Of a stretch of 64,000 nucleotides of DNA, positions 1 through 64,000 are shown piece after piece. This stretch comes from Fodinicola acaciae. Its GTDB lineage: Bacteria; Actinomycetota; Actinomycetes; Mycobacteriales; HKI-0501. A program made the position numbers and the translations under genes. The stretch lies in assembly GCF_010993745.1 (NCBI RefSeq), contig NZ_WOTN01000002.1, forward strand, positions 1,364,001 through 1,428,000. The letters are read 5' to 3'. Position 1 is the stretch's first letter. Each line of letters begins with the position of its first letter. The notes below the pieces were generated by a model. That model was not told where the DNA came from, did not search any database, and saw only the letters and a list, made by a program, of their open reading frames with translations.

Positions 1-3000
1 CGCGGCCGTGCGCGACGCCGGACAGCGCGAGCAGGTAGAGATAGAAACTGAGGCCGAGCACCGAAGCCGGCAGCGTCGCGCGGAAGAACTCGATCGCGAG
101 CCGCTGCCACACCAGCCGCCGGATCGGCCGGAACGTCTCCTGTTCGGAGTAGGAGCCGCTGTCCTGCCGCAGCGGCAGGTGCATCGCCGGGGAGCCGAGC
201 CAGGAGGTGCCTTCCGGCACTTTTTCCTCCGGTGGTACGGTCCCGACGCCGACCAGCGACCCGTCGCCGAGGTTGGTGCCGGCCGGCACGAACGCGGCGT
301 TGCCGACGAACGCGCGGCTGCCGACCTCGGTCGGCAGGAAGGCGACCCGGCCGTTGGCGAAGGTCGCGGCGCCGACGCTGGCCATGTCGGCGACGAAACT
401 TTCGTTGCCGAGCACCAGAAGATCCGGGTCCAGGTGCGCGGCCGTGGAGACCTCGGCGCGCCGGCCGACGCGTGCGCCGAGCATCCGCAGCCACGGCACG
501 GTGTAGAGCGTCGCGTAGAGCGAGTTGGTGAAGGTCAGGCTGAATTCCAGCAGCTTGTCGGAAATCCACTTCCGTACGCCGAGACCGGACCGCACGGGAT
601 GGATGCCGATGGGCGTGTTCGGCATGATGACGCGCTTGCCGACGGCCACCACACCGCAGACGGTGAGGACGAAAACCGGCCCGGCGATGACGGTCGCGAT
701 CATGCCGGCGAGCACACCCCAGGCCAGCAGGGCCCACCAGACCAGCGCGACGCCAGGCACGATCATCGCGATCGCGCCGACCTCCAGGCCGGCCAGGCCG
801 AAAAATGCGCCGAGCAGGTGCCAAAACCGCCAGCCGCGGGTTTCCTGGTGGCCGCGCATCATCATCTCGACGACGACATCCAGCTCGTCGGTCGGCTGCG
901 CAGGTGAACCCGACCAGCGCTGGCCGATTGGGACCCATTGGCCTTCGCCGATCACGGACTGCTGCGCCAAGGAAGCGCCGGCGTCGATGGTGCTGCCGGG
1001 TTCGAGAACGGCGTTCGCGCCGACGAATGCGCCTGGTCCGACGGTGATGGGCGCGACCGTCACCAGGCCATCCTCGACGCGCCACGGCCGCAACGTCACG
1101 CCATAGCCGATGGACGCGTCGGCGCCGACGTAAACCATGCTCGGCATGGCGATCGCGCTGGTCTCGATGGTCGTACGCCGGCCGACGTGCGCGCCGAGCA
1201 GCCGCAGATACGTGGACGTCAAAGGAGAACCGCTCACCACCGGCAGTGGACCGATGGCCAGCAACATGTCCAGCGCCCACAGCCGCAGATAGGTCAGGCC
1301 CCACAACGGATATCGGCCCGGCTTGATCCCCCAGGCCAGCGGCCGCGCCACCACCAGCGGCACGATCCACCGTACGCCGAGATAGCTGACCAGGATCGCG
1401 CCGAGCAGCTGCACCAGCACGTCGACCGACACGTCACCGTTGTTGACGGTGTAGACGTACGACACCGGCAACGTGATGACGAGCAACAACAAGTAGATCA
1501 CCACGGCCTGCGCGGCACCGGCGCGCGCGATCCGGCCGGTGCGGTGCCGCATGCCCGGCGCCTTGGCGGCCGCCGGTGCGGCTCCGCGCTGTTGCCGTTC
1601 CTCCAGATGTGCCGCCAGCTCGCGGACCGTCTGGTTGGCGTAGAGGTCGCGTACGGCCGGGTTGGAGCCGATGTTTTCGTTACGTAGGAAGGAGACCACC
1701 GTGGCGGCGAGCAGCGAGTGGCCGCCGAGGTCGGTGAAGAAGTTGGCCTCGACCGACAGATCCTCGGCCGCCAGGCCGAAAGCCTGAGCCCACGCGTCGC
1801 GTACGCGCGTCTCCATCTCGGTTTGCGGTGCCACCACTGGCCCCGACGACAACGCCAGCCGGCGGCCGCTGGGCAGCGGCAGCCGCTTGCGGTCGACCTT
1901 GCCGCTCGGCATCGTCGGCAGCGACGCGACGACGTCCAGGAAGGACGGCACCATGTATGGCGGCACGCGGTCCTTGAGCTGACCGTGCAGCCGCCGCACG
2001 ATCGCATCCTCGTCGCCGTGGCCGGCCAAAAGGACGACGTACGCGGAAAGTTCCTTTGCGGCGTCCGGTTCAGCGCTCACCGGCATCATCGCGGTCACCG
2101 CTTCGGCGACCGCGTCGTCCTCCATCAGTACGCTCTCGATCTCGCCGAGATCCACCCGGTGGCCCCGAATTTTCACCTCGGAGTCGGCCCGACCGAGGTA
2201 TTCGATCTCGCCGTCCGCGGTCAGCCGGCCGAGGTCGCCGGTGCGATAGAGCTTGCTGCCCGGCGGTGCGCACTCGTGCTCGATGAACTTGTCGGCGGTC
2301 AGGTCCGGCCGGCCGACATAGCCGCGCGCGACTCCGGGACCGCCGAGGCAGATCTCACCAACCTCGCCGTCCGGCACGAGTTTGCGGTCCTCGTCAAGCA
2401 AAACGGCGGTGTACGTCGGCACCGGCCTGCCGATGACCACCGGGCGGCCCGGATAGAGGTCGCACCAGATGGCCGTCACGGTCGCCTCGGTCGGGCCGTA
2501 CGTGTTGAGGATCCGCCGTCCCGGCCGGCTCCACCGCTCCACCAGCTGCCCGGGGCAGGCCTCGCCACCGACCAGGATGTTGCGGATTTTCGGCAGCTCA
2601 CGGGGGATGGTCGCGAGCAGCGTCGGCACGCAGTAGAAGACCGTGATGCCGGCGCTGTCCAGGAAGTCGGCGAGCTCGGCGCCGAGCCGTCGCGAGTCGG
2701 TGGGGCCGACGACCAGCGTCGCGCCGCGTTCCCAGGTCGGCCAGATCTCCTCGATGGAGAAGTCGAAGGAGATCGTCATGCCCTGGTAGACGCGGTCGGT
2801 CGGCCGGACGTCGTAAAGCGTCGGCACCACGTCGAGGAAGTTGCAGATGCTCGACTGCGCGACCAGCACGCCTTTGGGCCGGCCGCTGGAGCCGGAGGTG
2901 TAGATGATGTACGCGTCCGGGTCGGGGTTGCCGGCGTCGTCGAGGCTGAGGTCCGGCCGGTAGGCCGGTTGCGACCGCAGTTCGTCGGCCGCGGTGTCGA

Positions 3001-3454
3001 CCTCGAGCACGGCACAGGGCAGCCCGCTGGCCGCCGCGGACAGATCCGACGATGTGACGATCAGGTCGACGCCGGCGTCCTCGACGATGTAACCGACCCG
3101 GTCGGGGGGAGAACCCGGGTCGATCGGTACGAACGCGGCCGCCGCCTTGCCGATGCCGAGCAGCGCGACGTACGTCTGCAGCGACCGGTGCAGCAGGATC
3201 GCGACCCGCGATCCGTCGCCGACACCGGCCCGCCGCAACCGGTGTGCGAGCTGGTTGGCCAGCGTGTCCAGCTCGCGATAGGTGACCGCGCGCTCGTCGG
3301 TCCGCACGGCGACGGCTTCCGGCGTGCGGTCGACGCTCGCCTCGAAGACATGGTGCAGCCGGCGAACGTTTGCGCCGGAATATCGCGGCTGTGAATAGTC
3401 TGTGGACGGATGCGCCACCACCCTGGTGGTTTCTCCAGCCATGTCAATGGACAT
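1..3454 (-). CDS. Pls/PosA-type membrane NRPS (poly-amino-acid synthetase-like), C-terminus off window
   Basis: This is a single-module non-ribosomal peptide synthetase fused to a membrane region, the layout of epsilon-poly-L-lysine synthetase. About 1151 residues lie in the window and the C-terminus is cut at base 1. The adenylation domain fills roughly residues 25-510, with YTSGSSGRPKG near 180, FDFSIEEIW near 230, NTYGPTE near 320 and the PSGKVDRK lysine near 515. A carrier domain follows, with its GGHS serine near 581. Then come hydrophobic segments (from about 645) and two left-handed beta-helix, acyltransferase-like blocks (about 730-830 and 930-1080) separated by further membrane segments. 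There is no classical condensation or thioesterase domain, as in Pls. The ATG at 3454 was chosen because GGGGAG lies 4 bases upstream; an in-frame ATG at 3442 is an alternative. The selectivity residues are consistent with a basic amino acid substrate, but the product is inferred. Confidence 0.9.
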   Translation of the reverse strand, partial: MSIDMAGETTRVVAHPSTDYSQPRYSGANVRRLHHVFEASVDRTPEAVAVRTDERAVTYRELDTLANQLAHRLRRAGVGDGSRVAILLHRSLQTYVALLGIGKAAAAFVPIDPGSPPDRVGYIVEDAGVDLIVTSSDLSAAASGLPCAVLEVDTAADELRSQPAYRPDLSLDDAGNPDPDAYIIYTSGSSGRPKGVLVAQSSICNFLDVVPTLYDVRPTDRVYQGMTISFDFSIEEIWPTWERGATLVVGPTDSRRLGAELADFLDSAGITVFYCVPTLLATIPRELPKIRNILVGGEACPGQLVERWSRPGRRILNTYGPTEATVTAIWCDLYPGRPVVIGRPVPTYTAVLLDEDRKLVPDGEVGEICLGGPGVARGYVGRPDLTADKFIEHECAPPGSKLYRTGDLGRLTADGEIEYLGRADSEVKIRGHRVDLGEIESVLMEDDAVAEAVTAMMPVSAEPDAAKELSAYVVLLAGHGDEDAIVRRLHGQLKDRVPPYMVPSFLDVVASLPTMPSGKVDRKRLPLPSGRRLALSSGPVVAPQTEMETRVRDAWAQAFGLAAEDLSVEANFFTDLGGHSLLAATVVSFLRNENIGSNPAVRDLYANQTVRELAAHLEERQQRGAAPAAAKAPGMRHRTGRIARAGAAQAVVIYLLLLVITLPVSYVYTVNNGDVSVDVLVQLLGAILVSYLGVRWIVPLVVARPLAWGIKPGRYPLWGLTYLRLWALDMLLAIGPLPVVSGSPLTSTYLRLLGAHVGRRTTIETSAIAMPSMVYVGADASIGYGVTLRPWRVEDGLVTVAPITVGPGAFVGANAVLEPGSTIDAGASLAQQSVIGEGQWVPIGQRWSGSPAQPTDELDVVVEMMMRGHQETRGWRFWHLLGAFFGLAGLEVGAIAMIVPGVALVWWALLAWGVLAGMIATVIAGPVFVLTVCGVVAVGKRVIMPNTPIGIHPVRSGLGVRKWISDKLLEFSLTFTNSLYATLYTVPWLRMLGARVGRRAEVSTAAHLDPDLLVLGNESFVADMASVGAATFANGRVAFLPTEVGSRAFVGNAAFVPAGTNLGDGSLVGVGTVPPEEKVPEGTSWLGSPAMHLPLRQDSGSYSEQETFRPIRRLVWQRLAIEFFRATLPASVLGLSFYLYLLALSGVAHGR

Positions 3455-3932
3455 ACGTCTCCCCGAGCCGAACAGTGGGCCCTCGCGGCACATTTCGGCT
3501 GTATTAACTATGCACGGAAAGAGCCCGTTCCGTATCCTCCGATTGTCCAGTCGGGCCCGGAAATCGGCTCGCACACAGGAGAAACCCTTTCCCTCCCGGA
3601 ACCGTTCAGCTGCCCGACACGTTAATGTCGGCGGAAATTGGGTAAGACAAAGAAATAGCTGTGTTTACGCGACGAACCGCATGCCTGCCATCCACGATGG
3701 GACAAGGTCATGCCAACATCCACCCAGTCGGCACTGTTGGTGTGAAGATGCTCACGGCCGGTGCGTCAAGGTGGCGAAAGTCGGTGCGGGAGGAGCTTTC
3801 GACTCCACACCGTACACAGTCACACGCGTGCGGTGGTCACCGGGGTGACCAAAGATACCCCTGACTCTGCCCGAAAAACCCTGCCTGATCGGCGGTCCGA
3901 ACGGCCGGTCACCTGCCGATTACGCTGCAACG
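3455..3932. other. Divergent intergenic region upstream of the Pls-like gene
   Basis: This 478-base stretch separates two divergent genes and must hold both promoters. It is less GC-rich than its surroundings near the NRPS start. No convincing open frame, tRNA, hairpin or palindromic operator was recognised. Confidence 0.4.
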
Positions 3933-4535
3933 ATGGACAAAATCAGCGACCAGGCCCTGCTCGCGCGTGCCGATTCGCTCACCGCGGAGGCGGCCGAGGT
4001 GGTCCGCGCCGTCGACTTCTCCGGCCATTTCAACGTTTTCGGCGATCCGGTGGTGATCGGCAGCGCGGTCTCCGGCCTGATGGTGACCCGCGACCTGGAC
4101 GTGATGTTCACAGCGCCGTACGTGACGACCGCTGAGGTTTTTGTCGCGCTTGCCGGGATTTCTGGTGACGGTCGGTTGCTGGCCGCTGACTTTCGGGATG
4201 AGCGCGGCGATCGGCGGCCCGGTCCGGCTATCACGGATGAGCGTTTCTATGTGGTCGGGGAATATCTGCACGGTGGTCGGCTTTGGAAGATCGACATCAC
4301 CATCTGGCTGCACATCGTTGACCGTCCACATCGCCATGCCGCCGAAGCCTTGCGGAATGCCAGTCCGGAGCAACGACTGGCCATCCTGCGCATCAAGGAC
4401 CGTTGGCGGCACAGTGTCAACTATCCGTACGCAGTCAGTGGAACGGACGTCTACACGGCGGTTCTGGACCACGGCGTGCGTACGGACGAAGAGTTCTCCA
4501 GCTACCTGCGCGAGCGGAACTTGCCGACCGAATAA
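3933..4535 (+). CDS. Nucleotidyltransferase-fold protein, function unknown
   Basis: A 200-residue soluble protein. Residues 43-59 (IGSAVSGLM...DLDVMF) match the GS-x-GL...DxD signature of the polymerase-beta-type nucleotidyltransferase fold: Gly44-Ser45 and the acidic pair Asp54/Asp56. A further acidic residue is plausible at KIDIT near residue 128, which would complete a three-carboxylate metal site. That suggests transfer of a nucleotide to an unknown acceptor, or recognition of one. There is no signal peptide or membrane segment. The gene is divergent from the NRPS and stands 42 bases before the NHL-repeat gene. A second protein of the same fold but different sequence occurs at 33441-34160. 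The fold is moderately supported; the role is not. Confidence 0.7.
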   Translation: MDKISDQALLARADSLTAEAAEVVRAVDFSGHFNVFGDPVVIGSAVSGLMVTRDLDVMFTAPYVTTAEVFVALAGISGDGRLLAADFRDERGDRRPGPAITDERFYVVGEYLHGGRLWKIDITIWLHIVDRPHRHAAEALRNASPEQRLAILRIKDRWRHSVNYPYAVSGTDVYTAVLDHGVRTDEEFSSYLRERNLPTE

Positions 4536-4577
4536 CCGAAATGTGTTATTTGCGCGAGTCACGGAACAACCGGATCA

Positions 4578-6368
4578 TTGGCCTGGTTGGATGACAACGT
4601 GACTTCTCCGAGAGTGTCCCGTGTGCGCGCGCCGGAGCTCGCCGGCGCCGGTGGCTGGATCAACACCGGCGGCCGCGACCTCACCCTGGCCGATCTGCGC
4701 GGCAAGATCGTGTTGGTCGATTTCTGGACTTTCTGTTGCGTCAACTGCCTGCACGTGATCGACGAGCTGCGGCCGCTGGAGGAGCGGTTCAGTGACGTGC
4801 TCGTGGTGATCGGTGTGCACTCGCCGAAGTTCGAGCACGAGCGCGAGCATCAGGCGGTCGTCGCCGCGGTCGAGCGCTATGGCGTACGGCATCCGGTGCT
4901 TGACGACCCGGAGATGCTGACCTGGCAGCAGTACGCCGTACGCGCCTGGCCGACGCTCGCGGTGATCGACCCCGAGGGTTACGTGGTCGCGCAGGCGGCC
5001 GGCGAAGGTCACGTCGAAGGAATCGGCCGGCTGCTCGAGGAGTTGGTCGCCGAGCACGAGAAGCAAGGCACTCTGCATCGCGGCGACGGACCGTACGTGC
5101 CGCCGCCGGCACCGGAAACCGTCTTGCGGTTCCCCGGAAAAGTGGCCGTGACGCCGGCCGGCACGCTGCTGGTCTCGGACTCGCAGCACCACTCGCTGGT
5201 CGAGCTGGACGGCGAGGCCGTGGTCCGGCGGATCGGCAGCGGCGAGCGCGGTTTCGTTGACGGCGCAGCGGAAACGGCGGCTTTCTCCGAGCCGCAGGGC
5301 GTGCTGGTGATGCCGTCCGGTGTCGCCGGATACGACGTACTCGTCGCCGATACGGTCAACCACGCGCTGCGCGCCATCGACTTGTCCGACGGTCGAGTGT
5401 GGACGGTCGCGACCGCACCCGAGGGCGTACCGCTGTCGCCGTGGGACCTGGCCTGGCATGACAGCGCTGTCATCGTTGCCGGCGCCGGGATTCACCAGCT
5501 CTGGCGTTTCGACCCGCGCTCCGGCGAGTTCGCGGCGTGGGCCGGCACGACCGTGGAGGGGTTGAAGGACGGCGCGATCGCCGAGACCTGGATGGCGCAG
5601 CCGTCCGGTCTGGCGGCCGACGGCGACCGGCTGTGGATCGCCGACTCGGAGACTTCTTCGCTGCGATACGTGGAAAACGGCGTCATGCACACCGCGGTCG
5701 GCGAAGGACTTTTCGACTTCGGGCATGTCGACGGACCGGCGGAGAAAGCGCGTTTCCAGCATCCACTCGGAGTCGCGGTGCTGTCCGATCATTCCGTCGC
5801 CGTGCTGGACACCTACAACAACGCCGTACGCCGTTATGATCCGGCGACAAAAGAGGTGAGCACGCTGGCCACCGGTGTGGCCGAGCCCTCGGACGCGGTG
5901 GAGGTCGACGGTCAGTTGGTGGTCGTCGAGTCGGCCGCACACCGGTTGACCCGGCCGGTCGCTCCGGGGACGATGCGGCGGATTTCCGGTCCGGCCATGC
6001 AAACTCAGCGGCCGGTCACCGAGATCGCGTCAGGTGTCGTGCGGCTCGACGTCGTCTTCAGCCCGCCACCAGGCCAAAAACTGGACGATCGCTATGGTCC
6101 GTCGACGCAGCTGAACGTGAGCGCGACGCCGGCCGAGCTGTTGGTGTCCGGCGCCGGCTCCACGACCGACCTGACGCGGGAGATCGTGATTTCGCCGGAC
6201 GTCACCGAAGGGGTGCTCCATGTGACGGCTCAGGCGGCGGCCTGCGATGTCGGGGTGGAGCATCCGGCCTGCCACCTGATCCGGCAGGACTGGGGTGTGC
6301 CGGTACGGATCACCGGCGGTGCGACCCGCCGGCTTCCGCTCGTCTTGCGTGGGGTGGACATCAGCTGA
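4578..6368 (+). CDS. NHLRC2-like protein: thioredoxin-like domain plus NHL beta-propeller
   Basis: A 596-residue protein. After about 30 residues comes a thioredoxin-like domain containing WTFCCVNC (near residues 50-57), the CCxxC variant typical of NHLRC2 and DipZ-type proteins. It is followed by FSDVLVVIGVHSP and a cis-proline-like WPTLAVIDPEG segment. Residues about 180-460 carry repeated propeller blades of the NHL type (VSDSQHHSLVELDG, VADTVNHALRAIDL, IADSETSSLRYV, VLDTYNNAVRRYDP). The last 110 residues form a beta-rich domain. No signal peptide is seen, so it is probably cytosolic. Dithiol redox activity is likely but the partner is unknown. The start is uncertain: TTG at 4578 is the longest choice, and GTG at 4599 fits as well. 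The stop overlaps the convergent small gene within TCAGCTGA. Confidence 0.88.
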   Translation: MAWLDDNVTSPRVSRVRAPELAGAGGWINTGGRDLTLADLRGKIVLVDFWTFCCVNCLHVIDELRPLEERFSDVLVVIGVHSPKFEHEREHQAVVAAVERYGVRHPVLDDPEMLTWQQYAVRAWPTLAVIDPEGYVVAQAAGEGHVEGIGRLLEELVAEHEKQGTLHRGDGPYVPPPAPETVLRFPGKVAVTPAGTLLVSDSQHHSLVELDGEAVVRRIGSGERGFVDGAAETAAFSEPQGVLVMPSGVAGYDVLVADTVNHALRAIDLSDGRVWTVATAPEGVPLSPWDLAWHDSAVIVAGAGIHQLWRFDPRSGEFAAWAGTTVEGLKDGAIAETWMAQPSGLAADGDRLWIADSETSSLRYVENGVMHTAVGEGLFDFGHVDGPAEKARFQHPLGVAVLSDHSVAVLDTYNNAVRRYDPATKEVSTLATGVAEPSDAVEVDGQLVVVESAAHRLTRPVAPGTMRRISGPAMQTQRPVTEIASGVVRLDVVFSPPPGQKLDDRYGPSTQLNVSATPAELLVSGAGSTTDLTREIVISPDVTEGVLHVTAQAAACDVGVEHPACHLIRQDWGVPVRITGGATRRLPLVLRGVDIS

Positions 6369-6510
6369 TTTTGGGGCGCCGGATCTCTTTCGTCGGCTTC
6401 CAGCCGCCGCGCGGCTGCCAGTCGCGTCCGTCGCGGGTGTCCGGCGTCCAGCCGAGCAGCACCGCGACATCCACGAGAAGGAATATCGCCAGCAGGATGA
6501 GGAGTTCCAT
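6361..6510 (-). CDS. Small single-pass membrane protein (49 aa), unknown function
   Basis: A short gene encoding a 49-residue protein. It starts MELLILLAIFLLVDVAVLLG, a membrane segment or uncleaved signal anchor, followed by a charged, Trp-rich cytosolic-type tail (TPDTRDGRDWQPRGGW, then KPTKEIRRPKIS). GGAGG lies upstream in the leader. An in-frame ATG four codons earlier is too close to that site, which supports the ATG at 6510. The gene ends inside the stop region of the convergent NHL gene. The amino acid pattern (hydrophobic N-terminus, W/P/G/R tail) and the coding frame look genuine, but I recognise no family. Confidence 0.65.
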   Translation of the reverse strand: MELLILLAIFLLVDVAVLLGWTPDTRDGRDWQPRGGWKPTKEIRRPKIS

Positions 6511-6594
6511 GCCACGTAGCATCCTCCGCAACTCGCTGGCGCGAGAGTGGCAGGGATGCCAGGTTACCTCGAAATCCTGCCGTATCCTGGTGGC

Positions 6595-7560
6595 ATGATC
6601 CGATCCGTCGCGGTGCCGGTGCTGCCGGGTGTGTCCCCGTTCGAGTTCGCCACGCTGTGCGAGGTGTTCGGCATCGACCGGTCCGAGCAGGGCCTGCCGA
6701 CGTACGACTTCCGCGTCTGTGGCGTACGTGCCGGCGAGCCGGTGGCGTCCAAGACCGGCTTCGACATCGTGCCGAGGTTTTCACTCGACGCGATGGCCGA
6801 TGCCGACGTCATCGCGATGTCCGCCGGCAGTGCGCGCGAGGAGGACTATCCGGACGACCTGCTGGCCGGCCTGCGTGCCGGAGTCGAGCGGGGCGCCCTG
6901 GTCATCAGCATGTGCTCCGGCGCGTTCGCGCTCGGCGCCGCCGGCCTGCTCGACGGGCGTACGTGCACGACACACTGGATGTACGCCGACGAGCTGCAGC
7001 GCAAATATCCGCGTACGCGCGTCGATCCGGACGTCCTCTACGTCTGTGACGGCCCGGTGTGGACCAGCGCCGGCACGGCCGCCGGCATCGACCTCTGCCT
7101 GCATCTCGTCCGCGAGCGCGAAGGCACCGAGGTGGCGCGTGCGCTCGCGCGGCGGATGGTGGTGCCGCCGCAGCGGTCCGGCGGCCAGAAGCAATACATC
7201 GAGACGCCGATCCCGCTGCGCGGCACGTCCACGCTGGAGCCGCTGCTGAGCTGGATGGTGGCGCATCTGGACCAGGCGATGAGCGTGCCGATGCTGGCCG
7301 AGCGCGCGCACATGGCACCGCGTACGTTTGCGCGCCGGTTTCAGGCCGAGACCGGCACGACACCGCACGACTGGCTGACCACGCAGCGCGTACTGCTGGC
7401 CAGGCAGTTGCTGGAAGGCAGCGACCTCACCGTCGACACGATTGCCGCGCGCGCCGGATTCGGCAACGCGGCGGCGCTGCGCCACCACTTCGGCATCAGG
7501 GTCGGCACGACGCCACAGGCCTATCGCGAGACCTTCCGGGTGTCCCGTCAGTCGGCCTGA
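6595..7560 (+). CDS. GlxA-family transcriptional regulator (DJ-1/PfpI domain + AraC HTH)
   Basis: A 321-residue regulator. Residues about 1-170 form a DJ-1/PfpI-like amidotransferase domain: VLPGVSPFEFATLCEVFG at the start and the nucleophile-elbow-like ISMCSGAFALG near residue 105. Residues about 215-315 form an AraC-type double helix-turn-helix, with MAPRTFARRFQAETGTTPHDWL and then IAARAGFGNAAALRHHF. This is the architecture of GlxA and related activators, where the N-terminal domain is thought to sense a small molecule. The ATG at 6595 is chosen because homology begins there and GGTGG precedes it. The gene overlaps the convergent reductase gene by 13 bases. The target genes are unknown; the reductase next door is one possibility. 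Confidence 0.92.
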   Translation: MIRSVAVPVLPGVSPFEFATLCEVFGIDRSEQGLPTYDFRVCGVRAGEPVASKTGFDIVPRFSLDAMADADVIAMSAGSAREEDYPDDLLAGLRAGVERGALVISMCSGAFALGAAGLLDGRTCTTHWMYADELQRKYPRTRVDPDVLYVCDGPVWTSAGTAAGIDLCLHLVREREGTEVARALARRMVVPPQRSGGQKQYIETPIPLRGTSTLEPLLSWMVAHLDQAMSVPMLAERAHMAPRTFARRFQAETGTTPHDWLTTQRVLLARQLLEGSDLTVDTIAARAGFGNAAALRHHFGIRVGTTPQAYRETFRVSRQSA

Positions 7561-8285
7561 AGCGCCTGCTCGAAGGTGATGGTGCCGTACGCGTTGTCCG
7601 GCGTGAGGTTGTTGCCGTCGCGAAACGCGCGATAGGTCCTGCCCGGCAGGCGCAGCGGCACGAGCAGCCGGCGTTTTTCCTTGGCACGGAAGTAGATCCG
7701 GATGAGGTCGGCCACCTCGCGGACCTGCGGACCGCCGATGTCCGGCACGCGGCCGGCCGGTGCGCCGGTGGCCAGCTCGACCAGCCGGCCGGCCACCTCG
7801 CCGCTGTCGATCGGCTGGACGCGTATCGGCAGGATCGGTACGACCGGCGAGCGGCCGAGCAGCGCGGCGCCGCGGAAGATCAGGTCGTGGAACTGCGTTG
7901 CGCGCAGCACCGTCCACGGCAGGCCGGAGTCGGCGATCAGTCGCTCGGCGGCGAGTTTGGCCTGGTACGAAAACAGCGGGATGCGGTCGATGCCGACGAT
8001 CGACACGTACACCAGGTGTGGCCGGCCGGCTCGGCGCGCCGCCGCGACCAGCGCCTCCTCGACGGAGGTGTTGGTCGGCGCGTACGCGCAGTGGACGATC
8101 GCGGACACGTCGCGGCACGCGTCTTCCAGGCCGGCACCGGTCTTGTAGTCGACCACGGTCCACTCGTGCGGCGAGTCGGTGCGCGGCCGGCGGCTGGCGA
8201 TCCGTACCCGCTGGCCGGCGGCGACCAACCGGTCGACCACGCGCCGGCCGAGTGCGCCGGTCGCGCCGGTCACCAGCACTGCCAC
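7548..8285 (-). CDS. NAD(P)-binding NmrA/atypical SDR-family protein
   Basis: About 245 residues. The N-terminus VAVLVTGATGALGRRVVDRL is a Rossmann nucleotide-binding loop (TGATGxxG). It is followed by RIASRRP, a candidate NADP-phosphate contact, then IVHCAYAP, HLVYVSIVGIDRIPLFSY and KLAAERLIADSGLPWTVLRATQF. The YxxxK of classical SDRs appears only as SYQAKLAAE (Tyr then Lys four residues later), so catalysis is possible. This places it among NmrA-like or atypical extended SDR proteins, which act as oxidoreductases or redox sensors. The start is taken as GTG 8285 just before the Rossmann motif; an upstream extension is open but has no clear ribosome-binding site. Substrate unknown. Confidence 0.85.
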   Translation of the reverse strand: MAVLVTGATGALGRRVVDRLVAAGQRVRIASRRPRTDSPHEWTVVDYKTGAGLEDACRDVSAIVHCAYAPTNTSVEEALVAAARRAGRPHLVYVSIVGIDRIPLFSYQAKLAAERLIADSGLPWTVLRATQFHDLIFRGAALLGRSPVVPILPIRVQPIDSGEVAGRLVELATGAPAGRVPDIGGPQVREVADLIRIYFRAKEKRRLLVPLRLPGRTYRAFRDGNNLTPDNAYGTITFEQALQAD

Positions 8286-8298
8286 ACCGGTGATTCTG

Positions 8299-8511
8299 TC
8301 ACGTCTTGCGGCGTTTGCCGTCGCCCTCACTGTCGGCCAGCTCGACGGTGTCGAGGATGATCCGGTAGGCGTGCAGCTGGCCGGAGAAGAAGTCGACGGC
8401 TCGCTGGTCGGCCCTGGTGCGGGCCATCGCCAGCCGGTTCTTGATGTCGGCCTGTTGCTGCGAGAGCTGCTGGCGTAAGTCCTTGATCACCGGATCCATG
8501 GTCGGTGTCAT
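8299..8511 (-). CDS. Small hypothetical protein (70 aa), helical
   Basis: A 70-residue protein, MTPTMDPVIKDLRQQLSQQQ onward, rich in Gln, Arg, Asp and Ala. It is predicted by eye to form long amphipathic helices (DIKNRLAMARTRADQRAVDFFSGQLHAYRIILD), ending in a basic GDGKRRKT tail. The leader has GGGGGG directly before ATG 8511 and 12 bases before ATG 8499, so the second Met may be the true start. It lies 13 bases upstream of the reductase gene on the same strand and could be co-transcribed with it. No family recognised. Confidence 0.6.
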   Translation of the reverse strand: MTPTMDPVIKDLRQQLSQQQADIKNRLAMARTRADQRAVDFFSGQLHAYRIILDTVELADSEGDGKRRKT

Positions 8512-8669
8512 CCCCCCAGATGCGCGGTCCGTACCCCTCGCAAACAACGCTACTCGTTGTCGCAGCTACCCCGCGGAAGTTATCCACAGCCGGCCAGACC
8601 AGCGTTCGCGTACGGCGTACGCACGCGCGGACCGTCGCAGCCGCGCGTGAGGATTGGACTTCAGCGCGG

Positions 8670-10688
8670 TCAGGCGGTCACCGCGTGTCGGGGTTCGTAG
8701 CTGACCTCGCCGAGCAGCCGTTCCGACACGCGGCGCAGCGCCGCCTGCAGCTCCTCCTGGCTGTCCGGTTCCCAGTCGGCGAACTTCTCGGTGACCCAGC
8801 CGCGCCAGGCGGTGGCGATCTTCTCGAACTCCGCCTCTCCGCGCGCGGTCAGCTCATAGCCGCTGGCCGAGCTGGCCAGCAACCCCGCACCGACGGCTCG
8901 CTCGAAGGCCGGCTGCAGCACCTCGTCCGGCGCGTTCACATTGACGGTGACCTGCGACAACGTGGCCGAGCCGTGCCGCCGCCTGGTCAGCGCGACGCGG
9001 GTCAGGCACCACGCGTCGGCGATGCCGAGCGTCGACTGCGACCGCGCCAGCACCTCCGTGCTCATCCGTCGCGGCCCCGCCTTCACGATCGCCGCCACGG
9101 CACGCTCGACGCAGTTCTCGTGGCTGCCGTCCGGCATGGCAAAGCCGTCGCCCATGTCCGAGGCGGCCACCCGCGCGGTGTCGCGCAGCTTGACCTGCTT
9201 GAGGAACAGCGACAGGGCGAAGGCGAGGCCGGCGACCGGGATGGCCGCGAGGAAGACGACCTGCAGCGACTGCGCGTACGCGTGCGCGATCGGTTGTACG
9301 ACCGAGGCCGGCAGCTTGTGCAGCAACTCGGCGTTTTGCAGCGCCGCCGGACTCACACCGGCCGGCAGTCGTACGGCGGACAGCTTTTCCGTCAGCTGGT
9401 TGGAATAGACCGTGCCGAAGACCGCGACCCCGAAGGAGCTTCCCATCGTACGCAGGAAAGTCACGCCGGAGGTGGCCACGCCGAGGTCCGCGTACGGTGC
9501 CGTGTTCTGCACCGCGATCACCAGCACCTGCATGCAGGCGCCGACACCGAGACCGAGGACCAGCATGTAACCGGCCGACAGCCAGTAGTTCGTCGTCTCG
9601 TCCATCAGCGACAGCAGATAAAGACCGCAACCCATCAGCACCGATCCGGCGATCGGAAAGATCTTGTACGTGCCGGTCCTGCTGACGACGTTGCCGCTGA
9701 CGATCGAGGCGAACAGCAGGCCGGCGACCATCGGCAGCATCCGGATGCCGGACTCGGTCGCCGACACACCGTTCACGTACTGCTGGAAGGTTGGCAGGAA
9801 GGTGATGCCGCCGAGCATCGCGAAGCCGACGATGAAGCTGATCGGCGTGGCGACGGCGAAGACCGGATTGCGAAACAGCCGCATCGGCAGCACCGGCTCT
9901 TTCGCGCGCAGCTCGATGAAGACGAAGAGCACCAGCAGGATCAGCGAGCCGACCGACATCCAGATGATGGTCGGCGAGTTCCACGCGTACGTCGTGCCAC
10001 CCCAGCTGGTCACCAGCGTCAGGCCGGAGGCGGCGAGCGCGATCACCAGGATGCCGAGGTAGTCGACGATCGGCCGCGCCGCCGCCCTGATCGCCGGGAT
10101 CGCCGGCACCGCGACGAGCAGCACGATGATGCCGACCGGAATGTTGACGTAGAAGGCCCACCGCCACGACAGGTGGTCGACGAACAGGCCGCCGAGCAGC
10201 GGCCCGACCACCGTGACCACACCGAAAACCGAGCCGAGCGCGCCTTGGTAGCGGCCGCGGTCGCGCAACGGGATCACGTCGGCGATCAGCGCGGTGGCGG
10301 TGACCAGCAGGCCGCCGGCGCCGACCCCCTGCACGCCGCGCGCCACGATCAGCCAGGTCATGCTGTTGGCGAAGCCACAGAAGAAGGAGCCGACCAGGAA
10401 AACCAGCACGCTGGCCAGGAACACCTGCTTGCGGCCGAACATGTCGCCGAACTTGCCGACCAGCGCGGTGGCGATGGTCTCGGCCAGCAGATACGCGGTG
10501 ACCACCCACGACAGGTGGTTGCCGCCGCCGAGATCGGCGACGATCGTCGGCAGCGCGGTCGACACGATCGTCTGGTCGAGTGCGGAGAGCAGGATGCCGA
10601 GCAGTACGGCACCGAACACCAGGTTGACGCGTTGCCGGCTCAGTTGTGGTGGCGCGGCCGTCGTTGCCGTTGTCTGCGTTGTGGCCAT
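8670..10688 (-). CDS. DHA2-family (EmrB/QacA-type) MFS drug exporter with C-terminal winged-helix extension
   Basis: A 672-residue transporter. The first about 500 residues contain about 14 membrane segments with the DHA2 signatures LDQTIVSTALPTI, GKFGDMFGRKQ, ARGVQGVGAGGL and GPLLGGLFVDHLSWRW. It should export drugs or lipophilic compounds using the proton gradient. The final about 150 residues are soluble. They contain a segment resembling a MarR-like winged helix (VLARSQSTLGIADAWCLTRVAL ... GLLASSASGYELTARGEAEFEKI), a C-terminal extension seen in some actinobacterial exporters. ATG 10688 is preceded by GGAAGG at good spacing. It is divergent from the TetR gene at 10781, with 92 bases between, which suggests direct regulation. 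Confidence 0.93.
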   Translation of the reverse strand: MATTQTTATTAAPPQLSRQRVNLVFGAVLLGILLSALDQTIVSTALPTIVADLGGGNHLSWVVTAYLLAETIATALVGKFGDMFGRKQVFLASVLVFLVGSFFCGFANSMTWLIVARGVQGVGAGGLLVTATALIADVIPLRDRGRYQGALGSVFGVVTVVGPLLGGLFVDHLSWRWAFYVNIPVGIIVLLVAVPAIPAIRAAARPIVDYLGILVIALAASGLTLVTSWGGTTYAWNSPTIIWMSVGSLILLVLFVFIELRAKEPVLPMRLFRNPVFAVATPISFIVGFAMLGGITFLPTFQQYVNGVSATESGIRMLPMVAGLLFASIVSGNVVSRTGTYKIFPIAGSVLMGCGLYLLSLMDETTNYWLSAGYMLVLGLGVGACMQVLVIAVQNTAPYADLGVATSGVTFLRTMGSSFGVAVFGTVYSNQLTEKLSAVRLPAGVSPAALQNAELLHKLPASVVQPIAHAYAQSLQVVFLAAIPVAGLAFALSLFLKQVKLRDTARVAASDMGDGFAMPDGSHENCVERAVAAIVKAGPRRMSTEVLARSQSTLGIADAWCLTRVALTRRRHGSATLSQVTVNVNAPDEVLQPAFERAVGAGLLASSASGYELTARGEAEFEKIATAWRGWVTEKFADWEPDSQEELQAALRRVSERLLGEVSYEPRHAVTA

Positions 10689-10780
10689 CGCGTCGCCTTC
10701 CGTGCCGGACGTACGCTCGGATTGGATCAAGGTCGCGCGGGACTGGCAACTTTTCGGCGGAAACCGCCTACAATCATCAA

Positions 10781-11458
10781 ATGAACGATCGTTCGTCTGG
10801 CGCGACGCGAGCGCGCGGCGCGGCCGGCCACCGGGTGGACGCCGACGTGCGTACGGCCTCCAGCGTCGCCAGCCCTGGCGTCGACGCGCCAGGAGCGCAG
10901 ATAGTGTTGTCGGCGGCGGTCGACGCGATCGCCGAGCACGGCTATCACGGCACGTCCGTACGCGACATCGCCGTACGCGCCGGGATGAGCAGTGCCGCGC
11001 TCTATCACCATTTCTCGTCCAAGCAGGATCTGCTGTTCACCATCATGGAGCGCGGCATCGACATCCTCATCGAGGCGAGCGAAAAAGCCTGCGCGGAGGC
11101 CGGCAACGATCCGGTCGAGCGGTTGCGCGCGCTCGTACGCGTCCTGGTGTTGACGCACAGCCAGCACCGCAAAGAAGCCTTCATCGGGTCGAGCGAAGCA
11201 CGCAGCCTGGAGCCGGCCAACCGCGCGGTTTTCACCGCGAAGCGCAACTATCAGCAGCGATTGATGGACAACGTGGTGCTTTACGGCACCGATCGCGGCC
11301 TTTTCCGTCCGCGCGATCCGCACGTGGCGTCGCGCGCGATCGTCACGATGTGCATCACCGTGGCGACCTGGTACAACGAGTCGGGTCCGCAATCACCGGA
11401 GCAGATCGCCGACAGCTACGCCGACCTGGCGCTGGACATGCTCAACTATTCGGTCTAA
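10781..11458 (+). CDS. TetR/AcrR-family transcriptional regulator
   Basis: A 225-residue regulator. Residues about 1-40 are a low-complexity leader. The TetR HTH follows: IVLSAAVDAIAEHGYHGTSV, then RDIAVRAGMSSAALYHHFSSKQDLL. The rest is a helical ligand-binding domain (THSQHRKEAFIGSSEARSLE, ATWYNESGPQSPEQIADSYADL) like that of TetR repressors linked to acyl-CoA metabolism. It is divergent from the MFS exporter and overlaps the convergent acyl-CoA synthetase gene by 4 bases. A 12-base palindrome lies on its own start codon, and related sequences occur before the hydratase and dehydrogenase/phosphotransferase genes. It may therefore govern the acyl-CoA locus as well as, or instead of, the exporter. 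Confidence 0.9.
   Translation: MNDRSSGATRARGAAGHRVDADVRTASSVASPGVDAPGAQIVLSAAVDAIAEHGYHGTSVRDIAVRAGMSSAALYHHFSSKQDLLFTIMERGIDILIEASEKACAEAGNDPVERLRALVRVLVLTHSQHRKEAFIGSSEARSLEPANRAVFTAKRNYQQRLMDNVVLYGTDRGLFRPRDPHVASRAIVTMCITVATWYNESGPQSPEQIADSYADLALDMLNYSV
10783..10794. promoter_or_regulatory. Candidate TetR operator GAACGATCGTTC
   Basis: A perfect 12-base palindrome overlapping codons 1-5 of the tetR gene, a typical autoregulatory position. GATCGTTCGTC within and after it matches GATCGGTCGTT at 15166-15176 in 9 of 11 positions. Confidence 0.55.
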
Positions 11459-13023
11459 CCGTTGACACGCTCGCGGAGGACGAATTTCTGCACTTTGCCG
11501 GAAGCGTTGCGTGGCAAGGCATCCACGACGATGACGTCCTTTGGCCGCTTGTACGACGCGAGCCGCTCACGCAGGTGATCGGTGAGCTTTTCCAGCGTAG
11601 GCGGCGAAGCCGGGTCACGCGCGACCACGAAAGCGACGGGGATCTGACCCCAGCGCTGGTCGGCACGACCGACCACCGACACGTCCGCCACATCTGGATG
11701 GCTGTCGATGGCCGCCTCGACCTCGGCGCAATAGATGTTCTCTCCGCCGGAAATGATCATGTCTTTCTTGCGGTCGACGACCCAGATGAAGCCGTCGTCG
11801 TCCATCCGTACGAGGTCGCCGGAGTGAAACCAGCCGCCGGCGAACGCCTCCGCGGTCGCCTCCGGCTTGTTCCAGTATTCGCGCATCGTCGTCGGTCCGC
11901 GATAGACGATTTCGCCGACCTCGCCGCGCGGCACGTCCTTCATGAACTCGTCGACGATCCGCACCTCGATGCCGGGCAACGGCGTACCGACCGATCCCAT
12001 CTTCTCGATCGCGTCCTCACGGCGCAGCAGGCAGGTCGTCGGACTCATTTCGGTCTGGCCGAAGGCGCAATATGCCGGCGCATTGGGAAAAGTCTCGGCC
12101 ATCGCCTGCAAAACCGACGGCGGCGCGACCGCCGCACCCCAGGAAATCCGTTCCAGAGCCAGGTCGCGCTCCCTGACTCCTGGCACGGCGCAGATCATGG
12201 CCCACTGGCTCGGTACGAAAAAGCAGCTGGTGACGCGCTCTTTCTCGAAAAGATCGACGATCTGTTCCGGTACGAAGGTGGGGGAGGAGTAGAGGACGAC
12301 GCGGCTGCCGGTGATCATCGAGCTGAGCGACAGCGACAGGCCGGCGATGTGAAACATCGGCACGGCCAGCAGGCTCACACCCGGTTTGCGATCCACGCCG
12401 CCGGTCGCCAGGCCCTGGATCAGGTGCGCCATCAACAGGTTGAAATGCGTGAGCACCGCGCCTTTCGGCCGTCCGGTCGTGCCGGAGGTGTAGATGATGA
12501 ACGCGGCATCCGACTCCGGCACGTCGATGTCCAGCGGTGTCGCCGGTGCCGCGGCCACGGTTTCCTCGTACGGCAAGGCATCCGGTCCAAACTCACCTTC
12601 GCCGCCGTCGGTGACCAACACCGCGTGGAGACTGTCCACCTTGGCCGCCGCGGCCGTGGTGGCAAGGGCCGCGTCGACAATCAGGGCGCGAGCGCCGGAG
12701 TCCGCCAGGATGTACGAGATTTCGCCGGCCACCAGCCGAAAGTTGATCGGTACGGCGATCGCGCCGAGGCGTAGTGGTGCGAGCAGTGCCTCCGGGAACT
12801 CCAACCGGTTGCGCATCAGCAATGCCACCCGATCGCCGCGCGTGACGCCTTGCGCGGCCAGCGCACTGGCGAGTTTCGTTACGCGCTCGTCCAACTCGGC
12901 GAAGGTCTGCTGGCGGTCAGCGAAACTGAACGCGATGTTGTCGCCGTAGACCCGCGCGGCGCGGGACAGTTGTGCCGCAAAAGACATCCGCCGGCCGGCG
13001 TTGACCGCCGCGAGATCGTTCAC
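11455..13023 (-). CDS. Long-/medium-chain acyl-CoA synthetase (ANL superfamily)
   Basis: A 522-residue ATP-dependent acyl-CoA ligase. The AMP-binding motif FIIYTSGTTGRPKGAVL is near residue 178. YCAFGQTEMSP (about 320), the GWFHSGDL hinge region (about 395) and the C-terminal DRKKDMIISGGENIYCAEVE (about 425) followed by PRNASGKVQKFVLRE give the catalytic lysine near 515. Such enzymes activate a carboxylic acid to its CoA thioester through an acyl-adenylate. The gene starts with GTG that overlaps the TGA of the upstream enoyl-CoA hydratase (GTGA), so the two are translationally coupled. With the neighbouring acyl-CoA dehydrogenase this makes a beta-oxidation-like set. The substrate chain is not readable from sequence. 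Confidence 0.93.
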   Translation of the reverse strand: MNDLAAVNAGRRMSFAAQLSRAARVYGDNIAFSFADRQQTFAELDERVTKLASALAAQGVTRGDRVALLMRNRLEFPEALLAPLRLGAIAVPINFRLVAGEISYILADSGARALIVDAALATTAAAAKVDSLHAVLVTDGGEGEFGPDALPYEETVAAAPATPLDIDVPESDAAFIIYTSGTTGRPKGAVLTHFNLLMAHLIQGLATGGVDRKPGVSLLAVPMFHIAGLSLSLSSMITGSRVVLYSSPTFVPEQIVDLFEKERVTSCFFVPSQWAMICAVPGVRERDLALERISWGAAVAPPSVLQAMAETFPNAPAYCAFGQTEMSPTTCLLRREDAIEKMGSVGTPLPGIEVRIVDEFMKDVPRGEVGEIVYRGPTTMREYWNKPEATAEAFAGGWFHSGDLVRMDDDGFIWVVDRKKDMIISGGENIYCAEVEAAIDSHPDVADVSVVGRADQRWGQIPVAFVVARDPASPPTLEKLTDHLRERLASYKRPKDVIVVDALPRNASGKVQKFVLRERVNG

Positions 13024-13823
13024 CGCTCATCGTCTCCTTTGCCAGGCAGCCATCGTCCGCTGAACCTCGGGTCCGTACGCTGCGCGAATGCCTGGAACGC
13101 CAGCAAAGTGTCCTCGGTGGCGAAGTTGACCGTCTGAGCGACCGCCTCGGCGTCCAGTGCCTCGGACATCGACCGGCTCAGGCTCGCATTCAGCAGCTGT
13201 TTGTTCTGCGCCAGTGCCACGGACGGTCCGGCCGCGAGGCGTACGGCCAAATCGTCGACGAACGCGTCCAGTTTCTCGTCATCGACGACCCAACTGACCA
13301 GTCCGAGCCGCAATGCCTCGGCGGCGTCGACGAAATCTCCGGTCAGCGCGAGTCTTTTGGCCGCCTGCAGGCCGACGATCCGCGGCAGCAGCCAGGAACC
13401 GCCGAAATCCAGCGAAAGTCCGCGTTTGCTGAAGATCTGGCTGAAGCGCGCGTCCGGACCGGCGACCACGATGTCGCAGCCGAGCGCGAGGTTCCAGCCG
13501 GCTCCGACCGCGACACCGCGCACCTTGGCGACGACCGGTTTGGTCAGCTGGTGCAGCTCCAGCGCCACCCGGTTGATCTCGTGCATGCGACGCAGCGGAT
13601 GCTCGGCCGGCGTCTGGCCGCCGCTGAGATCAGCGCCGGCGCAGAAGGAACCGTCCGCGCCGGTGACGACGAGTGCGCGTACGCCTGGATCATCGCGCAC
13701 GTCCACGATTGCCGCGTGCAGTGCCAGCCAGGCGGCCTCGTCCAGCGCGTTGCGCCGGTGCGGCCGGTTGATCGTCACCGTGGCGACGGCGTCCTGCCTG
13801 GTCAGCAACACCGGGTCGGTCAT
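13020..13823 (-). CDS. Enoyl-CoA hydratase/isomerase (crotonase family)
   Basis: A 267-residue crotonase. It shows the N-terminal TINRPHRRNALDEAAW, the oxyanion-hole segment GSFCAGADLSGG near residue 65, and VAKVRGVAVGAGWNLALGCDIVVA near 105-125. In the crotonase family the second catalytic acid usually follows FGLP.PE; here the corresponding stretch is RGLSLDFGGSWLLPRIVG, so the position normally held by Glu appears to be Asp or Gly. Isomerase or other acyl-CoA chemistry is therefore possible. ATG 13823 is supported by GGAGG five bases upstream. It is the first gene of a coupled pair with the CoA ligase, with a separate upstream region carrying a candidate TetR operator. Confidence 0.9.
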   Translation of the reverse strand: MTDPVLLTRQDAVATVTINRPHRRNALDEAAWLALHAAIVDVRDDPGVRALVVTGADGSFCAGADLSGGQTPAEHPLRRMHEINRVALELHQLTKPVVAKVRGVAVGAGWNLALGCDIVVAGPDARFSQIFSKRGLSLDFGGSWLLPRIVGLQAAKRLALTGDFVDAAEALRLGLVSWVVDDEKLDAFVDDLAVRLAAGPSVALAQNKQLLNASLSRSMSEALDAEAVAQTVNFATEDTLLAFQAFAQRTDPRFSGRWLPGKGDDER

Positions 13824-13848
13824 CTGGCCTCCGGACGTGATGCGGACA

Positions 13849-13865
13849 ACCGATCGATCGATCAT
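13849..13865. promoter_or_regulatory. Candidate TetR operator upstream of the enoyl-CoA hydratase
   Basis: ACCGATCGATCGATCAT, an iterated GATC block with internal palindromes, sits 26-42 bases before the hydratase start. Read on the other strand, GATCGATCGGTTG resembles the 10783 and 15161 sites. This would mark an internal promoter of the catabolic locus. Confidence 0.4.
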
Positions 13866-13885
13866 TTGTCATGCCGCGAGCGCTG

Positions 13886-14218
13886 TCAAGGCTGCTCGGC
13901 ATAGCCGGGGTGCGCGACCTCGACGCGCATCCTGGCGATCGCGAGCAACTCGGCGACCAGCTCCGGCGTACGTCCGTCCAGCTCACCGGCGCGAATCGCG
14001 GCGCACAGCCCCGCCTCGTCAGGGAAACCGAGCCGGCCGAGCGCTTCGGCGTAGTCGGCTCGCGAGCCCTGCCGCAGCTCACGCTCCACGATCCCGAGCA
14101 CGTTGCGCGCCACCCGCACTTGGAACTGCAGCGCACCGCCGGTCGCCGGCAGCACGTCGGCCTCAAGGAACTCGCGTACGGCCCGGACCAGCTCGTCCGC
14201 CGTGGGCCGGCCGTGCAT
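13886..14218 (-). CDS. DUF6285-like protein next to acyl-CoA phosphotransferase gene
   Basis: A 110-residue soluble, helical protein: MHGRPTADELVRAVREFLEA, then VARNVLGIVERELRQG and FPDEAGLCAAIRAGELDG. Length, motifs and position match the small protein (DUF6285) that in actinobacteria and proteobacteria follows the FadE36-like phosphotransferase gene. Its start codon overlaps the phosphotransferase stop in TGATG, so the two are expressed together in a 1:1-type arrangement. This suggests a subunit or partner of the phosphotransferase. Biochemical function is not established, and the family assignment is from memory of the neighbourhood. Confidence 0.75.
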   Translation of the reverse strand: MHGRPTADELVRAVREFLEADVLPATGGALQFQVRVARNVLGIVERELRQGSRADYAEALGRLGFPDEAGLCAAIRAGELDGRTPELVAELLAIARMRVEVAHPGYAEQP

Positions 14219-15147
14219 CACGCGCCTCCGTCCAACAGCATGAGCAGGTCGTATTCCTGCTCGCAGACGCGCCGGCCGATCGCCGCCAGCTCGACCGAGC
14301 GAGTGGCGCCTTCGGTGTGCCGGCGCGCCATCGTCATGCACATGACGCCCCAGCGAAGCGTGCCGAAGACCAGCCACCAGTGGAAAGCCTCGCGGTCGAC
14401 CGGCTCGCCGCTGACCCGCTCGTACGCGCCGAACAGCTCGTCGTACGAGCCGAAACCGCCGACCGGATGCGGCGATCCGAACCGCCACGCGCGTACGCAC
14501 AGCCAGCCGAGGTCTTCCAGCGGATCGCCCCGATGCGCCAGCTCCCAGTCGAGCACCGCACGGATGCCGTCGCGGACGATCAGGTTGCCGTTGCGAAAGT
14601 CGCCGTGCACGACCACCTCGCGGCGCGCTGGCGGCGCCGGATGCGTACGCAACCAACGAAAACCCAGGTCCAGCGCGGCTCGCGGCTGGTCGCAGGCCAG
14701 GTATTGCTGCCAGGACTGGGAAAGCGGATCGGCCACCGGCACGATGCCTGGGTCGATCCGGTGGATGCGGGCCAGCAGTTCGCCGCATTGGCCCGCCAGA
14801 CCCGAAACGTCGCCGCGCAGGATGCGTCGCGGGATCGTCTCCCCGTCGATGCGTTCCTGCACAAGGAAAGGCGAGCCGAGCGCGGCCGGGTCGGCCGACC
14901 AGGTGACGATCCTGGCCACCGGCACGCCGCCCTCGCCGGCCGCCGCGATGCAGGCCGCCTCCATCGGCATGTCGGCCAGGCCGGCCAGGTCAGGCGGCTC
15001 GATCCGGAGGATCAGCGGCCGCCTGGACCCGTCCGCCCGCACCGCGTCGAAAGCGTACGTGTGCATGTTCGCACCGGCGGACAGCCTGGTCAGGCCCTCG
15101 ACCAGCGGGACGTCCAGGTGCTTGGCGAGCCGATCGGCGAGCTGCAC
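14218..15147 (-). CDS. Phosphotransferase-family (APH/choline-kinase fold) protein, acyl-CoA dehydrogenase associated
   Basis: A 309-residue protein of the aminoglycoside phosphotransferase fold. The catalytic loop VVHGDFRNGNLIV is near residue 190 (Asp in HGDF, Asn five residues on), and the metal-binding VLDWELAHRGDPLEDLGWL is near 205. The N-lobe has LILRIEPPD with a candidate nucleotide-contacting region. Homologous domains occur fused to acyl-CoA dehydrogenases (ACAD10/11 type), where a hydroxyacyl-CoA is phosphorylated before elimination. By analogy this protein may act on a hydroxyacyl-CoA with the divergent dehydrogenase at 15193. GTG 15147 is preceded by GGGAGG at five bases. It heads a small operon with the DUF6285 gene. 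Confidence 0.88.
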   Translation of the reverse strand: MQLADRLAKHLDVPLVEGLTRLSAGANMHTYAFDAVRADGSRRPLILRIEPPDLAGLADMPMEAACIAAAGEGGVPVARIVTWSADPAALGSPFLVQERIDGETIPRRILRGDVSGLAGQCGELLARIHRIDPGIVPVADPLSQSWQQYLACDQPRAALDLGFRWLRTHPAPPARREVVVHGDFRNGNLIVRDGIRAVLDWELAHRGDPLEDLGWLCVRAWRFGSPHPVGGFGSYDELFGAYERVSGEPVDREAFHWWLVFGTLRWGVMCMTMARRHTEGATRSVELAAIGRRVCEQEYDLLMLLDGGA

Positions 15148-15160
15148 GCGGCCTCCCTGG

Positions 15161-15182
15161 TAACTGATCGGTCGTTAGTTTA
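15161..15182. promoter_or_regulatory. Candidate TetR operator in the divergent phosphotransferase/dehydrogenase promoter
   Basis: An interrupted palindrome with outer arms AACT/AGTT around GATCGGTCGTT lies between divergent genes whose starts are only 45 bases apart. It resembles the palindrome at the tetR start (10783). Confidence 0.45.
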
Positions 15183-15192
15183 GGGTCTCGAC

Positions 15193-16431
15193 ATGGACTT
15201 CGCGATCCCGGCCGACCTCGCCGCGTTCCTGGCCGAGCTGGATGCGTTCGTCGAGCGGGAGATCCGGCCGCTGGAGCGGGAGAACATCCAGTATTTCGAC
15301 CACCGGCGCGAATGGGCGCGCACCGACTGGGACAACGACGGCCTGCCGCGCCGCGCATGGGAGGACCTGCTCGGCGAGATGCGCCGCCGCGCCGACGCGG
15401 CCGGCTTTCTGCGCTATGCGTTGCCGGCCGAGCTCGGCGGCCGGGACGGCGGCAACCTGGGCATGGCGATCATCCGCGAGCATCTTGCGCACCAGGGTCT
15501 GGGGCTGCACAACGATCTGCAAAACGAGGCGTCGGTCGTCGGCAACTTCCCGCAGGCGCACATGCTGTTGCGACATGGCACACCGGAGCAACGAGCCGAG
15601 CTGCTCGAGCCGTCGCTGACCGGTGACGTGTCGATTGCTTTTGGCCTGACAGAGCCAACACATGGCAGCGACGCGACCTGGATGGAGACCACCGCCGAAC
15701 GCCGCGGCGGTGACTTTGTCATCAATGGAGCCAAACGCTTCAACACCGGCGTGCATCGAGCCACGCACGACCTGATTTTCGCGCGTACGTCCGGAAAAGC
15801 CGGCGACGCGCGGGGGATCACCGCGTTCGTCGTGCCGACCAACACGCCTGGCTTCACACCGACGACGTACCACTGGACCTTCAACATGCCGACCGACCAC
15901 GCCGAAGTCGAGCTGCGGGACGTACGCGTACCGGCCTCGGCGATCCTGGGCGCGGAAGGCGAAGGCCTGATGGTGGCGCAGACTTTCGTACACGAGAACC
16001 GGATCCGGCAGGCCGCCTCTGGTGTCGGCGCGGCGCAATACTGCATCGACGAGAGCGTCGCCTATGCGAAGGAGCGGACCGTCTTCGGCCGCTCGCTGTC
16101 GAGCCACCAGGCCATCCAGTGGCCGCTGGCCGAGCTGCACACCGACGCCGAGCTGGTGCGTACACTGGTGTACAAAACCGCTGCTCAGATGGACGATGTC
16201 GAGCATCCGGTGCAGGTGACCGACAAGGTCTCGATGTGCAACTATCGGGCCAACCGGCTGGTGTGTGAGGCCGCCGACCGCGCGATCCAGGTGCACGGCG
16301 GGATCGGCTACACGCGGCACAAACCCTTCGAGCACATCTATCGGCACCATCGCCGCTATCGGATCACCGAAGGCTCCGAGGAAGTGCAGATCCGCAAGGT
16401 CGCCGGCGTCCTCTTCGGCTTCGTCGGCTGA
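15193..16431 (+). CDS. Acyl-CoA dehydrogenase (FadE family)
   Basis: A 412-residue flavoenzyme that introduces a double bond into an acyl-CoA. Features include the N-terminal helical domain (DLAAFLAELDAFVEREIRPL), the FAD/substrate region IAFGLTEPTHGSDATWMETT near 150-165, and FVINGAKRFNTG. The C-terminal helical domain has RTVFGRSLSSHQAIQWPLAEL and AIQVHGGIGYTRHKPFEHIY, and ends at YRITEGSEEVQIRKVAG. The sequence pattern is of the FadE36/ACAD10-11-like group that travels with a phosphotransferase, which here is divergent. The shared 45-base promoter region carries a candidate TetR site. Length is normal for the family. The substrate is unknown. Confidence 0.93.
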   Translation: MDFAIPADLAAFLAELDAFVEREIRPLERENIQYFDHRREWARTDWDNDGLPRRAWEDLLGEMRRRADAAGFLRYALPAELGGRDGGNLGMAIIREHLAHQGLGLHNDLQNEASVVGNFPQAHMLLRHGTPEQRAELLEPSLTGDVSIAFGLTEPTHGSDATWMETTAERRGGDFVINGAKRFNTGVHRATHDLIFARTSGKAGDARGITAFVVPTNTPGFTPTTYHWTFNMPTDHAEVELRDVRVPASAILGAEGEGLMVAQTFVHENRIRQAASGVGAAQYCIDESVAYAKERTVFGRSLSSHQAIQWPLAELHTDAELVRTLVYKTAAQMDDVEHPVQVTDKVSMCNYRANRLVCEAADRAIQVHGGIGYTRHKPFEHIYRHHRRYRITEGSEEVQIRKVAGVLFGFVG

Positions 16432-16454
16432 GCCGGCCACCGTGAGCGGACCGC

Positions 16455-16662
16455 TGGGCAACACGCTCGCGACAGCGACCGCAGGGATGCTTCGACGGCT
16501 CGTCCTGGGGCGCCGCGACTTGGGCTCCAACGCCGCCGCCGGCCCGTCAACGACGCTACGCCGCCGGATCTCATAGAACGTCTCGTGCGAGATGCCGCGC
16601 TCAGCACAGAAGGTCGTCAGACCCCGAAGCGCATCAGGCGGCCACTGCGTGACAACACGGCG
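16455..16662 (-). pseudogene. IS481-like transposase, N-terminal HTH remnant
   Basis: Read on the minus strand from 16662, the frame encodes RRVVTQWPPDALRGL, then TTFCAERGISHETFYEIRRR and DGPAAALEPKSRRPRTS. This is the N-terminal helix-turn-helix of IS481-family transposases (helix, CAExGIS..T.Y..., then AAAL..RSRRP). It dissolves near 16455 without the DDE integrase core and has no start codon or terminal inverted repeats. It is a remnant of about 70 residues beside the broken HNH gene, and marks a site of past insertion. Confidence 0.7.
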
Positions 16663-16694
16663 ATCCTCGCGGTGGTGTTGGTTTGTTTGGCGGT

Positions 16695-16724
16695 CCACCT
16701 GTTCGGTCTCAGTTGAACAGGTGG
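16695..16724. terminator. Hairpin across the stop codon of HNH copy 1
   Basis: CCACCTGTTC and GAACAGGTGG form a perfect 10-base stem around a 10-base loop containing the stop codon. A weaker version (CACCTGT/ACAGGTG) is kept at the end of HNH copy 2 near 29876-29902, so it belongs to the element. Confidence 0.5.
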
Positions 16725-17525
16725 TAGGTATTTCGCAGCGGTTTCTGCTCGAAGTCCACGTACTGCGGTGGAATGAATTCCGGTACGCCGTTGACGATCC
16801 GGACTTGCCAGTCGCCGTGGTGGATCTGCCGGTGGTGAAATTCGCACAGCAGCACGCAATTGTCGATGGAGGTTTCACCTCCGTCGGCCCAGTGCCGCAC
16901 GTGGTGTGCTTTCGTCCAGCGTACGGGTCGGGTGCAGCCGATCATCGCGCAGCCGCGGTCGCGGGCGATCAATGCTTTGCGCAGTTCATCGGTGACCAGC
17001 CGTTCGGTGCGGCCGACGTCCAAGGCTTCGCTTTGGGTGCCGAGCACGAGCGGGGTGATGTCGCAGTCGCACGCGAGCCTTCTGGCGGCTTCGGGGCTGA
17101 TGACGGTGTTTTCGTACGCGCGGACCTGGCCGAGCTTGTCCCTGAGCATCTCCCACGACAAGGTGATGGTCAGGTGCGGGCGCTCGCGGCCCTGGATCGG
17201 CAGCTTCTCGCTGTTTCTCGGCGTCGGGTCCAACTGCGAGTCGGTCAGCTCGCCGCGGCGCACGGCCTCGCCGGCGTATTCCAACTGCACGCACCGACTC
17301 GCCTCGGTTGGGGAGAACTTCAGGAAATCCCCCAGGAACGCGGCGGTGTCGGCGTGCCCGAACTTCGTCGCGATCGTCTGGTCATCGGCGGCCCTCACTA
17401 CCGCCAGAAGCGCGGCTTTGGCCGTACGCACCGCCTGCTCGGCAAAACCGCAACGCGGCCGCGAACTCCTCCTTACCCGACAGCAACAACGGGTCATCCG
17501 CCGGCTGAAATGAAGGAATGGTCAT
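16709..17525 (-). pseudogene. DUF222/13E12-type HNH endonuclease, copy 1, frameshifted and internally deleted
   Basis: The true N-terminus is at 17525 (MTIPSFQPADDPLLLSGKEE). The frame breaks at a TTTT run (AAAA at 17444-17447 on the plus strand); removing one T joins it to FAEQAVRTAKAALLAVVRAA. The DUF222 helical region continues to ELTDSQLDPTPRNSEKLPIQG. There it lacks about 125 residues that copy 2 has between QLD and KLPIQG. The C-terminal HNH domain is complete: RDRGCAMIGCTRPVRWTKAHHV, then HWADGGETSIDNCVLLCEFHH and HHGDWQV, with paired cysteines and HH motifs. Such genes are multi-copy in actinobacteria and spread by poorly known means. This copy is probably dead. It lies in inverted orientation to copy 2 about 11 kb away. 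Confidence 0.8.
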
Positions 17526-17629
17526 GGCATTAACGATACCCCATCGACCGACAAAACCAGACCGTCGGGGTCGCATGTTTCCGCTGCCGAACAACGTAAA
17601 ATGCAGCGCGCGTTGAACGGCAATAGGCG

Positions 17630-17658
17630 CTACTACTACTACTACTACTACTACTACT
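17630..17658. repeat. CTA trinucleotide microsatellite, nine units plus CT
   Basis: Nine consecutive CTA units plus CT fill 17630-17658, in a genome where such AT-richer simple repeats are rare. It lies in the 405-base gap between HNH copy 1 and the SRPBCC gene, about 105 bases upstream of the HNH start on the minus strand. The rest of that gap holds no gene I can support apart from the promoter at 17895. Confidence 0.9.
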
Positions 17659-17894
17659 CGACGGCGAGCGCTCTCCATATTTGCCGATCACGCGGACCGC
17701 GCGAGATCGGGTTCGGTTGCGGCGAGCCGGGACTGTGCCGGCTGGGTGACTTCTTCGGCCCAGTCACGGCGGGTCCATTGTGGGCGGGTACTGACGTGAC
17801 GGTGGCGGGCTAGCGGCTCGATCCAGACGAAGATCGAGCAGGTCCGCCTCGTATGTACGCGGAGTCCTCTTTCGGGGATCGGCGGCCCAGTTGA

Positions 17895-17924
17895 TTGACA
17901 CGACGTATGCCGTTCTGGTTATAT
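17895..17924 (+). promoter_or_regulatory. Near-consensus sigma-70-type promoter, leaderless
   Basis: TTGACA (17895-17900) is followed after 18 bases by TTATAT (17919-17924). The start codon ATG at 17931 lies 7 bases after the -10 box, so transcription should begin at or next to the A of ATG. No ribosome-binding site is present, consistent with a leaderless mRNA. Confidence 0.7.
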
Positions 17925-17930
17925 ACGAGC

Positions 17931-18437
17931 ATGAGCATTCGTGACATGGGAACGTTTGGCATGACGGCGGACGGGCGTTGTGCGCTGCGCTTCGAGCGCC
18001 AGCTCCGTCACTCGCCGGCCACAGTCTGGCGCGCACTGACCGAGACCGACCAGCTCCGGGCCTGGTTCGTGGACATCATCGACTATGACCGGCTGCGGCT
18101 CGATCTCACCCCCGGAGCCCAATTGGATTTCTATGTCAAGCCGGGTTTTGGCGACACAGAAGCGATCCGTGGTGAGATCGTACGCGCCGACCCGCCCCGG
18201 CTGCTGGAATTCACCTGGGACGGCGAGACGTTGTCATTCGAGCTGACGCCGGCCGGCGACGGATGCCTGCTCGTTTTCACGAATATCTTCGACGATCGCG
18301 ATGCCGCCTCCGCTCTGGGTGCCGGTTGGCACGCCGGTCTGGACCGGTTGGACGCGTTGCTGGACGATCGCGCTGCCGATGGCGAGCCGATTGACGCACT
18401 CCAGCGCGAGTACGAGAGCGTGTTTCAAGCCTCGTAA
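17931..18437 (+). CDS. SRPBCC/AHSA1-domain protein
   Basis: A 168-residue protein of the START/Bet v1 fold. The N-terminal strand and helix CALRFERQLRHSPATVWRAL, then TETDQLRAWFVD and PGAQLDFYVKPGF, are typical of Aha1-C/SRPBCC proteins. So are the central RADPPRLLEFTWDGETLSFEL and the long C-terminal helix AGWHAGLDRLDALLDD. Members bind hydrophobic ligands or stabilise toxins and chaperones; the specific role cannot be told. The start at ATG 17931 is fixed by the promoter directly upstream, so the transcript is probably leaderless. The gene stands alone between the decayed HNH region and a strong hairpin terminator. Confidence 0.9.
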   Translation: MSIRDMGTFGMTADGRCALRFERQLRHSPATVWRALTETDQLRAWFVDIIDYDRLRLDLTPGAQLDFYVKPGFGDTEAIRGEIVRADPPRLLEFTWDGETLSFELTPAGDGCLLVFTNIFDDRDAASALGAGWHAGLDRLDALLDDRAADGEPIDALQREYESVFQAS

Positions 18438-18536
18438 CGAAAAGCACCGATCCCTCCAGTCGGTAACTCGTTCACGAGACTCATTAATATGCCGTTAATC
18501 ACCGCCGCAGGCAAGAGTGGCGGCGAGTGAAATCTC

Positions 18537-18587
18537 GCGTACCTCCGGTGTACAACGTTGTTGTCGCGCCGGAGGTACGCATTTTTT
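18537..18587. terminator. Hairpin terminator with nested palindrome and T-run
   Basis: GCGTACCTCCGG (18537-18548) pairs perfectly with CCGGAGGTACGC (18569-18580), followed by a T-rich run from 18582. The 20-base loop itself contains the palindrome ACAACGTTGT. It closes the SRPBCC gene. The remaining gap up to 18792 shows no gene. Confidence 0.75.
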
Positions 18588-18792
18588 GTTTGTCGGGCCC
18601 CGTCAAATGGTTTGCCGGCCGCGGGGTCTTGTTTTCCCGATCCGCCGGCTGTAGAAAACCTTCCAGCACTCGCGGTGCGTTGTAGTTCATTTCCGATGGC
18701 GCCACCGGCGGCTCGACCGCCGGAAACCGGTTCGCGCGACGGCATTTCCTTCTGCGGTGACCAAACCGTGGATCCCACCTGGAAGGTTGACC

Positions 18793-19467
18793 ATGACGAA
18801 GCGACATGTTCTGGCGGCTGGTGCTGCCCTGTTCCTGTGCCTGACGGCATTCCTCGCCGCGCCGGGGAGCGCGCAGGCGGCCACCGGACCGACGGCGGCG
18901 CAGCTGAAGGCGAAGACGACCGGCTGCCACCGGCAGGTGTCCAGCGGAAAGTACGCGCAGGATTCCGGCGGCTCGCGCAACATTCCGGTCTGCGCCTCCG
19001 GAAAGGCCATCTATTTCACCGCCGACCTGGACGTCGACTGCGACGGCCAGCGCAGTACGCAATGCAACAAGCAGACCGATCCGGACTATCAGCCGGACAC
19101 CGCCTATCACCAGTCCAACGGTAAACCGCTCAACGCCGCCAAGCTGCCATACATCGTGCTGCCGGCGCCGAGCTCGATCTGGAACTTCACCAGGTCAGGC
19201 ATCGGCGGCGCGACCGTCGCCGCTGTGGTCTACAAGAACAAGGTCGCCTACGCGGTGGTCGGCGACACCGGTCCGACCGGGATTATCGGCGAGGGATCAT
19301 ACAAACTCGCCAAGCAGCTCGGCATCAACCCCAGCCCGTCCCACGGCGGTGTCGGCGGCCGGGTCGTGACCTACATCCTTTTCCCGGGAGTCAAGGCAAG
19401 TCCGATCGAGTCCAGCTCGAGCGCGGTGTCCAAGGGCCAGACGGCGGCGAACGCCTTCGTCGGCTGA
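18793..19467 (+). CDS. Secreted glycoside hydrolase family 75-like (chitosanase) protein
   Basis: A 224-residue exported protein. It has a Sec signal peptide: MTKRH, then the hydrophobic stretch VLAAGAALFLCLTAFLAAPG and the AQAA cleavage site near residue 30. The mature part shows GH75 hallmarks: CASGKAIYFTADLDVDCDG with the catalytic-type Asp residues near 85-90, PYIVLP, and AYAVVGDTGPTGIIGEGSYKLA with the acidic GD...GE pair. Paired Cys residues suggest disulfides. GH75 enzymes cut chitosan, so the likely role is use of fungal or arthropod polymers outside the cell. GGAAGG lies just before ATG 18793. It is monocistronic, with a bidirectional terminator after it. Confidence 0.87.
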   Translation: MTKRHVLAAGAALFLCLTAFLAAPGSAQAATGPTAAQLKAKTTGCHRQVSSGKYAQDSGGSRNIPVCASGKAIYFTADLDVDCDGQRSTQCNKQTDPDYQPDTAYHQSNGKPLNAAKLPYIVLPAPSSIWNFTRSGIGGATVAAVVYKNKVAYAVVGDTGPTGIIGEGSYKLAKQLGINPSPSHGGVGGRVVTYILFPGVKASPIESSSSAVSKGQTAANAFVG

Positions 19468-19474
19468 GAAGACC

Positions 19475-19506
19475 GCCGGGCCGGGTCGTAGGCGACCCGG
19501 CCCGGC
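19475..19506. terminator. Bidirectional terminator between convergent genes
   Basis: A perfect 14-base stem, GCCGGGCCGGGTCG with CGACCCGGCCCGGC around the TAGG loop, lies between the convergent GH75 and methyltransferase genes. Confidence 0.75.
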
Positions 19507-19515
19507 CGGCATGAC

Positions 19516-20262
19516 CTATTGGCGCATCAGCGCGAAAATCCCCCAGCCAAGATATTCGCGTTGATACCTCACATGCTGCAGCGGCGCAGAACGCAGCTCG
19601 GCGCGCAGAGAACCGGCCAGCTCGTCGTCGGGATTGTCGTCGAGCCAACGGCGTACGTTGAGCCAGTGCGCCGCCTCGTAGCGGTCCCAGCTGTCCTGGC
19701 TGGCGATCATCATCTCCACCAGGTCCCAGCCCAGCTCGCCAAACTGTCGCACCAAAGCCGGCAGCGACCGGAAGTCGTCGCGGCTGTTGGCATGGCAGGC
19801 GCGTACCGTCTCGGCGTCCGGCGGCGCGATCCGCCAGTACGGCTCGCCGATCAGCAGGATTCCGCCTGGCCTAAGGCTTCGTGCCAGCAGATCGATGGTG
19901 CCGGCGACGCCGCCGCCGATCCAGGTGGCGCCGAGACAGCATGCCACCTCGACCGGGGTGTCATGCACGTACGACCCGGCATCCGCGTGGACGAACGTCA
20001 CGCGCTCGCCGACGCCGAGCTCGGCGGCACGTGCGGCCGCCGCGGCGAGAAACACCGTACTGATATCGACGCCGACCCCGGTGACGCCGTGATCGCGGGC
20101 CCAGGTCGACAGGAGTTCGCCCTTGCCGCAGGCCAGATCCAGCAGGCGAGTGCCGGGCGGCAGTGCGAGCGCGCGGCCGAGGGTGGCGAGCTTTTCCTCA
20201 GTGACCGGGTTCAGGACCCGGTGGCTGTGTTCGCGGATGGTGAAGCTGCGGTGCAGGTCCAT
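19516..20262 (-). CDS. Class I SAM-dependent methyltransferase
   Basis: A 248-residue enzyme. Motif I LLDLACGKGELLSTWA near residues 40-52 binds S-adenosylmethionine, and GVTGVGVDISTVFL gives the acidic ribose-binding residue. Motif II-like FVHADAGSYVHDTPVEVACC and LRPGGILLIGEPYWR (post-motif III) follow. Residues after 150 (RACHANSRDDFRSLPALVRQFGELGWDLVEM) resemble UbiE/MenG-like small-molecule methyltransferases. The substrate is unknown. ATG 20262 has AGAGGA nine bases upstream. The gene stands alone between two hairpin terminators. Confidence 0.9.
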   Translation of the reverse strand: MDLHRSFTIREHSHRVLNPVTEEKLATLGRALALPPGTRLLDLACGKGELLSTWARDHGVTGVGVDISTVFLAAAAARAAELGVGERVTFVHADAGSYVHDTPVEVACCLGATWIGGGVAGTIDLLARSLRPGGILLIGEPYWRIAPPDAETVRACHANSRDDFRSLPALVRQFGELGWDLVEMMIASQDSWDRYEAAHWLNVRRWLDDNPDDELAGSLRAELRSAPLQHVRYQREYLGWGIFALMRQ

Positions 20263-20395
20263 TGTGGACAGTTCCTCTGCTGTTCGTGACGGACGGACGC
20301 GACTCGTACGGCACGAACATGCATCTAATGCACCTCACCAGATCGTCGGAGCCCTCACGTTAGGCCAGCCGCCGAGCCGGTGTCGAGCGAAATAG

Positions 20396-20429
20396 CACAA
20401 GGCCCGGGACAGCGGTCCCGGGCCTTGTG
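20396..20429. terminator. Strong terminator downstream of the cold-shock gene
   Basis: A perfect 15-base stem, CACAAGGCCCGGGAC and its complement around AGCG, lies 14 bases after the stop of the csp gene on the minus strand, followed by CTATTT in that direction. Confidence 0.8.
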
Positions 20430-20442
20430 TGAGTTAGCTCAC

Positions 20443-20649
20443 TCAGCCAACGACGGTGACGCCGGTGGCCTGCGGGCCCTTGGCTCCCTGGCCGATCTCG
20501 AAGCTCACGCGCTGGTTCTCCTCCAGGCTGCGGAAGCCGCTGGCCTGGATCTCGGAGAAGTGCACGAACACGTCCGATCCGCCGCCGTCCGGCGTGATGA
20601 ACCCGAAGCCCTTGTCAGCGTTGAACCACTTGACGACGCCTTCAGCCAT
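20443..20649 (-). CDS. CspA-family cold-shock protein
   Basis: A 68-residue single cold-shock domain protein. [18 protein letters not shown] carries the RNP1 motif KGFGFI, and [10 protein letters not shown] carries RNP2 (VFVHF). The C-terminus [16 protein letters not shown] is typical of actinobacterial CspA paralogues. It binds single-stranded RNA and DNA and acts as an RNA chaperone. Length is exactly that of the family. It is monocistronic, with a strong hairpin downstream and a long upstream gap (about 340 bases), room for the structured leader usual for csp genes. GGAAGG lies about ten bases before the ATG. Confidence 0.97.
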
Positions 20650-20985
20650 TTCTTCTTGCTGTCCTTCCCAGGTGGGGGCGGCTGCCGCACGTTACGGCTG
20701 CCGGGTCTATCAGTCGTCAGACGGGGACTTTTCCAACCTGGGAAAAACCGACGCCCGCAACATTGAATTGCGCGCGTGCACAACACGAACACAAAACCTC
20801 GCGACCGCACAAGAGTGAACCACAGTCAGCGGCCGCGCGCTACAGGTGGGGTGAGAAAACCCCCTCGCGACCGACTGTGACCTGGCCACGGCCACCGCGG
20901 GTGAGACGACGCCAGATCGGTTCAGCGCCGTACGCCCACCGGCCGCGTGTTATGTCCGGCTATGAGAAGAATCACGGTTCAGTCA
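20650..20985. other. Long non-coding region upstream of the cold-shock gene
   Basis: About 335 bases without a supported gene. On the minus strand it should hold the csp promoter and 5' leader. T-rich patches (GGTTTTTCCC, GGTTTTGTG) are consistent with a long untranslated leader. No defined structure could be assigned. Confidence 0.4.
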
Positions 20986-21004
20986 ACAAGTGAGGCTAGC
21001 CTAA
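20986..21004. promoter_or_regulatory. IdeR/DmdR-like iron box
   Basis: The 19 bases match the actinobacterial IdeR/DtxR consensus TTAGGTTAGGCTAACCTAA at 14 positions, including AGGCTA.CCTAA with one mismatch. It lies just before the decayed ABC exporter, and such exporters are often iron-regulated siderophore genes. Confidence 0.55.
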
Positions 21005-21015
21005 GCCGACGGTCG

Positions 21016-22010
21016 TGAAGACGACCGTGCCGGCCTGGGGCGAGCTGACGCGGTCGGGGACCCCCTGACGAGGACCACCGGCCGGAACCGGTGCCGCCGC
21101 CGGTCTCGCAGGGCGGCGTCGTCGCGTACTCGCTGCGTACGCGACCGGACAGCTGATCGCCGCCTCGACCTTCACGGGGCTGTACGAGGCCGCCGAGACC
21201 GCCGTGTTCGCGGTGCTGACCGTGTCGACGCGGATCGGACTGCGGCGCGGTACGCGCGGCATCGAAGGCACCGGCCACGCGCTGCGCATCCTGCTGGTCC
21301 GGCGCGTGCTCGACGAGCGCGGGACGGCCACCGCCACGCAGACCGCGGGTGACCACCTGTCGACCTCCAGCGTGGACGCGGCCGGTGTCGGCATGGACAA
21401 CAGCGGCGTATGCCGGATCCTGTCCACGATCGGCGCGCTGGAAGTCGCAGCGGCCGTCCTGCTGACGGTCTCGCTGCCGCTCGGACTGCTCGTCCTGCCG
21501 CCGTGGCTGCCGTTCATGAGCAAGCCCGCCGCGCCGGTCGCCAGGCGCGTACGTGCGCAGCGGAGCACTGCGGCGAAGACCAGCAGGGAAGCCGTCGACT
21601 ACGTGCGGGGTTGGATGTCTCGGTCGATTGTCGCTTGCCGTTGATCCAGGGGAATTCGGCTGGCCGGTGCGCTCGCCGCCGCGAATTCCGGTCGTACGCT
21701 GGCTGTTGCGGATCGCCCTGCCGAGCTGCTCGGCCTGTCCGCGGTGCTGACCACCGGGTTTCTGCGGCTCGTACTCGCGGATCCGCCGATCGCCATCCTC
21801 GACGAGGCGACCGCCGATGCCGCCTTGGCTGGTCGTGCGGCGTTGATCGTCGCGCATCGCCTTACGCAGGCGGCAAAAGCCGACGAGGTCGTCGTACTTG
21901 TGGCTGGACGCATCGCAGAGCGCGGCACGCACGGCGAACTTGTCGCGCTCGGCGGCGAATACGCGCGGCTCTGGTCGGCCTGGTCGGCGGCGCGCCTGTG
22001 GCCTACTTGA
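21016..22010 (+). pseudogene. Decayed ABC exporter (fused membrane and ATPase domains)
   Basis: Fragments of one half-transporter appear in shifting frames. One frame (about 21145-21640) reads GQLIAASTFTGLYEAAETAV, then FAVLTVSTRIGLR, TAGDHLSTSSVDAAGVG and TIGALEVAAAVLLTVSLPLG, a type I exporter membrane domain. After a break, a second frame (about 21660-22010) reads LVLADPPIAILDEATADAAL (Walker B) and LIVAHRLTQAAKADEVVVLV (H-loop), then AERGTHGEL. The Walker A and most of the first half of the ATPase are missing, and there are stops near the 5' end. The gene cannot make a working transporter. The iron box upstream suggests a former siderophore exporter. Its end overlaps the convergent cyclase gene. 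Confidence 0.75.
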
Positions 22011-22959
22011 TCGCCGTCGCGTTCGGTGGCGAGGCGACGCCGCCGGTGATGTTCAACGGCTTGATCACCACCAGGCATTCGTACACCCGGTCCGACGCGC
22101 AGTCCTCGGCGAGCTCGTGCAGCCGCCACAGCTCACCGATCGGCAGCCCGAGCAGACCGAGGATGTTGGGATGCAGCATGCCGCCGGCCAGGTTTCCGGC
22201 GGTCGGTGAGTCGGCCGCCGCCGGCAACGCCTCCAGCGCGAGCGTGTCGGATCCGGCGATGGAGAAATGGTTGTCCCACAGCCATTCCAGCGTTTCGTTC
22301 CGCTGAGCCAGACCGGTCGACCGGATGCCGGCGCGTACGTCCTGGCGCGACTTTTCGGTCGGGTCGCTGACATACCAGTGCGTCCAGCCGGTGTGCAACA
22401 ACAGGATGTCGCCCTGTCGTGGCGCGACGTTCTGCGCGGCCATCGCACCGTCCACATCGGACACCGGCAGGCGTTCGCCGGCGGCGTGGTCGATCGGCCG
22501 GCCGGCGGCCTCGCGATACGCGGCGACGTCGACCAGAAGGCCGCGGCCGACCACCGGCTTCTCGGCCCACCGATTGATGCCGAGATCCGGCGTGCCGACC
22601 TGGATTTTGTCCGCCGGCACGCCATCGTAGAAACCGTGCTCGCCGTGCCGGAAATGCCGGAGGCCGTCGAGCTGACTGGACACCTGCGGCCAGAAGTTGT
22701 CGATCCGGTCGTCGCGGTGGTCCGCGTGGTTGGACACGATCGTCTGGACTGGCGGCGTACGCCGCGCGAAAAACGGCGGATCGAAGGTGTCGAGCGGATA
22801 GTCGAGGTTGAAAACGGCACCGCGGCGGACCGTGCCGGCGGCGGCGATCACCTGCTCGGCGCCGGCCAGCTCGGCGGTGCCTCGCTCGCCGAACAGACCC
22901 CAGCTGGACGCCGGCGGTCCGTCGGTGCGGGCGAGCAGTTCGGCGTACGTTGGCAGCAT
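22003..22959 (-). CDS. Cyclase-family hydrolase (kynurenine formamidase-like fold)
   Basis: A 318-residue protein of the metal-dependent cyclase family. Near residue 100, SSQLDGLRHFRHGEHGFYDG carries the HxGTHxD-like region in a divergent form (Q-L-D-G-L-R-H), typical of the larger PF04199 proteins. GDILLLHTGWTHWY near 185, AGSDTLALEALP and LHELAEDCASDRVYECLVVI (with the conserved Glu/Asp) follow. The family hydrolyses amides or lactones; kynurenine formamidase and isatin hydrolase are known members. The gene is divergent from an RraA-family gene with 80 bases between. Both could act on small acids, but the substrate is unknown. Confidence 0.85.
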   Translation of the reverse strand: MLPTYAELLARTDGPPASSWGLFGERGTAELAGAEQVIAAAGTVRRGAVFNLDYPLDTFDPPFFARRTPPVQTIVSNHADHRDDRIDNFWPQVSSQLDGLRHFRHGEHGFYDGVPADKIQVGTPDLGINRWAEKPVVGRGLLVDVAAYREAAGRPIDHAAGERLPVSDVDGAMAAQNVAPRQGDILLLHTGWTHWYVSDPTEKSRQDVRAGIRSTGLAQRNETLEWLWDNHFSIAGSDTLALEALPAAADSPTAGNLAGGMLHPNILGLLGLPIGELWRLHELAEDCASDRVYECLVVIKPLNITGGVASPPNATAIK

Positions 22960-23039
22960 CGATGGTCTCCTTCACGGGCTCGTAATGGTCTAGCGAGAGG
23001 ATCGTATTTCCTGGTGGATCGTGTGGTAGGCATGATGGC

Positions 23040-23855
23040 ATGAGGATCGCACCGCTTCCCGAGGATCTGATCGAGCTGACCGCGGCCTGGACCGGCGAGC
23101 GTTTTCCGGACGGCCGGCCGAAGGTCGCCGACCAGACGTTGCGCCAGCTCGCCAACGCGACCACCGAGCAGGCCTGGGACGTGCTGCGCAAACACGGTTT
23201 CCATCGGCAGTTCGCCGGCGGTTGGCGGCAGACCCATCCCGGTCGGGTGCTCGTCGGCCGCGCGGTGACGGCGCAGTTTCTGCCGCATCGTCCCGACTAC
23301 GACGCTGCCGTCGTCGCCGCCGGCGCGCGCGAGGGTCATTTGGAAGGCGATCGGCAGAACTCGTGGATCATCGAGACGCTGCGGACCGGTGACGTGATGG
23401 TGTGCGACATTTTCGGCAAGGTCAAGGACGGCACGGTGATCGGCGACAACCTCGGCTCGGCGATCGCCGCGCGCACCGGCGTTGGTGCCGTCATCGACGG
23501 CGGCATCCGCGACCTGCAGGGACTGTCCGAGTTGGACAACGCCAACATTTTCTTCCGTGACAATGATCCGACCGCGATCGCCGATGTCACGCTGGCCGGC
23601 ATCAACCTGCCGGTGCGGCTCGGCGAGGCGACGGTGCTGCCCGGTGACGTGATCCTTGGTACGCCGAGCGGCATCATGACCATTCCGCCGCAGCTGGCCG
23701 AGACGGTCGCGGTGGCCGCCGAGGACATCCGGATCCGCGACATCTTTGGAAAACTGCGACTCTCGCAGCGCACGTACACCTCGGCGCAGATCGACGTCGG
23801 CGTGTGGGCACCGGAGATCGAGGCCGATTTCCAGGACTGGCTCACGAAGAGATAG
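23040..23855 (+). CDS. RraA-family protein (HMG/CHA aldolase / oxaloacetate decarboxylase-like)
   Basis: A 271-residue protein with the RraA fold. The core is VMVCDIFGKVKDGTVIGDNL followed by GSAIAARTGVGAVIDGGIRDL near residues 118-162. The Gly-Asp and Arg-Asp residues there form the pyruvate- and Mg-binding site of class II HMG/CHA aldolases. The segment GITLPVR-like (AGINLPVRLG) and PGDVILGTPSGIMTIPP follow, also typical. It is longer than the about 160-residue minimal RraA, with a 60-residue N-terminal helical part. Expected chemistry is retro-aldol cleavage or decarboxylation of a 2-oxo acid, not RNase E regulation. It overlaps the convergent citrate-synthase-like gene by 14 bases. Confidence 0.87.
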   Translation: MRIAPLPEDLIELTAAWTGERFPDGRPKVADQTLRQLANATTEQAWDVLRKHGFHRQFAGGWRQTHPGRVLVGRAVTAQFLPHRPDYDAAVVAAGAREGHLEGDRQNSWIIETLRTGDVMVCDIFGKVKDGTVIGDNLGSAIAARTGVGAVIDGGIRDLQGLSELDNANIFFRDNDPTAIADVTLAGINLPVRLGEATVLPGDVILGTPSGIMTIPPQLAETVAVAAEDIRIRDIFGKLRLSQRTYTSAQIDVGVWAPEIEADFQDWLTKR

Positions 23856-25029
23856 GCGCGGTCCCCACGTAGACGCCGGAGGGCCGGAAGCGCAGCGGTT
23901 CCTCGGCGTATTCCTCGATCGCGTGCGCCGTCCAGCCAATCAGCCGCGCAGTGGCGAAAATCGCCTCGCCGGCGTCGGAACGCATGTCAAAAGCGTGCAT
24001 CATGGCGCCGAGCGCGACGTCGACATTGGCGAACGTCTCCGGTCTCGCGTCGCGGATGTCGGCCACCGCACCGGAAACGGCGCGCGCCGACCGGTGCCGC
24101 ACGTCGGCGAGCATGTCCAACAACAGGTCCGCGCGCGGATCGCGGCGCGTATAGACGCGGTGACCGAAGCCAGGCAGCGGACGGCCGGTGCGCAGGTGGT
24201 TGGAAAGCGCGGCCAGCGGGTTTTCGACCGCCTCGGCCAGAAACCGGTAGGCCAGCGTGCTCACGGTGCCGTGCAACTGGCCGTCGAAGGCGCCGAGCCC
24301 GGCTGAAAGCGCGGCGTAGAGATTGGCGCGGCTGCTGGCGGCGACGCGTACGGCCAGCGTCGACACCGCGAGATCGTGGTCCGCCAACAGAATCAGTGCG
24401 GCGCGCAGGATCGCGACACAGGCCGGATGCGCCGGATGTGTGGTCAACCGCGACCACAATGCCGTGACGAAGTCGCCGTTGAGCGGCGCTTCCGTTGGCA
24501 GAGCGGCCACGACGCAGCCGACGAGAGAGCGTGCGATGCGTACGGAGGTGCCTGCGGACAGGTCGAAACGCAGCGGGTCGAGTGCGCCGAGCACGTCCAT
24601 CGAGAGCCGGATCCGATCGACCAGGCGAGCATCCGCCGGCAATGCGGCACACGCGCGTACGACCGCCGCGACCGGCGACACCGGGAATGGCTCCGCGGTG
24701 GTGAAATCTCCGGTCCAGAGGCCGGCGGCGACCGCCTCGACGGAGGACGTACGCGCCAGGTCCGTGGCGTCTTTGCCACGGTAGTAAAGAGAATCGCCGT
24801 CCAGCAGCGTGACGGCCGTGCGGATCCTTTCCACCGCACCGGCCGGTCGCTGCTCGCGACCACGGCTGGCCAGCCGGTCGACCTCGGCGGCGGCGAACCG
24901 GCTGCCGCGCCGGCCGGTGCCACGGATGCTGGTCAGCAGGCCGCGGCTGACGTACGCGTACACCGTCTCGGGTTTCACCCCGAGCCGTCGAGCGACCTGC
25001 TCGGTGCTCAGGTATGGCCCTTCGTCCAC
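23842..25029 (-). CDS. Citrate synthase-like enzyme with N-terminal helix-turn-helix
   Basis: A 395-residue protein. Residues about 5-55 (YLSTEQVARRLGVKPETVYAYVSRGLLTS with a following wing) form a MerR/excisionase-type DNA-binding domain. The rest is a citrate-synthase fold: SLYYRGKDATDLA near 80, FDGQLHGTVS near 255, LPGFGHRVYTRRDPRA near 290 and TFANVDVALGAMMHAF near 340. These supply the two catalytic His and the Asp. It condenses acetyl-CoA or propionyl-CoA with a 2-oxo acid, or works as a metabolite-sensing regulator. GTG 25029 has GGAGG five bases upstream. It is divergent from the second citrate synthase-like gene over an 80-base region with a palindrome. Confidence 0.9.
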   Translation of the reverse strand: MDEGPYLSTEQVARRLGVKPETVYAYVSRGLLTSIRGTGRRGSRFAAAEVDRLASRGREQRPAGAVERIRTAVTLLDGDSLYYRGKDATDLARTSSVEAVAAGLWTGDFTTAEPFPVSPVAAVVRACAALPADARLVDRIRLSMDVLGALDPLRFDLSAGTSVRIARSLVGCVVAALPTEAPLNGDFVTALWSRLTTHPAHPACVAILRAALILLADHDLAVSTLAVRVAASSRANLYAALSAGLGAFDGQLHGTVSTLAYRFLAEAVENPLAALSNHLRTGRPLPGFGHRVYTRRDPRADLLLDMLADVRHRSARAVSGAVADIRDARPETFANVDVALGAMMHAFDMRSDAGEAIFATARLIGWTAHAIEEYAEEPLRFRPSGVYVGTAPISS

Positions 25030-25041
25030 GTGGCCTCCATG

Positions 25042-25054
25042 TTGATTGAATCAA
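25042..25054. promoter_or_regulatory. Candidate operator TTGATTGAATCAA between citrate synthase-like genes
   Basis: A palindrome of six-base arms around one central base lies in the 80-base AT-richer divergent region. It is a natural site for the HTH domain of the adjacent enzyme; this link is inferred. Confidence 0.45.
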
Positions 25055-25109
25055 TATTGACAATACTTGATGCGGCTATCGAGAGTGGAGGTGGACAAGG
25101 AGGCGACAC

Positions 25110-26267
25110 ATGTCACTGGTCAGCGATCCGGTCACCCCGATCGAGGTGCCGCGCGGACTGAAGAACGTCGTCGTGACCGAGACCCAGCTCGGCGACGTGC
25201 GTGGCGGTGAGGGTTTCTACCACTACCGCCAGTATTCGGCGATCGAACTCGCCGAACGAAAATCGTTGGAGGACGTGTGGTATCTGTTCACGTACGGACA
25301 GTTGCCAGACAGTCGGCAGCTCGCGGAGTTTCGTACGACCGTCGCACCGCTGCGGCGGCTGCCCGACGAGGTGCGATCAGTGCTGCGCTCGATCGCGCTC
25401 GCTGGCGCGACCTTCCAGCCGCTTGCCGGCCTGCGTACGGCATTGTCGCTGATCGGCGCGGCGCGCGGCCTGAAACCGGTCTATGACCTCGATCCGGCGC
25501 AGCGGCAGGCGGACGCGCTGCTGGTGAGCGCCGTCACACCGACGGTTTTGGCCGCGTTGTACCGGATCCGCCAGGGACAGGAGCCGGTCGAGCCGCGGGA
25601 GGATCTGTCAGCGGCGGCAAACTGGCTCTACATGGTCAGCGCAGCGGTGCCGGACGACCGTAAGGTCGAGGCGATCGAGCGATATCTGGTGTCGACCGTC
25701 GACCACGGTTTCAACGCGTCCACCTTCACCGCGCGAGTGGTGGCCTCGACCGGCGCGGACGTGGTGGCAGCGGTCGCCGCCGCGATCGGCTCGTTTTCCG
25801 GTCCGCTGCACGGTGGCGCGCCGGATCGCGCACTGGAGGCATTGGACGCCATCGGCACGCCGGAGCGTACGGATGCCTGGGTCCGCGCGGAAATCCTCGC
25901 CGGCCGGCGGATCATGGGGTTTGGCCACCCCGTCTACCAGACCGAGGACCCGCGCGCCAGGATGCTGCGGGGGATCGCGCAGGACCTCGGCGGCGAGCTG
26001 GTCGATTTCGCCGTACAGGTCGAGCGGCGGGTCATCGCGGTGCTGGCCGAGCTCAAACCTGGACGCGAACTGCCGGTGAACGTGGAGTTCTATGCCGGTG
26101 TGGTCATGGAGTTGTGCGGCCTGCCGCGATCGATGTTCACACCGACGTTCGCCGCGAGCCGGGTCATCGGCTGGTGCGCGAACATCCTGGAGCAGGCCGC
26201 CGACCGTAAGATCATCCGGCCTATCGCGCGTTACGCGGGTCCACCGGCGCCGCAGCCGGTGCGGTGA
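25110..26267 (+). CDS. Citrate synthase/2-methylcitrate synthase-like enzyme
   Basis: A 385-residue citrate-synthase-fold protein. The start region VVVTETQLGDVRGGEGFYHY matches the substrate-binding segment of this family. Catalytic segments are FSGPLHGGAPDRAL near residue 230, IMGFGHPVYQTEDPRA near 265, and ELPVNVEFYAGVVM near 325. The final segment normally has Asp (NVDFY); here it is Glu. The Arg after GFGH is replaced by Pro. Divergent citrate-synthase-like pairs of this kind also occur in streptomycetes. GGAGG lies in the leader (GACAAGGAGGCGACAC). Function is either a second (methyl)citrate synthase or a related acyl transfer. Confidence 0.88.
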   Translation: MSLVSDPVTPIEVPRGLKNVVVTETQLGDVRGGEGFYHYRQYSAIELAERKSLEDVWYLFTYGQLPDSRQLAEFRTTVAPLRRLPDEVRSVLRSIALAGATFQPLAGLRTALSLIGAARGLKPVYDLDPAQRQADALLVSAVTPTVLAALYRIRQGQEPVEPREDLSAAANWLYMVSAAVPDDRKVEAIERYLVSTVDHGFNASTFTARVVASTGADVVAAVAAAIGSFSGPLHGGAPDRALEALDAIGTPERTDAWVRAEILAGRRIMGFGHPVYQTEDPRARMLRGIAQDLGGELVDFAVQVERRVIAVLAELKPGRELPVNVEFYAGVVMELCGLPRSMFTPTFAASRVIGWCANILEQAADRKIIRPIARYAGPPAPQPVR

Positions 26268-26316
26268 TTTTTCGGCAAGCCGCAACCTGACCGGGGTCCC
26301 GACGTGTCGTATTCAT

Positions 26317-28260
26317 GTGATCGGGCTTTTCCTCATCGCCGTCGTCGCCGTGGAGGCTGCCGCCGTGGCGCGCCTGCACGGCTGGCGTGGTGCGGCGGCG
26401 GTGGTGCGACTGTCCGTGCTGATGGCTGCCGTCGTTTTCGTCGGCACGGCACTGTTGTCGTGGCCGCGGCTGCTCGGCACGCCGGCGATGTCGCTGGCAT
26501 GGCTCGCCGCGGCCGTTGGCCTGGCCGGATATTTGGCCTGGCGTAGGCAGTTTTCCCGGCCGCGCGAGCTGCCGGCAAGATTGCGCGGCTGGTATGCGCG
26601 ACTCACCTTCGCGGAGAGGTTCGGCGGCGGATTCCTGCTGCTCCTGCTGCTCGCCGAGCTGGTGTCTGCGCTGATCAGATGGCCGACCGGCATCGACGCG
26701 CTGGCGTATCACCTGCCGAGGATCGAGCACTGGCGAGTGGATCATTCGATCGCGCCGTATCCGGCCGGCATCGTCCGCCAGGTGCTTTTGGCGCCGGGTG
26801 CGGAATATCTCATGTTGGCCGTACGGTTGTTGGCAGACTCACCGCGTTATGCGGCGTTGGTCACCTGGCTGGCCACTGCTGGCACGGCGGTCGTCCTGCA
26901 TCGGGTGGCCGGTCAGCTCGGCTGCGGCCGCGCCGGCCGGATGGTCGCCGCGGTGGTCGGCTCGACCGTACCGATGTTGGTGGTGCAGGCTTCCAGCACC
27001 CTGAACGATCCGGTGCTGGCGTTTTTCCTGCTGTGCTTCGTCAGCCTGGTGTTGGAGCTGCGAAACGGCGGCGGTGGCTGGCGGCTCGCGGCGATGACCG
27101 GTCTCGCACTCGGTGCCGCTGTCGTCACCAAGACGACCGCTTTCCCTATCCTGCTGGGATTCGGTCTCTGGTGGAGCTGGCTGTTGGTCCGGCGCGGTTG
27201 GCGGGGGATTGCCGCGGGTGCGCTCGCCGGCACGCTGGTGGTGGCGATTTTGGCGCCGTTCATGGCGATGACCGCGGCCGTCTTCGGGTCACCGCTCGGC
27301 TCGGGGAGATATGTGACCGAGGCGGTCATGCGCGAGCACGATCCGCTGAACATCGCGGTGAACGTGGCGAAGTTCGCCGCCACCGAAATGGTCACGTCCA
27401 ATGCCTCGCAGCAAAACGCGGTCTGCCGTGGCGTTGACTTCATGGCGAAGACCACCGGTGTGCCGTTGGACAATCCGAAAACGGCGTTCTTCGGCGATGA
27501 CTTCAGTTGTGACTACGGACTGACGGAGATGGTCGCGCCGTCGCCGGTACAGTTCACCATGGTCGCCGCCGCGGTGGTGGCGCTGGTCTGTTTCGGACTC
27601 GCCGCTCAACGGGCGTACGCGTTGGCGGTGTTGGTGTCCGGCCTCGCGATCGGCGCGGCGTTGGCGTACCAGTCATGGATCACGCGCCTGCTCATGCCGG
27701 CGCTCGTACTGGCCGCTCCGCTCGCGCCGGTCGCGGTCAGCCGGCTCGCCGCGATGTGGCCGTGGGTCAGGGAAAACCGCGCCGCGATCGGTGGAGCGAT
27801 GGTGGTGTGTGCCGTTCTCGCCGGCACCGAAGCGGTGGTGTTCGGCGCACCTCGGCCGTTGATGGACGCGCCAGGCCTGATGTCCGGGCCGATGTCCACG
27901 CCCGCCGGCCAGATGATCTACAACGCCCCGGCCGTACGCGACGCCATCGAGCAGTTGCGCGCGACCAAGCCGAAAACCGTCGGTCTCGTCCAATATGAGA
28001 ACAGTCCGGAGTTCGCGATCTGGCAGCTGTTGGGTGCGACCGAGGACAAGGTGCGGATCGTCAACGTGCGCAGCGCGGTCCCCGGATTGCGCGCGGACGC
28101 CAGTGATGTCGACGCGGTGCTATGTGTTGCCGGCCGCGATCCCGCCGAATGCGGTGACGTGTTTCCGGCCGGTTGGCGGAAAACTGTTTACAGTACGCCG
28201 AAATCGGCCGTCGTCGCCGTGGTCGCGCTGCCGTACGGCCCCAGAGCCTCGTCGAGCTGA
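26317..28260 (+). CDS. GT-C fold membrane glycosyltransferase (GT39/ArnT-like)
   Basis: A 647-residue polytopic membrane protein with about 12 hydrophobic segments. The first long loop contains RWPTGIDALAYHLPRIEHWR near residue 130, an aspartate in the position of the GT-C catalytic DD/DE motif. Further on are LLSW, VVTKTTAFPILLGFGLWW and a large C-terminal extracytoplasmic part (AGQMIYNAPAVRDAIEQLRA ... VDAVLCVAGRDPAECGDVFP). Such enzymes transfer sugars from polyprenyl-phosphate donors at the outer membrane face. GTG 26317 was chosen at the start of the first hydrophobic segment; no good ribosome-binding site is seen. It follows the citrate synthase gene by 49 bases but is probably unrelated. 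Confidence 0.8.
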   Translation: MIGLFLIAVVAVEAAAVARLHGWRGAAAVVRLSVLMAAVVFVGTALLSWPRLLGTPAMSLAWLAAAVGLAGYLAWRRQFSRPRELPARLRGWYARLTFAERFGGGFLLLLLLAELVSALIRWPTGIDALAYHLPRIEHWRVDHSIAPYPAGIVRQVLLAPGAEYLMLAVRLLADSPRYAALVTWLATAGTAVVLHRVAGQLGCGRAGRMVAAVVGSTVPMLVVQASSTLNDPVLAFFLLCFVSLVLELRNGGGGWRLAAMTGLALGAAVVTKTTAFPILLGFGLWWSWLLVRRGWRGIAAGALAGTLVVAILAPFMAMTAAVFGSPLGSGRYVTEAVMREHDPLNIAVNVAKFAATEMVTSNASQQNAVCRGVDFMAKTTGVPLDNPKTAFFGDDFSCDYGLTEMVAPSPVQFTMVAAAVVALVCFGLAAQRAYALAVLVSGLAIGAALAYQSWITRLLMPALVLAAPLAPVAVSRLAAMWPWVRENRAAIGGAMVVCAVLAGTEAVVFGAPRPLMDAPGLMSGPMSTPAGQMIYNAPAVRDAIEQLRATKPKTVGLVQYENSPEFAIWQLLGATEDKVRIVNVRSAVPGLRADASDVDAVLCVAGRDPAECGDVFPAGWRKTVYSTPKSAVVAVVALPYGPRASSS

Positions 28261-28649
28261 TGCTGGGTTCGGTGGTCCTCACCTCGCGGTCTCGCGCCGG
28301 GGTGCGCCGCGCTGATGGATGCGCGCGACCTGACCAGCCCACCGACACCACACGCTCCAGATCACCGGCGCTGGCTGGCCGCCTGCCTACGCCTCATGCA
28401 GAGCTCCATGCCGGGCCGCACATCCGAGACCGGCCGACCATTTCCCTTCCACTTCGGAAGCGGCTACAACAACACCCAAGCGACGCCGAAGGTTTTGGAA
28501 ACCCCCGTAGAACCTCGTCGAACCTCGTCGAACTGATGCTGCGATCACCGCCATCTCGAGGCCAGTTTTCTCGCGCCTGGGTGAAAACACTTATCCACAG
28601 ATGTGTGTGGTGGCGTGGTTTTGTGGGTGTGGCCGGTATTATTGGAGGC
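28261..28649. other. Gap before HNH copy 2 with a 19-base direct repeat
   Basis: CCTCGTCGAGCTGATGCTG (28247-28265) recurs with one mismatch at 28523-28541. The second copy is preceded by a 10-base tandem duplication (AACCTCGTCG twice, 28521-28530 and overlapping the unit before it). The stretch in between holds no gene I can support and looks like insertion scar. Confidence 0.5.
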
Positions 28650-29889
28650 ATGACCACTCCTTCCGCCACCACCGCACCAGTCGGTGACCCATGGCCGGAA
28701 GAAGACCCGAACGTGCTCGCCGCGATGCTGTGCGACGCCGAACGCGAATATCGCAAGGCCGCCGCGCGGGTGTTGAATATCGTCAAGGCGATCGACCATA
28801 AAAAAGGCGCACGAGAAGCTGCAGGCCAAAACGACGCAGCAGCTGCTGGAAGATCATTTGTTGCTCTCGCAGGCCGAGGCTCGTCGCCGGGTGCAGCACG
28901 CTCGGATGTTCTGTCCCAACATGGCGCTGACCGGTGAAATGTTGGCACCAAAGCTGGACATCGCCGCCGAAGCGATGCGCCGCGGCGATCTGGCCGATTC
29001 TCAGTTGGACGCCATTCGTACGGTCATCACCAAGCTGCCGGCGCATGTGGACTATCAGCAGCGCCGCGAGGCCGAGGCGGCGATGGTCGAGGGCGCCAAG
29101 CACATGGACGCCGGCCGGCTCTACCGCCTCGGCACCCGCTTGCACGCCTACCTGGATCCCGACGGCGCCGCACCCTCAGACAAGGAAGACGCGAATCCGC
29201 GCCGCGAGTTGCATCTGCACACCGGCCGCGACGGCCGCCTCGCGTTGCGCGGCATCCTCGACGCCGAGACCGGCTCCCTGCTGCAGGAAGTGTTGTCGCC
29301 GTTGGCCAAACCAGAAGGCGAGGACGGTAAGCCCGATCCTCGGTCAGCTGCCGAGCGTAACGGTGACGCGCTGGCCGATATTCTCAATCTGGTGGCTGAT
29401 GCGGGGAAGTTGCCGATCCAGGGCGCGAAGCGGCCGCACCTGACGGTGACGATCTCGTGGGAGATGCTGCGCGACTGTCTGGGTGTGGCGCGCGCGTACG
29501 AAGGCCTGACCATCAGCCCGGAAACCGCCCGGCGCTTGGCCTGCGACGCGGACATTATTCCGGTCATCCTCAACTCCGAAGGCGTACCACTGGACGTCGG
29601 CCGCAAGGAACGGCTGGCCGGTCCAGAGTTGCGGAAAGCGTTGATCGCACGGGACAAAGGTTGTACGCGGCCCGTCCGGCACACGCGGTCGCATCACATT
29701 GTGTCGTGGGTGGATGGTGGCACCACGTGCCTGGAAAATTGCGTGTTGCTCTGCGACCGGCACCACCGCGAAATTCACCATACCGACTGGACCATACGGA
29801 TGAACAACGGCCACCCCGAGTTCATCCCACCACTCGATATGGACTACGAGCAAAAGCCGCTCCGAAATACCTATCACCTGTACGGCTGA
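28650..29889 (+). pseudogene. DUF222/13E12-type HNH endonuclease, copy 2, frameshifted
   Basis: The N-terminus starts at ATG 28650 (MTTPSATTAPVGDPWPEEDP) and runs to an A6 tract at 28800-28805. Removing one A restores the frame into KKAHEKLQAKTTQQLLEDHL. From there DUF222 is intact through AEARRRVQHARMFCPNMALT, RELHLHTGRDGRLALRGILD and KLPIQGAKRPHLTVTISWEM. In the HNH domain the first cysteine pair is damaged: RDKGCTRPVRHTRSHHIV lacks the residues that copy 1 has between its two cysteines (CAMIGC). HH, GG and the CVLLCDRHH part remain. The last about 100 residues and the sequence after the stop (ACCGAACAGGTGGACC) are close to copy 1. Probably inactive. Confidence 0.8.
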
Positions 29890-30075
29890 ACCGAACAGGT
29901 GGACCACCAACCAACCACACAAACGCTCGCTCCTCGCCCAGCAACCCAGAAAGCCGGGACGAGGAACAAGCGCGTCGATCAACGACGAAGAAGATCGAGA
30001 TGTACCGGAGACCTCGTGGCCAGCGCAGCGGTGGCGGGGCGGTCGATTCGACCGACGCGCAGTCAACGGCCCCAG

Positions 30076-30603
30076 CTAAAGCCGTTTCAGGGACCGGTGC
30101 TCCTGTGCCAGATAGCGGTAAACCTCCGCATTGACCGAGATCCGCTGCCGGTCGGCTTCGGACAGCTCACGGACCACGCGCGCCGGCGTGCCGACCACCA
30201 GCGAGCCGGCCGGGATCCGTGTGTTCTCCAGTACGGTCGCGCCGGCGGCGATGATCGAGAAGGCGCCGACGACCGTGCCGTTGAGCAACGTCGCCGACAT
30301 TCCGACCAGTACGTCATCCTCCACTGTGGACCCGTGGATGACGACGTTGTGACCGACCGAAACCCGATCGCCGACGCGCGTCGGAAAACCCGGATCGGCA
30401 TGCAGCACACTGTGATCCTGGATGTTGGTCTGCGCACCGATGACGATTTCGGTGGTGTCCGCGCGGATCGTGGTGCCATACCAGATGCTCGACTCGGTGC
30501 CGATGCGCACGTCACCGATGATCCGGCAACCGGCGGCCAGAAACGCGCCGTCGTCGATGTGCGGCCGCCGGTCGCCGATCGCGGCCAGGAACGGTTCGGT
30601 CAC
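30076..30603 (-). CDS. Gamma-carbonic anhydrase-family (left-handed beta-helix) protein
   Basis: A 175-residue hexapeptide-repeat protein. Repeats run from FLAAGCRIIGDVRIGTESSI through TNIQDHSVLHADPG, GDRVSVGHNVVIHGSTVEDD and VLVGMSATLLNGTVV. The His residues in QDHSVLH, VGHNVVIHG match the zinc ligands of gamma-class carbonic anhydrases (YrdA/CaiE/PaaY-like). The C-terminus ELSEADRQRISVNAEVYRYL is an amphipathic helix, normal for the family. Members are carbonic anhydrases or thioesterases (PaaY hydrolyses CoA thioesters). It starts with GTG 30603 and is divergent by 36 bases from a crotonase gene, which fits a CoA-ester role. Confidence 0.92.
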   Translation of the reverse strand: MTEPFLAAIGDRRPHIDDGAFLAAGCRIIGDVRIGTESSIWYGTTIRADTTEIVIGAQTNIQDHSVLHADPGFPTRVGDRVSVGHNVVIHGSTVEDDVLVGMSATLLNGTVVGAFSIIAAGATVLENTRIPAGSLVVGTPARVVRELSEADRQRISVNAEVYRYLAQEHRSLKRL

Positions 30604-30639
30604 GTGTCCTCCTCAGCTCTGGACGCGTACGATCCTCGC

Positions 30640-31401
30640 ATGCCAGACGCGGTGCGAGTCGAGCGGAACGGTCCGGTGACCACGGTCGTGCTTTCCCGGC
30701 CACAGGCGCGAAACGCGGTCGACGGACCGACCGCCGCCGCATTGGCGGCCGCGTTTCGTGAGTTCGACGCCGACCAGGAGGCGGCCGTCGCCGTGCTTTG
30801 GGGAGAAGGCGGCACTTTCTGCGCCGGCGCCGACCTCAAGGCGATCGGTACGCCGGCCGGCAACCAGGTGACCGACGACGGCGACGGTCCGATGGGGCCG
30901 ACCCGGATGCGGCTCGGCAAGCCGGTGATCGCCGCGATCGCCGGCCACGCGGTCGCCGGCGGCCTGGAGCTGGCCCTGTGGTGCGACCTGCGGGTGGTCG
31001 ACGAGACGGCGGTTTTCGGCGTGTTCTGCCGGCGCTGGGGTGTGCCGCTGATCGACGGCGGTACGGTCCGGCTGCCGCGGCTGATCGGCACCAGCCGGGC
31101 CATGGACATGGTGCTCACCGGTCGCGCGGTCGCCGCCGCGGAGGCTTTCCAGATGGGGCTGGCCAACCGGGTCGTGTCGGCCGGCCAGGAGCGCGCGGAG
31201 GCCGAGAAACTGGCCGCCGAGCTGGCCGCGCTGCCGCAGACCTGCCTGCGGCACGACCGGCTTTCGTTGCTGGAGCAGGAATCTTTCGACGAGCCGGCGG
31301 CGATCGTCAACGAGTTGGTGCACGGCCGGATCTCGCTGTCCGCCGAGGCGCTGGCCGGCGCCGGGCGTTTCGCCAACGGCGCCGGCCGGCACGGCGCCTA
31401 G
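30640..31401 (+). CDS. Enoyl-CoA hydratase/isomerase (crotonase family)
   Basis: A 253-residue crotonase-fold enzyme. VLSRPQARNAVDGPTAAALA is followed by the oxyanion-hole GGTFCAGADLKAIG near residue 60, IAGHAVAGGLELALWCDLRV near 105, and FCRRWGVPLIDGGTVRLPRLIG near 130. The Glu that follows GVP in true hydratases is replaced (GVPLIDGG), a feature of many EchA paralogues with other activities. ATG 30640 lies 36 bases from the divergent gamma-carbonic-anhydrase-like gene. The convergent TetR gene follows after 16 bases. Reaction not assignable. Confidence 0.9.
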   Translation: MPDAVRVERNGPVTTVVLSRPQARNAVDGPTAAALAAAFREFDADQEAAVAVLWGEGGTFCAGADLKAIGTPAGNQVTDDGDGPMGPTRMRLGKPVIAAIAGHAVAGGLELALWCDLRVVDETAVFGVFCRRWGVPLIDGGTVRLPRLIGTSRAMDMVLTGRAVAAAEAFQMGLANRVVSAGQERAEAEKLAAELAALPQTCLRHDRLSLLEQESFDEPAAIVNELVHGRISLSAEALAGAGRFANGAGRHGA

Positions 31402-31417
31402 GTCGCGTTGCGGCGGG

Positions 31418-32023
31418 TCAGCGTTTGCCATAGCCATGCAGGAAAGCGCGTACGCCGGCGTCGGACAACCGGTGGATCTCGGCCGCCGGCAACGGATCCG
31501 CACCGCGGTGCAGCCGTGACGTGGCGTCACCCGAGACCAGGTGGGTGAAATGTGACGCGGCCAGCTCGGCGTCCTCGATCTCCAGGTGACCGGCGTCGGC
31601 GATCCGGCGCAGTGCCGCCGCCAGCTCATCGCGTACGCGCAACGGCCCGCTTTCCTGCCAGGCGGCCAAAGCGGCCGGCGGAATGTGCCGCGCCTCGGCG
31701 TGCACCTGACGGACCAGCGCGAAATGTACGTCGAACTCCGGCAACGGACTGGCCCAGACCCGGGCGAACTCGATCAGGTCGGCCTCGACGTCGATGATTT
31801 TGGTGAGATAGCGGTGGATCATGCCGATGTGCGCGGCCGCGACCTGCTCGGCGCTGTCCTGGATGACCGCGTGGAACAGGGTCGCCTTGTCGCCGAACTG
31901 GTTGTAGATCGTACGCGTCGACACGCCGCCGGCCTTTGCCAGCGCCTCGATGCTGGCACGCGTGTAGCCGTCACGCGCGAACACGGTGAGCGCACCGTCG
32001 AGCAGGTCACGACGCTTGTCCAT
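31418..32023 (-). CDS. TetR/AcrR-family repressor of the adjacent exporter
   Basis: A 201-residue regulator. The HTH is at residues about 5-50: RRDLLDGALTVFARDGYTRA, then SIEALAKAGGVSTRTIYNQFGDKATLF. The C-terminal region is of the TetR_C_7/AefR-like type (SLPEF.VHFALVRQVHAEARHI, ending HRLSDAGVRAFLHGYGKR). ATG 32023 was chosen because the HTH begins immediately after it; the upstream open frame lacks homology. It is divergent from a DHA2 exporter with two palindromes between, which makes it the likely local repressor. Confidence 0.92.
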   Translation of the reverse strand: MDKRRDLLDGALTVFARDGYTRASIEALAKAGGVSTRTIYNQFGDKATLFHAVIQDSAEQVAAAHIGMIHRYLTKIIDVEADLIEFARVWASPLPEFDVHFALVRQVHAEARHIPPAALAAWQESGPLRVRDELAAALRRIADAGHLEIEDAELAASHFTHLVSGDATSRLHRGADPLPAAEIHRLSDAGVRAFLHGYGKR

Positions 32024-32040
32024 GCCACCATCCTTGCAGG

Positions 32041-32077
32041 TGCAATGTTCATTGCATAATGTGCAGCGATCATTGTA
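32041..32077. promoter_or_regulatory. Two tandem TetR operators over the exporter promoter
   Basis: TGCAATGTTCATTGCA (32041-32056) has perfect seven-base arms. TGCAGCGATCATTGTA (32062-32077) is a weaker copy with its centre 21 bases away, two helical turns. They overlap a promoter TTGCAT (32052-32057), 18 bases, TACGCT (32076-32081). The GTG at 32088 lies seven bases after the -10 box, so the exporter mRNA may be leaderless. Confidence 0.7.
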
Positions 32078-32087
32078 CGCTGCCGAC

Positions 32088-33470
32088 GTGATGACACAGG
32101 TGAGGACGGACCAGCCAGCGGTGGACTGGTCGTTGTGGCGCTTATGCTGGGTGGTTGTTTTCGGCGCGTTCGCGGCACATCTGGATGGTTCGCTGGTCAA
32201 CATCGGGTTGGACGTGATCGGTCGCGACCTGCGCGCCGGGCTTGGCGCGGTGCAGTGGGTCGCGAGTGGCTATCTGCTCGCGCTGGCGGTCTCGCTGCCG
32301 CTGACCAACTGGCTGAGCCGGCGGGTCGGCGCCGGCCGGCTCTGGCTGGTCGCGCTCGCCGCCTTCACCGTCGCGTCCGTCCTGTGTGCCGCCGCGCCGA
32401 CGGTCGAGCTGCTGATCGGCCTGCGGGTCGTGCAGGGACTGGCCGGCGGCCTGTTGCTGCCGGCCGGCCAGACGATCCTCGGCAGGGCCGTCGGTCCGGC
32501 GCGGCTCGGCCGGGTGATGGCCACCACCGGCATCGTCGTGTCGCTGGCGCCGGCGCTGGGGCCGGTGATCGGTGGCCTGATGTTGCACTCGCTGTCGTGG
32601 CGCTGGCTTTTCGCGATCAACCTGCCGATCGGCCTGATCGGACTGGTCCTCGGCCTCCGGTACGTCCCGCGTGGCGAGCCGGAGCCGCCCCGCCGGCTCG
32701 ACTGGCCAGGTCTTTTGCTGATCAGCGCTGGACTTCCGTTGATCGTCTACGGACTCACCGAGGTCGACGGCGGCTGGCCGCTCCTGCTCGCCGGCGCGGT
32801 TTTGCTTGTCAGCTTTGTGATCCTGGCGCTGCGCAGGAAACATCCGCTGCTGGACCTGCGGCTCTATCGCAACCGGGTGTACGCGGCGGCCAGCCTCGCG
32901 TCCGCCGCGACCGGCCTGCTGATGTTTGGCACCGCGCTGCTTTTCCCGCTGTACTTCCAGATCGCCTATCACGACGGCGTGCTGGAAACCGGTCTGCGGC
33001 TGTTCACGCTCGGCGGTGGCACCGCCGCCTGCCTGCCGCTCGTCGGCCGGTTGATCGACCGGTACGGCGGTGGTGCCGTCTCGCTTTTCGGTTGCGGCTG
33101 CGTGCTGGTCGTCAGCCTGCCGTTCGCCTTCCTCGGTACGGCCCTGAATCCGCTCGCCGTGTTGGTCCTTTTGGTGCTCCTTGGCGGGTCTCTGGCCTTC
33201 GCCGCGGTGCCGACCAGCACCGCGGCATACAAGACCGTACGCTCCGACCAGCTGCCAGATGCCACCACGCAGGTCAACATCGTGATGCGGATCGGCGGCG
33301 CGCTCGGTGCCGCGCTGTTCGCCGTCACGCTCGCTCGCGGTCTCGCCGGCGGCGCCGACGCCGCCTTCCGCGGCGCGTTCACGGTGATGGCGGTGGCGGC
33401 AGCGGTGGCGGTCGCGTCGGCCTTCTGGGTCTGGAGCGAGCTACGCCGGCCGCAGCAGGTCGAGGTCTGA
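32088..33470 (+). CDS. DHA2-family MFS exporter (EmrB/QacA-type)
   Basis: A transporter of about 460 residues. Membrane segments and signatures include FAAHLDGSLVNIGLDVIGRD (motif D1-like, LDxxxVN), VGAGRLWLVALAAFTVASVL, RVVQGLAGGLLLPAGQTILG and LAPALGPVIGGLMLHSLSWRW, the DHA2 motif C. It should export toxic small molecules by proton antiport. Two start codons are adjacent, GTG 32088 and ATG 32091; the promoter geometry favours a leaderless start there. The divergent TetR and its two operators imply substrate-induced expression. The end overlaps a convergent nucleotidyltransferase gene by 30 bases. Confidence 0.92.
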   Translation: MMTQVRTDQPAVDWSLWRLCWVVVFGAFAAHLDGSLVNIGLDVIGRDLRAGLGAVQWVASGYLLALAVSLPLTNWLSRRVGAGRLWLVALAAFTVASVLCAAAPTVELLIGLRVVQGLAGGLLLPAGQTILGRAVGPARLGRVMATTGIVVSLAPALGPVIGGLMLHSLSWRWLFAINLPIGLIGLVLGLRYVPRGEPEPPRRLDWPGLLLISAGLPLIVYGLTEVDGGWPLLLAGAVLLVSFVILALRRKHPLLDLRLYRNRVYAAASLASAATGLLMFGTALLFPLYFQIAYHDGVLETGLRLFTLGGGTAACLPLVGRLIDRYGGGAVSLFGCGCVLVVSLPFAFLGTALNPLAVLVLLVLLGGSLAFAAVPTSTAAYKTVRSDQLPDATTQVNIVMRIGGALGAALFAVTLARGLAGGADAAFRGAFTVMAVAAAVAVASAFWVWSELRRPQQVEV

Positions 33471-34160
33471 TCCCCAGTCGTCCTCGATGACCGAAAACCA
33501 GCCGGCCGTGGTCAGCGCCGCCTCGACGGTGCCGAAAAGCCACTGCCCGGCTGGTACGTCGTCGTGCCGTACGATCGCCTCCAGCGCCGCCAGGAGATCA
33601 TCGGCCGGCCACCTCGGCAACGGCTCCTTTTCCAGTTCCCAGGCCAAATACTTGTTGTAAGGCCGCACGCGCCGATGGACCGCGAACATCACCGCCAGCG
33701 CAGACTGGAGCCCTTCGACCGCGTCCAGGTGCGCCGCGAACGGCCGGCCGTCGCGCCGGCTTTTCGCGGCGCGGTAACCGGCGTTGACATATCCGCCCAT
33801 CGCGGTCAACGCCAGCTCGCGCGACTCGGCTGCGGTGAGACGGGCTTTCCGCGCGACAATTCCAGCGATGTCGGCTTTGTCGATCAGGATTTTGACGTGT
33901 ACGAAGGCATATCGGTCCCAGTCAGCGGGATGGCCGGGCAGTGCGTACGTGCGAAACGCGGACAGTGGCATCCAGTTGACATCGAGCTCGGCCGACCGCG
34001 GTGGCAGCCATGACGGCTGGGTGTCGCTGGCGGTGACCAGATAGATGTCGTGGTCGGAGCGTACGGTCGCCATGCCTTCCCGAGCGCGCGAACCGCTCAG
34101 GACCGCACCGACGACATCGCTATCGCTCGCGGCGCGTTTGAGGAAATCGGCAACAAACAT
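33441..34160 (-). CDS. Nucleotidyltransferase-domain protein
   Basis: A 239-residue protein. VVGAVLSGSRAREGMATVRS followed by DHDIYLV is the classic GSxARG...SDxDI motif of minimal nucleotidyltransferases (Gly-Ser near residue 22, Asp pair near 37). LDVNWMPLSAF may give the third acidic residue. The C-terminal two thirds are helical (KARLTAAESRELALTAMGGY, PYNKYLAWELEKEPLPRWPA), similar to aminoglycoside-adenylyltransferase-like or kanamycin-type proteins. Function may be antibiotic or small-molecule nucleotidylation. ATG 34160 is preferred over ATG 34175 because GCGGAG lies seven bases upstream of it. Confidence 0.82.
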   Translation of the reverse strand: MFVADFLKRAASDSDVVGAVLSGSRAREGMATVRSDHDIYLVTASDTQPSWLPPRSAELDVNWMPLSAFRTYALPGHPADWDRYAFVHVKILIDKADIAGIVARKARLTAAESRELALTAMGGYVNAGYRAAKSRRDGRPFAAHLDAVEGLQSALAVMFAVHRRVRPYNKYLAWELEKEPLPRWPADDLLAALEAIVRHDDVPAGQWLFGTVEAALTTAGWFSVIEDDWGSDLDLLRPA

Positions 34161-34319
34161 GTGAGTTCTCCGCATGGTAAAGGAACGATCCCGGATCTGA
34201 CCACGCGGCTCATTTCACAATCGTGAAAATAGCTGAACGCTTTGCCGAAGGCGAACGGTTTTTCGAACGTGACGGCCGTTACCCTGTGATATTTCCCCGG
34301 CCGCGGGCAGAATGACGGC

Positions 34320-34931
34320 ATGAAGCTGCACGAGCGGATCGACGACCGGCTGCGCGACTTCATCCTGGAGCAGCCGGTCTTCTTCGTCGGTACGGCGCCA
34401 CTGTCGGCCGCCGGCCACGTGAACGTGTCGCCGAAAGGCATGCGCGGCACGCTCGCGGTCCTCGGCGAGCACCGGGTCGCCTATCTCGACTATGTGGCCA
34501 GCGGGGCGGAAACCATCGCGCATCTGCGGGAAAACGGCCGGATCGTGCTGATGTTCTGCGCCTTCTCCGGTCCGCCCAACGTCGTACGCCTGCACGGTCA
34601 CGGCCGTGTTCTGCTGCCTGGCGACGACGGCTTCGCGGAGCTGGAGACGCATTTCGCCGGCCAGCCGCGGCACGCTCGCCGCTCGATCATCGACGTGCGG
34701 ATCGACCGGGTCAGCGACTCGTGCGGGTTCAGCGTGCCGCGGATGGACTACGTCGAGGACCGCGACCTGCTGACGCGGCATTTCAGCCGCAAGGACGAGC
34801 AGCAGGTCGAGGACTACAAGGCGCTCAAGAACTCCTACAGCATCGACGGCCTGCCGGCACTGGGGTCGAAACAGACCCTAGTTGAGTCGGTGTCGGCTGC
34901 TGGCGAACAGGCGGTCCGGCAGACCGGTTGA
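34320..34931 (+). CDS. Pyridoxamine 5'-phosphate oxidase-like (split-barrel FMN) protein
   Basis: A 203-residue protein of the PNPOx-like split barrel. VFFVGTAPLSAAGHVNVSPK near residue 20-40 and HRVAYLDYVASGAETIAHLR near 58 are typical flavin-contacting segments, as are NGRIVLMFCAFSGPPNVVRL and HGHGRVL. Residues 120-165 (ARRSIIDVRIDRVSDSCGFS, VPRMDYVEDRD) are shared by the F420/FMN pyridoxamine oxidase-related family with C-terminal extension. It probably binds FMN or F420 and performs a redox step; true PNP oxidation is unlikely. The 3' end overlaps the convergent cysteine-rich gene by 54 bases. Confidence 0.88.
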   Translation: MKLHERIDDRLRDFILEQPVFFVGTAPLSAAGHVNVSPKGMRGTLAVLGEHRVAYLDYVASGAETIAHLRENGRIVLMFCAFSGPPNVVRLHGHGRVLLPGDDGFAELETHFAGQPRHARRSIIDVRIDRVSDSCGFSVPRMDYVEDRDLLTRHFSRKDEQQVEDYKALKNSYSIDGLPALGSKQTLVESVSAAGEQAVRQTG

Positions 34932-35204
34932 CATGCCGTCGCGGAGCCAGTCACACACCACTGCCACGTCGTCCTGCTCCAACGGCCCGAGCAGCGCCGC
35001 GCTGCCGTGCGGCCGGTGATCCGTGCCACACGGCTGGACCATGACGACCTCGCCGTCGGACCGCTGAGCCGAGCCGCAGTAGGTGCGTCCCAGCAGGCAG
35101 CCGGCGCGTACGAGCACGCCGTGCGGACAACCGCGGACCGTGTCGCGCAGCTTGTCCAGCGACAGCGCGCACCGCTCGCAGCTGACCGCGATGAAGCCAC
35201 TCAC
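34878..35204 (-). CDS. Cysteine-rich protein in the Zur-type ribosomal operon, possibly ferredoxin-like
   Basis: A 108-residue protein with seven cysteines: [20 protein letters not shown], then [29 protein letters not shown] and [10 protein letters not shown]. The spacing resembles thioredoxin-like (2Fe-2S) ferredoxin-fold proteins or a metal-binding protein. It is the third gene of an operon with cysteine-free L33 and S14: its ATG overlaps the S14 stop by 4 bases (ATGA). The operon has a Zur box, so the protein is probably made under zinc shortage. A role in metal handling is inferred; I do not recognise a named family with certainty. Confidence 0.7.
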
Positions 35205-35506
35205 CAGCTCGACTTCCGTACGCCCGGCAGCTGGCCGTCATGCGCGAGCTGCCGCAGCCGGATCCGGGACAGGCCAAACGCGCGTACGAACCCGCGCGCA
35301 CGTCCGTCGACGACGTCACGGTTGCGTACGCGCGTCGCACTCGCGTCGCGCGGCTGCCGCGCTAGCGCCGACACAGCCGCGGCCTTCTCCGCGTCGGTAC
35401 TCGAAGGACTCGCGATGGCGGCCTTCAGCACGGCGCGCCGCTCCGCGTAGTGCGCGACCATACGCCTGCGCTGCGCATCGCGCGCGATCTTGCTCTTCTT
35501 CGCCAC
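35201..35506 (-). CDS. rpsN: 30S ribosomal protein S14, zinc-independent paralogue
   Basis: A 101-residue S14. [20 protein letters not shown] and [20 protein letters not shown] at the start, then [20 protein letters not shown] and [20 protein letters not shown] at the end, are the S14 signature. Zinc-binding S14 is about 61 residues with two CxxC motifs. This long form has no cysteine. Such C-minus paralogues replace the zinc form when zinc is scarce, freeing zinc from ribosomes. Its GTG start overlaps the L33 stop (TAGTG). Confidence 0.96.
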
Positions 35507-35673
35507 TACCGCTCCTCGCGGAAGTCGACGTGCCGCCGCGCCACCGGGTCGTACTTGCGCAACACCAGCCTGTCCGGGTCGTTACGGCGGTTCTTCCTGG
35601 TCACGTACGTGTAACCGGTGCCAGCGGTGGACCGCATTTTGATCACCGGACGTACGTCGTTGGCCTTCGCCAC
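35506..35673 (-). CDS. rpmG: 50S ribosomal protein L33, zinc-independent paralogue
   Basis: A 55-residue L33. [20 protein letters not shown] is followed by [20 protein letters not shown] and [15 protein letters not shown], the full-length family pattern. The CxxC pairs of zinc-binding L33 are absent. GTG 35673 is preceded by AGGAG at six bases. It is the first gene of the operon and stands 36 bases downstream of the Zur box, so zinc starvation should induce it. Confidence 0.96.
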
Positions 35674-35708
35674 GGCTGCTCCTCTCGCGTGCGTGCTCCG
35701 AGTAAAAT

Positions 35709-35723
35709 TGAAAACGATTTTCA
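35709..35723. promoter_or_regulatory. Zur box
   Basis: TGAAAACGATTTTCA is a near-perfect palindrome (arms TGAAAA/TTTTCA) matching the actinobacterial Zur consensus. It lies before cysteine-free L33 and S14 genes, the standard Zur targets. Zinc-bound Zur should repress the operon. Confidence 0.88.
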
Positions 35724-35824
35724 TGTCAACTTATTCCGGAGCTGGCGCACGCCACTCGGCCCCCTCGCTGACCTGGCGGATCAGTAGGGGGCCGAGCAGG
35801 CAACGGGGGTCGTTGCGAAGAGGG

Positions 35825-36016
35825 CTAGAGGAGGGACGCCGAGGACGACGGGATGCGCGCGCTCACGTAGTCGCTGACCGTCTGCCAGTCGGCGAGGTCG
35901 CCTTCGGGGTGAACGAGCATCTGGCCGCAGCGCTGGCAACGCGCGAGCTCAAGCGTCTCGTGCGGCCGGTTGATCGCGCCGAGAGCGTTGCCGGGCAGGT
36001 GCAGGTGGCGCATCAC
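35825..36016 (-). CDS. Small protein with one CxxC knuckle
   Basis: A protein of about 63 residues: MRHLHLPGNALGAINRPHET, then LELARCQRCGQMLVHPEGDL and ADWQTVSDYVSARIPSS. One CxxC (CQRC) plus nearby His could bind a metal or be half of a dimeric zinc ribbon. GGAGG lies nine bases before GTG 36016 and twelve before ATG 36013, so the start is one of these two. It sits between the Zur-controlled operon and a membrane protein gene. No family recognised. Confidence 0.6.
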   Translation of the reverse strand: MMRHLHLPGNALGAINRPHETLELARCQRCGQMLVHPEGDLADWQTVSDYVSARIPSSSASLL

Positions 36017-36105
36017 GGTGTCTGTCCTCCGATCGGTGTCACCTAGAGGATGTTGACTGTGACTGTACGTCGCTGCACGTGCACGATATGCGCCTCGAGT
36101 GACGG

Positions 36106-36759
36106 TCATTCCATGCGCGCATTGCCGGCTTTGCGGCGTTGTGCCTGCCCGTACCGGATCGTCCAGATGATCAGCGCCACGATCACCACGATCGGCAGCA
36201 CCTGCGAGATGACGACCATCACCGAGAACGGCAGCAGGAAGGTGAGGATAGTACGGACCGCCACCTCGGCCAGGAACGACACACCCCAGACGATCGTGGT
36301 GACGCGCTGTGCGCGCCGGAAGCCGGCGTACTGCCAGAGGTCGTTCCAGCGCTGGACCCCGGCCGGCGTGCCGTCGGTGGCAAACCGGCGGCCGAAGAAA
36401 AACATCAGCGGACGCGGGAAAAGCAGTGAGACCAGCAGCACGATGCCAAACAGCGCGGTCGGCGCCGAGTCCTTCAGGATGGCGATCCGTGGACTGTTGA
36501 AGGCCAGCGAGCTGACGACGCCGATGGCCAGCAACACCAGCACAAACAGGCTCAGCTCGTCGAGCCGGCGCTGTTTGGCGTAGACGATGGCGATCTCGAC
36601 GACCGGCCAGACGCCGCTGACCGCCAGCGCGGCGACCTCGTTGACGCCGTACGCCGTGAGGATGAAATACGTGGCGGTGGTGAGCACCACGTTGAAGATG
36701 ATCGTCGGCAACAGGCCCTTGATTATTCCGGCTGGTTTGACCGTTTCGGTGGTCGTCAT
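36106..36759 (-). CDS. VC0807-like integral membrane protein
   Basis: A 217-residue polytopic membrane protein with about six hydrophobic segments. IIKGLLPTIIFNVVLTTATY and VAALAVSGVWPVVEIAIVYA, then FLVLVLLAIGVVSSLAF-type segments, DSAPTALFGIVLLVSLLF and RTILTFLLPFSVMVVISQVL. The segment FPRPLMFFFGRRFATDGTP resembles the intracellular-septation/VC0807 family. The role of this family is unknown. It is divergent from a PaaX-type regulator gene with about 40 bases between, and may be its target. Confidence 0.8.
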   Translation of the reverse strand: MTTTETVKPAGIIKGLLPTIIFNVVLTTATYFILTAYGVNEVAALAVSGVWPVVEIAIVYAKQRRLDELSLFVLVLLAIGVVSSLAFNSPRIAILKDSAPTALFGIVLLVSLLFPRPLMFFFGRRFATDGTPAGVQRWNDLWQYAGFRRAQRVTTIVWGVSFLAEVAVRTILTFLLPFSVMVVISQVLPIVVIVALIIWTIRYGQAQRRKAGNARME

Positions 36760-36800
36760 CGGCGTGCTCCTGCTCGCGGGACCAATGTGTGACGTTTACG

Positions 36801-37643
36801 ATGACGATCGTGAGCGATAGCGTCAAGTACGGCTCGGGTGGCTCGGTCTCGCTCGTGCCGTTTCTCTACGGCGTCTGTGCGCGAGACGAGATGCCTGGCA
36901 CGATCCTGACCGCGCTGCTGGGCGATCTCGGTCTGACCACTGCCGCGGCTCGTGCGCTGATCGCGCGGATGCGGCGTGACGGCCAGCTGGCCGGCCGGCG
37001 GCGTGGCCGCACCGTCGACTATCGGATGATCGGTGAGTTTCGCCGGCAATATGACCGGATCCGTACGTCCGACAGCCGGCAACCGGTGCCGTGGCGCGGC
37101 CATTTCCACGCGCTGCTTTTTCAGGTGCCGGAGGAACACCGCGCATTTCGCGACGCGTTGCGCCGGCACGCGGTCTTCACCGGCTATGGCACCATGCAGC
37201 CTGGCGTCTTGATTTCGTTGACAGACAGGCGATCCGCGCTGCTCGACCAGCTGCCACCGCTGCCAAGCGGTGCGCGCGTCGTTTCCGCCACACTCGGGAT
37301 GTCCACAGTGGACGCGGCCGCCGCGGCTCACCGGGCCTGGGACCTCGGCGCGTTGGCCGAGCGTTATCGTGCGCACATCCTCACACTCACACCGGAAACG
37401 CGCCGCGACGAGCCGCTGCCGGCCGACGGTCGTACGCTGCGCCGCTGGTCGGACCTGACCACCACGATGTGGCGCGACATCGGCATGCAGCCTGACCTGT
37501 CACCGGAGTTGTTGCCGGACGACTGGCCGGGCAAGCGGTTGCTGGAGCTGCTGATCGCGATGGACCGGCGTTATTATCCGGCCGTACGCACGTATGTGGA
37601 CGAGCTGTTCAGCGCTTCTTCCGCGCCAGCAACAGATCCGTGA
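36801..37643 (+). CDS. PaaX-family transcriptional regulator
   Basis: About 280 residues. The N-terminal winged helix (GTILTALLGDLGLTTAAARA, LIARMRRDGQLAGRRRGRTV, DYRMIGEFRRQYDRI) is the PaaX DNA-binding domain. The central part (WRGHFHALLFQVPEEHRAFR, DALRRHAVFTGYGTMQPGVL) and C-terminal region (LSPELLPDDWPGKRLLELLI) match the PaaX family, named for the phenylacetyl-CoA-responsive repressor. No phenylacetate (paa) genes are nearby, so the ligand is probably different. The adjacent divergent membrane protein is the likely local target. ATG 36801 is chosen; GTG 36789 in frame is possible. Confidence 0.85.
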   Translation: MTIVSDSVKYGSGGSVSLVPFLYGVCARDEMPGTILTALLGDLGLTTAAARALIARMRRDGQLAGRRRGRTVDYRMIGEFRRQYDRIRTSDSRQPVPWRGHFHALLFQVPEEHRAFRDALRRHAVFTGYGTMQPGVLISLTDRRSALLDQLPPLPSGARVVSATLGMSTVDAAAAAHRAWDLGALAERYRAHILTLTPETRRDEPLPADGRTLRRWSDLTTTMWRDIGMQPDLSPELLPDDWPGKRLLELLIAMDRRYYPAVRTYVDELFSASSAPATDP

Positions 37644-38304
37644 CGAGCAGGATCCAGGCGGCCAGCAGGATGCCGGCGGCGATCCACAACGCGCGGTCGC
37701 CGATCCACATCGTGCACAGCGCGCCGATCGCCGCGCCGGCCAGGAAAGACAGGCAGACCAGGCCAAACCAGAGCGTCAGCCGGCGGTTGCGCGAGTCCGG
37801 CTCGCGGATGGCCGCGAACGCGTGTCCGACGAACGACCGGAGGTTGTTGGTCGTCACGATCGTGCTGTATGACTGACCGCCCACGCGCCGGAAGGACGTC
37901 GACTGAATCGCCGCCACGAAAGAGATTCCCAGCGCCAGCCAGCTGGATGTGAAAGCCCGCGGCAGGCCGGCGACAATGCCGAGAAAGACGATTTCCAGGC
38001 CGAGGGTGCTGGCCGACGGCCAGGGCACGAACCGGCGCGCCGCCGGCAGCATCAGGCATTCGCCGACCAGGCCGCCGACGACGAACGCGGCCACCGGCAA
38101 CAAATGTCCTACGGTGTCACCCCAGTGTGTGGCGGCGGCGGACACGCCGGCCAGGATGATGTTGCCGGTCATCGCGTTCGCGAACACGCCGCCGTGGTCG
38201 AGATAGGTGAGCGCGTCCAGAAAACCGCTGGCGATCGCGAGAAGTCCCGCGATGACCAGCGACTCCTGTCCGTCCCGGACCCGCCGCACCGGCACATGTG
38301 TCAT
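37609..38304 (-). CDS. DUF1275 (YoaK-like) membrane protein
   Basis: A 231-residue membrane protein with about six segments. IAGLLAIASGFLDALTYLDH, GGVFANAMTGNIILAGVSAA and GHLLPVAAFVVGGLVGECLM hold the DUF1275 hallmarks (SGxxDAxxxL..., NxxTGNxV). AAIQSTSFRRVGGQSYSTIV and TTNNLRSFVGH are the second conserved block. Function of the family is unknown; a transport role is often guessed. The 3' end overlaps the convergent PaaX-type gene by 35 bases. It stands alone. Confidence 0.93.
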   Translation of the reverse strand: MTHVPVRRVRDGQESLVIAGLLAIASGFLDALTYLDHGGVFANAMTGNIILAGVSAAATHWGDTVGHLLPVAAFVVGGLVGECLMLPAARRFVPWPSASTLGLEIVFLGIVAGLPRAFTSSWLALGISFVAAIQSTSFRRVGGQSYSTIVTTNNLRSFVGHAFAAIREPDSRNRRLTLWFGLVCLSFLAGAAIGALCTMWIGDRALWIAAGILLAAWILLVTDLLLARKKR

Positions 38305-38366
38305 CCCGCCTGGACCTTACCCGATCGACTACGGTCACATCCGTGACGACGGTCGCGATCTCTTCG

Positions 38367-39260
38367 TCAGGAAATGCTGGCGACCGCGAGTGCGGCCGCC
38401 TGGCCGATCGCGTGGTTCATCGGTGTTTCCATGCCGTCGCGTTCGGTGCGGGTGAAGACGGCCACCGCGTACGTGCGACCGTCCGGAAACTCCACGACGC
38501 CGGCCTCGTTGCGTACGGTGCCGGCCAGGCCACCGCTTTTCGCGGAAACCGTTGCCGGATAAGGAAATCCGCTGGCCAGTCGGTTTTTGGTGAGCTGCTT
38601 GGCCATCAGCTCGCGGACCCGCCGGCAGGCGGCGGCCGGGCCGGCCTGGTCGGTCCAGATCAGCCGCAGCAGCGTGGTCATTTCCCGCGCGGTCGTACGC
38701 GTCGCGGTCGCCGGCCGCAACTCGCGGCCTTGCCGCATCCGTGTCGTCGCCGCCGCGTTTTCCGCATCCGACGGCGGCCGCCATCGGGTGAGGTCGTCCC
38801 ATCCGGCGAAGCCGGCGTCCTGTCCGATCCGGTCGATGACCGTCCGGATGTCGCCGGTCATCACGGTTTCGGTGAGTCCGAGCTTGCGCAGTGACGCGTT
38901 GATGCTGTCGAGACCGGCGGCGCGTACCAACGCGTCCGTGGCGACGTTGTCGCTGATCGTCAGCATTGGCGCCACAAGGTCGCGCAGCGACACCTCGATG
39001 TCGTCCTGGAACAGCGAAAACCCGACCGTGCCGGGCGTGCGGTCGGCGGCCGTCAACCGTACGCGCCGAGCCGGGTCGAGCCGGCCGTCGGCGAACTGGC
39101 GCTCGGCCTCCAGTGCGACACAGATCTTGATGACCGAGCCGGCCACCATCGGCTCGTCGGCGCCGAAGCCGGCCTCGCCGGAGCCGTCGAGCGCCACTGC
39201 CGAGACCGTCCCCGTGCAGTTGGCCGCCAGGAACAGCTCGGTCAGTTCCTCGTCGATCAT
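38367..39260 (-). CDS. Class A beta-lactamase-like serine hydrolase without omega-loop Glu
   Basis: A 297-residue protein of the beta-lactamase/DD-peptidase fold. AGSVIKICVALEAERQFADG near residue 41 has the nucleophile SxxK (SVIK). MLTISDNVATDALVRAAG near 101 has the SDN triad. The C-terminal VSAKSGGLAGTVRNEAGVVE has KSG, in place of KTG. The omega loop that should carry ExxLN reads DIRTVIDRIGQDAGFAGWDD without a matching Glu, so fast deacylation is doubtful. No signal peptide is present. It may be a cytosolic esterase-like or PBP-related hydrolase and not a resistance enzyme. Stands alone. Confidence 0.87.
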   Translation of the reverse strand: MIDEELTELFLAANCTGTVSAVALDGSGEAGFGADEPMVAGSVIKICVALEAERQFADGRLDPARRVRLTAADRTPGTVGFSLFQDDIEVSLRDLVAPMLTISDNVATDALVRAAGLDSINASLRKLGLTETVMTGDIRTVIDRIGQDAGFAGWDDLTRWRPPSDAENAAATTRMRQGRELRPATATRTTAREMTTLLRLIWTDQAGPAAACRRVRELMAKQLTKNRLASGFPYPATVSAKSGGLAGTVRNEAGVVEFPDGRTYAVAVFTRTERDGMETPMNHAIGQAAALAVASIS

Positions 39261-39272
39261 GGCCCCATTATG

Positions 39273-40199
39273 TCAGCGGAAAAACGCCAACAGCTCGGAG
39301 GCGACGACATCCGGCTGCTCGTCGACGATGAAATGTCCGCTGTTCTCGACGCGGCGGATGGTCGGATCAACCGCTTTTTTCGGCAGTCCCGCGGCCATGA
39401 AGCCATAGCTCGGGCCGGAGACCAGGCCGAGCACCGGTGTGCGCAGCCGCGGATATGCCCGCTGGTCCTCGATATCCTGGCTGAACGTCTGATACCAGCC
39501 GTTGCCTGCCCTGATCGCTTCCGGCGTCGAGTACGCATGCGCGTAGATCGCGCGGTCGCGCTCGTCGATGGCCGTCGGATTGACCAGCATCATCCCGAAA
39601 ACGGCGTCGGCCATCAGCCGGAACCGGCCGGTGAGCAGCCGCTCCGGCAGGCCGTGCACCTGGTTGAAGGCAAACCACCAGAGATAGAACGACTCGCCAG
39701 GCCGCGGGACCAGCGTCATGCCATACCAGCTCTGGTCCGGATGCATCACGTCCAGCAGCGCGATTTTCGTGACGGACTCCGGAAAATTGGCGGCGAGGCT
39801 CTGCGCGACCATGGCCCCGATGTCATGGCCGGCCACGGCGGCCCGCTGGTATCCCAACGCCCGGACGAGGTCGCGGATGTCGCGAGCCATCGTCTTCTTG
39901 TCATAGCCGGTGGCCGGCTTCGCCGACCTGTTCATGCCGCGCAGGTCCACGGCGATGACCCGATAGTGCTTCGCCAGCAGCGGCATGATCCGGTGGAACT
40001 GCCACCACGTCTGCGGCCAGCCAGGCAAGAGGATGAGTGGCGCTCCTCTTCCGCCGGCCACGTAATGCAGCCGCGTGCCGTTCACCTCCGCCATGGCACT
40101 GCGAAAGCCCGGCAACGAGACGTCAGCGGGGACGGTTGGTGCGCCGGTCGCCGCCAGCGCCAGCGCCGACGTGGCGGCGAGCATCTTGCGCCTCTCCAT
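39273..40199 (-). CDS. Exported alpha/beta hydrolase, epoxide hydrolase-like
   Basis: A 308-residue protein. The first about 25 residues (MERRKMLAATSALALAATGA) form an export signal with a basic start resembling Tat signals, though not a full twin-Arg consensus. The hydrolase core has ILLPGWPQTWWQFHRIMPLL (HGxP-like region as LPGWP) and the nucleophile elbow VAGHDIGAMVAQSLA near residue 122. There the nucleophile is Asp, as in epoxide hydrolases and dehalogenases. The acid lies near SGPSYGFM and the catalytic His in NSGHFIVDEQPD. ATG 40199 has GGAG five bases upstream. It is followed upstream on the same strand by a TetR gene, which may regulate it. Confidence 0.88.
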   Translation of the reverse strand: MERRKMLAATSALALAATGAPTVPADVSLPGFRSAMAEVNGTRLHYVAGGRGAPLILLPGWPQTWWQFHRIMPLLAKHYRVIAVDLRGMNRSAKPATGYDKKTMARDIRDLVRALGYQRAAVAGHDIGAMVAQSLAANFPESVTKIALLDVMHPDQSWYGMTLVPRPGESFYLWWFAFNQVHGLPERLLTGRFRLMADAVFGMMLVNPTAIDERDRAIYAHAYSTPEAIRAGNGWYQTFSQDIEDQRAYPRLRTPVLGLVSGPSYGFMAAGLPKKAVDPTIRRVENSGHFIVDEQPDVVASELLAFFR

Positions 40200-40244
40200 A
40201 GCGACTCCGTTCTTGATCGAGCGTTCCAATATGAGGTCAAAAAA

Positions 40245-40823
40245 TTAGTCGAGCAGGGACAGCGCCTGCGCCACCGCGGCCTCCAGTCGGCGACGGTCCG
40301 GCCGCTTGGCGATCACCCGTACGCCTTGCAGAAACGTCACCAGAAACCGGGCCAGCGCGTACGGATCCTTGTCGGCGCCCAGTTCTCCCTGGTCGGCCGC
40401 GCGCATCAGGCTCCCCAGCAACGCCGATTCCAGTCCGGTCAGGCCCTCGTCGACGCGGCGCGCCACGTCGTGGTCGGCCGGTGCCAGCTCGACCGCCGCG
40501 TTGGTCACGAAACAGCCTTTGCGGTCGGGGTCGGTCAGCGCCTTGTCGGCAAACGCCTTGACCAGCGCGCGTACGCCCGGGAGAGCCGGACCGGACTGCG
40601 CCAGCATGTGTGTGTAAATGCCGGCGATGTCCGTGCAGTAACGGTCGAGTGCCAGCAGATAGAGATCGTGTTTGCTGCCGAAGGTGGCATAGATGCTGGC
40701 CCGTCCGATGCCGAGGTGGTCGACCAGGTCCTGCATCGAGGTCGCCTCGTAACCGCGCCGCCAGAACAGCTCGATCGCCGCCTGCAGTGCGACATCCGGG
40801 TCGAACTCCTTGGTCCTCGGCAC
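40245..40823 (-). CDS. TetR/AcrR-family regulator
   Basis: A 192-residue regulator: MPRTKEFDPDVALQAAIELF, then WRRGYEATSMQDLVDHLGIG and RASIYATFGSKHDLYLLALD. This is the TetR HTH of the large group related to AcrR-type repressors such as AcuR/NemR. The C-terminal domain has KGCFVTNAAVELAPADHDVA, with a conserved Cys that in NemR-like proteins senses electrophiles. GGGAGG sits immediately before GTG 40823. Upstream, TCAGAACGATCAG (40845-40857) is a possible half-palindromic operator. It precedes the epoxide-hydrolase-like gene by 45 bases on the same strand and may be in one transcript with it. Confidence 0.92.
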   Translation of the reverse strand: MPRTKEFDPDVALQAAIELFWRRGYEATSMQDLVDHLGIGRASIYATFGSKHDLYLLALDRYCTDIAGIYTHMLAQSGPALPGVRALVKAFADKALTDPDRKGCFVTNAAVELAPADHDVARRVDEGLTGLESALLGSLMRAADQGELGADKDPYALARFLVTFLQGVRVIAKRPDRRRLEAAVAQALSLLD

Positions 40824-40978
40824 CTCCCGGACGCTACGGCATATCAGAACGATCAGTCAAGAAGGTCGCCGCTGCCGGCACTGGTCCGCGGAGATTTTCG
40901 GCGTTCGCGCGGTTTGGCCTTGACTGTCGCGGCCGGAATGGCGATATTGCGCTGGGACCGAGGCAGGGGAGCTGTGCC

Positions 40979-42604
40979 GTGCGTGTTTTGGCTGCTGGTA
41001 AGTGGTTTCTATGCGCCGCCGTCGCGCTGGCGTTGGCCGCGAGCGGCCAGCCGGCATCGCGGCCGGCCGCGGCCGCGACGACCTTCAGTAATCCGGTCGC
41101 CACCAACCGCTCCGATCCGCACATCATCTCCTACGGCGGAAAGTATTACTACACCTCAACGGACGGCTGCGTCGGCGGTTACATCTGCGTGTGGCAGTCG
41201 GCGACGCTGACCGGCCTCGGCTCGGCGACCCGCTTTCCGGTCTTCCAGATCCCGGCCTGTCCCGCGGTCAACTGCGCCGAGGTGTGGGCTCCGGAAATCC
41301 ACGCGATCGACGGCACTTTCTACATCTATTACACGGCCGGAGCCGGTGACGCGCACCGGATTTTCGCACTGCGAGCCACCACCGGCAGTCCGACCGGTGC
41401 GTACGCTGAGGCCAACACCGGCGCGCCACACGGCCAGATCACCGAGTCCAGCAACACCTGGGCCATCGACCCCGACGTGTTCCAGATCGGCGGCACGCTC
41501 TACCTGACCTGGTCCGGCTGGCCGAGCGCGTCCGGCGGTGAGCAGGACATCTTCCTCGCGTCGATGAGCGATCCGTTGCACGTCAACAGCAAGCGTGTCA
41601 TGCTGTCACGACCGGACCGGGCGTGGGAGAAGGACGGTCTCGCGGTCAACGAAGGTCCGGTCGGATTTCAGCACGGCGGCAGGACTTTCCTCACCTACTC
41701 CGGGAGTTTCTGCGACACCGTCAGCTATGCGGTCGGTCTGCTGACGTTCGCCGGCGGCGACCCGCTCAACGCGAGCGCCTGGCAGAAGACCGGTCCGATC
41801 TTCAAATACCACAGCGGGGTCAAAGGCTCGGCGTCGTTCGTGCCGATCCGTACGCTCGACGGCACCGAGGACTGGTTTTTGGTGCACTCCAACACCAAAG
41901 GCTGCGACCCCGGTCGCGAGCTGAGGCTGCAGCGGCTGCTCTGGGACACCGACGGCAGCCCGCTGCTCGGCTATCCGGTCGGCGACGGTGTCGCGCTGAC
42001 ACCGCCGTCCGGCGAGCTCGGCTCGGCCGGCAGCCCGAACCCGTACAACCAGGGCTGGGGCAATGCCTTCGGCGATCTCGCCGAAGGCGTCGACGACGGC
42101 GAAGTCGCCGGCAGTTGGACGGTGAACAGCCCGACCGGTGCCACCCTCACGTCCTTCGGCGGCGTGCCGTGGACGCGGCTTTTCCGTGCGTCCAACCCGA
42201 ATTACGAGACCTATCGCGTCACGGTCGACGCGCGGTGGACCGGCACCGGCACGACCTCGAACTATCCGAAATACGGGATCTACGCCTCCTACGACGACCG
42301 CAACAACCACGTCGAGGTGTTCATCGACCGGAAGAACCTGGTGCTCGCGACACACGCGGTCGTGCAGGGTGCCGAGCAACCGTGGCAAAACGCGGCGCTG
42401 CCGGCCGGTTTCGATCCGGCCGTGGCGCACCGGCTGAGCGTGCTGAAGACCGGCGCCACCTACGCGTTTTCCTTGGACGGCGCGGTGCTGCAGACGCGTA
42501 CGTTCCCCGGCACCTTTCCGGTGCTGCTCAACGGCCAGGTCGGCCTGGTGACCGAGGACAGCACCGCCGCCTACACCAACCTCGCGGTCACCGAGACCCG
42601 CTAG
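40979..42604 (+). CDS. Secreted glycoside hydrolase family 43 enzyme
   Basis: A 541-residue secreted protein. The signal peptide is VLAAGKWFLCAAVALALAAS with an ASRPAAAA cleavage region near residue 30. The five-bladed propeller of GH43 follows: NRSDPHIISYGGKYYYTST with the base Asp, VWAPEIHAIDGTFYIYYTAG, TWAIDPDVFQIGGTLYLTWS (second Asp) and LAVNEGPVGFQHGGRTFLTY (acid Glu). The last about 180 residues form a separate beta-sandwich (NYETYRVTVDARWTGTGTTS, YASYDDRNNHVEVFIDRKN). Family members cut arabinose or xylose side chains from plant polysaccharides. GTG 40979 has GGGGAG eight bases upstream. The end overlaps the convergent lyase gene by 4 bases. Confidence 0.93.
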   Translation: MRVLAAGKWFLCAAVALALAASGQPASRPAAAATTFSNPVATNRSDPHIISYGGKYYYTSTDGCVGGYICVWQSATLTGLGSATRFPVFQIPACPAVNCAEVWAPEIHAIDGTFYIYYTAGAGDAHRIFALRATTGSPTGAYAEANTGAPHGQITESSNTWAIDPDVFQIGGTLYLTWSGWPSASGGEQDIFLASMSDPLHVNSKRVMLSRPDRAWEKDGLAVNEGPVGFQHGGRTFLTYSGSFCDTVSYAVGLLTFAGGDPLNASAWQKTGPIFKYHSGVKGSASFVPIRTLDGTEDWFLVHSNTKGCDPGRELRLQRLLWDTDGSPLLGYPVGDGVALTPPSGELGSAGSPNPYNQGWGNAFGDLAEGVDDGEVAGSWTVNSPTGATLTSFGGVPWTRLFRASNPNYETYRVTVDARWTGTGTTSNYPKYGIYASYDDRNNHVEVFIDRKNLVLATHAVVQGAEQPWQNAALPAGFDPAVAHRLSVLKTGATYAFSLDGAVLQTRTFPGTFPVLLNGQVGLVTEDSTAAYTNLAVTETR

Positions 42605-43443
42605 CCGATGGCTTTGGCCAGGGCCAAGATCCGCTCGGCGTTGCGTACGTGCAGGTTTTCGATCATCCGGCCGTCGACCGTCACCACACCGCGGCCGGCG
42701 GCCTGTGCCTCGGCGAAGGCCTCGATGATCCGCCGCGACTTTTCCACCTCCGCGTCGGAAGGCGCGAAGATCCGGTTGCACGGCTCGATCTGCGACGGGT
42801 GGATCAGCGTCTTGCCGTCGAAACCAAACTCGCGTCCCTGTTGGCATTCGGCCGCGAATCCGTCGGCGTCCTTGACGTCGTTGTAGACGCCGTCCAGGAT
42901 CACCTTGCCGGCGGCCCGAGCGGCCAGCAGGCACAAGGAAAGTCCGGTCAGCAGCGGCGCACGCCCTGGTACGTGCTCGGCGTGCAGCTCATTGGCGAGG
43001 TCGTTGGTCCCCATCACCAGTACGGTCAACCGCTCGGACGCCGACGCGATCGCCGACGCGTTCAGCATCGCCTCCGGCGTCTCGACCATGGCCCACAGGG
43101 CCGTACGCGCCGATCCCAGCGACCGCGCCAAAGTGCGGACGGCGTCGGCCGAGTTCACCTTCGGCACCAGGATCGCGTCGGGTTCGGCGGCGACGGCGGC
43201 CGCGATGTCGTCGGCGTGCCACTCGGTGTCGGCCGCGTTGACGCGGATGGCGATCTCGCGACTGCCGTAGTCACCGGAAGAAGCCGCCGCGCAGACGCGT
43301 TTTCTGGCCTCTTCCTTGGCATCCGGTGCGACGGCGTCCTCCAGGTCGAGGATCAGCGCGTCGGCAGGCAGTGTTTTGGCTTTCTCCAAGGCACGTTCGT
43401 TGGCGCCGGGCATGTAGAGCACGGACCGTCGCGGCCGGGTCAT
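42601..43443 (-). CDS. CitE-like CoA-ester lyase (HpcH/HpaI superfamily)
   Basis: A 280-residue lyase of the CitE-like group: [20 protein letters not shown], then [20 protein letters not shown] near residue 35 with [27 protein letters not shown] carries the conserved Arg, [17 protein letters not shown] the metal-binding Glu (VET), and [11 protein letters not shown] the Asp. [20 protein letters not shown] closes the family pattern. These enzymes cleave or form (3S)-citramalyl-CoA, malyl-CoA or similar. Its ATG overlaps the TGA of the upstream paralogue (ATGA), so both are in one operon. The pair is divergent from the FAH-RraA operon; the substrate is unknown. Confidence 0.92.
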
Positions 43444-44489
43444 GACTCGTACGCCTTCGCCAGCTCCGGATCGCGCTGCGCCAACGCATCGGCGAGCTCG
43501 GCGACCACGCGACACTGTTTGACGCTCGCGTCGTCCTGCATCTTGCCGTCGATCATCACCGCGCCGGTGCCGTCGCCCATCTCGGCGATCACCCGCCGGG
43601 CCCACCGCACTTCCTCGGGATCGGGCGAAAAAACCTTGCGTGCGATCGGGATCTGCGCCGGATGCAGGCTCCACGCGCCGACACAGCCGAGCAGATAAGC
43701 GTTGCGAAACTGGTCCTCGCACGCGACGACATCGCGGATGTCACCGAAAGGCCCGTAATAAGGCAAAATCCCGTGTGCCACACACGCGTCGACCATCCGC
43801 GCGACCGTGTAATGCCACAGATCCTGTTGATACGTCGTACGTCCGGCGGTCAGGTCGTCGCCGGTCGGGTCGGACCGTACGAGATAACCGGGGTGGCCGC
43901 CGCCGACGCGGGTCGTCTTCATCCGCCGGCTGGCGGCGAGGTCGGCCGGCCCGAGCGACATTCCCTGCATCCGCGGACTGGCGCCGGCGATTTCCTCCAC
44001 ATTGGCCACGCCGGTGGCGGTTTCCAGGATGGCGTGCACCAGGATCGGCCGCGACACACCGGCTTTTGCCTCCAGCTGAGCCAACAACCGGTCGACGTAA
44101 TGGATGTCCTCGGGGCCTTCGACCTTCGGCACCATGACGACGTCGAGCTTGTCGCCGATCGCCGGCACGAGTGTCAGCAGGTCGTCCAGGGCCCACGGCG
44201 AGTCGAGGCTGTTGATCCGCGTCCACAGCTGCGTCTCGCCGAAGTCGGTCGCCTTCGCGATGTCGACCAGGCCGTTGCGCGCCGCTTCCTTGTTGCTCGC
44301 CTGGATCGCGTCTTCCAGGTTGCCGAGCAGCACGTCGACCTTCGGCGCCAGGTCCGGCACCTTGGCCGCCATCTTGGCGTTGCTGGGATCGAAAAAGTGG
44401 ATCATCCGGGACGGCCGGAACGGGATGTCCCGCACCGGCGCCGGAGCACCGACGGCCAACGGCCGGAAGAAGTCCTTAGCCGAACGCAT
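43440..44489 (-). CDS. Malyl-CoA/CitE-like lyase, longer paralogue
   Basis: A 349-residue protein of the same superfamily as the gene after it, but of the longer malyl-CoA lyase type. [20 protein letters not shown], then [40 protein letters not shown] and [40 protein letters not shown] has the metal-binding Glu, [20 protein letters not shown] the Asp, and [20 protein letters not shown] the final conserved segment. Mcl-type enzymes cleave malyl-CoA and beta-methylmalyl-CoA to glyoxylate and an acyl-CoA. ATG 44489 is preceded by AAGGT. It is the first gene of a two-gene operon. Confidence 0.9.
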
Positions 44490-44547
44490 GCCGCAGACCT
44501 TAACGGCTGTTCGGCCAGCCGGCCGGATCCGGTGAGAAATGCAACGC

Positions 44548-44600
44548 TTGACGATGAAACCATTCGACGTCATATATGATTTCGTACACGAAGCGAGGAG
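44548..44600 (+). promoter_or_regulatory. Promoter and operator-like palindromes before the FAH-RraA operon
   Basis: TTGACG (44548-44553) is followed after 17 bases by CATATA (44571-44576), with TATGAT overlapping it at 44575-44580. The palindrome TCATATATGA (44570-44579) covers the -10 region. TTCGTACACGAA, with five-base arms, follows at 44581-44592. A GntR- or IclR-type regulator would fit, but no such gene lies beside it. Confidence 0.45.
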
Positions 44601-44608
44601 GGCTGCAG

Positions 44609-46042
44609 ATGGATCCGGTCAGCGCGGCGCTGGGTACGCGGCCCGGCGTGATCGTCGCGGTTCACGTCAACTACCGCGGCCGAGCCGCGCAGCGCGGCCG
44701 TACGCCGACGCAACCGTCGTACTTCCTGAAGCCGACATCGTCACTCAGCGCGACCGACCAGCCGCTCGTACGTCCGAAAGGCTGCGAGCTGCTCGGCTTC
44801 GAGGGCGAGATCGCGCTGGTCATCGGCTCGGAAGTGCATCGAGCGACGCCGGAGGAGGCTTGGCAGGCCGTACGGTGGGTCACCGCCGGCAACGACGCCG
44901 GCGTCTACGACATGCGCTATGCCGACCGCGGCTCCAACGTACGGTCCAAAGGCGGCGACGGCTTCACCCCGCTCGGCGTCGACCTGCTGCCGGCCGACGG
45001 GCTCGACCCCGGCCGGCTGTGGATCCGGACATATCTCAACGGCGAGATCGTCCAGGACGACACGACCGAAGGCATCTTCTTCAGCTTCGGCCAGTTGGTC
45101 GCCGACCTGTCCGAGATGCTGACGCTGCGGCCCGGCGACGTGATTCTCACCGGTACGCCGGCCGGCGCGAGCGTGGCGCAGCCCGGCGACGTGATCGAGG
45201 TCGAGGTCGGCAGCCTCGACGATCCGTCGCTGACGACCGGCCGGCTGCGCAATCCGGTCGTCGCGGGCGACGAGCCGATCGGCCGCTACGGCGCGCCGCC
45301 GAAGGCCGATGACGCGACGCGCGCCGAGGCATACGGACAGCCGAAACGCGCGCTCTCGGCGGACGTACGCGAGCAGCTGGCGTCGGTCAGCGTCGCGACT
45401 TTGAGTTCTCAGCTGCGAAAACGCGGCCTCAATGCGGTGTCGATCGACGGCGTACACCCGCTCAGGCCGGGCAGCAAGGTCGTCGGCACCGCTCGTACGC
45501 TGCGCTATCTGCCGGTGCGCGAGGACGTGTTCGAGTCGCGCGGCGCCGGTTTCAACGCGCAAAAGCAGGCGATCGAGGCGGTCGGACCCGGCGACGTGCT
45601 GGTCATGGAGGCGCGCGGCGAGCATGGATCCGGCACGATCGGCGACATTCTGGCGTTGCGGGCGCACGTACGCGGCGCGGTCGGCATCGTGACCGACGGC
45701 GGTGCGCGCGACGTGGCGACTCTGTCCACATTGGACATTCCAGTTTTCGCCGGCGTGGCGCATCCGGCGGTGCTGGGACGGAAGCACGTGCCGTGGGAGA
45801 GCGACGTGGCGATCGGCTGCGGCGGCGCGCTGGTCGAGCCGGGCGACGTGATCGTCGGCGACGACGACGGGGTTTTGGTGATACCGCTGGCGATCGCCGC
45901 CGAGGTGGCCGCCGACGCGGTCGAGCAGGAGCGGCAGGAGCGGTTCATCGTCGAGCAGGTGCGTGCCGGCCATCCGATCAACGGCCTCTATCCACTCGGC
46001 AAGGAGTGGAAGCCGGCGTACGAGAAGTGGGTGGAAAAGTGA
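44609..46042 (+). CDS. FAH-domain/RraA-domain fusion protein
   Basis: A 477-residue two-domain enzyme. Residues about 1-220 are a fumarylacetoacetate-hydrolase domain: [40 protein letters not shown] with the metal-binding Glu pair, [14 protein letters not shown] and [20 protein letters not shown]. Residues about 245-470 are an RraA-like domain: [40 protein letters not shown] and [20 protein letters not shown], with the GD and RD residues of the pyruvate/Mg site. In homoprotocatechuate degradation HpaG has two FAH domains (decarboxylase plus isomerase); here the second is replaced by RraA, a family with decarboxylase and aldolase members. GAGGAGGG precedes ATG 44609. First gene of a four-gene overlapping operon. 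Confidence 0.9.
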
Positions 46043-46968
46043 AGTTTCGCAGCGATCCCGGTCAGATCCGGGGTTCGATCGCGCCGGTGGTGACGCCGTT
46101 CGCCGCCGACGGTTCGTTGGACACCGACAGCCTGCGCCGGCTCATCCGCTGGCAGTTGGCCAGCGGCTCGCACGGCATCTCGCTCGGCGGCTCGACCGGT
46201 GAGCCGAGTGCGCAGACGATCGCCGAGCGCGCGACCGGGATCCGTGTCGCCGCCGAGGAAATCGGCGACGCGGTGCCGTTCGTGCCGGGCACCGGATCGG
46301 CCAAGCTGGACGAGACGCTTGAGCTGACCGGCATCGCACGCGACGCGGGCGCGGACGCCGTTTTGATCATCACGCCGTACTATGCGCGGCCGACGCAACA
46401 AGCGCTCTACGAGTGGTATGGCACCGTGGCGCGCGAATATCCGGACCTGCCGGTGATCGTCTACAACGTGCCGTCGCGTACGGCCGTCGACATCGCGCCG
46501 GAGACGGTCGCTCGGTTGTTCAAGGATTTCGACAACGTGGTCGGCATCAAGGAGACCACCAAGGATTTCGAGCATTTCTCCAGGGTTTTGTACGCCGCCG
46601 GTCCGGAACTGCTTGTCTGGTCCGGCATCGAGCTGTTGTCGTTGCCGCTGCTCAGCCTCGGTGGCGTCGGTTTCGTTTCGGCGGTGGCAAATCTGGCGCC
46701 AGCCGCGGTCTCGCGGATGTATCAGGCCTGGGTCGACGGCGACCTGGCGACCGCGCGCGACCTGCACTATCGCCTGCATCCGCTGGTGGATTTGCTGTTC
46801 GCCGAGACCAATCCGGCGCCGGCCAAATGGGTGCTGGAGCAGCGCGGACTGGTCAGCTCCGGGCACGTACGGCCGCCGCTGATCACGCCGACCGAGGCCG
46901 GGCTGGCGAAGATCAGGCAGCTGCTGGCCGCCGGCGAAGACCTGCTGAGTCCGATCGGGGATGTGTGA
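46039..46968 (+). CDS. DapA-family class I aldolase
   Basis: A 309-residue enzyme of the dihydrodipicolinate synthase/N-acetylneuraminate lyase family. SIAPVVTPFAADGSLDTDSL, then SHGISLGGSTGEPSAQTIAE, the substrate-carboxylate loop (usually GTTGE), and ADAVLIITPYYARPTQQALY. VIVYNVPSRTAVDIAPETVA has the catalytic Tyr, and VVGIKETTKDFEHF the Schiff-base Lys. DHDPS for lysine is unlikely because the gene lies in a catabolic operon. A retro-aldol role replacing HpaI, releasing pyruvate from a hydroxy-oxo acid, is inferred. Its GTG overlaps the previous TGA (GTGA). Confidence 0.9.
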   Translation: MKFRSDPGQIRGSIAPVVTPFAADGSLDTDSLRRLIRWQLASGSHGISLGGSTGEPSAQTIAERATGIRVAAEEIGDAVPFVPGTGSAKLDETLELTGIARDAGADAVLIITPYYARPTQQALYEWYGTVAREYPDLPVIVYNVPSRTAVDIAPETVARLFKDFDNVVGIKETTKDFEHFSRVLYAAGPELLVWSGIELLSLPLLSLGGVGFVSAVANLAPAAVSRMYQAWVDGDLATARDLHYRLHPLVDLLFAETNPAPAKWVLEQRGLVSSGHVRPPLITPTEAGLAKIRQLLAAGEDLLSPIGDV

Positions 46969-48452
46969 TGACACCGGAAAACCTGCCGAAGTTCCTGCCG
47001 CATTTCATCGGTGGCGAGGAGGTCGAGAGCCTGTCCGGTGAGACCTTCGACGTGGCCGATCCGGTCAGCAACCAGCCCTACGCGACGGCCGCCGCCGGCC
47101 AGAAAGCAGACATCGACCGAGCCGTACGTGCCGCGCGCGACGCCTTCGTCGGCGGTCCTTGGCCGTCGATGACGGCACGCGCCCGTGCGCGGGTTCTCAA
47201 CAACATCGCCGACGCCGTCGAGGCACAGGGTGACCGGCTGGCCGCGCTGGAGACCTTCGACACCGGCCTGCCGATCACACAGGCGCTCGGACAGGCCAGG
47301 CGTGCCGCGGAAAACTTCCGGTTTTTCGCCGACCTGATCGTCGTACTGGACGAAAACGCCTATCGCGTGCCAGGTGCGCAGCTCAACTACGTCGTACGCA
47401 AACCGGTCGGCGTTGCCGGCCTGATCACGCCGTGGAACACGCCGTTCATGTTGGAGAGCTGGAAACTCGCGCCAGCGCTGGCCTCCGGTTGCACGGTCGT
47501 GTTGAAGCCGGCGGAGTTCACGCCGCTGTCGGCCAGCCTGTGGGGGAAGATCTTCGCCGACGCCGGCCTGCCGACCGGAGTTTTCAACCTGGTCAACGGC
47601 ATCGGCGAGCAGGCCGGCCAGGCGCTGGTCGAGCATCCGGGCGTGCCGAGGATCTCCTTCACCGGGGAGACGACGACCGGCCAGGTCATCATGCGTACGG
47701 CGGCGGACAACCTCAAAGGCCTGTCGATGGAGCTCGGCGGCAAGTCGCCGGTCGTGGTCTTCGCCGACGCCGACCTCGACGCCGCCATCGACTCGTCGCT
47801 GTTCGGAGTTTTCTCGCTGAACGGCGAAAGGTGCACGGCCGGCTCACGGATCCTGGTCGAGCGCTCGATCTACGACGACTTCGTGTCGCGTTATGCCGCT
47901 CGCGCCGAGAAAATCGCGGTCGGCTCGCCGGCGGACAGGGCGACCGAGGTCGGCGCGCTCGTGCACCCGGAGCATTACGCGAAGGTGATGTCGTACGTGG
48001 AGATCGGCAAGACCGAGGCACGGCTGGTGGCCGGCGGATCGCGGCCGGCGCACCTGCCCGACGGCAACTACCTGTCGCCGACGGTTTTCGCTGACGTGCC
48101 GCCGACCGCGCGGATCTTCCAGGAGGAGATCTTCGGCCCGGTGGTGGCGATCACCCCGTTCGACACCGACGAGGAAGCGATTTCGCTGGCCAACGACGTG
48201 AAATACGGCCTGGCCGGCTATGTCTGGACCGAGAGCCTGCGCCGCGCACACCGCGTGTCGAGCTCGATCGACGCCGGCATGGTGTGGGTCAACTCGCACA
48301 ACATCCGCGACCTGCGTACGCCTTTCGGCGGCGTGAAAGCCAGCGGCGTCGGCCATGAAGGCGGTCACCGCAGCATCGACTTCTACACGCACGAACAGAT
48401 CATCCATCTGGCGACCGGTGACGTGCACACCCCGCGGTTTGGAGGAAAATGA
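46968..48452 (+). CDS. hpaE: HpaE-like 5-carboxymethyl-2-hydroxymuconate semialdehyde dehydrogenase
   Basis: A 494-residue NAD-dependent aldehyde dehydrogenase. Key segments are LITPWNTPFMLESWKLAPAL near 150, VVLKPAEFTPLSASLWGKIF (the Lys contacting the nucleotide), GETTTGQVIMRTAADNLKGL and SMELGGKSPVVVFADADLDA (general base Glu). FGVFSLNGERCTAGSRILVE has the nucleophilic Cys, and EEIFGPVVAITPFDTDEEAI is the final conserved part. The length and FSLNGERCTAGSR pattern are those of HpaE/HpcC. Placed between a DapA-type aldolase and an HpaD-like dioxygenase, oxidation of the ring-cleavage semialdehyde is the likely step. The ATG overlaps the previous stop in TGATG. Confidence 0.88.
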   Translation: MTPENLPKFLPHFIGGEEVESLSGETFDVADPVSNQPYATAAAGQKADIDRAVRAARDAFVGGPWPSMTARARARVLNNIADAVEAQGDRLAALETFDTGLPITQALGQARRAAENFRFFADLIVVLDENAYRVPGAQLNYVVRKPVGVAGLITPWNTPFMLESWKLAPALASGCTVVLKPAEFTPLSASLWGKIFADAGLPTGVFNLVNGIGEQAGQALVEHPGVPRISFTGETTTGQVIMRTAADNLKGLSMELGGKSPVVVFADADLDAAIDSSLFGVFSLNGERCTAGSRILVERSIYDDFVSRYAARAEKIAVGSPADRATEVGALVHPEHYAKVMSYVEIGKTEARLVAGGSRPAHLPDGNYLSPTVFADVPPTARIFQEEIFGPVVAITPFDTDEEAISLANDVKYGLAGYVWTESLRRAHRVSSSIDAGMVWVNSHNIRDLRTPFGGVKASGVGHEGGHRSIDFYTHEQIIHLATGDVHTPRFGGK

Positions 48453-49483
48453 TGAATCCGCCGGACGTCATCCGGTCCGCGTACGCCGAGCTGGTCGTCA
48501 CCGACCTGGTCGCGGCTCGCTGGTTCTACGTCGACATCCTGGGCCTGGTCGTCACGGCCGAGACCGACGACGCGCTCTATCTGCGCGCGTACGAGGAATA
48601 CACCCACCACAGCCTGATCCTGCGGCTCGGACAGACGCCGGCGCTGGCGCGTTTGTCCTACCGGGTAAGGAGTGCGGCCGAGGTCGACGTCGCCGAGGCG
48701 TACTTCCGCCAGCTCGGCGTCCGGGTCGAGCGCGTGCCGGCTGGCACGACCCTCGGCATCGGCGAGGCCGTACGCATCGAGGACCCGCTCGGGTTTCCGA
48801 TCGAGTTTTTCTATGACTGCACGCATGTCGAGCGGCTGACGCAGCGCTATGACCTGCAGCCGGCCAACGCGCTGTCGCGGCTGGACCATTTCAACGTCCT
48901 CACGCCGGACGTGCCGGCGGCCGAGGCGTACTATCGCGCCCTTGGTTTCGGTGTCTCGGAAACCATCGAGGACAGCGACAACCTTTACGCCGCCTGGCTT
49001 TTCCGCAAGCAGACCGTGCACGACATCGCGCTCACCAACGGTGACGGCCCGCGGCTGCACCATCTCGCGTTTGCCGCGCACGAGCGGGGAAACATCCTGC
49101 ACACCTGCGATCTGCTTGGTGCGCTGCACAAGGAGGGCCTGATCGAGCGCGGTCCCGGCCGGCACGGCGTCTCGAACGCGTTTTACCTGTACGTAAGGGA
49201 TCTCGACAAGCACCGGATCGAGATCTACACGACGGATTACTACACCGGAGACCCCGACAATCCGACCGTACGGTGGGACGTACAGGACGACCGGCGGCGC
49301 GACTTCTGGGGAAACGCGGTCGTGCACTCCTGGTATGCCGAAGGCACGCCGGTGCTCGACCTGGACGGCAAGATCCGGCCGCAGGTCGCGGCGGCCGCCA
49401 GCGAGGAGAAGGTGCGCGTCGGCGCGGACGGTTTCAGCGTTTCCGAAGGCGAAGGCGAAGGAAAACTCGGCAACCAGGTCTGA
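48449..49483 (+). CDS. hpaD: HpaD-like extradiol dioxygenase (homoprotocatechuate 2,3-dioxygenase type)
   Basis: A 344-residue type I extradiol dioxygenase with two vicinal-oxygen-chelate domains. The C-terminal domain carries the metal ligands: His in LSRLDHFNVLTPDVP near 150, His in GPRLHHLAFAAHERGN near 212, and Glu in DKHRIEIYTTDYYTGD near 265. The extended C-terminus (PTVRWDVQDDRRRDFWGNAV, VHSWYAEGTPVLDLDG) closes over the active site in homoprotocatechuate 2,3-dioxygenase and is present here. It opens a catechol-type ring next to the hydroxyls using Fe(II) or Mn(II) and oxygen. Two adjacent ATG codons overlap the previous stop. Last gene of the operon, followed by a very strong hairpin. 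Confidence 0.92.
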   Translation: MMNPPDVIRSAYAELVVTDLVAARWFYVDILGLVVTAETDDALYLRAYEEYTHHSLILRLGQTPALARLSYRVRSAAEVDVAEAYFRQLGVRVERVPAGTTLGIGEAVRIEDPLGFPIEFFYDCTHVERLTQRYDLQPANALSRLDHFNVLTPDVPAAEAYYRALGFGVSETIEDSDNLYAAWLFRKQTVHDIALTNGDGPRLHHLAFAAHERGNILHTCDLLGALHKEGLIERGPGRHGVSNAFYLYVRDLDKHRIEIYTTDYYTGDPDNPTVRWDVQDDRRRDFWGNAVVHSWYAEGTPVLDLDGKIRPQVAAAASEEKVRVGADGFSVSEGEGEGKLGNQV

Positions 49484-49486
49484 GGT

Positions 49487-49533
49487 CGCATGGCCACCAT
49501 GCTTGCGTCAGACGCAAGCATGGTGGCCATGCG
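49487..49533. terminator. Perfect 22-base inverted repeat between convergent genes
   Basis: Bases 49487-49508 pair perfectly with 49512-49533 around a 3-base CAG loop. It lies between the stop of the dioxygenase gene (49483) and the stop of the convergent gene (49536), so it can end both transcripts. There is no T-run. Confidence 0.8.
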
Positions 49534-49535
49534 GA

Positions 49536-50069
49536 CTATCGACTGGCGGCCAGCTGGCGCTGCGCGGCATGGCAGAGCCGCGCCGCGACGGCATGCGCGT
49601 TAGGCGCCGGTGACCGCAGCAGCTCGCCGGCCAGGCAGGCCAGCTGGTCGGCCAGCAGCAGCCGGCCGTCGTCGGTCGCCAGCTGCACGCGGACCCAGCC
49701 ACCGCCGTGCCGCACCAGCAGCACGGGTACGGCCCGGCTCAGCCGGCTGAAGTGCAGATCGGTGCGTACGTCCGTGGCCGTGCTGAGGTCGACGCGGCGG
49801 GTACGGAAGCCGCGTACGACCAGCACGCTGCCCTGCAGCCAGGCGCCGCGGCGCAGCCGCCAGAAGGCGAGCGGCAACAGCAGAAGTGCCGCGGCGGCGA
49901 GAGGCACCGCGAGGAAGCCCGCGTCGAGGGTCCAGTGGTTCATCTGTGCCGCCATCAGCAGCACGCCGGCCGGCACGACGACGACGCAGCTGGCCAGCAA
50001 CAGCCACAGCCGCGGACGCGTGTGGGTGACGGCGCCGGCGCCGAGCGAGACCTGGTTCAGATGAGCCAT
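49536..50069 (-). CDS. Membrane protein with PH-like domain, unknown function
   Basis: A 177-residue protein with two membrane segments near the N-terminus: LWLLLASCVVVVPAGVLLMA and DAGFLAVPLAAAALLLLPLA. They are followed by a cytosolic beta-rich part, RRGAWLQGSVLVVRGFRTRR, VDLSTATDVRTDL and RHGGGWVRVQLATDDGRLLL, reminiscent of the bacterial PH-like domain of small actinobacterial membrane proteins. GGAG lies four bases before ATG 50069. The C-terminus is helical (ACLAGELLRSPAPNAHAVAA). No neighbours suggest a role. Confidence 0.7.
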   Translation of the reverse strand: MAHLNQVSLGAGAVTHTRPRLWLLLASCVVVVPAGVLLMAAQMNHWTLDAGFLAVPLAAAALLLLPLAFWRLRRGAWLQGSVLVVRGFRTRRVDLSTATDVRTDLHFSRLSRAVPVLLVRHGGGWVRVQLATDDGRLLLADQLACLAGELLRSPAPNAHAVAARLCHAAQRQLAASR

Positions 50070-50301
50070 GTCTCCAACGTAGGGTGCCGGCCGCCGGCTG
50101 GCACGACCCCTTCGTGCCAATCTCGGTGGTTCGCACGCGATGGGACACCCAACGGGGTCCGTTGGGGCAACGCGCGCCTGGCCGTACGGGCCGGTGGCCG
50201 GACATTTGTCGCAGCGGACACACGCTAGCCGGCCCGTCTTTGGGTTTCCTGAAAGTCCAGGTCAGGACGCGTGGCTTGACGCCGTACGCGACAACCTCTA
50301 G

Positions 50302-50332
50302 GACAGAGGACGTCCTATGTCATATGTCCTGG
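50302..50332. promoter_or_regulatory. Palindromic operator region before the sialidase gene
   Basis: AGGACGTCCT (50307-50316) is a perfect palindrome. It is followed by ATGTCATATGTCCT, which repeats the GTCCT unit, and preceded by GGACAG. The cluster of GGAC/GTCC half-sites fits repressor binding over the promoter; the ribosome-binding site GGAGG follows at 50331. Confidence 0.5.
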
Positions 50333-50339
50333 AGGCCCG

Positions 50340-51527
50340 ATGCATCGTAGGTTATGGCCGGTGATCGCCACCTTTGCCGGAGTTGTCGCCGTCGTCGGCG
50401 CGGCAACCGCTTTTCCGGCCGTACTCACAGCCGCAACGCCCCGGTGCACCTCCTCAGTGCCGTTCAAGAAGGGCGACGGCGGCTACGACACCTTCCGCAT
50501 CCCGGCCGTGGTCAAGGCACGCAACGGGATGCTGCTGGCCTTCGCCGAAGGGCGACACGACTCCGGCGGCGACAGCGGCAACATCGACATCGTGCTGCGC
50601 CGGTCGGCCGACGGCGGTTGTACGTGGGGACCGCTGCAGCTGGTCGCCGACCAAGGCCCGGACACGATCGGCAACCCGGCGCCGATCGTCACCAGCGGCG
50701 GCCGGATCGTGCTGGTGTCGGTACGCAACGGCGGCTCGGTGACCGAGGCGCAGATCATCCGCGGCCAGGTCTCCGCGGTCGACACGCGGCGTCCGTTCGT
50801 GCAGGTCAGCGACGACAACGGCGCCACCTGGTCGCCGCTGCGCGAGATCACCGCCGAGGCGAAGAAGGCCGACTGGCGGTGGTATGCGACGACGCCGGGC
50901 CACGCGATCCAGCTCCGCAGCGGCCGGTTGGTCGTGGCCGCCAACCACACCACACCGCCGACACCCGGCACGCCGGACACCGGTGCCGAAGGCAAATACA
51001 ACAGCGGCCACGACATCTTCAGCGACGACCTCGGCCAGACCTGGCACATCGGCTACGTCGACGAAAATCCCGACGGCTATGTCAATGTGAACGAGACGAC
51101 CGCAACCGAGCTGCCGGACGGCCGCGTCTACTTCAACACGCGCAACGACGCGACCTCGCCGGGCCACCGCGCCGACGCGTACTCGGCCGACGGCGGCCGG
51201 ACGCTGGTCAAGCCGTTCCGGCCGAACGACACGCTGGTCACGCCGATCTGCGAGGGCAGTGCGCTGCAGACCAGCCGGCGCGACCTGCTGCTGTTCTCCG
51301 GGCCGTACGACTGGACCAACAAGCGCGCGGCGATGACGATCTGGTCGAGCCGGGACTCCGGCGTCACCTTCCAGGCCGCGCTCACGCTGACCGGCCTGCC
51401 GGCGGCCTACTCCGACCTCGTCCAGCTCGACCAGGACAACGTCGGTGTCCTCTACGAGACCGGCGACTTCAGCGCGTACGAGACGGTCACCTTCACCCGC
51501 GTACCGCTGTCGAAACTCCTGAAATGA
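50340..51527 (+). CDS. Secreted exo-alpha-sialidase (GH33)
   Basis: A 395-residue exported enzyme. A signal peptide (MHRRLWPVIATFAGVVAVVG, cleavage after about residue 30) precedes a six-bladed sialidase propeller. The FRIP motif (DTFRIPAVVKARNGMLLAFA) carries the first arginine of the triad that binds the sialate carboxylate. Asp-box repeats SxDxGxTW occur as SADGGCTW, SDDNGATW, SDDLGQTW, SADGGRTL and SRDSGVTF. The Glu and Tyr nucleophile system lies in YVNVNETTATEL and GPYDW regions. It releases terminal sialic acids from host or environmental glycoconjugates. GGAGG precedes ATG 50340. No nan catabolic genes are nearby. Confidence 0.93.
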   Translation: MHRRLWPVIATFAGVVAVVGAATAFPAVLTAATPRCTSSVPFKKGDGGYDTFRIPAVVKARNGMLLAFAEGRHDSGGDSGNIDIVLRRSADGGCTWGPLQLVADQGPDTIGNPAPIVTSGGRIVLVSVRNGGSVTEAQIIRGQVSAVDTRRPFVQVSDDNGATWSPLREITAEAKKADWRWYATTPGHAIQLRSGRLVVAANHTTPPTPGTPDTGAEGKYNSGHDIFSDDLGQTWHIGYVDENPDGYVNVNETTATELPDGRVYFNTRNDATSPGHRADAYSADGGRTLVKPFRPNDTLVTPICEGSALQTSRRDLLLFSGPYDWTNKRAAMTIWSSRDSGVTFQAALTLTGLPAAYSDLVQLDQDNVGVLYETGDFSAYETVTFTRVPLSKLLK

Positions 51528-51533
51528 CAACGA

Positions 51534-51561
51534 GGCCGTCCCCTCCGCGGAGGGGACGGCC
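51534..51561. terminator. Bidirectional terminator between sialidase and DoxX genes
   Basis: A perfect 13-base stem, GGCCGTCCCCTCC with its complement around GC, lies six bases after the sialidase stop and 18 bases before the stop of the convergent DoxX gene. Confidence 0.8.
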
Positions 51562-51578
51562 GATCTATGTTGTGGTGC

Positions 51579-51998
51579 TTACCGTTTGACGACCATCCGA
51601 TAGAAGGCGACGGTGTGCGGCCAGCGGCCCCACGCCACCAGACCGACCAGGATGGCCAGCACGATCGTCACCGGAGCGGCCGAGGCCATGCCGGGGATCA
51701 GGAACAGGTTGGCCAGCGTCGCGCAGACCATCAGCGCGGTCAGCGCGATCGAGGCCGGACCGCACAGCCGCGGCACCAGGATCGCGATGCCACCGGCCAG
51801 CTCGCAGGCACCGGTCAGATAGCGAAACCAGTCGCCGAGGCCGGTGGAGTCGAAGCTCGCGACGGCGGTCGGGTCGCCGAGCAGTTTCGGCATCGCGACG
51901 AAGATGAACAGCGCGGCGAAAAGCACCTGCGCGACCCACAGGACGATGGTCAGGACGCGGCCGCGCTTGACGGGCTGGATGCTGGCGGTGGCGCTCAT
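51579..51998 (-). CDS. DoxX-family membrane protein
   Basis: A 139-residue protein with four membrane segments: VLTIVLWVAQVLFAALFIFV, TGACELAGGIAILVPRLCGP, ASIALTALMVCATLANLFLI and APVTIVLAILVGLVAWGRW. FIFVAMPKLLGDPTAVASFD matches the DoxX pattern (G.xKL.). Family members are linked to thiol redox balance or quinone reduction. GAGGAG lies eight bases before ATG 51998. It stands alone. Confidence 0.92.
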   Translation of the reverse strand: MSATASIQPVKRGRVLTIVLWVAQVLFAALFIFVAMPKLLGDPTAVASFDSTGLGDWFRYLTGACELAGGIAILVPRLCGPASIALTALMVCATLANLFLIPGMASAAPVTIVLAILVGLVAWGRWPHTVAFYRMVVKR

Positions 51999-52085
51999 TG
52001 TGGGCTCCTCATGCCTCATTGGATCGTTGTTGTCCATGCAGACCGGAGCCGTCGCGAAAACTCATCGCGACCCATCAAGATTTTT

Positions 52086-53096
52086 TCAGGCGGCCAAACC
52101 GCTGCCGGTGACCGGCTTCGGCGCCGGACCGGAGACCTCGTCCAGCCGTGCGAGTACGTCGGCGCCGACCTCGGTCTCCAGCGCGGCGAGGTTTTGCTCG
52201 CACTGCTCGACCGTACGCGGACCGATGATCACCGACGTGACGCCTGGCCGGCTGCGGACCCAGGCCAGAGCGACCGCCGCCGCTGGGACGCCGGCCTCGG
52301 CCGCGACCTTGCCGACCTCCTCGGCGATGGCCAGGTTGCGGTCGCTGAGCTGCTGGTCGACCCACGTACGCGCGCGCGGGTCGGCGTTGCGCGCCATCTT
52401 CGCCAGCCGCGTGTCCTGCGCCGGCGGCTCGCCGCGGCGGTATTTGCCGGCCAGAATGCCGCCGGCGAGCGGCCCCCAGATCATCGTGCCGAGACCGTAC
52501 GCCCGGCAGGTGTCCAGGATGTCCGCCTCGATGTCGCGGTTGATCAGCGAATACTGCGGCTGCAGGCTGACAAGACCGGTGCCACCGATCCGCTCAGCGG
52601 CCCACTGCGCCGAGACGATCTGCGCGGCGGTGAAGTTGGAGCAGCCCAGATAGCGGACCTTGCCGGCGCGTACGAACCCGTCCAGCGTCGCCATGGTCTC
52701 CTCGATCGGCGTCTCCGCGTCGAAGAAGTGGCACTGGTAGAGATCGACGTAGTCGGTGCCGAGCCGTCGCAGGCTTGCGTCCAACGCGCGCGTCAGATGT
52801 ACGCGCGACAGGCCGCGGTCGTTGGGGCCGGGACCGACTGGCATGAATGCCTTGGTCGCCAGCACCACCGAGTCGCGGCGGCCGGCGATGGCCTTGCCGA
52901 CGATCTCCTCCGACTGGCCGCCGTTGTAGTTGCCGGAGGTGTCGATGAAGTTGTGGCCGGCGTCCAGATACGCGTCGACAACTGCGCGACCGGCGTCCTC
53001 GTCCACACCGAAGCCCCACGAGGGGCCGAAGTTCATCGCGCCGAGGCAGGTCGGGGACACCTTGAGACCGGAGCGGCCCATCCGTACGAAGTCCAT
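52086..53096 (-). CDS. Aldo/keto reductase
   Basis: A 336-residue (beta/alpha)8 oxidoreductase. GFGVDEDAGRAVVDAYLDAG is followed by HNFIDTSGNYNGGQSEEIVG, which holds the catalytic Asp and Tyr. VVLATKAFMP holds the catalytic Lys, and VDLYQCHFFDAETPIEETMA the catalytic His. YLGCSNFTAAQIVSAQWAAE and VTSVIIGPRTVEQCEQNLAA (NADP-phosphate binding) complete the AKR pattern. Substrates are carbonyl compounds of unknown type. AGGAG lies eight bases before ATG 53096. It is divergent from a TetR gene, with two near-identical palindromes between them that probably control both. Confidence 0.95.
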   Translation of the reverse strand: MDFVRMGRSGLKVSPTCLGAMNFGPSWGFGVDEDAGRAVVDAYLDAGHNFIDTSGNYNGGQSEEIVGKAIAGRRDSVVLATKAFMPVGPGPNDRGLSRVHLTRALDASLRRLGTDYVDLYQCHFFDAETPIEETMATLDGFVRAGKVRYLGCSNFTAAQIVSAQWAAERIGGTGLVSLQPQYSLINRDIEADILDTCRAYGLGTMIWGPLAGGILAGKYRRGEPPAQDTRLAKMARNADPRARTWVDQQLSDRNLAIAEEVGKVAAEAGVPAAAVALAWVRSRPGVTSVIIGPRTVEQCEQNLAALETEVGADVLARLDEVSGPAPKPVTGSGLAA

Positions 53097-53113
53097 GTCG
53101 GTTCTCCTATAAT

Positions 53114-53157
53114 CGGAATGAAGCTTCCGGATACGAACATACGGAATCCAGATTCCG
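53114..53157. promoter_or_regulatory. Paired TetR operators between AKR and tetR genes
   Basis: CGGAATGAAGCTTCCG (53114-53129) and CGGAATCCAGATTCCG (53142-53157) share the arms CGGAA/TTCCG and lie 28 bases apart centre to centre, in the 85-base divergent region. They are probable binding sites of the adjacent TetR protein. Confidence 0.75.
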
Positions 53158-53181
53158 GTTGTCAAGGAGGGGTGGTGTCCG

Positions 53182-53721
53182 TTGCGTGCTGATGCGCGGC
53201 GCAACCGCGCGCTGGTGCTCGAGGCCGCCGAGGCGACCTTCGCCGAGCACGGCGTGGCGGCGTCCATGGAGCAGATCGCTCGGCACGCCGGCGTCGGCGT
53301 CGGCACGATCTATCGGCACTTTCCGACCAAGGAGGCGTTGTACGAGGCGATCATCGTCGACCGTTATGAACGGATGGCCGCCGAAGCCGCCGACTTGTTG
53401 ACGGCCGCCGACGCCGGCGAGGCGTTTTTCGCTTTCTTCTCGCGGATGGTGGCCGAGTCGGCGGGGAAGAAGGCTTTCGCCGACTCGCTCGGCCGGCACG
53501 ATCTCAAGACCGCCACCGCTGATGTGGGGAAGCGGCTTTTGACGGCGTTTCAGGCTTTGCTGACGCGAGCGCAGGAAGCCGGCGCGGTGCGTACGGACGT
53601 GCAACCGGCCGAGGTCGTCGCCGCGCTGACCGGGCTGTGCATGGGCGCCGAGCAAGGCAGCTGGGACGCCGACCTGCAGGCCCGTACGCTCGCGATCACC
53701 TTCGCCGGACTGCGTACGTAG
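53182..53721 (+). CDS. TetR-family repressor of the aldo/keto reductase
   Basis: A 179-residue regulator: MRADARRNRALVLEAAEATF, then AEHGVAASMEQIARHAGVGV and GTIYRHFPTKEALYEAIIVD, a full TetR HTH. The ligand-binding half has FFSRMVAESAGKKAFADSLG and VVAALTGLCMGAEQGSWDAD, like the SACE_7040-type regulators beside reductases. The start is TTG 53182 with AGGAGG 11 bases upstream; no other in-frame start exists. The two palindromes upstream point to autoregulation and control of the divergent reductase. The 3' end overlaps a convergent gene by 26 bases. Confidence 0.92.
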   Translation: MRADARRNRALVLEAAEATFAEHGVAASMEQIARHAGVGVGTIYRHFPTKEALYEAIIVDRYERMAAEAADLLTAADAGEAFFAFFSRMVAESAGKKAFADSLGRHDLKTATADVGKRLLTAFQALLTRAQEAGAVRTDVQPAEVVAALTGLCMGAEQGSWDADLQARTLAITFAGLRT

Positions 53722-54721
53722 CGGCGTGCCTGGCCGCGCGGTGTGAGCTGATCAGGCTGGCCGACGGTCCATAGCCGACCAGGAAGATCCGTGGGTCCGC
53801 GGCGACTTTCGTGTCTTCCACGACGATTCCACCGAGCGGTCCGCGCAGATGCAGTGGTGCCAGGTGTGCGAGCGTCGGCCGGAACCCGGTGCACCACAGG
53901 ATCGTGTCGGCCGCGAGAGTTTCGCCCTCGTTCCAGGCGATTCCCGCTGGCGTGATGCGGTCGAACATCGGCCTGGCGACCATCACGCCACGTTTTTCGG
54001 CCGCCACAACGGCATCCGTACGCCCGATGCCGGTGTAGCTCACGACGCTCTTCAGCGGCAGGCCGGCCCGTACGCGCTCGTCGACCGCGTCGGTCACCGC
54101 GACCAGTCCGCTTTCCGTTGTCGGAGCGCCGTTGAGATCCGGCGGACGCCGGGTCACCCAGGTCGTACGCGCCACCGTCGACACCTCGGCGAGGATCTGC
54201 GCTGCCGAGTTCCCGCCGCCGACAACGACAACGTGCTGCCCGGCGAAGTCGTCCGGCACGTCGTACGCGGCCGTGTGCAGTTGTCGGCCGCGAAAACTCG
54301 CCGCGCCGGGGATCGACGGCACGAACGGATGATCCCAGGTGCCGGTCGCGTTGATGACCGCCCTGGCGGTGAGTTCGCCTTTGTCCGTCTGCAAAAGCAG
54401 CTGTCCGTCGCCGCTGACCCTGCGCACCCGCGCCGGCCGCTCGATCGGCAGGTCGAAGCGCTTCTCGTAGTCGGCGAAGTACGCCGCGACCTCGGCGCCG
54501 CTCGGCGCATGGTCGTACGGCAGGTCCCAGGCAAGGCCCGGCAGCCGGGTGTAGATCGGTGGCGAGACCAGCCGTACCGACCGCCAGACGTGCCGCCACG
54601 CGCCACCCGGCTCGTCCTGCCGGTCCAGCACCACGAAGTCGGCGCCCTGCCTGCGCAGGTAGTACGCGCTGGCCAGGCCAGCCTGGCCAGCGCCGATGAC
54701 CGCGATGTCGACGTGTCGCAC
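53696..54721 (-). CDS. Flavin-dependent NAD(P)-linked monooxygenase-like protein
   Basis: A 341-residue flavoprotein. The FAD-binding motif DIAVIGAGQAGLASAYYLRR is at the N-terminus. VVLDRQDEPGGAWRHVWRSV follows, and HVVVVGGGNSAAQILAEVST near 165 is the NADPH-binding Rossmann motif. VINATGTWDHPFVPSIPGAA contains the ATG motif seen in flavin monooxygenases, and ILWCTGFRPTLAHL is the second. The layout is that of the CzcO/YhhX-like group within flavin monooxygenases, acting on N- or S-containing or ketone substrates. GTG 54721 starts exactly at the Rossmann motif. Divergent from the pirin gene with 76 bases between. Confidence 0.9.
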   Translation of the reverse strand: MRHVDIAVIGAGQAGLASAYYLRRQGADFVVLDRQDEPGGAWRHVWRSVRLVSPPIYTRLPGLAWDLPYDHAPSGAEVAAYFADYEKRFDLPIERPARVRRVSGDGQLLLQTDKGELTARAVINATGTWDHPFVPSIPGAASFRGRQLHTAAYDVPDDFAGQHVVVVGGGNSAAQILAEVSTVARTTWVTRRPPDLNGAPTTESGLVAVTDAVDERVRAGLPLKSVVSYTGIGRTDAVVAAEKRGVMVARPMFDRITPAGIAWNEGETLAADTILWCTGFRPTLAHLAPLHLRGPLGGIVVEDTKVAADPRIFLVGYGPSASLISSHRAARHAATYAVRRR

Positions 54722-54797
54722 GACCGCAAGTCTAGCGGGAATGATGCGTGCGCATGTATCGTTATGGCCGGCGTCGAGCTCACCTACAGGAGATGCC

Positions 54798-55772
54798 ATG
54801 CCAGCCGTGACAGTTGCCAACCCGTTGACCCTTCCGCGGATCCCGGAGGTCCTGCCGGAGGCGCAGGACCGCAAGGTGATCGGTGTGACGACCGCGCCAA
54901 CCGGCTACGAAGGCGAGGGTTTCCCGGTCCGCCGCGCCTTCGCCGGCGTGAGCATGCGCGCGTTGGACCCGTTCATCCACATGGACCAGATGGGCGAGGT
55001 CGAGTACGCGCCGGGTGAGCCGAAGGGCACGCCGTGGCATCCGCACCGCGGTTTCGAGACGGTGACCTACATGATCGACGGGATCATGCAACACCAGGAC
55101 TCCAACGGAGGCGGTGGCCAGATCACCGACGGCGACACGCAGTGGATGACCGCCGGTGGTGGCATCCTGCACATCGAGACGCCGCCGGAGCACCTGGTCG
55201 TCAGCGGTGGCCTGTTCCACGGCATCCAGCTCTGGGTCAACCTGCCGTCGCAGCTGAAGATGACCCCGCCGCGTTATCAGGACATCCGCGGCGGCGAGGT
55301 GGCACTGCTGAGCTCGCCGGACGGCGGCGCTCTCGTACGCGTCATCGCCGGTGAGATCGCCGGCCACGCCGGCCCCGGCATCACCCACACGCCGATTTCG
55401 TTGGCACACGCCACTTTGTCGCCTGGCGCGCAGCTGCGGCTGCCGTGGCGTAGCGACTTCAACGCGCTGGTCTATGTGTTGGCCGGCAACGGCTCGGTCG
55501 GCGCGGACCGGCGGCCTGTCCACATGGGACAGTTGGCGGTGTTCGGCTCCGGCGACGCCTTGACGATCTCCGCCGATGCCGAGCAGGAAAGCCGCAGCCC
55601 TTCGCTGGATGTGCTGATCCTCGGTGGCCAGCCGATCCGCGAGCCGGTCGCGGCGTACGGTCCGTTCGTGATGAACACGCGCGAAGAGCTGCAGCAGGCA
55701 TTCGAGGACTTCCAGGCCGGGCGCCTCGGCACCATCCCCGCCGAGCCGCACCCAGGACACGACGTCCTCTGA
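54798..55772 (+). CDS. Pirin-family protein
   Basis: A 324-residue bicupin. The N-terminal cupin has metal ligands in PWHPHRGFETVTYMIDGIMQ (two His), HQDSNGGGGQITDGDTQWMT and AGGGILHIETPPEHL (His and Glu), as in pirins with quercetinase activity. GLFHGIQLWVNLPSQLKMTP is the conserved pirin block. The C-terminal domain (LPWRSDFNALVYVLAGNGSV) lacks the metal residues, as usual. Function may be a redox-sensitive cofactor or dioxygenase. AGGAG lies five bases before ATG 54798. The stop overlaps the MarR start (TGATG), so the two are coupled. Confidence 0.95.
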   Translation: MPAVTVANPLTLPRIPEVLPEAQDRKVIGVTTAPTGYEGEGFPVRRAFAGVSMRALDPFIHMDQMGEVEYAPGEPKGTPWHPHRGFETVTYMIDGIMQHQDSNGGGGQITDGDTQWMTAGGGILHIETPPEHLVVSGGLFHGIQLWVNLPSQLKMTPPRYQDIRGGEVALLSSPDGGALVRVIAGEIAGHAGPGITHTPISLAHATLSPGAQLRLPWRSDFNALVYVLAGNGSVGADRRPVHMGQLAVFGSGDALTISADAEQESRSPSLDVLILGGQPIREPVAAYGPFVMNTREELQQAFEDFQAGRLGTIPAEPHPGHDVL

Positions 55773-56206
55773 TGTCCGTACGCGCGAGGGTCGAGGTCTG
55801 GCGGTCGCTCCTCCAAGTCTACGTCGCGGTCAGCGAGGAGCTGGCCGCGGCGCTGGAGGCGCGGCACTCGCTGTCGCTGTCCGAGTTCGACGCGCTGGTC
55901 AACATGCCGTCCGAGCCGATCCGGATCAACGGCCTGAAGGAACGGATGATCCTCAGCCAGAGCGCGGTCAGCCGGCTGTGCGACCGGCTGGAACGCCGTG
56001 GCCTGCTGGAAAAGATCCCCTGCGAGGGCGATCTGCGCGGTGTGCAGGTCGCGCTGACGCCGGCCGGGAAACGGCTGCGGTCGCAGGCGATCCGCACCAA
56101 CGCGCAGGTCATCGACGAGCATTTCGCCAGCCTGCTCACTCGCGAGCAACTGACCGCGGTCGGCGACGCGCTGGCCGAGATCAAGCGCCAGAAGAAGATC
56201 GACTAG
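55772..56206 (+). CDS. MarR-family transcriptional regulator
   Basis: A 144-residue winged-helix regulator. LSLSEFDALVNMPSEPIRIN and GLKERMILSQSAVSRLCDRL form the HTH; ERRGLLEKIPCEGDLRGVQV and ALTPAGKRLRSQAIRTNAQV form the wing and dimer helices. Its start overlaps the pirin stop, and MarR-pirin pairs commonly form autoregulated stress operons. The ligand is unknown; a Cys (IPCEGD) at the wing tip could sense oxidants. A hairpin follows the stop. Confidence 0.95.
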   Translation: MSVRARVEVWRSLLQVYVAVSEELAAALEARHSLSLSEFDALVNMPSEPIRINGLKERMILSQSAVSRLCDRLERRGLLEKIPCEGDLRGVQVALTPAGKRLRSQAIRTNAQVIDEHFASLLTREQLTAVGDALAEIKRQKKID

Positions 56207-56244
56207 GACAGGCCCTAGATTCTGCGGCCGGTCTGCCGACCGGA

Positions 56245-56294
56245 TGTGACCTTCTTGACCATCTGAACCGATCCGCGTGGTCAAGAAGGTGACA
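56245..56294. terminator. Hairpin after the pirin-marR operon
   Basis: ACCTTCTTGACCA pairs with TGGTCAAGAAGGT (13 bases) and the stem extends three more bases with one mismatch, around a 16-base loop. No T-run is present. It may instead be a regulatory inverted repeat upstream of pabAB. Confidence 0.55.
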
Positions 56295-56375
56295 ACCGGG
56301 CGGCCGATCGCGTGTCCGAATGCGACCAGCGGCGGCAGCGACGGGACAGTCCGCCAGCGACTGTAGTGTGGCCTG

Positions 56376-58286
56376 GTGAGGCGGTGTGTGCGGACTCTGA
56401 TCGTGGACAATTACGACTCGTTCACATACAACGTTTTCCAACTGGTGGCGCAGATCACTGGCCGCGCGCCGGTCGTGGTGCCGAACGACGCCCCCGGATT
56501 CTCGGCCGATGATGTCAGGGGCTTTGACAACGTCATCGTCTCGCCAGGGCCTGGCCGGCCGGAACGTGAGGCCGACCTCGGCATCAGCGAGCAGGTGATC
56601 GCCGAGGCGAGGATTCCTTTGCTCGGGATATGCCTGGGACATCAAGCTTTGTGCCATCTCGCCGGTGGGGACGTGGATCTGGCGCCGGAGCCTCGGCATG
56701 GTCGCAGGTCCGAGGTGACCCATGACGGAAGCCGTTTGTTCGCCGGCATTCCGTCGCCGTTTTCGGTCGTGCGCTATCACTCTTTGGCCGTACGGTCGGT
56801 GCCGGACGGCCTGCGCGCGACCGCGTGGTCCGACGACGGCGTGCTGATGGCGGTCGAGGCGGTGGATCGTGCGGCCTGGGGCGTGCAGTTTCATCCGGAG
56901 TCGATCGGCACGTCGTACGGTCGCGAGTTGATCGCCAATTTCCTTGGCGCCCGCGCCAAACCCGCGGCGGTGACAATGAGCGCTCCGCGGACTGGCCGCA
57001 CGATCCACTCCGAGGTTCTTGATGTCGACGTCGATGCGCAGACCGCGTATGTGCGGCTGTTCTCCGCATCCGCGCACTCGTTTTGGCTCGACTCCAGCAT
57101 GCCGGACCACGCGCTCGGCCGGTTTTCCATCATTGGCGACGCGACACGGGCGGTCAGCGCCTCGCACGGCGGCTTCTTCGACTGGCTGAAGGGCGATCTG
57201 GCGGCCCGTGAGCCGGTCGCGAGCGACCTGCCGTTTTCGTTGGGATGGGTTGGTTATCTCGGTTACGAGCTCAAGGCGGAGTGTGGCGGCGACGCCGCGT
57301 ACGAGTCGGACCATCCGGACGCGCAGCTGATGTTCGCCGACCGCGCGTTGGTTTTCGACCATCTCACCGGCGACATCCACGCTCTCGCCTTCGAGAAACA
57401 CCAGATCGCGGAAATGCGCGACGCACTGGCTCGCGATGTCACCGTGCCGGAGTTCTTTCCGGCCGTACGCGCCGAAATGCGGCACACGCCGGAAGCGTAT
57501 CTCCGGCTCATCGACGACTGTCTCGAGGCGATCCGGCAAGGAGAAAGCTACGAGATCTGCCTGACCAACCAGCTGACCTTTTCCGGCGCAGTCGACCCGC
57601 TGCCGGCGTATCTCGCGCTGCGCAAGGCGAGTCCGGCGCCGTACGCGAGCTTCCTGCGCTTCGGTGAGCTGGCCGTGCTCAGCAGCTCGCCGGAGCGGTT
57701 CCTGCGGATCAGTCCGGACGGCGTCGCCGAATCGCGGCCGATCAAAGGAACGCGGCCGCGCGGCGCCTCGCCGGAGCGCGACGCCGAGCTGCGTGCCGAC
57801 CTGGCGACGAACGAGAAGGACCGCGCCGAAAACCTGATGATCGTCGACCTGGTCCGCAACGATCTCGGTCGCTGCGCGGAAATCGGCTCGGTTGAAGTGC
57901 CGTCGTTGTTCGCTGTCGAGTCGTACGCGACCGTCCACCAACTGGTCAGCACAGTGCGCGCCCGCCTGCGTCCCGACGTGTCGCCGGTCGACTGCGTACG
58001 CGCCGCCTTTCCGGGCGGCTCGATGACCGGCGCGCCGAAAATCCGTACGATGCGGATCATCGACGAGCTGGAAGCCGGTCCGCGCGGCATCTACTCCGGT
58101 GCGATCGGCTATTTTTCCTTGAATGGCGCGGTCGATCTGAGCATCGCCATCCGTACGCTCGTCGTCTCCGGCGACCGCGCGACCTACGGCACCGGCGGTG
58201 CGATCGTCGCCATGTCCGACCCGGCCGCCGAGTTTCGCGAAACCACCGACAAATCCGCCGCCATCCGCGCGGTCCTCAGCCTATAG
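56376..58286 (+). CDS. pabAB: Aminodeoxychorismate synthase, PabA-PabB fusion
   Basis: A 636-residue two-domain enzyme making 4-amino-4-deoxychorismate for p-aminobenzoate and folate. The glutaminase half (about 1-195) has LIVDNYDSFTYNVFQLVAQI, LLGICLGHQALCHLAGGDVD with the nucleophile Cys, and WGVQFHPESIGTSYGRELIA with the catalytic His-Glu. The synthase half has SYEICLTNQLTFSGAVDPLP, FLRISPDGVAESRPIKGTRP, DRAENLMIVDLVRNDLGRCA and FPGGSMTGAPKIRTMRIIDE. PIKGT with Lys identifies aminodeoxychorismate synthase and not anthranilate synthase (PIAGT). GTG 56376 is used; GTG 56388 is possible. Fused forms serve folate or arylamine antibiotic synthesis; no partner lyase is nearby. Confidence 0.95.
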   Translation: MRRCVRTLIVDNYDSFTYNVFQLVAQITGRAPVVVPNDAPGFSADDVRGFDNVIVSPGPGRPEREADLGISEQVIAEARIPLLGICLGHQALCHLAGGDVDLAPEPRHGRRSEVTHDGSRLFAGIPSPFSVVRYHSLAVRSVPDGLRATAWSDDGVLMAVEAVDRAAWGVQFHPESIGTSYGRELIANFLGARAKPAAVTMSAPRTGRTIHSEVLDVDVDAQTAYVRLFSASAHSFWLDSSMPDHALGRFSIIGDATRAVSASHGGFFDWLKGDLAAREPVASDLPFSLGWVGYLGYELKAECGGDAAYESDHPDAQLMFADRALVFDHLTGDIHALAFEKHQIAEMRDALARDVTVPEFFPAVRAEMRHTPEAYLRLIDDCLEAIRQGESYEICLTNQLTFSGAVDPLPAYLALRKASPAPYASFLRFGELAVLSSSPERFLRISPDGVAESRPIKGTRPRGASPERDAELRADLATNEKDRAENLMIVDLVRNDLGRCAEIGSVEVPSLFAVESYATVHQLVSTVRARLRPDVSPVDCVRAAFPGGSMTGAPKIRTMRIIDELEAGPRGIYSGAIGYFSLNGAVDLSIAIRTLVVSGDRATYGTGGAIVAMSDPAAEFRETTDKSAAIRAVLSL

Positions 58287-58317
58287 TCGCTCGCGCGCAG
58301 AGCGCACCCGGCTTCAG

Positions 58318-58503
58318 ATAGCGACCGCCGTTCGCAACAACGCGGCGGTCGGCGACAAACTCGCCCATTCCTGCGGACCGTTACTGGTCGGTGCCGGCCG
58401 AGTCGCGCATTGGCAAGGTGGTGTCGACGACCTCAGGATCTTCGAAGGCGCGTTGGAGGAAGATCAGGTCCGGGCGCTGCGTATCAGGTCGCCAGGTTTC
58501 TGA
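58318..58503 (+). pseudogene. LamG-domain remnant
   Basis: An open stretch without start codon reads AVRNNAAVGDKLAHSCGPLL, then VGAGRVAHWQGGVDDLRIFE and GALEEDQVRALR. It matches the end of a concanavalin-like LamG_3 domain, where GPLxxG......W.G.IDDVRIY.RAL...E. is the standard final block. Such domains are parts of large secreted proteins. Only about 60 residues remain, before the convergent histidine kinase gene. Confidence 0.65.
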
Positions 58504-58511
58504 CTTTCCTA

Positions 58512-59627
58512 TCAGGGCAGCGCTACTGGTGGGTCGACATGGTCGGCGGAGGTCGGCGACAGGCCGTACGGATCCGGCCGGCGGTGGCGGGGGATGACCG
58601 CCATCACCGACGGCCGTGAGACGGCGACCTCGGAGCGGCGGGTACGCTCGCGCAGCGGAATGCGAGCCGACACCAGCGACCCGATTCCTGGCGTTGCCTC
58701 AAAGGAAAAGTCGCCGCTGAGTGCGGTGCAGCGGTTGCGCATCGACGCGAGCGCACGGCGGCCGATCGCGGTTTCCGAGCCGTTTCCGTTGTCGTTGATG
58801 GTCAGTTCGACCCGCGTCTCGTCGGCGCGTACGGCCACCTGCACGCGGTCGGCGCCGCTGTGTTCGACGGCGGCGGCGACGGCTTCCTGGGCGATGCGGA
58901 AAAGGCCGAGCCGCAGCGTACGATCCTGTGTCCACTCTGGACGTTCGCCGGCCGAAACGAAGGTGGAGACGGTCTTTCCGGGATATTCGATCTCGGTGTC
59001 GCTGGCCAGGTCGGCGAGCGCGCCGGCCAGGCCGAGCCGGTCCAGCACCGCCGGATGCAGATCGTTGACCAGGTCGCGGAGTTTGGTTGCCTGCGCGAAG
59101 AAAAGGTCGTCGGCGCGCTCGACCAGCGTCATCGTCTCCGGTGAGGTCGGCGCCAGCCGCGCGGCGGACAGCAGCTGCCGGCCTTCGGTCAGTGGCCGCA
59201 GATAATCGTCGTGCAGGTCATGTGCCAGCTGCGACTTGACCGCGTCGGCGGCGTCGATGCCGGCGCGCGACCGCTCGCGTACGAGCAACTGACCGGCGGC
59301 GATCCGGCCGCGCCAGACCAAGGCGGCGAAGCTGCTGAACAACAATAATGTGAACGCGCCGCCGAGCCAGGCGTCGATCTGCTGCGCGAGCGGCAGGATC
59401 GCCTGCAGCAGGCTGAAACCCGCCGCGCACAGCAGCGGCAGCCGCAACGGCCCGGAAAACGCCGCAGCCAGACCGCAGGCCAGTACGCAGGTCAGAATTG
59501 CCAGGCCAATTCGCCACACCGGCGGCACCGCCGTACCGCCCACCACCAGGCTGCCCAGAAAGCAGACGACGAACACTCTGCCAAGAGTGCTGAGATTGAC
59601 TCGTAAACGGGTCGGCATAGCCAGCAT
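58512..59627 (-). CDS. NarL/DesK-type sensor histidine kinase (HisKA_3), orphan
   Basis: A 371-residue kinase. Residues about 10-105 hold four hydrophobic segments (VFVVCFLGSLVVGGTAVPPV, GLAILTCVLACGLAAAFSGP and so on) forming a small membrane sensor. The dimerisation box AVKSQLAHDLHDDYLRPLTE near residue 135 contains the phosphoacceptor His in LHDD. The ATPase domain has FRIAQEAVAAAVEHSGADRV (N-box variant) and VELTINDNGNGSETAIGRRA (G1), then GIGSLVSARIPL. The C-terminal 30 residues are unusual and Pro/Arg-rich. No response regulator gene is adjacent, so its partner is elsewhere or beyond recognition. Start GTG/ATG region at 59627 is preceded by A/T-rich DNA. Confidence 0.9.
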   Translation of the reverse strand: MLAMPTRLRVNLSTLGRVFVVCFLGSLVVGGTAVPPVWRIGLAILTCVLACGLAAAFSGPLRLPLLCAAGFSLLQAILPLAQQIDAWLGGAFTLLLFSSFAALVWRGRIAAGQLLVRERSRAGIDAADAVKSQLAHDLHDDYLRPLTEGRQLLSAARLAPTSPETMTLVERADDLFFAQATKLRDLVNDLHPAVLDRLGLAGALADLASDTEIEYPGKTVSTFVSAGERPEWTQDRTLRLGLFRIAQEAVAAAVEHSGADRVQVAVRADETRVELTINDNGNGSETAIGRRALASMRNRCTALSGDFSFEATPGIGSLVSARIPLRERTRRSEVAVSRPSVMAVIPRHRRPDPYGLSPTSADHVDPPVALP

Positions 59628-59932
59628 TGAAACTGATCAGCGCGATTACCGCCAGTGTGGCCACTGTGACTGAATGTGCGCAACGCATTAATGCGCCCGA
59701 TTACTCCCGACAAAACATAACAAAAGATGCTATTACTCTGCGCAACTCCGTCGGCCGCTGACGGTGACGCGGCGGCCCCGGCCCCTGTGCAACCGGACGT
59801 GGACGCTAGGTTAGGCGAGTCGGGGGACAGGTGATCCGAAGGCCCGGAAGGGCAACGCCGGCGCACTCCATGGTCTGACCAGCGGGTACGACCGTGCGCC
59901 GAACAGTGACAAGAGAGAGGGTTGGTACTCAG
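59628..59932. other. Intergenic region between divergent genes
   Basis: About 305 bases, AT-rich near 59640-59740 (ATTAATGCG, CATAACAAAAG), which suggests the histidine kinase promoter on the minus strand. TTAGGCGAG near 59812 and AAGAGAGAGGG near 59910 precede the next gene. No gene or hairpin was recognised. Confidence 0.4.
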
Positions 59933-60382
59933 GTGGCAGAGACGCTGCACGAGATCCTGCTCACGCCAGGAAAGCGGCCCGAGGTCATCGCTGACTGCAA
60001 GCAGCTCCTGGACGAGGAGGTGTCGAGCAAGTCCGGCGCCTCGGGGCTCGCGGTCAAGAGCGCCTACACCATGGTCAAGGCCGTCAAGCCGGGCATCATC
60101 GACGAGGCCGTGGACAAGCTGCTGGACGACTTCATCGGCCGCCTGCAGCCGTTCTACGCCGACTACCGCGCGGCCGGCGCCGCGCAGCCGCTGGACGCCT
60201 ACCTGGTCGGCCGCGGCGACGAGGTGTCCGACGCGCTGCTCGGGGTGACCGACGACCGCGCCGCCAACACCAGCCGCGCGACGGTCAAGAAGGCGTACGA
60301 GAAGATCCGTCCGCAAGGCAAGAAGAACGTCGAGCTGGCCCTGCCGCGACTCGGCAAGCTCATCGAGAAGCACGCCAGCTGA
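59933..60382 (+). CDS. DUF6918-like actinobacterial protein
   Basis: A 149-residue soluble, all-helical protein: VAETLHEILLTPGKRPEVIA, DCKQLLDEEVSSKSGASGLA, then VKSAYTMVKAVKPGIIDEAV and DKLLDDFIGRLQPFYADYRA. The C-terminal half (VGRGDEVSDALLGVTDDRAA, VKKAYEKIRPQGKKNVELAL) is also conserved-looking. This resembles a small conserved actinobacterial family without known function. GTG 59933 was chosen as the first residue before the helical repeat; the ribosome-binding site is weak. It is followed by a clear terminator, so it is monocistronic. Confidence 0.75.
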   Translation: MAETLHEILLTPGKRPEVIADCKQLLDEEVSSKSGASGLAVKSAYTMVKAVKPGIIDEAVDKLLDDFIGRLQPFYADYRAAGAAQPLDAYLVGRGDEVSDALLGVTDDRAANTSRATVKKAYEKIRPQGKKNVELALPRLGKLIEKHAS

Positions 60383-60392
60383 CCACCGGCCG

Positions 60393-60423
60393 AAGGCGGC
60401 GGAGGACGCCTCCGCCGCCTTTT
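60393..60423 (+). terminator. Rho-independent terminator
   Basis: AAGGCGGCGGAGG (60393-60405) pairs with CCTCCGCCGCCTT (60409-60421) around ACG, ending in TTTT. It starts 11 bases after the DUF6918-like stop. Confidence 0.85.
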
Positions 60424-60539
60424 GCGTGCCCGCGTACGTCCAGAAGATCTTCCGAACCGCTTGGCAACTCGGCCGCCGTCGGGGACTATTCCGTGATCCG
60501 GCCGATCCGCGACCGGTGTGACACCAGGTGGAGGCGGAG

Positions 60540-62090
60540 ATGACCAGTGCGGCCAGCGAGCTGCCGGTCGTGCATCCGGACGGCCGGGTCGACCTGGGGG
60601 AGACACCGCCGGCCAGCGGCCGGTACGCCAACCCCGAGCTGGCGCCGGTCCCGGTCGGCAAGCGCACCTGGACGACGTACAACTTCGCCGCCCTGTGGAT
60701 GGGGATGGCGCACAACATCCCCAGCTATCTGCTCGCCTCCGGCCTGATCGCGCTGGGGATGGACTGGCTGCAGGCCTTCGTCACCATCACGCTGGGAAAC
60801 ATCATCGTGCTCATACCGATGTTGTTGAACAGCCACGCGGGCACGAAATACGGCATTCCGTTCCCGATTTTCGCGCGCGCTTTCTACGGCGTACGCGGCG
60901 CCAACCTCGCGGCGTTGTTGCGCGCTTTCATCGCCTGTGGCTGGTTTGGCATCCAGACCTGGGTCGGCGGCGAGGCGGTGTACGTCATCGTCGGAAAACT
61001 CGCCGGTGGCGGCTGGAGCAACGCGCCGTCGGTCGGCGGCCATCCGTGGACACTTTGGCTGAGCTTCGCGGTTTTCTGGCTGATCCAGATGGCCATCATC
61101 TGGCGCGGCATCGACGCGATCCGGCGGTTCGAAAACTGGGCCGCACCGCTGGTCACCGTGGCGTTCGCGGCGTTGCTGGTGTGGATCGTCATCCAGGCCG
61201 GCGGCCTCGGCCCGATCCTGACCACGCCGTCGAAACTCGGCTGGGGACCGGCGTTCTGGGCCGTCTTCGCGCCGTCGCTGATGGCGATGATCGCGTTCTG
61301 GGCCACGCTCTCGTTGAACATGCCTGACTTCACCAGGTTTGGCCTGAGCCAACGCAAGCAGGCGCTCGGCCAGATCCTCGGCCTGCCGACCACCATGTCG
61401 TTCATCTCGCTGGTGTCGATCGTGGTCACCTCCGGCACGGTGGTCATCTACGGCAAGGCGATCTGGGATCCGGTGCAGCTGGCCGGAAACTTCAGCAATC
61501 CGGTCGTTGTCGTCATCGGCCTGATCGTGGCCGTGTTGGCGACGATCTCCTGCAACGTCGCCGCCAACGTGGTGAGTCCGTCGTACGACTTTTCCAACGC
61601 CGCACCACGATTCGTCAGTTTCCGCACCGGTGGCCTCATCACCGGAATTATCGGCATCCTGATCCAGCCGTGGCAGCTGGTCAGCAATCCGCAGATCTAC
61701 ATCTACAACTGGCTCGGCCTCTACGGTGGCGTGCTCGCCGCCGTCGCCGGTGTCCTGCTGGCCGGCTACTGGGTCCGTGACCGCGCGGAGCTGGTGCTCG
61801 GCGACCTTTATCGCTCCGGCGGCCGTTACTGGTATTTTCACGGCTGGAACGTGCAGGCCGTGGTCGCGACGGTCATCGGCGCGGTGCTCGCGGTCGGTGG
61901 CGTCAATTCCCAACCGGGCAACGGACCTTTCCCCGCCGAGGGCCTGATTCCGTTCCTGAAGCCGCTTTACGACTACAGCTGGGCGGTCGGGCTGGTCGTC
62001 GGCTTCGCCGTCTATCTGCTGCTCACGCTGCCTGGTGCGAGCCAGCGGCGGCCGGTTCCGGCAGTAGCGGCCGCCGACGATTCGGGCTAG
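60540..62090 (+). CDS. NCS1-family nucleobase/hydantoin/allantoin permease
   Basis: A 516-residue transporter with about 12 membrane segments. TYNFAALWMGMAHNIPSYLL in the first segment, then NIIVLIPMLLNSHAGTKYGI and PFPIFARAFYGVRGANLAAL, are NCS1 signatures. FIACGWFGIQTWVGGEAVYV contains the substrate-site Trp/Gln region. FWATLSLNMPDFTRFGLSQR has the conserved NxPDFTRF. It should import uracil, hydantoin, allantoin or a related compound with Na+ or H+. GGAGG lies six bases before ATG 60540. The next genes encode pyrimidine or hydantoin catabolic enzymes on the same strand, so the cargo is probably a pyrimidine or dihydropyrimidine. Confidence 0.94.
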   Translation: MTSAASELPVVHPDGRVDLGETPPASGRYANPELAPVPVGKRTWTTYNFAALWMGMAHNIPSYLLASGLIALGMDWLQAFVTITLGNIIVLIPMLLNSHAGTKYGIPFPIFARAFYGVRGANLAALLRAFIACGWFGIQTWVGGEAVYVIVGKLAGGGWSNAPSVGGHPWTLWLSFAVFWLIQMAIIWRGIDAIRRFENWAAPLVTVAFAALLVWIVIQAGGLGPILTTPSKLGWGPAFWAVFAPSLMAMIAFWATLSLNMPDFTRFGLSQRKQALGQILGLPTTMSFISLVSIVVTSGTVVIYGKAIWDPVQLAGNFSNPVVVVIGLIVAVLATISCNVAANVVSPSYDFSNAAPRFVSFRTGGLITGIIGILIQPWQLVSNPQIYIYNWLGLYGGVLAAVAGVLLAGYWVRDRAELVLGDLYRSGGRYWYFHGWNVQAVVATVIGAVLAVGGVNSQPGNGPFPAEGLIPFLKPLYDYSWAVGLVVGFAVYLLLTLPGASQRRPVPAVAAADDSG

Positions 62091-62204
62091 GGTCTGTCTC
62101 CATATTCCGCGGGGCGATAGCCGAGCCGCTGTCACATCTGTCTCGGGCCGCCTGACGGCGTTTGGATCTCGACTCTCATCCCCCCGGAATATGGAGACAG
62201 ACCC
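62090..62204. repeat. 115-base element with 20-base perfect terminal inverted repeats (possible MITE)
   Basis: Bases 62090-62109 are the exact reverse complement of 62185-62204, with four further G-C pairs just inside. The arms begin GGGTCTGTCTCC. The 75-base centre has no coding sense. The element fills the gap between the permease and amidohydrolase genes and touches the permease stop. It looks like a miniature transposable element or a large attenuator-like hairpin. No clear target-site duplication is seen. Confidence 0.65.
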
Positions 62205-62242
62205 AGCATCCGAACATCAAACGTATCGGGAGGAGCGCATAG

Positions 62243-63081
<839 letters not shown>

Positions 63082-63085
<4 letters not shown>

Positions 63086-64000
63086 GTGTGGTGATTCGCG
63101 GCGGGCTCGTGGTCAGTCCGAGCGGCGCGACCGCCGGCGACGTCCTCGTGGAAGGCGAGAAAATCGTCGCGGTCGCCTCGCCGGACAGCGACGCCGCGCG
63201 GAGCTGGACCGCTGACCGTACGATCGACGCCGCCGGAAAATACGTGCTGCCGGGCGGCATCGACGCGCACACGCACATGGAAATGCCTTTCGGCGGCACG
63301 CATTCGGTGGACACCTTCGCGACCGGCACGACCGCCGCCGCGTGGGGTGGCACGACGACGATCATCGACTTCGCCGTGCAGGCCAAAGGTACGTCCCTGC
63401 TGTCCACATTGGACAAATGGCACGAGAAGGCCGACGGCAACTGCGCCATCGACTACGGCTTCCACATGATCCTCTCGGACGTCAACGAGGCGAGCCTGAA
63501 GGAGATGGACGCCTGCATCGAGGCCGGCGTGAACACCTTCAAGATGTTCATGGCCTATCCCGGCGTCTTCTACTCCACCGACGGCGACATCCTGCTGGCC
63601 ATGCAGCGAGCCAAGGACAGCGGCTCGATCATCATGATGCACGCGGAAAACGGCATCGCGATCGACCAGCTGGTGGCGCAGTCGATCGCCGCCGGCCGCA
63701 CGGACCCGGTCCATCACGGCCTGACCCGGCCGCCGGAGCTGGAGGGCGAGGCGACCTCGCGCGCGATCCAGCTGGCGAAGGTCACCGGTGCGCCGCTCTA
63801 CATCGTGCATCTGTCGGCATCGCAGGCTCTGGCCGCGGTCGCGGAGGCACGCGACACCGGACAGAACGTGTTTGCCGAGACCTGTCCCCAATATCTTTAT
63901 CTGTCCATTGAGGACTTGGCGCGGCCGGACTTCGAAGGCTCCAAGTTCGTCTGCTCGCCGCCGCTGCGGGAGAAGAGCCATCAGGCGGATTTGTGGCGTG
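63082..64000 (+). CDS. Dihydropyrimidinase/D-hydantoinase, C-terminus off window
   Basis: The first 306 residues of a cyclic amidohydrolase lie in the window. VIRGGLVVSPSGATAGDVLV is the N-terminal sandwich, and YVLPGGIDAHTHMEMPFGGT carries the HxH metal ligands near residue 60. NTFKMFMAYPGVFYSTDGDI has the carbamylated Lys near 150, and IIMMHAENG and GAPLYIVHLSASQALAAVAE hold the next His ligands. The Tyr in MAYPG is the hydantoinase substrate-binding residue. It opens dihydrouracil or hydantoin rings to N-carbamoyl amino acids, which the preceding enzyme would hydrolyse. The start overlaps the amidohydrolase stop. Confidence 0.94.

Follow-up and report, generated by a model that had tools for sequence, protein, structure and literature searches.

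The synthetase gene and its domains

The window, meaning here the whole stretch of 64,000 nucleotides of Fodinicola acaciae DNA that was analysed (C2:1364001-1428000 of the genome), begins inside a large minus-strand gene for a Pls/PosA-type synthetase. This gene runs past base 1, and its remainder was read from the same genome (in locus L009, where the window coordinate is the L009 coordinate minus 12000). It is complete there, with its stop at window position -670 (L009:11330), and 1191 codons of the 1414-codon open reading frame lie in the window. The features of the gene are as follows.

1..3454, minus strand: Pls/PosA-type synthetase gene, in-window part; start ATG at 3454, alternative GTG at 3574; runs past base 1
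1880..3346, minus strand: adenylation domain, aa 77-565 (Pfam PF00501/PF13193, TIGR01733)
2747..2767, minus strand: FDFSIEE, with pocket residues D235, F236 and E239 (PheA alignment; nearly invariant in the clade)
1604..1807, minus strand: carrier (PP-binding) domain with the GGHSL serine, aa 590-657 (Pfam)
1..1495, minus strand: TIGR02353 Pls/PosA terminal region, in-window part, aa 694 onward; membrane segments, C1 and C2
1207 (C1), 490 (C2) and -233 (C3, beyond base 1), minus strand: LRxxGAxVGRR motif positions, from motif reading

The longest reading frame begins with the GTG at 3574; the ATG at 3454, which has GGGGAGACGT directly upstream, is most likely the true start. Pfam matches the AMP-binding domain at aa 77-419 (E 9e-80) along with AMP-binding_C, the carrier domain, whose serine is invariant within the clade described below, and a Hexapep domain. 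The NCBIfam model TIGR02353 covers aa 694-1372 and scores 535 bits, above its cut-off of 423, and within this terminal region the motif LRxxGAxVGRR occurs three times (aa 790, 1029 and 1270), once for each of the tandem domains C1, C2 and C3. An adenylation domain followed by a carrier, a full terminal region with three tandem domains, and the residues Asp235 and Glu239 together mark the protein as a member of the Pls/PosA family; at the scores obtained, it is not possible that this architecture is due to chance. The preliminary description of this DNA, which had claimed the domain order of a Pls/PosA synthetase and had proposed to look for a third tandem domain beyond base 1, is therefore borne out on both counts. 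The same order, adenylation, carrier and three tandem membrane domains, is that of the poly-lysine synthetase Pls (7WEW).

The clade of the window gene

A scan of genomes gave 80 relatives with 50-73% identity, nearly all of which have the pocket code DFEY(x)GTVTK; the viral contigs scanned gave no match. In the tree the window gene falls in a supported clade with genes of Streptomyces, Micromonospora, Dactylosporangium, Kutzneria and others, and a gene of S. noursei is nested in this clade with a support of 99. The latter provides a link to a characterised system. S. albulus PD-1, which in the NCBI taxonomy is S. noursei, produces both poly-lysine and poly-diaminopropionate (PDAP) via two Pls-type genes (PMC4668381). 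Disruption and heterologous expression tied the second of these genes to PDAP, and L-DAP was the best substrate of its adenylation domain (PMC4668381). S. noursei A-2-1 has exactly two genes of the Pls/PosA family, one of the DFEY type and one of the poly-lysine type (DAES), the latter matching the adenylation domain of the crystallised S. albulus Pls (7WEW) with 963 bits and being about 92% identical to it by inspection. Since one of the two genes is the poly-lysine enzyme, the DFEY gene would by elimination be the PDAP synthetase, and we presume that it corresponds to EXU85975 of PD-1. The lengths of the reading frames count against this identity, EXU85975 having 4338 bp and the A-2-1 gene at most 4263 bp.

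With this presumed orthologue as the intermediary, the window gene and the PD-1 PDAP synthetase (EXU85975, PMC4668381) have architecture, pocket type and clade in common. The identity between the window protein and the S. noursei orthologue is about 60%, and the two loci differ: that of S. noursei contains a single glutaminase-fold gene, and in the window operon a pentein, a membrane protein and an exported second glutaminase-fold copy come in addition. The best reading of these comparisons is that the window gene is an orthologue of the PDAP synthetase and would join the known PDAP-synthetase group.

The substrate-binding pocket

Alignment to PheA gives the window synthetase the selectivity code DFEYLGTVTK, identical to the code that had been read by hand in the preliminary description. 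The clade varies at position 5 of the code (PheA 299) and, in a few members, at position 4; a text search with the pocket codes found no match. The window and S. noursei proteins agree at 31 of 34 pocket positions and differ at the other three, whereas the window protein departs from the Lys-type pocket at 13 of 34, among them Phe236 where the Lys-type has Ala236. The residue at code position 2 has been related to substrate, with Phe in PDAP and PDAB synthetases, Met in the ornithine enzyme and Ala in the lysine enzyme, and Glu239 is reported to be essential (PMC10522769). The earlier view of the acidic third position as the sign of a diamine pocket agrees with the close homologues, which retain the acidic E239 pocket and give no sign of a conserved non-basic specificity.

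The same genome contains a second member of the family (C3:715200-718973, L045:8179-12036) with the code DAESIGTVVK and an adjoining M1 peptidase; genes of this Pls type share about 35% identity with the window gene, and an M1 peptidase is present in 15/15 DAES loci sampled. We assign the lysine polymer to this gene rather than to the window gene because of its DAES code, its M1 neighbour and the match of the S. noursei DAES gene to Pls. The window gene as a poly-lysine synthetase is ruled out, its pocket being different and a Pls-type gene lying elsewhere in the genome. The earlier proposal of a cationic polymer, not necessarily poly-lysine, is accordingly favoured both by the pocket and by the presence of the poly-lysine code in that second gene. 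As a separate observation, the co-occurrence of DAES and DFEY genes suggests that the organism may be a producer of two cationic polymers.

The phenylalanine at code position 2 is common to PDAP and PDAB synthetases, and the substrate could also be L-2,4-diaminobutyrate, with gamma-poly-diaminobutyrate as the product. In the tree the PDAB clade comes out as the sister group, and diaminobutyrate is made in this genome via an ectoine-type EctB. However, this EctB belongs to an ectoine cluster elsewhere in the genome, neither dat nor ask lies beside the window gene, and the dat-ask-linked genes have DFECLSA/V, with Cys278 and Ser301 instead of Tyr278 and Gly301; we consider diaminobutyrate an unlikely substrate. 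The gamma-PDAB synthetase PldA of S. celluloflavus illustrates the distinction: it shares its architecture, Phe236 and Glu239 with the window synthetase and also has an HGSNAT/DUF418-type gene nearby, but its code is DFECLSAVTK and it is followed by dat and ask, a gene arrangement that has been published (PMC8117764). S. celluloflavus has three family genes, one DAES, one DFECLSA followed by dat and ask, and one DFEYV.

Other variants of the family were encountered as well. Two pockets are unusual, DGESVSVVNK (L093:8190-12248, genome G110) and DFECLSCVSK (L092:8223-12230, genome G191), and may be suited to other substrates. In the genome of Kutzneria viridogrisea (G204, via L189) the Pls/PosA terminal domain is matched six times, five of these over the family cut-off, and in Geodermatophilaceae (L048:7265-7981 and relatives) a divergent phosphopantetheinyl transferase gene adjoins the synthetase.

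Supply of diaminopropionate

Co-occurrence with SbnA and SbnB was used to probe the substrate. No homologue of SbnA or SbnB over the cut-off was found in the window genome; the search for SbnB also fails in S. noursei, at E 1e-50. Among genomes of the order, SbnA exceeds the cut-off in 24/200 and SbnB likewise in 24/200, and SbnB was found in 21 of the 55 clade genomes searched, which are of mixed taxa. The window genome does have an ornithine cyclodeaminase homologue, with no PLP synthase seen beside it. In S. noursei, genes for PLP-synthase-like, decarboxylase-like and cyclodeaminase proteins lie in one cluster (L267:2823-6319), which may contain the pair NjxA/NjxB described for diaminopropionate in PMC4668381, yet is siderophore-like too.

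The operon and its pentein

The synthetase is the first gene of an operon that continues on its 3' side, beyond base 1, all on the minus strand.

L009:10543-11330 (window about -1457 to -670), minus strand: ArgZ-like pentein, 262 aa
L009:9814-10539, minus strand: F7a, cytosolic glutaminase-fold protein
L009:8345-9817, minus strand: F6, HGSNAT/DUF418-type membrane protein
about L009:7590-8348, minus strand: F7b, glutaminase-fold protein with a lipoprotein signal

The stop of the synthetase overlaps the start of the pentein (CTGATGAAC), the stop of the pentein overlaps the start of F7a (CCTGATGTC), and short overlaps join F7a to F6 and F6 to F7b. In this arrangement the operon is translationally coupled. 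Models for anti-phage defence gave no match to the operon partners.

The pentein, present in 14/80 loci, has the fold of the arginine dihydrolase ArgZ (TM 0.91, 34% identity), although it scores under both the DDAH and the ArgZ cut-offs. It keeps Asn20, Asn69, Arg87, Asp117 and Cys255, but in 15/15 aligned operon copies the catalytic His is replaced by Asp (Asp161), so that the Cys-His pair of an ArgZ-type dihydrolase is broken; a paralogue of the DDAH type in this genome retains its His. In enzymes of the ADI and DDAH types the catalytic His is described as the base that does the activating (PMC11659421), and it is on this report, together with general knowledge of the family, that our reading of the change depends. 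Compared with ArgZ/AgrE (6JV0, 6LRF), the operon pentein thus shares the fold and most active-site residues, and differs in having Asp for the catalytic His and in being without a cyclodeaminase domain.

This likeness bears on a further alternative, in which the pentein would form L-ornithine from arginine and the synthetase would polymerise it to delta-poly-ornithine as PosA does (8WWW). ArgZ/AgrE, the closest enzymes in fold, are ornithine-forming; PosA is of the same family, with the same Glu239 logic, and its code DMEHNGTVSK has Asp, Glu, Gly, Thr, Val and Lys in common with that of the window gene. However, the catalytic His is missing from every aligned operon copy of the pentein, the majority of clade loci sharing this pocket have no pentein, and position 2 of the PosA code is Met, not Phe; PosA is, moreover, a stand-alone gene (PMC10522769). 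An ornithine polymer appears to us quite improbable for the window gene.

The membrane protein F6 is acyltransferase-like, and a comb-type diaminopropionyl polymer is among the products of the enzyme family (PMC10522769). Both are in keeping with a product other than a plain diamine homopolymer, whether comb-like or otherwise modified, or built from another small diamine amino acid; nothing specific counts against such a product, which we nevertheless think improbable. In S. celluloflavus an F6-type HGSNAT/DUF418 gene (L210:15128-16354) is part of the poly-diaminobutyrate cluster, a hint that such proteins may act more generally with polymers of this kind.

The glutaminase-fold enzymes

F7 is the most constant neighbour of the synthetases, being present in 61 of the 80 loci; in a separate genome sample it was found in 12/13 loci of the clade itself versus 0/26 loci of other types. 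The model of F7a (pLDDT 90.6) has a class-I glutaminase fold. Among the Foldseek-ranked PDB chains that were compared, its best match is PdxT (Z 20.6 over 180 residues, 2.5 A), and the gamma-glutamyl peptidase GGP1 gives Z 16.4 (200 residues, 3.4 A). The triad Cys114, His207 and Glu209 is invariant in 36 F7 sequences, and its motifs are present in F7b. Inspected by eye, second F7 copies downstream of the synthetase mostly have a twin-arginine-like or lipoprotein signal (that of the window genome begins MRRWIALALTAALVAALAAC), whereas 12/12 inspected first copies have no such signal. A glutaminase-fold enzyme that is predicted to be exported, beside a polymer predicted to be exported, is more plausibly a polymer hydrolase than an amidotransferase.

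The distribution of M1 peptidases points the same way. An M1 peptidase is nearby in 0/18 loci with a second F7 copy versus 26/40 one-copy loci, a difference that in raw counts gives a Fisher p of 1.3e-6 but on the tree amounts to about three switches, for which an independent-pairs test is unable to reach significance. This mutual exclusion of exported F7b and exported M1 goes only as far as suggesting that the F7 enzymes cut the polymer. As for the polymer-degrading peptidase for which the preliminary description had proposed to inspect the DNA beyond base 1, no M1 match was found in L009, the locus of the window synthetase, and the two glutaminase-fold proteins are the candidates there instead. 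Among the titles and abstracts covered by a literature search, none concerned an enzyme that degrades PDAP.

A proposed function

With its architecture, pocket, clade and operon established, the window gene probably encodes a beta-poly-L-2,3-diaminopropionate synthetase. From the characterised relatives we infer how activation, loading, polymerisation and export would proceed. The adenylation domain would activate L-2,3-diaminopropionate, Glu239 pairing with the side-chain amine in a pocket made short by Phe236 and Tyr278, and the carrier domain would hold the thioester. The membrane-embedded domains C1-C3 would then repeatedly form isopeptide bonds through the side-chain amine, and the cationic polymer would leave the cell through the membrane segments. 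F7a and F7b would cut the polymer, for recycling or self-protection. As to the partners, it is possible, if rather less than probable, that F7a and F7b are new glutaminase-fold isopeptidases acting on poly-diaminopropionate inside and outside the cell, that F7b replaces the exported M1 peptidase of other loci, which would be used against poly-lysine, and that the pentein with its His to Asp change catalyses a related reaction whose substrates are amines, either arginine-like or those of the polymer.

Cationic polymers with isopeptide linkage have antimicrobial activity, and their uses, established or under study, include food preservation and drug delivery. The comparisons made here offer a key from pocket to substrate, with DAES for lysine, DFEC for diaminobutyrate and DFEY for diaminopropionate. 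In the cited papers, the diaminopropionate polymer has no named accessory gene. This operon and its relatives, spread across many actinobacterial genera, are candidates for genes through which a producer may control or survive its own polymer, and the operon partners, two glutaminase-fold enzymes and a pentein with a changed residue, are the part of the locus most deserving of attention.
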